A stretch of DNA of 31,550 bases from a virus. A program made the translations under genes and the position numbers. Positions 1 through 31,550 of this stretch are shown here, one piece after another. Within the stretch, counting starts at the first letter, position 1; each line of letters opens with the position of its first letter. A model generated the notes under the pieces. It had not been told where the DNA came from and did not search any database. It worked only from the letters and a program-made list of their open reading frames with translations. The stretch is taken from positions 1-31,550 of the IMG/VR virus record IMGVR_UViG_3300032053_002932. One strand, given 5' to 3'.

Positions 1-38
1 TATTTTTACCGGCAAGGTTAAGAAGAGGTAAAGATTAA
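1..38 (+). other. 3' end of an upstream gene plus ribosome-binding region
   Basis: All three forward frames close before or at the first ATG. One frame stops at 29-31 (ending ...GKVKKR) and another stops at 36-38, overlapping the next start as TAATG. Either could be the tail of a preceding gene, and the frame cannot be decided from this little sequence. AAGAGGT at 23-29 is a plausible Shine-Dalgarno site for the gene starting at 38. Confidence 0.3.
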
Positions 39-709
39 TGGAAAAGGACTATACATCAAAGATAAAGCAGATGCGTAATCTTGCCATGTTTAAAGATAAA
101 ACAGAGGAAGAGATTCTTGATTGGATCAAGAAGCGTGAAGAGCGTCAACGCAATGAAGAGCCTGAGAAGCCTGTACGTCAGCCTGTTAAAAAGACTAAAG
201 AAATGCAGACTGAGGAATCTGCTGATGCTGAGTATCAGATACTCTTTGATGGTAAACTAGAGCAACTTAAAACTGAGTATGGCGTCGATATGAATAACTC
301 CAATGACGCCGAAATGCTTAAGTCCCTTGTTGAGCAATCTATCCAAAAAGATGTTGTTAATAAGCAGATAATTAGGCTTCAGAGAGAGGAAGAATTAGAT
401 ACACGAACTCTGAAGAACCTAGGGGATTATCAAAAGGGCCTAATAGCGACTATTGCTGACCTACAGTTAAACTTAGGTATCAATAGAAAGCAACGCAAAG
501 AGAAGCAAGTTGACAGTATTCCCCAGTTTGTTGAGATAGTAAGAAGCCGTGCTAGAGAAGTATGGCAGCGTTCTACTACACCAGTACGTTGTGAGGCTTG
601 TGAAATAGAGTTAGCACGCTACTGGTTAAATTTCCCCGACAAAGCCTCTATTATTCAATTTGAACTTGAGTGCTGGCAATGTGGGGAACGGGTGGTATTT
701 GCTAGATGA
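38..709 (+). CDS. Putative small terminase subunit / terminase-associated zinc-ribbon protein
   Basis: This 223-residue protein lies directly upstream of the large terminase and overlaps it by 4 nt (ATGA), which suggests translational coupling. The N-terminal ~120 residues are highly charged and predicted helical, with a K/E-rich stretch around 30-60. The C-terminus has two CxxC pairs (C185/C188 and C212/C215), a likely zinc ribbon. Small terminases normally sit here and recognise the packaging site on phage DNA. I do not see a clear helix-turn-helix, so the assignment rests mainly on position. An accessory packaging factor is the main alternative. The ATG at 38 has AAGAGGT upstream and overlaps a preceding stop codon. 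Confidence 0.5.
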   Translation: MEKDYTSKIKQMRNLAMFKDKTEEEILDWIKKREERQRNEEPEKPVRQPVKKTKEMQTEESADAEYQILFDGKLEQLKTEYGVDMNNSNDAEMLKSLVEQSIQKDVVNKQIIRLQREEELDTRTLKNLGDYQKGLIATIADLQLNLGINRKQRKEKQVDSIPQFVEIVRSRAREVWQRSTTPVRCEACEIELARYWLNFPDKASIIQFELECWQCGERVVFAR

Positions 710-2313
710 TAGGCAATGATATTGAAATTACTGAAGACGACTGGATATTGGGTGAGGTATTACAGAGTCCAGTTATGTTCCGTGAGTTCATCAATATAGA
801 TGACGTAAACTGGACGCCATTAGAGCCTCATGAAAGAGCTTGGACTACGTGTACTAAACATTTTGTGTCTATGTGCTGTGGTCGTGGTGTTCATAAGACA
901 ACCTCTATGATTGAAATGCTTTATTGGTGGATGGTAAATGGAATGTTCCATGTTGGGGACCAAGGTATATTTGTCCTTGTTCCTAACGCAGCGCAGAAGA
1001 ACATTACGTTCAATAAGATTCGATCTGCCTGTGAGAAACACTGGTTTATACGAAACTTTGTAAGGCCCAACTCAATCAATATATCTGAGGGTAGGATTGA
1101 TTTTGTAAACGGATTCCAACTGCTCCTACGACTTGCTGGTGAAGCTGGTAAAGAGACAAATGTTATTGGTATTCATACCTACCGTATCTGGGTGGATGAG
1201 GCACAGGATTTAGCGTGGAAGACTTGGCAGTCATTACAGAACTGCCTGAAGGAAGAGATACCCGGCCACCAGATGCTTGTATCTGGTGTACCTAATGGTG
1301 CAAGACAGGAGAATGTTCTTTATCATACCGACCAAGTAGATGAGCGCTATATCAAGTTCAACATCTCGCAGGAGATGATGAGTTGGTGGACTCCAGAAAT
1401 GGAGATTGCACGACGTGTCTTTTATAAGGCAATACAGGAAGACTCGGAGGACTACAAGCACTTCGTCTTGGGGCAGCATGGAGCGCCATCGTTCACGGTG
1501 TTCGACAGGAACCGCTTCCAGTTGGTGGACTATGATGCCATAAAAGAAATCTATACCCAACTCACATTTGAACGCATAAAGAAAGAGGTCGATGGAAAAG
1601 TATCCTACCCAATGTCCGATATTATTGTATGCCCCCCTGTTCCTAGTGAATACGGTGTACGTTCAAGAATTGGACTAGGCTATGACCCCGGATTCTCCCC
1701 AGACCCAGCAGTATTTATGCTTATCTATCGTGATCCTAAGACAATGGCATGGAGAACATTAGTACGCTATGTTCTACAACGGGTTGAATATGCGATACAG
1801 CGTGAGGTTTTGCGATATCTGGATCAGGTATATGAGTTTGATTTCTTGGGAATAGATATGGGTGGTATCGGTAAGGTTCAATACCAAGACCTTACTGGAG
1901 AGTTATCTATCTATAAGGAAAGAAGTTTCTTGGAAAGAATTTTCCCTGTTGAGTTTGGTGGTCAGATGGTAGTGGCTATTGATGAACAAGGTAATGAAAA
2001 GAAAGACCTTATTAAGCGTGTAGCAGTAGAGATGCTTTCACGTTGGGTGTATGAGCGGCAAATAGAGTTTGCTAAAACAGATGATGATCTTATGACAGAG
2101 TTGGAACGTACAAAGTTTACCCGCACAATTACAGGTGAGCCCGTCTATCGAACAGATGATGATCACCAAATGTCGGCCCTTATGTGCGCACTTATGGCAT
2201 ATGAACATAAGTTTGGAGTACCTATTGCCAAGGCAGAGCCAAATGTGCAGTTATTAGGTGCGCGTTGGCTAAAATTTGATGAAGATGAACTAGGGGTGAC
2301 AAATCGATGGTAG
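706..2313 (+). CDS. terL: Terminase large subunit (packaging ATPase-nuclease)
   Basis: This 535-residue protein is the motor that pumps DNA into the prohead through the portal and cuts concatemers. The N-terminal ATPase has a Walker A-like loop, CGRGVHKTT at residues 58-66 (K64, T65), and a Walker B, RIWVDEAQD, with D164 and E165. The C-terminal RNase H-fold nuclease shows the usual acidic residues: D327 in GYDPGF, D384 in LGIDMGG, and D484-D486 in RTDDDHQ followed by a helix rich in M, A and L. Length is typical of the family. The start overlaps the previous gene by 4 nt and the end overlaps the portal gene by 7 nt. Residues of about 225-280 are encoded by a noticeably more GC-rich patch (the 1441-1500 line is 60% GC). 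Confidence 0.92.
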   Translation: MIGNDIEITEDDWILGEVLQSPVMFREFINIDDVNWTPLEPHERAWTTCTKHFVSMCCGRGVHKTTSMIEMLYWWMVNGMFHVGDQGIFVLVPNAAQKNITFNKIRSACEKHWFIRNFVRPNSINISEGRIDFVNGFQLLLRLAGEAGKETNVIGIHTYRIWVDEAQDLAWKTWQSLQNCLKEEIPGHQMLVSGVPNGARQENVLYHTDQVDERYIKFNISQEMMSWWTPEMEIARRVFYKAIQEDSEDYKHFVLGQHGAPSFTVFDRNRFQLVDYDAIKEIYTQLTFERIKKEVDGKVSYPMSDIIVCPPVPSEYGVRSRIGLGYDPGFSPDPAVFMLIYRDPKTMAWRTLVRYVLQRVEYAIQREVLRYLDQVYEFDFLGIDMGGIGKVQYQDLTGELSIYKERSFLERIFPVEFGGQMVVAIDEQGNEKKDLIKRVAVEMLSRWVYERQIEFAKTDDDLMTELERTKFTRTITGEPVYRTDDDHQMSALMCALMAYEHKFGVPIAKAEPNVQLLGARWLKFDEDELGVTNRW

Positions 2314-4025
2314 AAAAGAAAGAGTCACAACTAGCCCGAGCCTCATGGTCCGTGGTCCCCGGCTATAATACCTCAGGTAACTTTTATAGCGGTTTAGATA
2401 CGGTCAATCAGTCACTTGGACTAGCACCAGAAAAACTAATGATCCCAAGGGAATATCACTCTGTTGTTAGAATGTCTTATGACTTCTATCAGCGTGGTGG
2501 AATTGCGGCTACTGTTATCAATAGACTAGCAGAGCTATCAATAACAAACTTAAGAAACGGGCAACGCAAAACTGGGGATGAGGCTAATGCCTACTTTGAG
2601 TCTATAAAGTCACGTAATCCCTCAAGAATGATGCGCTTTATTCGTACAATGGCTTTGGAGTATTTTCTGTCTGGTATGGTCCTTCCTAAGATTGAGTGGA
2701 AGGAACTACCGGGAGAGAAGATAAGCCCTAAGTTACAACGAAGTAAGCTATATATGGTGCCCGTATTTGATCTTTACCCGCCACTACTAGTAAATGTAGT
2801 ATGGGCTAACTGGGGTAAAAGAGAATACTATCTGAAGTTACCTAAAGAAGATATCAAGTTAATTAAAAACGGTGGGAGTAGGGTAAAAGAGCAGCAATTA
2901 AAATATGATATTTACCAAGCGCAATTTCCACAGTACGTTGATTTAATCAGGGCTGGGGACGACCGGGTACTTATTGAGGTAGACCCAATTCTTAGAAAGG
3001 AACTATCTTTTACCCAGTATCCAACCCCCTACTTTTTCAACGTTTTGGAGGGCCTAGTCTTTAAACAGGCTCTTCGTAGGATGGACTTTGCAGTTGCTTC
3101 TAGGGTCATTAACGCCATCTTGCTTGTTCAAGAGGGTAGTGATATGTATCCGCTTACAAAAGAAACCGAATCTAACTTGGAGGAGCTAAAGGCACAGATT
3201 CTTGCGCGTGCTGGAGACTTCAGAAACCTTGAAAGGCTGTTCTTTTTATTCAGTAACCATACGACCAAACTATCTTGGATTACTCCCGATGTTACTGCAA
3301 TGCTTGATCAGGACAAATACCGGCAGACTAATGAAGAGATTGCAGAAGGACTTGGATTCGCAAGGATTCTAATCACGGGGGAATCTAGGAACGGTCAAGC
3401 AGCAGAACTATCTACGTGGGCTATCCAACCTATGATGGAAGAATTACGCTCAATGATTATAGAATGGATTACTGTTGTATATGAAGAAGCTGCTGATTTA
3501 AATAACTTTAGGAATCCGCCAGCAGCAGCCTTTACCCCAATTAAGCTACAGGACTTTATTAAAACGGCTGCTGTATTTGCTCAAGTTTATAAAGAGGGTA
3601 ATATGAGCAGAACAAGTAGGGATGAAATGGTGGGATTAGATTTTGAGACAGAAACCGAATTAATATCAGATGAGATTGATATTATGAAAGAGGTACCAAA
3701 AGATGTCCCAAGAATGCCATACGATACACAAATGCCGTTGCCCGGTGGTTTAGGGGGGACACCTAATAATCTTAAGGGGGGTAGACCCGTTGGGACCAAA
3801 AATGTACCCCTAAATAAAAGAAATACAGGGGTACGTCCAGCAGGACAAACACCTACTGCTAGAACAGAGCCTAAAAACACCCCATCAAAAGCAAAATCTG
3901 AGATAGACGGTTATATGTCTGATGAGGAAGTTATTAACCTGATTGATAGGATAGCCCAAGATACTGGTATAGTTATTGATTTAGAGTCTATCGGGTTAAA
4001 TATATCGCCCGAAAATAATGAATAG
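2307..4025 (+). CDS. Portal protein
   Basis: This 572-residue protein follows the large terminase with a 7-nt overlap, the normal place for the portal, which forms the dodecameric DNA channel at one capsid vertex and docks the terminase. The family pattern is visible in the C-terminal half: LSWITPDVTAML, then GFARILITGESRNGQA, a long helical stretch, an NFRNPPAAAF segment, and VYKEGNMSRTSRDEMVGLD, comparable to the Y..G..S......G.d segment of phage portals. Residues about 479-530 are a low-complexity Gly/Pro/Thr/Asn linker containing GGRPVG, probably disordered. A short acidic C-terminal tail follows. Length is normal for a siphovirus portal. No signal peptide or embedded enzyme domain is seen. 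Confidence 0.85.
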   Translation: MVEKKESQLARASWSVVPGYNTSGNFYSGLDTVNQSLGLAPEKLMIPREYHSVVRMSYDFYQRGGIAATVINRLAELSITNLRNGQRKTGDEANAYFESIKSRNPSRMMRFIRTMALEYFLSGMVLPKIEWKELPGEKISPKLQRSKLYMVPVFDLYPPLLVNVVWANWGKREYYLKLPKEDIKLIKNGGSRVKEQQLKYDIYQAQFPQYVDLIRAGDDRVLIEVDPILRKELSFTQYPTPYFFNVLEGLVFKQALRRMDFAVASRVINAILLVQEGSDMYPLTKETESNLEELKAQILARAGDFRNLERLFFLFSNHTTKLSWITPDVTAMLDQDKYRQTNEEIAEGLGFARILITGESRNGQAAELSTWAIQPMMEELRSMIIEWITVVYEEAADLNNFRNPPAAAFTPIKLQDFIKTAAVFAQVYKEGNMSRTSRDEMVGLDFETETELISDEIDIMKEVPKDVPRMPYDTQMPLPGGLGGTPNNLKGGRPVGTKNVPLNKRNTGVRPAGQTPTARTEPKNTPSKAKSEIDGYMSDEEVINLIDRIAQDTGIVIDLESIGLNISPENNE

Positions 4026-4041
4026 ATAAGGTTAAAATAAA

Positions 4042-4299
4042 GTGAAGGAATATAAAGTTATTACTGTTTTATGGGATGATCACATTGCATTTGATAGGTC
4101 CCCACTAACTAAAAACCCTGATGAGGCACTAAAACCTACCCTTACAATAGGATTCATATATAAGCAAACAAAGAAAACCCTTACAGTAGTATCCGATCTG
4201 GAGTCCTACGTAGATAGAAAAGATGCTTCTTATGTAGTTATTTTAAGAAGCGCTATTCGTAGTATAAAGGAATATGGAACTATTAAACTAAATATATAG
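4042..4299 (+). CDS. Small hypothetical phage protein
   Basis: This 85-residue protein of unknown function starts with GTG, with AAGG about 10 nt upstream. It is compact, predicted mixed alpha/beta, and has no cysteine pairs or membrane segment. Visible elements are VLWDDH near the N-terminus and a C-terminal segment SYVVILRSAIRSIKEYG that looks like a strand-helix. It sits between the portal and the membrane/coiled-coil protein, so it is transcribed with the head genes. A role in head assembly is possible but not shown by the sequence. Confidence 0.6.
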   Translation: MKEYKVITVLWDDHIAFDRSPLTKNPDEALKPTLTIGFIYKQTKKTLTVVSDLESYVDRKDASYVVILRSAIRSIKEYGTIKLNI

Positions 4300-4316
4300 G
4301 TAGGTGATAGCAATCA

Positions 4317-4703
4317 ATGGAACAAGTTATAATTGCTATCATTGGTGGTATTGTTGCTGTTATAGTAGCGCTTGTAGGTATGTGGAATAAAACTAGGCAG
4401 CGCGATATAGAGTCTACAGAGGATACTCCCCTAGTAACTACTGATAAACTAATAATTACCCTTAATAGCACTGTTGAAGCACAAACTAAACAAATAGAAA
4501 TTCTACGGGGCATTGTTGATGAGCAAAGATTAGAGTTAGCGGAGAGAGAGCGAGAGCTAGAAGACCTTAGACTACGAGTAAGTAATCTTGAACGCTTAAC
4601 TGTTCAACAGGCTTTACTTATAGGAGATTTAGAGAAATTTAGGGGTAGACTTAGAAGGGAACCTAAACATAACGAAGGTGGTGAAACAGAAATACATGAC
4701 TAA
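4317..4703 (+). CDS. Membrane-anchored coiled-coil protein (holin-like or head-associated)
   Basis: This 128-residue protein has one strong N-terminal hydrophobic segment at about residues 4-23 (IIAIIGGIVAVIVALVGMW), then a positively charged turn and a long charged helix. Residues about 45-105 are rich in E, L, R and Q with heptad-like spacing, consistent with a coiled coil. A short tail of about 20 residues ends the protein. It has the outline of single-membrane-span phage proteins such as XhlA-type lysis partners, but it sits between portal and capsid-maturation genes, where no lysis cassette is visible. It overlaps the next gene. A lysis role, a membrane-tethered assembly role, or a scaffold-like role cannot be separated from sequence alone. 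RBS is GGTAGGTGA upstream. Confidence 0.55.
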   Translation: MEQVIIAIIGGIVAVIVALVGMWNKTRQRDIESTEDTPLVTTDKLIITLNSTVEAQTKQIEILRGIVDEQRLELAERERELEDLRLRVSNLERLTVQQALLIGDLEKFRGRLRREPKHNEGGETEIHD

Positions 4704-5886
4704 TATTTTACGAGAAGCACAAATTTTGTCATTTGCTGAGTTCACTAACCCTTATTTGAAAAAAGTTAAATTTATCTTTGCAGATGATAAACCAAATTTA
4801 AATAATCAAGCAATTCCTTATGAGGAATTTACTGGATTATCTGCCTCTGCTATAGGAATGCCTATAAAGATGAGATTTTTAGGTCGTCGTGGGGGCGCGG
4901 GTAATCATGAGGGCTCTGTTCCTATTGGGCATATTAGCAATGTTACAGAGGAGCAGTCTGAGGATGGAACTCATAAGCTTTTAGCTGAGGGTGTTTTATA
5001 TGCAGATGAATACCCAGATATTATAGAATATCTGGAGGAAACTTATGCTGAAAATAAAGCGCCGGGAGTTTCTTGGGAGATATCCTACCACGATTCCATA
5101 ATAGAGAAGGGCATTACTCTTCTAAAAGGAGTTATTGCTAGGGCTGCAACTTTTGTAAAGTACCCTGCTTATGGAAATCGGACTGCGCTCTTAGCATTAG
5201 CCTCTATAGAAATGGCAGCACTAGATAGTGAATCCCAAAAGAAGATTATGTCCTTGGTAGAGAGCTTATTGGGATTGCTTGATACTACTGAAGATGATAA
5301 AGAGGATATGACTGAGGCTGGCTTAATAAGCAAGGCAGAGGAATTAATAGAGAGCTTTATAAAGGAAGCTGCTGAAGTAACAATACAAGGAGGGAACAAT
5401 AACGTGACATTAGAGGAAGCGCTAGCAAAGATAGCAGAATTAGAAGCTGAAATTGCTTCTACTAAAGCAGAATTGGAAGCAAAAGCATCTGAGACTCAGA
5501 CGCTGGAAGAGGCTGTTACCAAAGTTGGGCAACTAGAGGCTACTGTTGCTGAGTTAGAGACTGCAATTGCCACATACGAGAAGGCATACGTAGTTATTAA
5601 TCGAACTCAGAAAATGGTTGAGGCCGGTGTAGTTCTTGATGGGGACGCAGAGATTCTAGCACAGAAGCAGGAACTTTGGGCTGCTATGTCAGAAGAAATC
5701 TTCAATGAAGTAATTTCTACTGTAACGGCGGTTGCCAGTAAGGCTCCTGAAAAAAGATCAGAGGCATCTGCTAGAATATTCAATTTACCGAAGATTACTC
5801 CACCAGTAGCATCCGGTGGAACAGCGGTACCAGATTTAATGAGTAGGATGCGGGCTCTTAGTCGAAACGACGAGCCAGCCGAATAA
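4696..5886 (+). CDS. Putative capsid maturation protease with C-terminal coiled-coil scaffold
   Basis: Starting at ATG 4696 the protein is 396 residues. Two in-frame GTG codons (4678, 4681) could extend it, but no well-spaced Shine-Dalgarno precedes them. Residues about 20-165 resemble phage prohead protease domains: a conserved-looking stretch around H71 (GNHEG) and H79 (PIGHIS), then APGVSWEIS with S126 as candidate nucleophile, then TFVKYPAYGNRTA. Residues about 230-300 are an Ala/Glu/Leu-rich coiled coil (LAKIAELEAEIASTKAELEA), typical of scaffolding delta domains. The end, residues about 345-396, is rich in A, P and R. Position just before the decoration-like and capsid genes supports protease-scaffold fusion. 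The catalytic residues are inferred, not proven. Confidence 0.6.
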   Translation: MTNILREAQILSFAEFTNPYLKKVKFIFADDKPNLNNQAIPYEEFTGLSASAIGMPIKMRFLGRRGGAGNHEGSVPIGHISNVTEEQSEDGTHKLLAEGVLYADEYPDIIEYLEETYAENKAPGVSWEISYHDSIIEKGITLLKGVIARAATFVKYPAYGNRTALLALASIEMAALDSESQKKIMSLVESLLGLLDTTEDDKEDMTEAGLISKAEELIESFIKEAAEVTIQGGNNNVTLEEALAKIAELEAEIASTKAELEAKASETQTLEEAVTKVGQLEATVAELETAIATYEKAYVVINRTQKMVEAGVVLDGDAEILAQKQELWAAMSEEIFNEVISTVTAVASKAPEKRSEASARIFNLPKITPPVASGGTAVPDLMSRMRALSRNDEPAE

Positions 5887-5902
5887 GGAGGTAAGAAATT
5901 AA

Positions 5903-6541
5903 ATGGCAGACGCAATTAACACCGGAAACCCAGTTGATACCACTCTGTTCATAGTTAATGATTATGAGGATATACGTGGTGGCCGTGTTGCACAGACAAC
6001 ACCAAGAGGACGCCTAGCGTTTAAGGACGCAGCAGATAGGTTTGTTCTTCCACGAACCCTTACAGAAGCAAAGAAAGCAGTATTCGTAGTTGACTGGCCT
6101 AAGCCACTAAACCCAGCCCCATATTTTGAGGGACCGGGACTAAATGGCGCTCCACCTTACGCTTGGAGCGATGGATCATTCAACTCTCAGGAGAACACAT
6201 TTGGCATCGACCCAGATGCTGCATATCAGACACCTTGGCCTGTTGGATACGTAACTTACGATATCCCTCCAATGTTCCTAAATGTTCCAGTAACATCAGG
6301 AAACAAGGTTCTAGTATTCGACGGTGGAACATTCACATTTGGATCAGGAGCCTATACAGGCGTTTCTTCCGACTTCAATACCATGTCCGCAGTTTATGCC
6401 GATTATACAAGTGGTAATGAGGGAAAAGTTACGGTTTCAGGCTCAATAGCCGGAAATACAGCAGTTGGGCATGTTTGGGACAAAGGCATATTTGGCACTA
6501 ACACAATTACTGTTGTTCTAAAGGGACGCAGAGCGCTATAA
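5903..6541 (+). CDS. Putative capsid decoration / head stabilisation protein
   Basis: This 212-residue protein lies between the protease-scaffold and the major capsid gene, the usual position of decoration proteins. It has a near-perfect Shine-Dalgarno, AAGGAGG, upstream. The sequence is predicted all-beta, rich in G, T, P and aromatic residues, with short strands such as GKVTVSGSIAGNTAVG near the end and no membrane segment. This fits a small beta-barrel that sits on the capsid surface and stabilises it. The strong RBS fits a protein needed at high copy number. The identification rests on gene order and composition; I recognise no specific family signature. Confidence 0.55.
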   Translation: MADAINTGNPVDTTLFIVNDYEDIRGGRVAQTTPRGRLAFKDAADRFVLPRTLTEAKKAVFVVDWPKPLNPAPYFEGPGLNGAPPYAWSDGSFNSQENTFGIDPDAAYQTPWPVGYVTYDIPPMFLNVPVTSGNKVLVFDGGTFTFGSGAYTGVSSDFNTMSAVYADYTSGNEGKVTVSGSIAGNTAVGHVWDKGIFGTNTITVVLKGRRAL

Positions 6542-6579
6542 TTAGTAGAGTTCTTTATTAAAGGAGGGAACACGTTCAA

Positions 6580-7581
6580 ATGAAAATAACAGATCAGAGA
6601 CTAACAAATGAAGATAGACGAGCATTAGCAGAACTTGCTAAGACAGATCGAAGGGCTTTCGCAGAAGTTATTACTGAGTATGTTGATCCGGTGTATCTAA
6701 CACTTGACCTTATGGGCCAGTTTATGAATACACGGGAAATCACACTTGGCGATATGTATGTAAAGTCATTTAAGGGTAAGTACCATGTGCAGCAAATCGT
6801 TCCCGGTCAGATCACCCTTGGTGAGCAGATCACGGTTCGCAACAAGGCACTAAGCTATAACCTAGACATCCTTAGCGCAAAGGCTAAGTATAATGAGCTA
6901 GAACTAGCCCACGGTGGACCCGCTTATCGTCCAGAGACAGTACGCTCAGATGTAAGAAAGGCACTAGATGAGAAACTGGTTATGCGCGGATGGAATGCCC
7001 TAGGCAACATCTGGACAGCCGGTAATGCAGCAGCCCTAACATATGGTGGATCGTCAGTTTCTAACTTTATTGATGCTTCAGGCCCATTAACCTCAACAGC
7101 ACTTGATCAGGCAATTGATCATGTTAACTATTGGAGTGAAGGCGTTCGAACCATTATTGGTACAGAACAGGCTCTAGCACCACTATCTACTTTTGGTCAG
7201 TATAAGCTGGTTTCGGGTGTTCTTGGTGACAATTATGTTACACTAGATGGCCGACCAGCCGGTACGTTCCAGAATACTTCACCATACGGTGGAACACAGG
7301 CAGTAGAGAACTACCGTGGAGTATCAAATATTGTTCGCCTAAAGCAGATATTTGATGAGACACAGTATCCTAAGCGCCCACTTCTTCCAACAGATTTCGT
7401 CCTAATCATAGGCGAGAATATTGGGGAGTTCATTACTTACGGTGCAGCCCAGACTAAAGAATGGACCGACATGGAGCCAACACCACCATATTGGAACTAT
7501 GAGACTTATCTACAGTTCGGTATGATGATTTGGAATGCCAAGGGTCTAACCAAAATCAAGGTTACAAGCACAACCCCTTAG
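6580..7581 (+). CDS. Major capsid protein (HK97 fold, probable)
   Basis: This 333-residue protein has a strong RBS (AAAGGAGGG) and is followed by a strong terminator, as expected for the most abundant virion protein. Its N-terminal part is helical (residues 1-50). A middle stretch with repeated short strands follows (ITLGDMYVKSFKGKYHVQQI, then GEQITVRNKALSYNLDIL), then a long helix, and a C-terminal region including PTDFVLIIGENIGEF and MMIWNAKGLTKIKV, matching the P-domain and A-domain closing strands of HK97-type capsids. No long delta domain is fused at the N-terminus, consistent with a separate scaffold upstream. The leucine codons are dominated by CTA. Confidence 0.8.
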   Translation: MKITDQRLTNEDRRALAELAKTDRRAFAEVITEYVDPVYLTLDLMGQFMNTREITLGDMYVKSFKGKYHVQQIVPGQITLGEQITVRNKALSYNLDILSAKAKYNELELAHGGPAYRPETVRSDVRKALDEKLVMRGWNALGNIWTAGNAAALTYGGSSVSNFIDASGPLTSTALDQAIDHVNYWSEGVRTIIGTEQALAPLSTFGQYKLVSGVLGDNYVTLDGRPAGTFQNTSPYGGTQAVENYRGVSNIVRLKQIFDETQYPKRPLLPTDFVLIIGENIGEFITYGAAQTKEWTDMEPTPPYWNYETYLQFGMMIWNAKGLTKIKVTSTTP

Positions 7582-7602
7582 TATCTAACATACTTTAGGG
7601 AG

Positions 7603-7646
7603 TAGATAGGTGAGAGGGTTATCCTCTCACCTATCTATATTTGTTT
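7603..7646 (+). terminator. Strong intrinsic terminator after the capsid gene
   Basis: A perfect 15-bp inverted repeat (7603-7617 with 7623-7637) has a 5-nt loop and is followed by the T-rich tract TATTTGTTT. It lies 21 nt after the capsid stop. A small GGGC/GCCC hairpin (7648-7661) and another, AGGTGA-TTT-TCACCT (7692-7706), lie between this terminator and the next gene. Confidence 0.85.
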
Positions 7647-7734
7647 AGGGCTCTTTTGCCCAATAGAATGGGTGCTGGTCGGTTATAGTATAGGTGATTT
7701 TCACCTGATTATAGACAGATACGGAGGAAAGGAA

Positions 7735-8199
7735 ATGGTAAACGGAGTATTAGATACGGAGAAGATCGTATATTACAAGAAAACTGTCCCTTATATCGTC
7801 GGAGGTCGAAGATTTACCGGAGATAATATAGGATTTGTTCTTACAGCAGATCAGCCTTGGGTAGCAGTTAGAGAAAGCAGCCTTCGTGACTTTAAAATTG
7901 CCAATAAGAGAGCTATTGTTGAAGGGCTTATTGTAGAGACAGATGAGCCAAGTGTTGATTGGGAAACAGCCAATGTTTATACTGATGAGCAGATAGACGA
8001 TCTATTCAAGGCGGGAATCGCCAAGGTAAGAAGGGCTCTTCCAGAAATTACTTCTGTGTCTACTGTAGCGCGTATGCTTGAGCGTGCAAAGGCGCAGAAG
8101 CGGAGCGATGCAATGGTTGAGGCCCTAGAGGAAAAACTTGAGGAAATTGATAATGAGCGTGTAGAAATTGAAGATATAGAGCGTATATTAGACGCTTAA
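7735..8199 (+). CDS. Head-proximal connector-region protein, unknown
   Basis: ATG 7735 is chosen because GGAGGA lies 7 nt upstream. The frame could be opened to a GTG at 7672, but that start has no RBS and its extension runs through a hairpin. The product is then 154 residues. The first third is a small beta-rich segment (VPYIVGGRRFTGDNIGFVL), the middle is mixed, and the last ~60 residues form a charged helix with coiled-coil character (EALEEKLEEIDNERVEIEDI). It is the first gene after the capsid terminator and opens the neck block. It may bind the capsid or portal as a head-completion factor, but I do not recognise a family. Confidence 0.55.
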   Translation: MVNGVLDTEKIVYYKKTVPYIVGGRRFTGDNIGFVLTADQPWVAVRESSLRDFKIANKRAIVEGLIVETDEPSVDWETANVYTDEQIDDLFKAGIAKVRRALPEITSVSTVARMLERAKAQKRSDAMVEALEEKLEEIDNERVEIEDIERILDA

Positions 8200-8214
8200 A
8201 GGGTGTGACACTAT

Positions 8215-8670
8215 ATGAATTTGCTGGACTTAGTTCCAATATTGGAACGGCATCTACGTCAGTATAAGAAGAAAACTGATACTGTTTCTACGTTTGCTGG
8301 CTACATAGCAGATGGTATCCAAGCGCTTGAGTATCGCTGGAGTCGTACCTATACTATTACGTATGTTGCTCCAGCAACATATTCAGTATCACCTGATGTT
8401 GTATCAGCAGACATTAGGCCGATTATACTAATGTCATCTATTATCTATAAGATGGGTAACTATAGTTTAGCAAGTTTTACTGACGGGGATTTCTCCTACA
8501 ATCCACAAAGAACGAGCCCTGTAACTCCAGAGGTTGAGGAGTTAAGGGGAATTCTTCCTACAAAAACTGCTGGTACTCTTGCTACAGGTAGGACCGCACC
8601 AATGCGTGGATTTAATAATATCTATAATAATGAATCTTATAACTGGATGGCTGTCTACGACTTGATATAA
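8215..8670 (+). CDS. Head-tail connector / adaptor protein (probable)
   Basis: This 151-residue protein is the second gene of the neck block. Its N-terminal ~45 residues look helical (LLDLVPILERHLRQYKKK), followed by a beta hairpin with YTITYVAPATYSV and a further helix (ADIRPIILMSSIIYKMGNY). Small helical proteins in this position, such as the HK97 gp6 and SPP1 gp15 families, form the adaptor ring under the portal. The C-terminal ~50 residues are low in charge and rich in N, T and G, possibly disordered until assembly. Function is inferred from order and predicted secondary structure. Confidence 0.5.
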   Translation: MNLLDLVPILERHLRQYKKKTDTVSTFAGYIADGIQALEYRWSRTYTITYVAPATYSVSPDVVSADIRPIILMSSIIYKMGNYSLASFTDGDFSYNPQRTSPVTPEVEELRGILPTKTAGTLATGRTAPMRGFNNIYNNESYNWMAVYDLI

Positions 8671-8679
8671 GGAGTTTAT

Positions 8680-9342
8680 ATGGAAGAGGTAAAGGACGTA
8701 ACAGTAATACTTCCCACTTTTTTTGGGAACCAAATGTTACTTAATTGTATTGGGACATTAATGAATCAAAGTCCCGATGTTAAGATACTAGTATATAAAA
8801 ATGATATAGGTTGGTTAAAAGCCGCTAATCATTTAATGCAGTCTATAACAACAGACGTATTATTATTAAATGATGATACTCTTGCTGTATCTGATATTGT
8901 AAAAGAGATGCAAGAACTAGCCTACTCTTCCCCGACAATAGGGGTAGTCGGCGGTAAGTCTCTATCGCTTGACCAACAGACGATTATTAACTATGGAATC
9001 TATGTTGGTCCAGATGGTAATACTGCTCACAGATACTACGGGCATGAGCGGAATTCTGTAAAGGTGGAAAAGCAGCAAGCCGTTGAAGGCTCCTGCTTTT
9101 TTATCAAGCGGGAAGTTATCAATAAGATCGGCTACTTTGATGAAGGCTACGGAATGGGTTTCAGAGAGGAAGTAGACTACTGCTTTAGAGCAAGAGAAGA
9201 AGGTTATCAAGTAGCTTCAACTCCTAAGGCGGAATATATACATCTAGTATCACAAACACATGGCCCATTAGGAATTGGTAATACCACGTTTGAGTACTTT
9301 ATGTCAAAATGGGGCCAGAAGCTAAAGAAGGGTAAGGTCTAA
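8680..9342 (+). CDS. Glycosyltransferase, GT-A fold, family 2-like
   Basis: This 220-residue protein transfers a sugar from a nucleotide-sugar donor. The N-terminal strand VTVILPTFFGN is the usual start of a GT-A fold, a helix with the family pattern follows, and LLLNDDTL (N64-D65-D66) takes the place of the DxD metal/nucleotide site. EGSCFFIKREVINKIGYFDE followed by YGMGFREEVDYCFRA (E163, E164, D166) is characteristic of rhamnosyl/galactofuranosyl-type GT2 enzymes, where the ED pair is near the catalytic base. It lies within the neck genes and is followed, 2 nt after its stop, by a second glycosyltransferase. It has AAGGAG at a good distance. Substrate is unknown; virion protein decoration is a reasonable guess. 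Confidence 0.8.
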   Translation: MEEVKDVTVILPTFFGNQMLLNCIGTLMNQSPDVKILVYKNDIGWLKAANHLMQSITTDVLLLNDDTLAVSDIVKEMQELAYSSPTIGVVGGKSLSLDQQTIINYGIYVGPDGNTAHRYYGHERNSVKVEKQQAVEGSCFFIKREVINKIGYFDEGYGMGFREEVDYCFRAREEGYQVASTPKAEYIHLVSQTHGPLGIGNTTFEYFMSKWGQKLKKGKV

Positions 9343-9344
9343 TT

Positions 9345-10328
9345 ATGGGTCTAAAGATAGCACAGTTTTATGGCGATAAGCGTAATAATGGGGACTACGA
9401 TAATGGTGTCTGGATGGACCTATTAAAAGTCCCCTATCTTCAGAAAATAGAAGAAGCCGGTAATTATGATGTAGTTATCAGAACAATGTGGTTGGACGCT
9501 ATAGGCTGGTCACAGGAAATTCGTAAGAGATTTCCAAATGTAATTCAGATAGGATTAAGCGATCACCCACTATCCACCCATATTTCAAAGTTACCCCCTG
9601 AAAGACAAATAGCCTACCTACAAGACCTATCTTTCCTAGACGGGATTATGGCTCTCACGGATGAGGAGAGGCAGTTCTACGCACTAGCCGTTCCTAATAT
9701 ACCTGTTATCAAGGGCGGGCTACCATTCCCATTTGAAGCTTATGATAAGAAATTCGGCAAATTTATAAATGCTAAAGAAAAAAGATTTATCGGTTTAGGT
9801 GTTGGGGCATCAGATAATGATAGAAACTTTATAAGTTCTGCTCTTGTTATGGATAGGCTACACGATATCTATCCAGACCTAGAGGGGATTTACCTATCCT
9901 TACCGTCTTATCAAATTTCATCTACTTCTATTTATGCAGACTACTATAAAAAGATTTGGCTTCATGAACGTGAGGGTATGGAGGGATTTTACGAAAAACT
10001 TTCTCAATGTCATTTTATTATTAATCTTGCAGACAGAAACAGCCCCGGCAGAATACAGGGTGAGGGTGCATATTTTGGTGTACCGATTATTGGCTCAGAT
10101 AGACTTGAGTTACAGAAAGAGCTATGGCCTGATTTGACAGTTAGCCCTTACTCTGTTGAAGATGCTGCTAAGTTAGCAGTCTTTCTCATGGAGGCCCCAG
10201 AGATAGGCACAGGACTGGCTGTAAAGGCCAGAGAGAGGCTTGAAGCCTATAACTATAGAAGAAGTCGTGGCAAGTTTAATAAGTTGCTGCGTGAAGTCCT
10301 CGCTAAGAGAACAGTTGAGGGGGTCTAA
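9345..10328 (+). CDS. Glycosyltransferase, GT-B fold (probable)
   Basis: This 327-residue protein starts 2 nt after the previous glycosyltransferase stop. The N-terminal half has Rossmann-like alternation but no clear donor-binding motif; the C-terminal half (about residues 150-320) resembles the GT-B sugar-nucleotide domain, with HFIINLADRNSPGRIQGEG (E240 a candidate for the conserved E) followed by AYFGVPIIGSD, VSPYSVEDAAKLAVFL and a final helical region. This pattern (late, gEa.a.G.PvI...) is common to GT1/GT4-type enzymes. Together with the GT2 gene it suggests two sugars are added in sequence, or that one enzyme primes and the other extends. Substrate and acceptor are not visible. Confidence 0.65.
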   Translation: MGLKIAQFYGDKRNNGDYDNGVWMDLLKVPYLQKIEEAGNYDVVIRTMWLDAIGWSQEIRKRFPNVIQIGLSDHPLSTHISKLPPERQIAYLQDLSFLDGIMALTDEERQFYALAVPNIPVIKGGLPFPFEAYDKKFGKFINAKEKRFIGLGVGASDNDRNFISSALVMDRLHDIYPDLEGIYLSLPSYQISSTSIYADYYKKIWLHEREGMEGFYEKLSQCHFIINLADRNSPGRIQGEGAYFGVPIIGSDRLELQKELWPDLTVSPYSVEDAAKLAVFLMEAPEIGTGLAVKARERLEAYNYRRSRGKFNKLLREVLAKRTVEGV

Positions 10329-10334
10329 TAATTT

Positions 10335-10808
10335 ATGGTAACAATTCCACAAGTAGACAGTGATAGTATAAAAGAGGTTATTGATGATATTAGAGAGCAG
10401 ATAGGTAAGTCTGTCTCTGTCTATACTCCTATTAAGTCTGCTTGTAGTATATGTACTTTAAGCGGTTATTATGACACTTTTTCTGATCACTCTATTTACT
10501 TTACTTGTCCCGAATGTAAAGGTAGTTTTTGGAAGAATACCCTTACTGTTACAGTTATTAACGCGAGAGTACATTGGACTGCCAATGAGGCTCTTAGTGT
10601 TACGGCTGGTGGAAAATACTTTTCGGGAGATGCCTCTCTTCATGTTGATCCACAATATCACACGTTATTTCAGGATAGCATGGAGGGTGGAAAAGTTATA
10701 GTAGATAATCAAGAAATGAATGTAATTAGAATTAATCCTTTAGGTGCCCCAGCACTTAATAGATATAGAATAATATTAAGGGGTGGAGGAAAAGCCCCAC
10801 AAGGATAA
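10335..10808 (+). CDS. Zinc-ribbon head closure / head-tail stopper protein (probable)
   Basis: This 157-residue protein has two CxxC pairs, C37/C40 (CSIC) and C58/C61 (CPEC), forming a likely zinc ribbon near the N-terminus. It then has beta-rich segments ending with NRYRIILRGGG. Neck stopper proteins of many siphoviruses combine a short zinc ribbon with a beta-barrel that closes the DNA channel and docks the tail. Its place between the adaptor and the tail-terminator-like gene agrees. Zinc binding is inferred from the paired cysteines. Confidence 0.5.
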   Translation: MVTIPQVDSDSIKEVIDDIREQIGKSVSVYTPIKSACSICTLSGYYDTFSDHSIYFTCPECKGSFWKNTLTVTVINARVHWTANEALSVTAGGKYFSGDASLHVDPQYHTLFQDSMEGGKVIVDNQEMNVIRINPLGAPALNRYRIILRGGGKAPQG

Positions 10809-10819
10809 GGAGAGGAACT

Positions 10820-11101
10820 ATGACACAGGCAATTTTTCCTGCAACACAGATAACTTGCCCACACTGTGGAGTTGTATTTGAACATAATAAAGTTAATGGT
10901 ATAGCATTAATACAGTCTATAGGTAATATAGATGCTCGTAAGAGAATGTATTGTAAATTATCCTTAGATGATCTTGAAAGGCTAAGTAAGACTTCTGGAC
11001 AAATATCTTTTCCAGAGGCTAAAAAAATTGTCCTAGATAATTTTAATGACTTTGTAAGAGATATTCAAACTATACTTGGATTAGGAGCAGAAGCTGAATA
11101 A
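10820..11101 (+). CDS. Small CPHC zinc-finger-like protein
   Basis: This 93-residue protein has CPHC at residues 13-16 near the N-terminus, and a single further Cys at about residue 45, so a complete four-Cys zinc site is not evident. The rest is helical and mildly acidic (residues 50-93). It has a strong RBS (AAGGAGAGG). The function is unknown. It lies between the stopper-like and gp10-like genes, so a role in neck assembly is possible. Confidence 0.55.
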   Translation: MTQAIFPATQITCPHCGVVFEHNKVNGIALIQSIGNIDARKRMYCKLSLDDLERLSKTSGQISFPEAKKIVLDNFNDFVRDIQTILGLGAEAE

Positions 11102-11122
11102 TCTTGGCGGTGAAAGAAGAGC

Positions 11123-13150
11123 ATGGCAAGAAGTAAGTTTGTAAGAGGTAGCGGAGGTAAAAGCAGCCCTTCCATGCTTGTACAGGGGGGTACCGCTAAT
11201 CTTGAGGCTATTGCAGCGGAGACTATTTCATATCAGGAGTTATTCCAAGCTAGAATGGCTTTGGCGCAGATAGAAGCAGAAAATGTTGGTAGGGTGTCCC
11301 CCAGATTAAGACAGATGATAGCAGACTACTATCAGCAAGAAAAACAAAAAAGTATCTCTGTCTATCAACTCATGCTGCGCAACCAAGAGAGAAAATTAGC
11401 TGCTAAATATGCACAACTAGTAGGAAAAGGTTTAACTGCTGCAAATATGTCTACTCTACGGGAGTTACATAGACTACAATCAGCAGCATTTGCTGGAGCA
11501 ATGCGGCAGTTTGAAGAGGCTGTACAAAAAACATTCTTATCACTAAATAATAGTGTACAGCGTGATTTAATGTATCGTCAGGCTGTTGAAAAAATTAATA
11601 CTCAGGGATTTAAACTTTATATAATGACTGACGCTAACCCTGAGGCATCTGAGGTTATTCAGCATCTACTAGGATTAAGTGAATCTGTAAAAAATATATG
11701 TGAGCCTTTAGTCTATCAGGCGCTGTGGGCTGCTTTTAATAAAGCTTGGAAAGGGCTAACGGAATTGCAATTTCCTAAGCGCTATAAAGCCCTAGTAAGA
11801 CTAGTTATTAGAAAACTAAGAGCTAGAAAAGCGATAATTATCCACGGAAATGGCCCTCAAACTTGGGAATTATCTTTAGATTTTGCCGATTTATTTGGTC
11901 ACTGGGATGACTTAAAAAGAGGTTCCCACTATGGGGCTTTAATTGCACAAGAGGGCACCAAAAGTTTGATAGACGATCTTAATTATGAGCAAAATATGGC
12001 AAGGGATGATAGTGAGGTAAGAGTAAGACTTCCTTATAGTAAAGAAAATCTTAAGAATAAATGGTTTGTTAGATATCGCTTTTGGTCGGCTCTTTGGGCG
12101 GGTAAGGATTATTACCCAGAATTACACAGGGGCTCTACTAGTGAAGAAGCCAAGAAAGATTTAACTGAAAAGCACCAAAAAAGGTTAGAAGCAGTTGATG
12201 CTAATATAAAAATAATTACCAATAAAAAGTTTGGTAGACGCTATAAAACTAGCGACCTTTTTGATAGTTCTAGGTCATTTAAACCAGATAAAACTTATTT
12301 ACAAAGAAAGAAAAACCTACAGAGACTTCAAAGAGAAAAAGTTAAACTAACTAATAGTATCAACTCTGGAGAATCTGGAGCGCTCTCTATTCCAACTACT
12401 GGATTGAGAGAGGAAACTATACGTGCTAGAACTGCCTTTTGGCTAAGTATAGGAAAAGCTCCATTCTGGTGGTTTCTAGAGTTTGGACAATTTAAATATC
12501 AGCCTATTATTCCTCCCCGTGGATTAACCTTTATTTTTCAGGGTTTAATGAATGAGGTAATAACTCAAACTACAAATCGGGTATACCATAAAATTGTTAA
12601 AAAATATACAACCGATATTAAGAATCCCAACCTCTTGGGCATGGGGACTCCGGGTAGGAATAGATTAGCTGGTGGGGCTAAGGTAGAGGCATTATCCTTC
12701 GTTGGTATTAATCCTAAGACTAAGCCGGGTGGATTCTTACCTAAGGTACTAATTGAAAAGCAAAAGTCTGTACTAGAGGGCATTGCCTATTTAAGAAGTG
12801 CTGCCGAAGCTGAGGCTATGTCTGGTATGATGGGAGCAGGGCATACTGGTGGTAGGTATACTGAGGATACCGTAGATACCTATATCAGTGATGCGATTTT
12901 CAAAAAATCTATGGGACCTAATAAATTTAGACCCACTTATGCTAAAACTGATAAATTTAGTTTCCCACAATATAGCGAATGGGCGGGTCAACTACGTACA
13001 ACACATGGCTATAGTCCGCAGCAACTACCAGACTCTAACACTATGCGTCAATACTATACTAGTGAGAGGGCTAAGGCTCTTGAGACATGGGAGGAAATTC
13101 AAATTCAAAATGATATGATAAAGCTACTTAAAGAAGCAGAAGAGTTATAG
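11123..13150 (+). CDS. Large neck protein with a gp10-like (tail completion) domain
   Basis: This 675-residue protein is long and basic, mostly helical, with many KR/RR pairs (for example LRARKAIIIHGNG). Residues 446-470 carry APFWWFLEFGQFKYQPIIPP, which closely resembles the vEfGT...p.rPF signature of the HK97 gp10 / neck-1 family, normally only ~120-150 residues long. The segment LNYEQNMARDDSEVRVRLPY (from about residue 288) also fits the start of such a domain. A gp10-type module is therefore likely embedded, with a long N-terminal helical extension (residues 1-270) and a C-terminal extension. It sits just before the tail-terminator-like gene, where gp10 homologues occur. The functions of the extensions are unknown. 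Confidence 0.55.
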   Translation: MARSKFVRGSGGKSSPSMLVQGGTANLEAIAAETISYQELFQARMALAQIEAENVGRVSPRLRQMIADYYQQEKQKSISVYQLMLRNQERKLAAKYAQLVGKGLTAANMSTLRELHRLQSAAFAGAMRQFEEAVQKTFLSLNNSVQRDLMYRQAVEKINTQGFKLYIMTDANPEASEVIQHLLGLSESVKNICEPLVYQALWAAFNKAWKGLTELQFPKRYKALVRLVIRKLRARKAIIIHGNGPQTWELSLDFADLFGHWDDLKRGSHYGALIAQEGTKSLIDDLNYEQNMARDDSEVRVRLPYSKENLKNKWFVRYRFWSALWAGKDYYPELHRGSTSEEAKKDLTEKHQKRLEAVDANIKIITNKKFGRRYKTSDLFDSSRSFKPDKTYLQRKKNLQRLQREKVKLTNSINSGESGALSIPTTGLREETIRARTAFWLSIGKAPFWWFLEFGQFKYQPIIPPRGLTFIFQGLMNEVITQTTNRVYHKIVKKYTTDIKNPNLLGMGTPGRNRLAGGAKVEALSFVGINPKTKPGGFLPKVLIEKQKSVLEGIAYLRSAAEAEAMSGMMGAGHTGGRYTEDTVDTYISDAIFKKSMGPNKFRPTYAKTDKFSFPQYSEWAGQLRTTHGYSPQQLPDSNTMRQYYTSERAKALETWEEIQIQNDMIKLLKEAEEL

Positions 13151-13162
13151 GGTGTTGATTAT

Positions 13163-13618
13163 ATGACAAGTAAATTTTTTGAGCGGAGGGCACTAAGAAG
13201 TCAATTAAAGACTTATTTAGATACAAGAAATTGGACTGATCTTAATTGGGCTGAAGGATTTAGTGCTTATACATTACCAGATATAACGTTACCTTTTATC
13301 GCAGTTTTCTTAGAAGACTTTGGTAAAGTATCCTTAGAGATGGGTAATGATCCATCTAAAAATAAACTATTCCAGCGTAGAGCGCAAATAACTGTATTCA
13401 TGGAAAGTGAGGATAGAGTTGATGCTTTAACAGATGAAATAGCAGACTTTTTAGATTTAGAGGTAATTATAATAAAAGATAATAACTCTAATGTTTTAGG
13501 TAGCCTAGTATCCTCGACCGATACAATACTTAGTGCAACGGCTGATCCTACGCTTGATCCAGAATTATTAGAGTGGAGTGGTCATGTTACCTGTATGTAT
13601 GAGGCATTTTATCCGTAA
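13163..13618 (+). CDS. Tail terminator / tail completion protein (probable)
   Basis: This 151-residue protein is small and alpha/beta. Residues about 65-95 (FQRRAQITVFMESEDRVDAL followed by TDEIADFLD) resemble tail-terminator proteins such as the lambda gpU/SPP1 gp17 group, which cap the tail tube and bind the neck. It lies between the gp10-like gene and the tail tube gene, exactly where the terminator gene is expected. Start follows GGGTG with modest spacing. Confidence 0.6.
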   Translation: MTSKFFERRALRSQLKTYLDTRNWTDLNWAEGFSAYTLPDITLPFIAVFLEDFGKVSLEMGNDPSKNKLFQRRAQITVFMESEDRVDALTDEIADFLDLEVIIIKDNNSNVLGSLVSSTDTILSATADPTLDPELLEWSGHVTCMYEAFYP

Positions 13619-13762
13619 TACCGCCCATTGTTACTCATTTTAGCGGCTTATTAATAGAGAGCTATAGTGTATTGCTTCTGGATATTTATATATAAAGGCG
13701 GGAGCAGTCAAATGGGAAAGGAGATTCTAATAAAAGAATTTTTTAAGGAGGACTGAATTTAA
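13619..13762 (+). promoter_or_regulatory. 144-nt gap upstream of the tail tube gene
   Basis: No real gene is seen here. There is an A/T-rich stretch with TATAGT at 13663-13668, a weak ATTCT/AGAAT hairpin followed by T6 (13724-13744) and a strong Shine-Dalgarno AAGGAGGA at 13745-13752 for the tube gene. A promoter could lie here, since the gene downstream needs very high expression, but no -35 sequence is convincing. Confidence 0.35.
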
Positions 13763-14959
13763 ATGGCAAAGAGAGCAAGAGTACATTCAAGAGATGTACA
13801 ACTACAAATCGCTGCACCCAAAGGTAAGTTTGCTGCGGCTCGTATCCAAAGACTAGATTTTCCTTGGTCAGCAAGCGTTCAGAATATTGACGAACTGGGC
13901 CGAAAACTAAGAGTTGGAACAACTACAGACATTCCTGAAGTTTCAGTTACATTTGAGGCATTTGATGTTAGCCATAACATCTATGCTTATCTAACTGGAT
14001 ATACGCCGGGAACATTCCCAGCATCGGGTGTATCAGTTACAGAGCTAAAGAATATTGACCTTATTGGGCAGATTAGAGATACCTCAAGCACAAATATTGT
14101 TAACTCAATTTATGTGAAGCGTGGTATTATTACAGGAATGGATGCTTCCTTCGGAGTTAGAGATAACTCAACAGTTTCTTATACTGTTGGATCAAACTCA
14201 AAGAAGGAACTAAAGCAGCCAGTATTCTACGATACCTTCACAGCGTCCGGTGGTCAGACCCTATTTAGCCTTGCAAAGACCCCAACATATCTAACACGAA
14301 CAAGCGGGTATATTCTAAATGGCTATCAGACTACTGCTGCAACAAATGGTGGTGCATATCTAACAGCCGATACAGACTTTACAAGCACAGGTACTACACT
14401 AGTTACGCTAGTAACACCAGCGGCTGTAGGTGACGTACTATGGTTTACATATTCATCAGCAAATGCTGCAACCACATTTGATGCTCTTGATGATGTTGCA
14501 CCAGCAGCTATTCAGGGCAAGTATGTTCCAGTTACGATTTCTGTAAGCAATATTCCTAGAGTACAAAGCGCTACAGTTAGGGCTTCCATGCAGTCAGAGA
14601 CTATTCTTGAAATGGGTGGACTTGGACAGCCAGTAGGCTACGAAATAGGTATCCCAGATGTTACAGGTGATATCTCAGTACTTAAGACAGACAATGAGCT
14701 TCTAGCAATCTTTGAGGGAACATCATCTTCTACAACAATTGAGCAGGATATGGAGTACGCACAGACTACACTTCCTCTTAAGATTAAACTAAAAGACCCA
14801 CGAAATCCATCAAGGACAGTACTAACCTACTATGTTCCTTCGATCACAGTTACCTCTGAGGGTGACGAGTCTAGCGTTAACCAGTCAATGAATGAAACCT
14901 TCTCATGGACTTCTACAACTGGAGAACTATTCATTGCATCAGGAAATGGTCCTTGGTAA
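13763..14959 (+). CDS. Major tail tube protein with an inserted beta-sandwich domain
   Basis: This 398-residue protein has a strong RBS, is highly expressed by its context, and is followed by a strong terminator. Its N-terminal part (VQLQIAAPKGKFAAARIQRL) and the repeated short strands (DIPEVSVTFEAFDVSHNIYA, SIYVKRGIITGMDASFGVRD) fit a tail tube subunit, which polymerises in rings around the tape measure. Residues about 157-232 are a separate-looking module, from FTASGGQTLFSL through DFTSTGTTLVTL to GDVLWFTYS, resembling small beta-sandwich domains found on phage tail and fibre proteins. Such insertions usually decorate the outside of the tube. The C-terminal part resumes the tube-like pattern. 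Confidence 0.75.
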   Translation: MAKRARVHSRDVQLQIAAPKGKFAAARIQRLDFPWSASVQNIDELGRKLRVGTTTDIPEVSVTFEAFDVSHNIYAYLTGYTPGTFPASGVSVTELKNIDLIGQIRDTSSTNIVNSIYVKRGIITGMDASFGVRDNSTVSYTVGSNSKKELKQPVFYDTFTASGGQTLFSLAKTPTYLTRTSGYILNGYQTTAATNGGAYLTADTDFTSTGTTLVTLVTPAAVGDVLWFTYSSANAATTFDALDDVAPAAIQGKYVPVTISVSNIPRVQSATVRASMQSETILEMGGLGQPVGYEIGIPDVTGDISVLKTDNELLAIFEGTSSSTTIEQDMEYAQTTLPLKIKLKDPRNPSRTVLTYYVPSITVTSEGDESSVNQSMNETFSWTSTTGELFIASGNGPW

Positions 14960-14981
14960 ATCGTTTAATTAACTAGAGGTA

Positions 14982-15049
14982 CGGATTTTTAATCCGCAGA
15001 AAGGGGAGCAGTCTGACATTAAGTAGACTGCTCCCCATTTTATTTTTTT
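14982..15049 (+). terminator. Tandem hairpins: small hairpin and strong intrinsic terminator
   Basis: The first hairpin is CGGATT-TTT-AATCCG (14982-14996). The second is a perfect 12-bp stem (15003-15014 with 15025-15036, GGGGAGCAGTCT paired with AGACTGCTCCCC) with a 10-nt loop, followed by ATTTTATTTTTTT. It lies just after the tail tube gene and before the chaperone genes. Confidence 0.9.
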
Positions 15050-15066
15050 AGTATAAGGAGCAGGAA

Positions 15067-15780
15067 ATGGTAAGTTTAGTAGATTTATTTAGATACAAGA
15101 AAGAAATTATGATAACTGATCCAGTTACGGGTAAGGACGTAAAGAAAGTTTGGGTACGTGTTCTTGGGGATATGGATTTAAACAAGGCATATAAAGCTGC
15201 AAGATTAGCGTCAGCAGCTAAAAGAGATGCACTACGTGACCCAGAAACTGAGGATTATAGGGATGAGGTTCTTGGGGTAGTTGAACTATCTGTAGAAGAC
15301 AAGCGAGAGGTTATAAAAACAGCTAAGCTTTCTAATATTATTGCAGAGGCTATATCAGCCAATGTAAGACCTGAACTTCCTACAATAGAAGAAGTAGCTA
15401 TTGATCCAGATGCAGCAACTTTAGAGGAGTTAGAGAATCTAGATAAGGCTGAAGATAAGATTGAAAAAGAATATCAATCTAAGATTGACGAGTATATACT
15501 ACTTAAAACTCAAGAAATTGATTTACAACTACAAGCGCTTTCCACAGAGGAACTGGATAAGGAAGCCATGCAGGACGTAAGCGTTCTCGTTCCCTTTGCT
15601 TTATTTATGACGGAGTTAAATGTAAATAAGGCTGTATATGGGACCTTCCAAGATAAAGACTGCAAGATCAAAGAGTTTGAATCCACGGATGATTTTAAGC
15701 AACTTCCTAAGCATATACAGGACTTTATCATAGCCGAAATTAATAGTCTTGAAATACGTGGATCAGAGATAAAAAACTAG
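15067..15780 (+). CDS. Tail assembly chaperone, short form (G-like)
   Basis: This 237-residue protein is acidic and helical, with many E, D, K and A residues. It lies immediately before the tape measure and after the tube, the fixed position of the tail assembly chaperone in siphoviruses. The lambda G protein and its relatives coat the tape measure and help recruit tube subunits. It has a Shine-Dalgarno (TAAGGAGCAGG) just upstream. The reading frame ends at TAG 15778-15780 right after a slippery heptamer, so some ribosomes make a longer form. Confidence 0.8.
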   Translation: MVSLVDLFRYKKEIMITDPVTGKDVKKVWVRVLGDMDLNKAYKAARLASAAKRDALRDPETEDYRDEVLGVVELSVEDKREVIKTAKLSNIIAEAISANVRPELPTIEEVAIDPDAATLEELENLDKAEDKIEKEYQSKIDEYILLKTQEIDLQLQALSTEELDKEAMQDVSVLVPFALFMTELNVNKAVYGTFQDKDCKIKEFESTDDFKQLPKHIQDFIIAEINSLEIRGSEIKN

Positions 15781-16073
15781 CAGAGGGGGCGGTATTCGGG
15801 ACCTACCTTAATTTACATAAGGTTATAGGAATACCGCTGGCCGAGGGCCTAGAGTTAGTTAGCGACCTACCCCACACATTAACTAATGCTATATTATACA
15901 GAGCAAAAATAGATTCATTCGCAGAACTACCCAAAGAAAAACAACCTCCAAGAAATCTATGGGATAAACCGGGGGCTCTTAGAAAATATCTAGATACTAT
16001 ATGGGATAAGGATTTTAAAACTAAAAAATCATCATCAGATTATGTTGAATTTAATTTAGATGATGCCGAATAA
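15067..16073 (+). CDS. Tail assembly chaperone, frameshifted long form (GT-like)
   Basis: A -1 shift at A AAA AAC (15771-15777) moves ribosomes from ATA AAA AAC TAG into a frame that opens with CTA at 15777 and runs 98 codons to TAA 16071-16073, giving about 335 residues. The extension starts LAEGAVFGTYLNLHKVIG, contains AILYRAKIDSFAELP and ends VEFNLDDAE, and has no start codon suited for independent translation. The two-product arrangement, coding the short and fused forms, is conserved in tailed phages and is needed for tail assembly. The stop is 16 nt before the tape measure start. Confidence 0.8.
15771..15838 (+). promoter_or_regulatory. Programmed -1 ribosomal frameshift signal
   Basis: The slippery heptamer A AAA AAC (15771-15777) is in the right phase (ATA AAA AAC). 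After an 11-nt spacer comes a 9-bp perfect stem GCGGTATTC (15789-15797) with GAATACCGC (15829-15837), extendable by one G-U pair, which would shorten the spacer to 10 nt. An inner 6-bp stem ACCTTA/TAAGGT (15805-15810 with 15818-15823, 7-nt loop) sits in its loop. This is a slippery site plus stimulatory structure at the exact end of the first chaperone frame. Confidence 0.85.
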
Positions 16074-16089
16074 GGATGTGGAATAATAA

Positions 16090-19000
16090 ATGCCGGGTTC
16101 AGATTACAGGGTAAGATTTGTAGGCGATCTTGGAAATCTAGCGCAATTCTCCGCAAGTATTAGAGGGGCTTATAGTTCTATCTCAAGCGCTTACCGTACA
16201 TCTGCTAGTGCCCCGGTAACTTCAATACGCTCTCCAAGCCTACAGACGAGCGGATTGACCACACAAATTGACGCATATAATAGAACCTTAACTCAATCAG
16301 GGCAAGTTTTCCATAGATATGTTAGCGGATATACCGCTGATATGAAGAGACTAGAAGTAAGTGCCCGGTCATTAGGAGTCGGTGGTAGTGGTTATAATAC
16401 TGGAAGAGGGAAGTATGGCTCTTTTGGAACACGGTTAGATAGTGCTGGAAGGGCTATTGTCTCTGGTAAAGATATTAAACCTATATATGACACATTCGCT
16501 ACAGGGCAATATAAAGTAGTTACAGCAGATTTAGATAGGGTAGAGGCTGCACAGAAGCGCTTAATACCGCTAGAGAGACAACTAGCAGCAATTGAAAAGC
16601 AGCGTATTTTTCAATTAGCTCAAATAAATGCTCTACAGGGCAACGCCATTCTTAGAAAAGGTGACTTAGAGACTACAAGATATAGGGCTGGGACTAAAGT
16701 AAATGCGCTGTCTGATATCGCTGGTGGTACAGTGGGGCATATGAAAGTTGATCCTAGTGGCCCTGAGTATAAAAAACTTTTAGATCGGAAAATACTAGCT
16801 CCACTTCCGGGTGCATTACCGGGAAGTCCGCACGTTATGCAAAATCTATTTAAAACGGATGCTGACTTAAATAACGCCATAAGATTAAATCAAATTGCGC
16901 CTGATCAGAGAATACAACAAGGTCTTGCGAGTATACGTAAACTAGGGCCAGTTCGTGCTATATATAATGCGGCTACTAATGATTTGGTTCTCCTTGAATC
17001 AGATATTTCAACATATAAGGCACAAGAGCAGAAAGTTATTAATAGTGCTACAAGAAAATCTAATGCAGCCAAAAGAAAGGCTGCACCACAATTAGCAGCC
17101 CTTGATGACGCTCTAAATAATTCAATAGCCCCAATATCCAAAGACCTTGACTTTCTACTACAGAAGTCTAAAGGTTTTAGAAAGAACTTTATTAGGCAAC
17201 TAGGCATAACGGCTCCCTATTTAGAGCCAATAGCGGATGCCCCAGTAGGTGCTTCGGCAGCAGAGAAGAGCAGAGTTAGAGCCCAACAAGCAAGAATTGC
17301 GCCACAGAGAGAAGCTTTTGCTAAAGAATTATTAGCAAGGGGTATAACTCCAGATTCAGTTAAGATGAACTACGATTATGAGCGTGGAGTATATGGCGTA
17401 ACAGCGGCTGTTAATGGCCTTAATGGTGTTCAAGGGCGTCTTTCTGCCACATTTGATAAGAATCTAAATCAGCTAGAAACAAACGGACGCGGATTACGTG
17501 GATATGGGGGCTTTTTACGTCAGACGGGAAAAGACCTACAGAAAGTATTAGAATGGACTGTTGCTACAACCCTTGTCTTTGGAGCATTAGGGCTAGCAAT
17601 TGGAAGCATATCTAAAATAAATCAGGTAAATATGGATTTGGAGCGATTTGCTATCGCTGCACGAACTTCAAGAGAAGAAACGGATTCGCTATTCAAATCA
17701 GTAGCGCAAATTGCACAAGAAACTGCTACTCCGTTAGTTGAATTAACTGCTGTAATGGATGATATTGCTATTGCTACACGCAAGGCTGGTCAGACATCAG
17801 AACAGTGGCGAGCCTCTATCTTAGACCTTACTAAAGCTGTAGGTATTTTAACTAACTTAACAGGTGTCGATACTGTTAGAGCAACAGACCTTTTGAGTGC
17901 TGCCTATAAGCAACTTCAGATACAACCTAAGCAGATTATAGGCGTATTAAATAAAGTATCTGCTGTAGCCGGTGGAAATGCAAAATCTATTGAAGATATT
18001 GTTTCGGCTCTTGGTAGCGTTTCAACGGCAGCACAGGCTGCTGGATTATCTCTAGATGAACAAATTTCTTCAGTACAGGTTCTATCACAGGTAACAAATA
18101 AGTCCTCTTCAGACCTTGCAACATCCTTTAAGAATCTATTTGGTGCTATAAGTTCACCCGGCTCTGTAAAAATACTTGATAAATTTGGTATTTCTGTAAG
18201 AAATGTAAATGGTGAACTACGTCCATTCCTTGAAATCTATAAAGATATTTATGATGCTAGACAATCCGGTAAAATTAGTGATGGTAATTTCCAAGACGTT
18301 CTAAGGGGTATTTCAGGTGGCCCAAGACGCGCACCTGATGCAGCAGCCCTGCTAGAGAACATGCCTTTAATCTGGGAACAACTCACTAAGTCAGTAAATG
18401 CTACAAATGAAGCCCTTATTGCTAATGCTAGAATTATTGAAACCAACTCTGCTAAGTTACAGAAAATTAAAAGTGCTTTTGATGCAACCCTAATTCAAAA
18501 CTTTACTGATACAGTAAATAAACTAGTTTCTGCTTTAGTTACTTTAGGTACAGCCCTGACTGATATATTTGGTGGTCTAAATGTTAGCGGATTAGTTTCT
18601 GGTGTTACCCAACTGCTACTAATGATTGCTGCTATGGTAGCGCTTAATAAGCTACTAGGACCGGGGGGATTTTTACGTAGGGGAATAAGAGGTTTAAGAG
18701 ACGATTTTGGTGATCTAATTTCTAAAGAAGCAGCTTTTGCATCCCAATACTCTAAAGCTCAAATAGTAAGACTGGGCCAAGGGCCTGCTTCTTTGCCTAG
18801 CTACAGGGGTAATAAGCCAGTCAAGGGATTCGGACCCAACACGACCGCACAGGTTGACGCTTCCATCGCTGGGCTTGCTGGCCGATACGGCAAGATCGGG
18901 TCTGTCTCATGGGATTCTGTATCTGGAACAGCACAAACTGGAGCATACGATGATGGGGTCAAAGGCAATATTTTGCTCAACCGCAACCCGAAGATGTTCG

Positions 19001-22000
19001 CTGGGTTGGGGCTCAATCAGGTCGTAGAACACGAATACGGACATCGTGTTGCCGATGTCATCTCTAGGCAGGGGGTCGTCGCAAGGGCTCGTTTGGGCTA
19101 TGTAAGTATGCGGGCGAGACTTAAGTCTCCTACGGTGTACGGCAGAGGAAGTCCGGGGGAGGCATTCGCGGACCTATTCCAGCGAGTAAACGCGGGCGGC
19201 GTAATACCCAAGGGACAAGAGGGGAATGCCCGTCGAATGCGGGCACTTCTCGATAGATACGCAGTCGGAGTACCAACAGGAGGGGCGTTGCCTCCAATTC
19301 CCGGCTTACGAGTAGTTGGACCCTCCGGTGTTCCTAAGGTTGCTCCTAAGGCTTCTAAATTACCAGCGGGATATACACCAGCAATACCGGGGTTTGTAGG
19401 CCCTTATGCTCCACTAGGCTATACGCCTACTGGTAAAATTAAGAGTCTTCCGCCAAGACAAGGATACAAGGTAGTTGGGGCCATAGGTAATCAGCAATAT
19501 ATTCTAAAACCAGCACCGGGATTTAAGGTAGTTGGACCCATAGGTAATCAGACTTATGTGGCAAATCCAACACCCGCTGCAAATCAAATGTATGAAACCA
19601 CTACCCCCGTGGTTGGAAAATTACCAAAAGATTATAACCCAAAAAATGCCTATCCAACCCTAACCCCAATAAAAGGCTATGAAATAAAGCCAGATGCCAA
19701 TGGTAATCAGCAGTATCATCTAAAGCCTGTTAAGGGCTTTGACGTAGTTGGCCCTCTAGGTAATCAAAGGCTTATGCCTAAAACTCCAGTACCTAAAGGC
19801 GTTGTTATACAACAAGGCTCGGGCGTAGGTTCTACGCTACGGGCTGAAGCAGAACTACTGAAGAATAGAACCCTTGGTAGTTCTAAAGGTAGGATGGCTC
19901 TTGGGGCTGGTGCAGGAGTTGCAGCCGCAGCAGGACTTGCCGGTATTGGAACATTAGTGGGGGGTAAAGGTTCTGGGGCTCTTGGCACAGTAGCTACTAT
20001 TGGACAATCAATAGGGCCGATGTTAATGTTGCTTGGAGGCCCTGCTACTATTGCGGCTGGTGTTGCTTTAACAGCCTTATCTACAGGATTGCAGATTCTC
20101 AATGATGAAGAACAAAAGCAAATTCAGACTCAAAAAAATCTAAAATTATCTATATATGATGAGATAAAAGCTCTACAGGAACAACGCAGAGCAGTTGAAA
20201 CAGCAGGGGCTGCACAAAAGGCTGCTGGAGAAGTTATGCAGTCCTTTAAAGGGAATACTAAATTAACTGTCGAAGAAACTAATCAGTTAAGTCAGGCACA
20301 AAAAGCTTATGTTGAAGCATCTTTTGATCTTATAGATGCAAATTCCCAAATTGCTCAATCTATCGAGGAATTAACGATATTAATCCCACAATTAAAGGAT
20401 GCCTATGGCGGATTGAGTGCAAAAGCCTTGACAGGGTTTGGTCCAGATGCACTAAAGAAACTCGCAGCACAGTTAGCGCAAGACATCTTGGACATAACAG
20501 TCCCCGGTGCTTCTGCAACTACTAAATATACCCCTGTAAAGTCGGGTACTCCCCAATCAATAGTTCTTGGTAAATCGGTATTTGGTGGCAACGACACGCC
20601 CCTCTCTTCGGAACAATTTAGTTCGAAGATTGGGAGCCCACAAGATGCTATTGACTTTTTAAGGGGAGCAGAAAGCGGGAATATTCTTAATGGTAAAGTT
20701 ATACCCAGTGGATTTGAGTTCAATAAGCAGACTGCTGATGCTTTTCGACTACAACTTATGAAGACAGAAGCACGAGATATTGATGGATTTAATGAGGCTA
20801 TAGGATTATTCGGTAAGTACGTTAACATGATTAACCTTCCCGGTGATCAACTATTTAATGCTCTCAACGCACAGGCAGCAATAGTACAATCTAAACTGGC
20901 AGTAGGGGGGCTATTAAGTGGGAAAGCGGATGACAAACAAACACAAGATCAGGGTACTAATGCTGCTGCCCGTATCGCAGTTGCTCAAAAAATATTTAGT
21001 TCAGATGTTGTAAGGGCCTTAAATGCTACTGATGAGTATTTTGCTACTCGTACCGTAGGAGAAACCCCTAGAGCTAATATGCCTACTGTATCTGGTATGG
21101 CAACTACTTTATTTGGACCAGATGGTATATCTGGCCTTATTGGGGATTCCTCATTAGGGATGGATATGACTATGAGGAAGGCTGAAGAACTACTTGAGAT
21201 ATATAAGCTATATCACCCAGAATTAGCTGGTCTAGTTGCGGGAACGCAAGAATATAAGCTTGCTGCATACGAACTTTGGACAGGGGTAAGCTATATGATT
21301 AGCGATGTAGATGAAAAAACTAAAGCCGCAAGTGAGGACATGGTAGCGGCATCAGATGCAATCTTGGCCGCTGCTAATGCATCTAAAATGAGCCTATATG
21401 AAGAATTAAGTAGTCTATATGGACAAAGAAATAGCCCAGACTATAAAGGAAAAGAAGGCCAAGAGAAATATAATGCAGAAGAGAACAGAATTAAGCAGAG
21501 TATTTCAGCAACAAACGCTTTAGGTCAAGCCTTTGCTGCAAATGTTGAATATCTAGATGAGTATAAAGCTGCTCTTGGGGAATTACATTATCTACAAGGC
21601 ATACAATTAATTGAGGATAACAGTCAATTAGGGGATGCTCTAATGGCTACTGCTAAAAGGCTGGGACTAACAGGACATCAAATTAAAATTTTAAAAGGGC
21701 AACTTGTTAATTTATTGAGTGCCATGAGGGAAGTTAAGAACGTAAAAGCCGTATTTAATGTGGAAGCAAATATGCCAACAGCACAATTTAAAGACTACCT
21801 ATTAAAACTTAGGGCAACAGTTATGGCAGTTCTAGTAGCTAGTAAATCTCTGCCCGCTGGCGCGCCCTTGGCCTCATCAATTGTAGCAATGAATAGTGCA
21901 GCATTAAATGCTATAAATAGAGCCTTAGCCTATGTTAGTAAGGAACAAAATTATCAATCTGGGGTTAATGCTAGCCTTGGTTCTGGAAGTGCGGGAGGAG

Positions 22001-22533
22001 GCTCATCATCATCAGGCGGGGGGAGTCATGCGGGTAGGGGTGGTAGCGCTTATAATAAGCCGGGATTACTGGATGTTCCAGAGGAATTTAAGGGTCAGGA
22101 TCGCTCTGTAGCCTCCCTACTAGCAGAAGCGGTTAAAAATGCTAGAAAACTACAGTCTCAAGTACCCGGTGAAACTAAAGCAAATAGGAAAGAGATTGTA
22201 GCAATTCTTGATGGCACAAAGAAGGTATTGCAAACCAAGGGAATTGGTGAAGAGTATCTACGAAGGGCTATGGAGGAACTTACAAATGAGATAAAGAAGC
22301 AAAATGACCTTATGTTGAAAACAGACCAAATAAGCAGGATCAGGGTAGGTGCAGGAAGTTTTGCAGCGATTGCAAACGTTCCAGTAAGTGCTATGGGCAT
22401 TAGTACTGGAGGGCCGGGGCAACCTATCAATGTTAACTTGAACGTTAATGGGCAGATACTTACCCCTGCGCAGTTAGAGCAACTAGCAAACTTGATTGCT
22501 GCTCAGATTAAAAAGGGTATGCTACATAACTAA
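16090..22533 (+). CDS. Tape measure protein with embedded metallopeptidase-like domain
   Basis: This 2147-residue protein sets tail length and is ejected ahead of the DNA. From about residue 490 to 770 it matches the TP901-type tape measure core (for example ATPLVELTAVMDDIAIATRK, GISGGPRRAPDAAALLENM). Hydrophobic segments occur at about 489-510, 838-857 and 1270-1340, typical of membrane-inserting tape measures. Between residues ~905 and 1062 is a GC-rich block with HEYGH (H981, E982, H985) and GEAFADLF (E1024). Then come five ~20-residue imperfect GNQ repeats (1072-1235), long helical regions, a Ser/Gly/Ala linker (1958-1990) and a short C-terminal tail with a NVNLNVNGQ strand. At about 0.15 nm per residue the full chain would imply a tail of up to ~320 nm, less for globular inserts. 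Confidence 0.93.
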   Translation: MPGSDYRVRFVGDLGNLAQFSASIRGAYSSISSAYRTSASAPVTSIRSPSLQTSGLTTQIDAYNRTLTQSGQVFHRYVSGYTADMKRLEVSARSLGVGGSGYNTGRGKYGSFGTRLDSAGRAIVSGKDIKPIYDTFATGQYKVVTADLDRVEAAQKRLIPLERQLAAIEKQRIFQLAQINALQGNAILRKGDLETTRYRAGTKVNALSDIAGGTVGHMKVDPSGPEYKKLLDRKILAPLPGALPGSPHVMQNLFKTDADLNNAIRLNQIAPDQRIQQGLASIRKLGPVRAIYNAATNDLVLLESDISTYKAQEQKVINSATRKSNAAKRKAAPQLAALDDALNNSIAPISKDLDFLLQKSKGFRKNFIRQLGITAPYLEPIADAPVGASAAEKSRVRAQQARIAPQREAFAKELLARGITPDSVKMNYDYERGVYGVTAAVNGLNGVQGRLSATFDKNLNQLETNGRGLRGYGGFLRQTGKDLQKVLEWTVATTLVFGALGLAIGSISKINQVNMDLERFAIAARTSREETDSLFKSVAQIAQETATPLVELTAVMDDIAIATRKAGQTSEQWRASILDLTKAVGILTNLTGVDTVRATDLLSAAYKQLQIQPKQIIGVLNKVSAVAGGNAKSIEDIVSALGSVSTAAQAAGLSLDEQISSVQVLSQVTNKSSSDLATSFKNLFGAISSPGSVKILDKFGISVRNVNGELRPFLEIYKDIYDARQSGKISDGNFQDVLRGISGGPRRAPDAAALLENMPLIWEQLTKSVNATNEALIANARIIETNSAKLQKIKSAFDATLIQNFTDTVNKLVSALVTLGTALTDIFGGLNVSGLVSGVTQLLLMIAAMVALNKLLGPGGFLRRGIRGLRDDFGDLISKEAAFASQYSKAQIVRLGQGPASLPSYRGNKPVKGFGPNTTAQVDASIAGLAGRYGKIGSVSWDSVSGTAQTGAYDDGVKGNILLNRNPKMFAGLGLNQVVEHEYGHRVADVISRQGVVARARLGYVSMRARLKSPTVYGRGSPGEAFADLFQRVNAGGVIPKGQEGNARRMRALLDRYAVGVPTGGALPPIPGLRVVGPSGVPKVAPKASKLPAGYTPAIPGFVGPYAPLGYTPTGKIKSLPPRQGYKVVGAIGNQQYILKPAPGFKVVGPIGNQTYVANPTPAANQMYETTTPVVGKLPKDYNPKNAYPTLTPIKGYEIKPDANGNQQYHLKPVKGFDVVGPLGNQRLMPKTPVPKGVVIQQGSGVGSTLRAEAELLKNRTLGSSKGRMALGAGAGVAAAAGLAGIGTLVGGKGSGALGTVATIGQSIGPMLMLLGGPATIAAGVALTALSTGLQILNDEEQKQIQTQKNLKLSIYDEIKALQEQRRAVETAGAAQKAAGEVMQSFKGNTKLTVEETNQLSQAQKAYVEASFDLIDANSQIAQSIEELTILIPQLKDAYGGLSAKALTGFGPDALKKLAAQLAQDILDITVPGASATTKYTPVKSGTPQSIVLGKSVFGGNDTPLSSEQFSSKIGSPQDAIDFLRGAESGNILNGKVIPSGFEFNKQTADAFRLQLMKTEARDIDGFNEAIGLFGKYVNMINLPGDQLFNALNAQAAIVQSKLAVGGLLSGKADDKQTQDQGTNAAARIAVAQKIFSSDVVRALNATDEYFATRTVGETPRANMPTVSGMATTLFGPDGISGLIGDSSLGMDMTMRKAEELLEIYKLYHPELAGLVAGTQEYKLAAYELWTGVSYMISDVDEKTKAASEDMVAASDAILAAANASKMSLYEELSSLYGQRNSPDYKGKEGQEKYNAEENRIKQSISATNALGQAFAANVEYLDEYKAALGELHYLQGIQLIEDNSQLGDALMATAKRLGLTGHQIKILKGQLVNLLSAMREVKNVKAVFNVEANMPTAQFKDYLLKLRATVMAVLVASKSLPAGAPLASSIVAMNSAALNAINRALAYVSKEQNYQSGVNASLGSGSAGGGSSSSGGGSHAGRGGSAYNKPGLLDVPEEFKGQDRSVASLLAEAVKNARKLQSQVPGETKANRKEIVAILDGTKKVLQTKGIGEEYLRRAMEELTNEIKKQNDLMLKTDQISRIRVGAGSFAAIANVPVSAMGISTGGPGQPINVNLNVNGQILTPAQLEQLANLIAAQIKKGMLHN
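18790..19290 (+). other. GC-rich metallopeptidase-like insert within the tape measure gene
   Basis: This block has markedly higher GC (the 18841 line is 63%, the 19021 line 55%; a typical tape-measure line, 17881, is 40%) and other codon choices (CGG, CGC, GTC, ATC) than its flanks. It encodes HEYGH, the HExxH zinc-binding signature, with a downstream GEAFADLF whose E1024 (39 residues after H985) could be the third zinc ligand as in gluzincin-type peptidases. Upstream GAYDDGVKGNILLN looks like the edge-strand region of such a fold. The chain continues into the tape measure without a break, so it is an embedded domain, not a separate gene. Substrate is unknown. Confidence 0.7.
19303..19794 (+). 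repeat. Imperfect ~20-residue GNQ repeats in the tape measure
   Basis: Five imperfect copies are read in translation, each built round a VVG or G-x-x-V-V-G start and a GNQ centre: LRVVGPSG, YKVVGAIGNQQY, FKVVGPIGNQTY, YEIKPDANGNQQY, FDVVGPLGNQRL. Pro-rich spacers separate them. They follow the metallopeptidase-like block directly and precede the hydrophobic segment. They look like a flexible linker or small strand repeats. Confidence 0.7.
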
Positions 22534-22548
22534 AGGAGGCTAATCCAT

Positions 22549-23295
22549 ATGGCACCAATTCCACAGTATCTAGCAAAATTTAATGGGCACGTACTACCGG
22601 GCTACGTACAAAGAGAATCGTTTGACTCTGAATTAAATATCTCCGCACATTACGGTGCCTATATTGATGGGTCTAATTCTGAGGATACCGGGCTTGCTAA
22701 TAAAAATGTTCAACTACGATTAAAGGTTTGGGAGCAGGACTATATTACCTGTAAGCAGCAAATAGAGTTAGCGGCTACAATGCTGCGCTCTGTGCGAGGA
22801 AAATTTGCTCCACTTTATATTGGCTATACAGATAGATATTATACAGCAATGACTAAATCAATTAGCACGGATAAAGCTGCTGGAGAGAGCGTAAAACTTG
22901 CTGAATATGAGGCATCTTTTGAATGCAAGCCTTGGATAACTAGTGATGCCTTATATACATTAAGTGGCACAGGACTGATTGATACTGATCAAGTATCAAG
23001 GACAATTATTAATGGTAGCATGACGCCAACTGTTGTTACATTAACAGGAACCGATGTTACAATTAGTGGTTATACAGATACAGGAGATTTTACAGGATAT
23101 TTCGCTGTATCGGGGGCTATGGTAGATTTAATTATAGACTCTGAAAGCTTTACTGCAACGGCTGCTGGTGAAAACATGAACTCAAATATGCTTACCGTTG
23201 ATTATCAATTGAATGTTGGGGTAGGTAAAACGAATTTCCTAATAACTGGAGCATCAAGTTGTAGTATAAAGTATTATGATCGTTGGTATTTATAA
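22549..23295 (+). CDS. Distal tail protein (Dit-like, probable)
   Basis: This 248-residue protein is the first gene after the tape measure, with a strong RBS (AAAGGAGG). Its N-terminal ~130 residues match the general Dit pattern: YLAKFNGHVLPGYVQRESF, then LRLKVWEQDYITCKQQIELA and RSVRGKFAPLYIGYTDRYY, which in family members forms the ring-shaped hub at the tail tip. The C-terminal ~110 residues look like a beta-sandwich (VTLTGTDVTISGYTD). The Dit hub would connect the tail tube to the fibre genes that follow. Family membership is inferred from pattern and gene position. Confidence 0.6.
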   Translation: MAPIPQYLAKFNGHVLPGYVQRESFDSELNISAHYGAYIDGSNSEDTGLANKNVQLRLKVWEQDYITCKQQIELAATMLRSVRGKFAPLYIGYTDRYYTAMTKSISTDKAAGESVKLAEYEASFECKPWITSDALYTLSGTGLIDTDQVSRTIINGSMTPTVVTLTGTDVTISGYTDTGDFTGYFAVSGAMVDLIIDSESFTATAAGENMNSNMLTVDYQLNVGVGKTNFLITGASSCSIKYYDRWYL

Positions 23296-23320
23296 TGAAT
23301 AAATTTGTAGGTGGGATATA

Positions 23321-24151
23321 ATGGCAGGATTTACATCATATGACGATTTAATTCTTGAAGCAACTGTAAATGGTAAAAGTTATCGCTGGGATTTCTATAA
23401 AGCCGGTGGAACGGCTCCAGCAGCGGGTATTTGGTACTCCCTAGCAAGATTAGGGGGCGTTCCATTAGCTATTAGTGACGGTGCAGCAGGAAGTGCAACG
23501 CCGGGGGCTGGGGGAACGGCACTTACAAATAGCGCAGGAACGATTACTTTAGCAGATACTTCTACGGATCTAAAAGCACTAGTAGGTATTGAGGCAAGCG
23601 CAGCCACAGCCCTAAATCTAATGATCTATGATCGTCTTGTTCACGTATCTGGTATTGTTAATAACTCTACAGGGAACAAGGATGTTGGATCGGCTGCTCT
23701 TCCAAGGTATACAGATGGTAAAGGTGTTCAGGTTTGGTTAGAGTATACTACGGGAGGAACTGCGACTGCCTCCGTAGTTAATATGGCATCATATACAGAT
23801 AATGAGGGAAACGCTGGACAAGCGGGTGGAAATATTACAGCGCCAGCCACAGCAATGGTTCTTAACAGTATGTTTGGACCGCTACCCCTAGCATCAGGGG
23901 ACCTCGGGGTTCAAGCCGTACAAACATTGAACGTAGGTACGGCATCTACAAGCGGTGTGGTACAGCTTATTCTTATGCGCCCTCTTGCTACACTTTATGT
24001 TCCAGCAAACGTTTATGCATCTAAAGACCTTGTTCTAGAATTTACGTCACTTCCACAAATGGTGGATGGTGCTAGTCTTTGTTTAGCATATAGAGCAACA
24101 GCGACAACAGCGGTTGGATTATATGGGGCAATAACAGTAGTTTGGGGATAA
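23321..24151 (+). CDS. Tail-tip or fibre-associated protein, unknown
   Basis: This 276-residue protein is low in charge and rich in A, G, T, V and L. It has no membrane segment; short strands predominate (for example VQLILMRPLATLYVPANVYA, LCLAYRATATTAVGLYGA). A Gly/Ala-rich loop lies at about residues 50-70. It is between the Dit-like gene and the giant fibre, so it is probably a tail-tip or fibre-joining component. I do not recognise the family. The RBS is GTAGGTGGG. Confidence 0.55.
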   Translation: MAGFTSYDDLILEATVNGKSYRWDFYKAGGTAPAAGIWYSLARLGGVPLAISDGAAGSATPGAGGTALTNSAGTITLADTSTDLKALVGIEASAATALNLMIYDRLVHVSGIVNNSTGNKDVGSAALPRYTDGKGVQVWLEYTTGGTATASVVNMASYTDNEGNAGQAGGNITAPATAMVLNSMFGPLPLASGDLGVQAVQTLNVGTASTSGVVQLILMRPLATLYVPANVYASKDLVLEFTSLPQMVDGASLCLAYRATATTAVGLYGAITVVWG

Positions 24152-24158
24152 TACCTAT

Positions 24159-24180
24159 AAATTAGAATATAATCTAATTT
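24159..24180 (+). promoter_or_regulatory. AT-rich inverted repeat upstream of the giant fibre gene, possible promoter
   Basis: AAATTAGA (24159-24166) pairs with TCTAATTT (24173-24180) around a 6-nt loop. The loop side contains TATAAT (24168-24173), a perfect -10 hexamer, but the best upstream -35-like sequence (TTGGGG, 24142-24147) is 20 nt away. There is no T-tract after it, so it is not a terminator. Confidence 0.3.
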
Positions 24181-24211
24181 GAATACAATCAAAGTGTAGG
24201 TGAAATTTTAA

Positions 24212-27200
24212 ATGTCTAGTCCACAGCGCAGAAAGCGTATTCCGTCCTTACCGGGGGTAAATCATGGGACTGTGCCTTTCGCGTGGACAGGCTTTACCAG
24301 ACTTCCTATGCAGGGTGGATTACCTTTAAAGAATATCCACACTTCTGGGATTGCCCAAGCGCAAGCAAAGATTAGTTCTGTTGGGTTTATACAGGTTGGT
24401 CAGACTCAAGCTGCTATCTATACAACCTCATCTAGCTATTCACAAGCACAGACACAGATTAAATCTACCTATCAGGAATATGCGCAAGCACAGACACAGA
24501 TTAGGCAGCAGTATCGATCTTATGCACAATCTCAAGTGCATATTAAGTCTAGTTATGCTAATTATGCTCAAGCGCAAGTAGATATACTACAGATATATAG
24601 GGGCTATGCTCAAACACAGGCCCTTATAAAGACCACAAGTAGTGTTCAAGCACAAGCACAGGTGGCTATTAAGCAGACTTATAGAGTCTATGCCCAAACA
24701 GGGGGTACGATTCTACAAAGTTATCTACCTATTGCACAGTCTGGTGCTGCTGTTCTTGCTACTTATTTGGGGCTAGCACAGGCTCAAGCGACGATACTTG
24801 CCACCTATCAATCTATCGCTAGTGCGCAAGCAAGTATTAGTATCCAGTACCAAGTTACTGCTAGTACGCAAGCAAGCATTGTGGCTATATATACTGCTAT
24901 GTCTCAGACACAGGCACAAATTCTTGCGACCTATTTAGTATATGCTAATACACAGGCTCAACTTGGTATTATTTTATCCTACCAGCAATACGCACAATCG
25001 GAAGTAGCAATACTTGCGGTATATACTGCTATTTCTCAAGCAGAAGTACATATTTTTGCCACTACTTCTAAAATAGCCCAAGCACAGACAGATATCTTTG
25101 TTTCAGATATTAATGTCTACTCCCAAGCACAGGCTATTCTTAACCAGTCTATGTATGTTGCTCAATCACAGGGTAAAATTATTACCCTAGATAATAATCA
25201 ATATGCACAAGCGCGTGTTGTTGCTGGGCACCTAAAAATTATAACTACTTATTTAGATACATTTAATCGCCCCGATACTACTGCGCCCCCATTTAATCTA
25301 GGTTCTCCAGATATTGGTGCTGCTTGGGCATGGGCTAGTTATGATAGTAATACTACTATTGGTACCTCTACTACGCATGTAGAAAATGGAATCATGGTAG
25401 GACCCGGTTACTATAAATGGGAGAGTATGACGGGTCCTCCGTCAATATCTAGTGGCGATTTCTATATGGATTTCTGGGTACCCGCTCTTAATGAGAATAA
25501 CCTAGATTTCCGATATTATGATACTGCTTGGTATTTTCAAATAAAGCCTTATACTGATACTGATATAGAGGTATTAGGATTAGATAATTCATATATAATA
25601 ACCCCAATTACAAGAAGTTCATGGTATAGAGTTCATGCAACTATTGATACTAGTTCTTCCCAAAAAGTAAAAATTGCTGTATGGAAGGTTGGGGATAGTG
25701 AACCAGCCCAAATAACTATTCAAACTACCTCTACTAGTCATACACAATATTTAGATGTCTATAATACCCCCAGTAATGAATATTCAAAATTTGATAATTT
25801 TAGAATTGAATCTAGCGGTATATTTGTCTATAATCAAGGTTATGCAGCGGCTAATGCACAAATTAAAGCGACAAATAGTAGTTTAGCCCAAGCCCAAGCA
25901 CTTCTTAACCAGTATTGGCGATGGGCGCAGTCTACTGCTGCTATACAGGCTACTTATCAAAAGTATAGCCAATCTCAAACCTTTATCCGTAAATCAGCAG
26001 GATACGCACAGGCCCAGACAAAGATACCTCATCCTAATACTGATGCTTATGGCTTAATGGTTAAAAATGATGGGGCAACTCATCTATATGGATTACATAC
26101 TTCTAATGCTTATCCAAATAATGAGTATGCAACATGGCAAGATGAGTTAGGGTCTATAAATGGTACCGATTATATTTCATCTAGTAGTAGTCAAATAATT
26201 AGCTCTCCAGTTGGTCCTGAGTATACTGGAATATATTTTAGCACCTATAATGAAGTATTTTATTGGGCTAGCACTCTTCCAGAATTAAATACCCCCGTAG
26301 GTGGTATTGGACAATGGACAATAGAAACGTGGGTAAAAGCTCCACCTGTTACTAATATAAAGGCTACAATTTTTGAGATTTATGGGGGCAACTCAAACCA
26401 AAGACAAGTAACTTTAGGTTTTGGGCATGAATCTACCTTTAATGGGACTGGAAATTATATTCGCCTTCAAATAGCTGATATATCTGGCGTACAGACTGTC
26501 TATAATACGGGTATTCAGTATAGTATAAATACTTGGTATCATGTAGCAGTTATTAATGATACAGGTTTCTTTAAAGTATATATAAATGGTCAGTTAGTAA
26601 TCGATATAACTCGTCGTTCTTACTATATCTATGATCGTTACTATTTATACCTTAACTACTCTGGAAACGGTGGCGCTTCTTCAACAACAAGTAGAATAGC
26701 CTATGATAATCTTGCTATTTATCCTTACCCAATTTCACAAAGTATCTTACAATCACACTATAATTACGCTAATACTATTTATTATGGACAGCGTGCTTAT
26801 GCAAGTGCTAGTTTCCAAATCGGCAATCTAGCACCGGGTGCTAGTAATAAGTGGCAACAATTCGCACAAGCAAGTCATCAGATAGGAAATCTAGCACCGG
26901 GTGCTAGTAACAAGTGGCAGCAATTTGCCCAAGCAACAGTACTTATTATCCCATCTAGACAATATGCACAGGCTCTAGCACGCATAACGGATGCTGTAAA
27001 TCAGCAAATCTATGCTCAAGCACAGACTGTTATTATTCCTGTACAGGGAATGCTTAGATACTTTATTCAGAGCAGCGTACAGGATTTCTCTCTTGCAGAT
27101 AGTGGCCTGTTATCTCAGATAACTTCCATGACGGCTGTTACTGACCCAGCCCAAATAAACGATAGTAATCACGGGGATAACTATGGTCTTAGATGGCAGT

Positions 27201-30200
27201 CATGGTTTGTTGCCGATACGTCTGGGGATTGGTGGTTCCAAACCCACTCCGACGATGCCTCTGGTATTTTTATTTATGCTGAGAGCCTTCAATTAGTTGG
27301 TACAGTAAAGACTAACTATCCCGGTGGTAGTGGTGGAGGAACTGCAAGCGGTACAATTGCACTTATTGCTGGAACAAAGTATAAAATCGATGTTAAATAT
27401 GGCGAAGGCGGGGGCAGCGATTATATAGACGTTAAATATAGACGCCCAATTGATCCAGTTGGCTCAGAAAAGTACCTACTTGCAGGATCACCCCCTTGGA
27501 ATGATAAGTCTAATCTTCCATTCTACAGTACTTGGGGCATAGGTTATGCTAATGCCTACTGGATTGATCGTAATGGAGAGTTCTATGTTCGGTATGGTTA
27601 TGCTCAGACTCAGACTAAGATATGGTATCCTGAACAAAAAGGTTATGGGCAAGCACTTACACAAGTAGGTGCCTTTAAATATGCTCAGGCTATTACCCAG
27701 ATTGCCTACGAGCCAGCCACTGTTGATTATAGAGTAACAGTTCTTGCTGATAAACCTATTCTTTATTACCCAATGGATGAATATTATTATGGTGGTAATG
27801 TAGATTATACTGCATCTACTTACTATGATGGTAGTTATCTACCTTCATATGCAGCAGATGGCAATACCAACGATGGCTGGGCAAGTTCTGGTTATAGCGC
27901 TGGTAATACTTGGTGGGAAGTGGGCTGGGGGGCTCCTCAAACAATACGGACAGTTAGAGTAACAAACCGCCCTAGCTATACAATGGGTTCCGGTAGAATT
28001 ATCTTTAGTACAGGTGATTCTGTTAATGTTACTTTCCCAACTGGATCGCGTGTTGTTTCTACTTATAATATAACACCAGTTGTAGGCGCAATATGGATGC
28101 GCCTTATCAGTGATTCTGGCGGCAATAGCGACCCCGGCTTCTCAGAAGTTGAAGCATTTAATGAAGACTCTACTAACCTAGTTAGATTCCCTGTTATACC
28201 AGACCCCTCTAGTGTCCCTCCTGCCGGTGTTGTTAAAACTATAGTTGGTAGACGTAATGCAACATGGGGGTCTGCGACTAAGACAATCTTTAGAGGACCA
28301 TCGGCTATTATTACTGGAACCTCTGTAGATTTTAATAGCGGTCAGGCGTCTGTTCCTGCTCCCACTTATTATAGTGGCTATACAACAGAAGCACTTACAT
28401 TCCCCGGCGCAATCCCCCCAACTGGTAACTGGAAAATATCCAACTCATTCTGGTTGAATGCTGGCGATACTGTCACGATTACCCTTAATAATGTTTATAA
28501 GGGCGGTAGTAATATATCCCTAGGTTTAAACGACTTAATTACTAATGATAACCCATATGAATATATAGGGGTAGGACCTAATACTGGCACTTATACTAGG
28601 ACAGCGGGGCAAACGGGTGTTCATTATGTCTACATCTATCCTCAAGGTACTGTCGGCCCAACTGGTTCTGGTACGATAACATACCCAAATTACCAACTTA
28701 GCGATTCTGCTATTCCTGTTACTGATAACTCTATTGTAACCGTCGAAGCGTGGATTAAACCATCCATTACTGGCGGCGATAGCCCACAGATGTTCTTTGG
28801 GTTTGACAGAAACTACGTTGGAGTTTGGTCAGACGGAAGAGTAGGCTTTGGTGACGGTGCGCAAGGTTACTATAGTGCCGCTGGGGTACTTACTGTTAAT
28901 AATTGGTACCATGTTGTTGCGGTCTTCCATTCATTTAAAGCCGCTAATACTTCTAATAAATTATATGTCAATGGCGCACTTCGAACATTGGCCGTAACTG
29001 GAGCAAATGCAGTCAGATCGGCAAGACAGAACTTTAGTATAAGCGGTTGGCCTACCAATGCAAGCAACCGTTGGCTTGACTCTATAGACGAACTAGCAGT
29101 ATTTAACTATGAGTTAACGCAGGAACAAATTCTTGCACACTATCGATCAGTTAAAAAACAGGTATACGGACTGGCAAATGCGTGGGCTAGGGGACGCTAC
29201 AGTGTTCATGCTAATGCCCAAGTATTTGGTGGTAGACAACCTGATGGCTGGTACCACGATTTTAACGTATTCGCGCAAGCATTAACCGATATTATCGTAC
29301 ATGATAACACAGGAATAGCACAGGCCGGTGCGCTTATTCAGACCGATTATGGCTTGACACGAATGACGTGGAATAATGCCCAATGGGTTGTTGGTGATAT
29401 CTTTAATTGGGGCGATACTGAGTGGGAATTAGGACAGCCTAATTACTCAGATTCAGGTAATCATCCTAGTTCTTATCCCGGTAATAATAACTGGGGTATG
29501 GCATGGTCCGGTAACTTTATCGCAGATGCGGAAGGACTATGGCAGTTTAGAACATCGTCTGATGATGGCTCTGATCTATGGATTAGTGGAACACGGGTTG
29601 TAGATAATAAATTTGGTGCAGGACATGGTAATACAACTGTTGCTGGATCAATCAATCTAATAGCGGGTAATTTCTATACAATCCATACAAGATTTGGTCA
29701 AGGGGCAGTAAATTGGAATATATCTATTCAATACAAGCGACCAGCCGATGCAGCTTGGTACTATTTAACTGATAATGCCCCACCGTGGATTAGGAAGTAC
29801 TGGCAGGGCGGATTTGCACAGGCAACAGCAGAAATTCTACCAACACCAAATGTTAAGGTGTTTGCACAAGCCCAAGCCAAATTAAACTCCTTTAATTACC
29901 CACAAAGGGCTCAGGCGCAAACAGATATCTTACAAACTTACAGTAAGTATGCACAAGCCCTAGCACACGTTGGTTGGCTAAGATTAGCACAAGCACAAGC
30001 ACGATTAATTGCATTTGATGTACCTAAGCATGCCTCTGCTAAAGCACATATTAAGGCTTACGGAGTTAGTAAGCACGCTAGAGCGCTTGCACAAATATCA
30101 CGCACCCAGCACTGTTCTGGAAATGCCGCAGTTGCTATCAAGCAGACCTATCCATTCCGTTATATTAGTACTAACTATGGACTTACAGCACTAGGAGCAA

Positions 30201-31550
30201 CAGTAACACCAGACCCCAATTTCAGTATGGAGGAAACAGTTCCTGAAAATACGCTGGATGGAAGTCCCTATAGTGTCTGGACTAACTTCCTAGCCATTGA
30301 TGCTGGTGCAGATCAATACTTCTATCTTAATCTTGATCTAGGAGTTCCACATATTGTTAGCTCTTATTATATACTTCCCGTTAAGTATAACGTAACGGCT
30401 AATTTACAGTATAGTCAGAATGGTTCTACATGGATAGATATTGTTACAGATATCTACTTCGATGTTAAAATTACTTACCCAATAAGTTATAGTCATGCTA
30501 TAACTGGAGAAATTACTCCCACAACTGCACGTTATTGGAGATTAAAATTTACAAATGGTGGAGATGATAGTAAGGTATCTATCGGCACCTTCCAACTTGG
30601 TATAGCAACTACCCAAAATCCTACCTTTGCGCAAGCACAGGCATTCTTTGGCCGCTTTGGGATCGCGCAAGCGATGTCCTATACCTCACCCGGTTTGTCA
30701 ACATACTGGGCACAGGCAGGGGCACATATAAAAACAACCTCTACTGTATCTGGTAATGCACAATGCTGGTATTTACCCCCTACTGCTCATGGTTTAGCAC
30801 AGGCACTAATTGTTCAAGTCTATAAGAAGCATGGACAAGCAATGGCTTGGGCTCTTCCACCCACGGCTTTTGGGCTGAGCCAAGTCCAGATCAAGACAAC
30901 TTATACGGTACATGGAGCCTCAATAGCAGATATTCGGACAACCTATGGTAAATACGCTATGGCTTTGGCACAGATAACTAAATGTGCGGGCCATGCGCAA
31001 GCTATGGTACGTATTTATCGACGTAGCGCTTATGCTGGACAGGCTAGAGTCTTTATCGGACATTTTGTTCATGGAATAGCCTCTGCATTTATCGTGAAAA
31101 GTAAGGCTTATGGACAATCATATGCTCTGATCAAAAATAACTATGGTAAATATGGTCAGGCTCTTGCATTAATAAGAAGATCAGAAGTATATAGTCTAAG
31201 CACCGCACAAATTAAGAGAACCTATGAAAAGTATGGGTTAGCAGCGACTATGCTCAATCAGCACAGAAAATTTGGGCTAGCCCAGACCTCTGCTGTACGT
31301 ACATATATGCGGCCTTCTCAGGCTATGGCTAAGATTAGGGCACTATCTTATCCATGCGCAGAAGCACAGTGTGTTATCTCAATCCGTCCTATAGTTCGTG
31401 GACAAGCCGAAGCGTTTATTCAGATATGCTCAAAGGGCCACGGGTTGGCTATGGCACAGATAGGTTCCTTTAAATATGCACAGGCTCAGACAAGAGTTAT
31501 AGCGTTCAATGTCCCTAAGGTTGGTAATGCTGCCGGTTATATCTTAGTAG
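24212..31550 (+). CDS. Giant modular tail fibre / adhesin with 14-residue repeats and lectin-like domains (3' partial)
   Basis: ATG 24212 is preceded by GTAGGTG, and the frame stays open for 2446 codons to the window end. Reading from the start: basic N-terminus; array of 14-residue repeats (about 47-345); beta domain with TFNRPD (346-536); short repeats; LamG-like domain (611-845; WTIETWVKAP, NTWYHVAVIN); 63-nt duplication; PA14-like domain (947-1100; TSGDWWFQTHSDDASGIFIY); F5/8C-like domain (1194-1324); LamG-like domain (core 1507-1647; VTVEAWIKP, NNWYHVVAVFH, DELAVFNYELTQEQI); PA14-like domain (1710-1860; DAEGLWQFRTSSDDGSDLWI); repeats; F5/8C-like domain (1992-2132; ARYWRLKFTNGG); repeats to the end. 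All these domain types bind carbohydrates in other proteins, so this is very probably the receptor-binding fibre. No depolymerase active site is seen. Confidence 0.85.
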   Translation, partial: MSSPQRRKRIPSLPGVNHGTVPFAWTGFTRLPMQGGLPLKNIHTSGIAQAQAKISSVGFIQVGQTQAAIYTTSSSYSQAQTQIKSTYQEYAQAQTQIRQQYRSYAQSQVHIKSSYANYAQAQVDILQIYRGYAQTQALIKTTSSVQAQAQVAIKQTYRVYAQTGGTILQSYLPIAQSGAAVLATYLGLAQAQATILATYQSIASAQASISIQYQVTASTQASIVAIYTAMSQTQAQILATYLVYANTQAQLGIILSYQQYAQSEVAILAVYTAISQAEVHIFATTSKIAQAQTDIFVSDINVYSQAQAILNQSMYVAQSQGKIITLDNNQYAQARVVAGHLKIITTYLDTFNRPDTTAPPFNLGSPDIGAAWAWASYDSNTTIGTSTTHVENGIMVGPGYYKWESMTGPPSISSGDFYMDFWVPALNENNLDFRYYDTAWYFQIKPYTDTDIEVLGLDNSYIITPITRSSWYRVHATIDTSSSQKVKIAVWKVGDSEPAQITIQTTSTSHTQYLDVYNTPSNEYSKFDNFRIESSGIFVYNQGYAAANAQIKATNSSLAQAQALLNQYWRWAQSTAAIQATYQKYSQSQTFIRKSAGYAQAQTKIPHPNTDAYGLMVKNDGATHLYGLHTSNAYPNNEYATWQDELGSINGTDYISSSSSQIISSPVGPEYTGIYFSTYNEVFYWASTLPELNTPVGGIGQWTIETWVKAPPVTNIKATIFEIYGGNSNQRQVTLGFGHESTFNGTGNYIRLQIADISGVQTVYNTGIQYSINTWYHVAVINDTGFFKVYINGQLVIDITRRSYYIYDRYYLYLNYSGNGGASSTTSRIAYDNLAIYPYPISQSILQSHYNYANTIYYGQRAYASASFQIGNLAPGASNKWQQFAQASHQIGNLAPGASNKWQQFAQATVLIIPSRQYAQALARITDAVNQQIYAQAQTVIIPVQGMLRYFIQSSVQDFSLADSGLLSQITSMTAVTDPAQINDSNHGDNYGLRWQSWFVADTSGDWWFQTHSDDASGIFIYAESLQLVGTVKTNYPGGSGGGTASGTIALIAGTKYKIDVKYGEGGGSDYIDVKYRRPIDPVGSEKYLLAGSPPWNDKSNLPFYSTWGIGYANAYWIDRNGEFYVRYGYAQTQTKIWYPEQKGYGQALTQVGAFKYAQAITQIAYEPATVDYRVTVLADKPILYYPMDEYYYGGNVDYTASTYYDGSYLPSYAADGNTNDGWASSGYSAGNTWWEVGWGAPQTIRTVRVTNRPSYTMGSGRIIFSTGDSVNVTFPTGSRVVSTYNITPVVGAIWMRLISDSGGNSDPGFSEVEAFNEDSTNLVRFPVIPDPSSVPPAGVVKTIVGRRNATWGSATKTIFRGPSAIITGTSVDFNSGQASVPAPTYYSGYTTEALTFPGAIPPTGNWKISNSFWLNAGDTVTITLNNVYKGGSNISLGLNDLITNDNPYEYIGVGPNTGTYTRTAGQTGVHYVYIYPQGTVGPTGSGTITYPNYQLSDSAIPVTDNSIVTVEAWIKPSITGGDSPQMFFGFDRNYVGVWSDGRVGFGDGAQGYYSAAGVLTVNNWYHVVAVFHSFKAANTSNKLYVNGALRTLAVTGANAVRSARQNFSISGWPTNASNRWLDSIDELAVFNYELTQEQILAHYRSVKKQVYGLANAWARGRYSVHANAQVFGGRQPDGWYHDFNVFAQALTDIIVHDNTGIAQAGALIQTDYGLTRMTWNNAQWVVGDIFNWGDTEWELGQPNYSDSGNHPSSYPGNNNWGMAWSGNFIADAEGLWQFRTSSDDGSDLWISGTRVVDNKFGAGHGNTTVAGSINLIAGNFYTIHTRFGQGAVNWNISIQYKRPADAAWYYLTDNAPPWIRKYWQGGFAQATAEILPTPNVKVFAQAQAKLNSFNYPQRAQAQTDILQTYSKYAQALAHVGWLRLAQAQARLIAFDVPKHASAKAHIKAYGVSKHARALAQISRTQHCSGNAAVAIKQTYPFRYISTNYGLTALGATVTPDPNFSMEETVPENTLDGSPYSVWTNFLAIDAGADQYFYLNLDLGVPHIVSSYYILPVKYNVTANLQYSQNGSTWIDIVTDIYFDVKITYPISYSHAITGEITPTTARYWRLKFTNGGDDSKVSIGTFQLGIATTQNPTFAQAQAFFGRFGIAQAMSYTSPGLSTYWAQAGAHIKTTSTVSGNAQCWYLPPTAHGLAQALIVQVYKKHGQAMAWALPPTAFGLSQVQIKTTYTVHGASIADIRTTYGKYAMALAQITKCAGHAQAMVRIYRRSAYAGQARVFIGHFVHGIASAFIVKSKAYGQSYALIKNNYGKYGQALALIRRSEVYSLSTAQIKRTYEKYGLAATMLNQHRKFGLAQTSAVRTYMRPSQAMAKIRALSYPCAEAQCVISIRPIVRGQAEAFIQICSKGHGLAMAQIGSFKYAQAQTRVIAFNVPKVGNAAGYILV
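24350..25250 (+). repeat. Array of ~21 coding 14-residue (42-nt) repeats, block 1
   Basis: Units follow [Y/I/L]-A-Q-x-Q-x-x-I-x-x-x-Y-x-x, as in YAQAQTQIRQQYRS and LAQAQATILATYQS. Most are exactly 14 residues; a few differ by one or two. The DNA is less conserved than the protein, which points to selection on the protein pattern. Hydrophobic residues fall at positions 1, 8 and 12, with Ala at 4, a spacing compatible with a helical rod or with short strands. Confidence 0.85.
26816..26938 (+). repeat. 63-nt tandem duplication in the fibre gene
   Basis: The 20-residue unit QIGNLAPGASNKWQQFAQAS occurs at 26816-26875 and again at 26879-26938, identical except the last residue. Its DNA differs mostly at third positions. 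It ends in FAQA, linking it to the 14-residue repeat pattern. Confidence 0.9.
29812..30150 (+). repeat. 14-residue-type repeats, block between PA14-2 and F5/8C-2
   Basis: Units include FAQATAEILPTPNVKV, FAQAQAKLNSFNYPQ, AQAQTDILQTYSK, LAQAQARLIAFDVPKH, with the AQAQ core retained but spacing looser (about 14-17 residues) than in block 1. Confidence 0.7.
30625..31550 (+). repeat. 14-residue-type repeats, C-terminal block (continues beyond the window)
   Basis: More diverged units such as HGLAQALIVQVYKK, YGQSYALIKNNYGK, YGQALALIRRSEV, YSLSTAQIKRTYEK, YAQAQTRVIAFNVPK. They resemble block 1 with Gly and basic residues replacing many Gln. The array runs to the last base. Confidence 0.75.

What the first reader, a model, noticed from the sequence alone, without database searches (positions are those of the whole stretch)
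18790..19290. Metallopeptidase-like domain inserted in the tape measure, with foreign base composition
HEYGH at residues 981-985 and a GEAFAD glutamate at 1024 indicate a zinc peptidase of HExxH type. The DNA encoding it is about 55-63% GC versus about 40% around it, with different codon usage, and the frame continues without interruption. Peptidases in tape measures are known as entry enzymes, usually peptidoglycan hydrolases; an HExxH protein-type peptidase would more naturally cut a host surface protein, an S-layer or the tape measure itself.
Basis: partly seen in the sequence, partly recalled or inferred. Interest (0 to 1): 0.85.

Follow-up and report, generated by a model that had tools for sequence, protein, structure and literature searches.

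The report
Metalloprotease domain inside phage tape measure
A phage's tail-length "ruler" protein carries, in its middle, a zinc protease domain of the same fold as the anthrax lethal factor and Pro-Pro endopeptidase catalytic domains, probably acquired from elsewhere, which would let the virus carry a protein-cutting enzyme into the cell it infects.

Summary
Residues ~905-1060 of the 2147-aa tape measure protein (TMP, 16090-22533) contain HEYGH (981-985) and GEAFAD (E1024). GC is 53-58% against about 41% for the window. The synonymous third-position excess (z 7.3) is the largest in the window, though part of the terminase gene comes close (6.1). The domain is a real zinc peptidase by three tests. 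A profile of 105 phage zincins that did not include it scores it 27.0 bits, against at most 17.3 for 600 motif-planted decoys. AlphaFold2 with a 103-row alignment gives pLDDT 81.5 and pTM 0.80. The model matches family M34/ATLF (lethal factor Z 12.5; PPEP-1/2/3 Z about 9). Catalytic Y1017 lies seven residues before E1024, as in the Pro-Pro endopeptidases. The domain sits in a Pro-rich, repeat-bearing linker between two hydrophobic TMP stretches. One other, differently classed TMP (L028) carries a 24-30% identical domain with all active-site residues kept. Phage M34-like domains are otherwise common in portal, MuF and polyvalent fusions. The substrate is unknown: self-cleavage of the adjacent linker and cleavage of a host envelope protein are both open; peptidoglycan hydrolysis is unlikely. 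New variant of a known kind.

The parts
16090..22533 (+). Tail tape measure protein, TP901/PhageMin_Tail type, 2147 aa
17662..18642 (+). TMP homology region (TIGR01760, residues 525-851), ending in hydrophobic stretch ~826-852
   Evidence: homology to one TMP family reaches about residue 879
18796..19293 (+). M34/ATLF-like zincin domain, residues 903-1068: HEYGH 981-985, Y1017, E1024
   Evidence: profile versus decoys, AF2 model, structure matches, conserved columns
18802..19290 (+). Foreign-composition DNA segment (GC3 excess, z 7.3)
19277..19812 (+). Pro-rich linker with repeats (GFKVVGPxGNQxYxxKP-type units), residues ~1063-1241; contains ALPPIPG (Pro-Pro at 1068-1069) and SLPPRQ (1121-1122)
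   Evidence: the KPVKGF word also occurs just before the domain (residues 909-914)
19897..20112 (+). Second hydrophobic stretch of the TMP (residues ~1270-1340)

Best explanation
The segment is an intact zinc endopeptidase domain of the M34 (ATLF-like) fold, carried as cargo in the tape measure protein and flanked by a flexible Pro-rich repeat linker. Shown or well supported: the domain identity, the intact active site (H981, E982, H985, Y1017, E1024), the foreign codon usage, and its place between two hydrophobic TMP stretches. Inferred mechanism: the domain is packed with the TMP in the tail tube, leaves with it at DNA ejection, (re)folds and binds zinc in the host envelope or cytoplasm, and cleaves protein. 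The target is either the TMP's own linker, freeing the membrane-active parts, or a host envelope protein, clearing the path for DNA. The phage probably gained it by in-frame transfer of a domain cassette that circulates among phage portal, MuF and polyvalent proteins.
For: Profile of 105 other phage zincins: 27.0 bits versus a maximum of 17.3 in 600 decoys carrying the same motifs. As a held-out sequence it scores E 4.3e-7 among 4553 ORFs. AF2 pLDDT 81.5, pTM 0.80, with helix, three strands, HExxH helix and Glu helix. VIA-align Z 12.5 (rmsd 3.5 A, 153 aligned) to lethal factor 581-778 and about 9 to PPEP-1/2/3. Profile A1 finds lethal factor at 9e-13 and PPEP-1 at 1e-4 in the PDB. ATLF is the commonest Pfam family among relatives, 35 of 103. 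Columns that the search pattern did not select agree: Y1017 (75/98), G951 (61/100), F1030 (74/105), P1040 (85/86). A second TMP, L028, has the domain. GC3 z 7.3. TMPs carrying enzymes and being processed are established (PMC1796659; PMC10713586; P23-45 TMP metallopeptidase, PMC10770324).
Against: The window domain itself has no Pfam, NCBIfam or significant PHROG match. The AF2 model rests on remote, motif-selected rows at 12-30% identity; without them pLDDT is 38, so the rows help define the fold. Foldseek E-values against the PDB are not below 0.001. No close relative of this TMP was found, so selection on the domain could not be measured. Folding of a globular domain inside a narrow tail tube is unexplained, as for all TMP-borne enzymes. 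The substrate is unknown.
Confidence: 0.72

Rival explanations
1. Self-processing: the domain cleaves the TMP's own Pro-rich linker (for example at ALP|PIP just C-terminal of it), during assembly or on ejection, to release the N- and C-terminal TMP parts.
For: The only two Pro-Pro pairs of the 2147-aa TMP (1068-1069, 1121-1122) lie within about 100 residues after E1024; ALPPIP fits the xxP|PxP pattern, and a PPEP-3 substrate is Ac-EPLPPPP. Autoproteolysis is the role proposed for zincins in phage polyvalent proteins and likely in P1 DdrB (PMC5512222). TMP cleavage is known in T5-like phages and lambda.
Against: The linker is Pro-rich anyway, so two PP pairs there are unremarkable. M34 members differ in specificity and the PPEP specificity elements (S-loop, diverting loop) were not identified here. 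No proteomics of this phage.
Confidence: 0.35
2. Entry protease against a host envelope protein: after ejection the domain cuts a surface, S-layer, periplasmic or membrane protein that hinders DNA entry, or an intracellular defence protein.
For: M34 relatives cut specific proteins in trans (lethal factor, PPEPs). The domain lies between two hydrophobic TMP stretches that could place it at the membrane. Same-type domains ride on portal and MuF fusions next to ART, NUDIX and zeta-toxin domains, consistent with injected effectors.
Against: No host known; no target-like motif tested.
Confidence: 0.4
3. Peptidoglycan hydrolase, the usual role of enzymes in TMPs.
For: Known precedent of TMP-borne muralytic domains (TM4 motif 3; PMC1796659).
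Against: No M23, NlpC/P60, lysozyme or Rpf match in the TMP; the fold is M34, a family of protein endopeptidases.
Confidence: 0.08
4. Catalytically dead structural spacer or a recent neutral insertion.
For: Foreign composition suggests recent arrival.
Against: All five active-site residues intact; frame kept; the domain in a second TMP also keeps them.
Confidence: 0.1
5. Chance motif or chimeric assembly.
For: Composition shift at both edges.
Against: Expected HExxH 0.002 per protein; profile score far above decoys; frame open through both junctions and repeat words shared with the linker on both sides.
Confidence: 0.03

Closest known systems
Peptidase family M34 / ATLF-like: lethal factor catalytic domain and Pro-Pro endopeptidases PPEP-1/2/3
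   Same: Fold (Z 12.5 and about 9), HExxH helix, Tyr seven residues before the third-ligand Glu (PPEP-3 Tyr190/Glu197; here Y1017/E1024), near-identical HExxH-to-Glu distance (44 versus 43).
   Different: Only 10-17% identity; no direct Pfam ATLF match for the window domain; embedded in a TMP rather than secreted; substrate unknown.
Zincin-like MPTase domains of phage polyvalent proteins (Iyer et al. 2017, PMC5512222)
   Same: Same core (N-terminal helix, three-stranded sheet, HExxH helix, Glu helix); embedded in large virion-associated proteins.
   Different: That paper's text contains no mention of 'tape'; here the carrier is a TMP.
TMP-embedded enzymes: mycobacteriophage motifs 1-3 (PMC1796659), P23-45 TMP metallopeptidase and RNA polymerase (PMC10770324)
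   Same: Enzyme domain inside a TMP, with hydrophobic segments.
   Different: Mycobacteriophage motif 3 (and Rpf-like motif 1) act on the cell wall; here a protein-endopeptidase fold. The family of the P23-45 metallopeptidase is not given in the text seen.
L028 TMP (IMG/VR contig, phrog_58 type)
   Same: M34-like domain mid-TMP, upstream of hydrophobic stretches, 24-30% identical to the window domain, active site kept.
   Different: Matches different TMP families; domain GC3 0.68 versus 0.53 for the rest, but neighbouring parts of that gene are similar.

Membership tests
M34 / ATLF-like peptidase fold | HExxH zinc-binding helix | tested here: met
   HEYGH 981-985; in the AF2 helix at model residues 73-90
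M34 / ATLF-like peptidase fold | Third ligand Glu on a downstream helix, with catalytic Tyr seven residues before it | tested here: met
   Y1017 and E1024; spacing as Tyr190/Glu197 of PPEP-3; Y in 75 of 98 relatives
M34 / ATLF-like peptidase fold | Three-dimensional fold | tested here: met
   Model pLDDT 81.5; Z 12.5 lethal factor, about 9 PPEPs; predicted, not solved
Pfam ATLF (PF07737) | Direct match to the Pfam ATLF model | tested here: not met
   No hit for the window domain at E <= 1 or 0.01; 35 of 103 relatives do match. So it is called ATLF-like, not filed in PF07737
M34 / ATLF-like peptidase fold | Zinc-dependent proteolysis | not testable with these tools
   needs biochemistry
Pro-Pro endopeptidase (PPEP) | Cleavage between two prolines; S-loop and diverting loop | not tested
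   Only a Pro-Pro site near the domain was noted
Pro-Pro endopeptidase (PPEP) | Secreted or cell-wall-attached extracellular protease | tested here: not met
   The domain is internal to a phage TMP
TMP-borne peptidoglycan hydrolase | M23, NlpC/P60, lysozyme or Rpf domain in the TMP | tested here: not met
   No such match in Pfam or NCBIfam
Tail tape measure protein (TP901 type) | TIGR01760 / PhageMin_Tail match and length | tested here: met
   60.1 bits (cut-off 28.8) and 69.3 bits (cut-off 33.2)
Polyvalent-protein MPTase | MPTase-PolyVal profile (PF18818) | tested here: not met
   No hit for the window domain

The most novel reading that the evidence does not exclude
A self-cutting tape measure: the M34 domain recognises the Pro-rich linker beside it (ALP|PIP) and splits the TMP when it folds outside the tail tube, so that folding on ejection acts as a switch that frees the membrane-channel part of the TMP.
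Probability: 0.18. Interest if true: 0.75.

Novelty: new variant of a known kind. Interest (0 to 1): 0.5.

Why it matters
How tape measure proteins change from ruler to entry channel, and why they are often cleaved, is not settled. A TMP with its own protein endopeptidase gives a direct, mutable test (E982) of whether a phage brings its own processing or entry protease. It also extends the range of carriers of the phage M34-like domain from portal, MuF and polyvalent fusions to tape measures, with two cases in differently classed TMPs.

Tried and rejected
(1) Direct searches with the domain or the TMP found no relatives in viral contigs, phages or plasmids; relatives came only from HExGH...EAFAD/E patterns in viral contigs, so they are motif-selected, which is why decoys with planted motifs were used. 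(2) Single-sequence AF2 failed (pLDDT 38). (3) Genome-contig pattern scans returned nothing; not interpreted as absence. (4) Alignments A1 and A2 were too diverse for locus searches. (5) Terminase relatives L165-L168 are too short to reach the TMP. (6) L028, L054 and L114 domains have no phage-collection match. (7) GC content alone as evidence of foreign origin was rejected in favour of GC3 given amino acids, because the 19800-20100 GC peak is explained by Ala/Gly codons. (8) Structural matches to non-catalytic toxin scaffold domains (edema factor, Certhrax, Z about 9) share the scaffold and do not bear on activity. (9) A paper search for ATLF or M34 domains in tape measures found none, in an open-licence library only.

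Full report
OBSERVATION. The ORF at 16090-22533 encodes 2147 aa and is a TP901-type tape measure protein. HEYGH lies at 981-985 and GEAFAD at 1023-1028. It is the only HExxH in the protein; the expected number from composition is 0.002. GC rises to 0.53-0.58 across 18800-19399. Corrected for amino acids, GC-ending codons in residues 904-1066 number 88 against 47.7 expected (z 7.3), the highest 163-codon window in the 22 genes. The background is over-dispersed (SD 1.75) and a terminase stretch reaches 6.1, so the shift is real but not unique in the window. The second GC peak in the TMP (19800-20100) has ordinary GC3 and is only Ala/Gly-rich sequence.

IS IT A PEPTIDASE? No library recognises the domain directly. 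Because blastable relatives were absent, I scanned viral contigs for HExGH...EAFA(D/E) in two codon versions, which gave 163 loci where I expected roughly two by chance (my own estimate from pattern length and collection size). Most hits form one similarity cluster: 105 of 129 distinct domains at E < 1e-6. A profile of these 105, none from the window, scores the TMP at 27.0 bits over residues 947-1032. Among 600 decoys that carry the same motifs at the same spacing (planted elsewhere in the TMP, or with the domain shuffled around them) the best is 17.3. Agreement therefore goes beyond the motif. Columns outside the search pattern, such as G951, Y1017, F1030 and P1040, also agree.

FOLD. AlphaFold2 with the 103-row alignment gives pLDDT 81.5 and pTM 0.80, with the zincin order helix, three strands, HExxH helix, Glu helix. 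Foldseek ranks lethal factor and PPEPs first in the PDB, with weak E-values, and phage proteins named 'Lethal factor' first among viral models (E 2e-4). VIA-align gives Z 12.5 over 153 residues for the lethal factor catalytic domain and about 9.0-9.4 for PPEP-1 and -2, with PPEP-3 at 8.7-8.9. The profile finds lethal factor in the PDB by sequence at 9e-13 and PPEP-1 at 1e-4. Pfam ATLF is the commonest hit among relatives. In PPEP-3 the oxyanion Tyr190 precedes the zinc ligand Glu197 by seven residues (PMC12828418); here Y1017 precedes E1024 by seven. The model depends on the remote rows (single-sequence pLDDT 38), so it is supportive rather than independent of the profile result.

SETTING. TMP homology runs to about residue 879 and ends in a hydrophobic stretch (826-852). 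The zincin follows, then a Pro-rich linker with repeats (GYKVVGAIGNQQYILKPAPGFKVVGPIGNQ...; a 71-nt direct repeat 76% identical), then a second hydrophobic stretch (1270-1340). The word KPVKGF occurs both just before the domain (909) and at the end of the linker (1212), which suggests the cassette lies inside the repeat linker. The two Pro-Pro pairs of the whole TMP are both in this linker, the first as ALPPIPG directly after the domain.

RELATIVES. The two other long relatives that I classed by profile are fusions of portal or head proteins: L051 is portal + zeta-toxin-like kinase + zincin, and L091 is MuF + NUDIX + ART + zincin; eight of the 103 domains match a head-morphogenesis PHROG. Among long ORFs only one other has hydrophobic stretches like a TMP and it is one: L028 (phrog_58, E 1.5e-14), with the domain at 1150-1290 of a 2758-aa open frame, 24-30% identical to the window domain, and H, E, H, Y and E all kept. 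The two TMPs match different PHROG TMP families, which suggests separate acquisitions; the small sample prevents a firm statement.

MECHANISM. Inferred: the domain leaves the tail with the TMP and cleaves protein, either the TMP linker or a host envelope protein. Precedents are TMP processing in T5-like phages and lambda, TMP-borne enzymes (PMC1796659, PMC10770324), and the autoprocessing or effector roles proposed for zincins in phage polyvalent proteins (PMC5512222). I put host-protein cleavage and self-cleavage at similar likelihood (about 0.40 and 0.35). Peptidoglycan hydrolysis is unlikely because the fold family acts on proteins.

NOVELTY. Enzymes in TMPs and M34-like domains in phages are both known. 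An M34-like protease in a TMP was not found in the papers I could search, so this is a new variant of a known kind.

Noticed in passing
window 24212-31549 (+): Very long open fibre-like ORF (2446 aa, running off the contig) built of many degenerate 'YAQAQTxI' repeats with LamG-3, PA14 and F5/8-type-C carbohydrate-binding domains.
   Followed up: partly
window ~1050-1690 (terminase gene, codons ~117-330): GC3 excess almost as strong as in the zincin segment (z up to 6.1).
   Followed up: no
window 8680-9342 (+): Family 2 glycosyltransferase-like gene inside the head/connector gene block.
   Followed up: no
L051:5810-12205 (-): Single 2132-aa ORF joining a Mu-type portal, a zeta-toxin-like kinase and an M34-like zincin.
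   Followed up: no
L091:729-6839 (+): MuF-type head protein fused to NUDIX, ADP-ribosyltransferase and an M34-like zincin.
   Followed up: no
L089 and L095: One ORF with two HExGH...EAFAE zincin domains about 240 residues apart.
   Followed up: no
L165:1-16789: Contig with a terminase 100% identical to the window's, from another IMG/VR record, too short to reach the TMP.
   Followed up: partly
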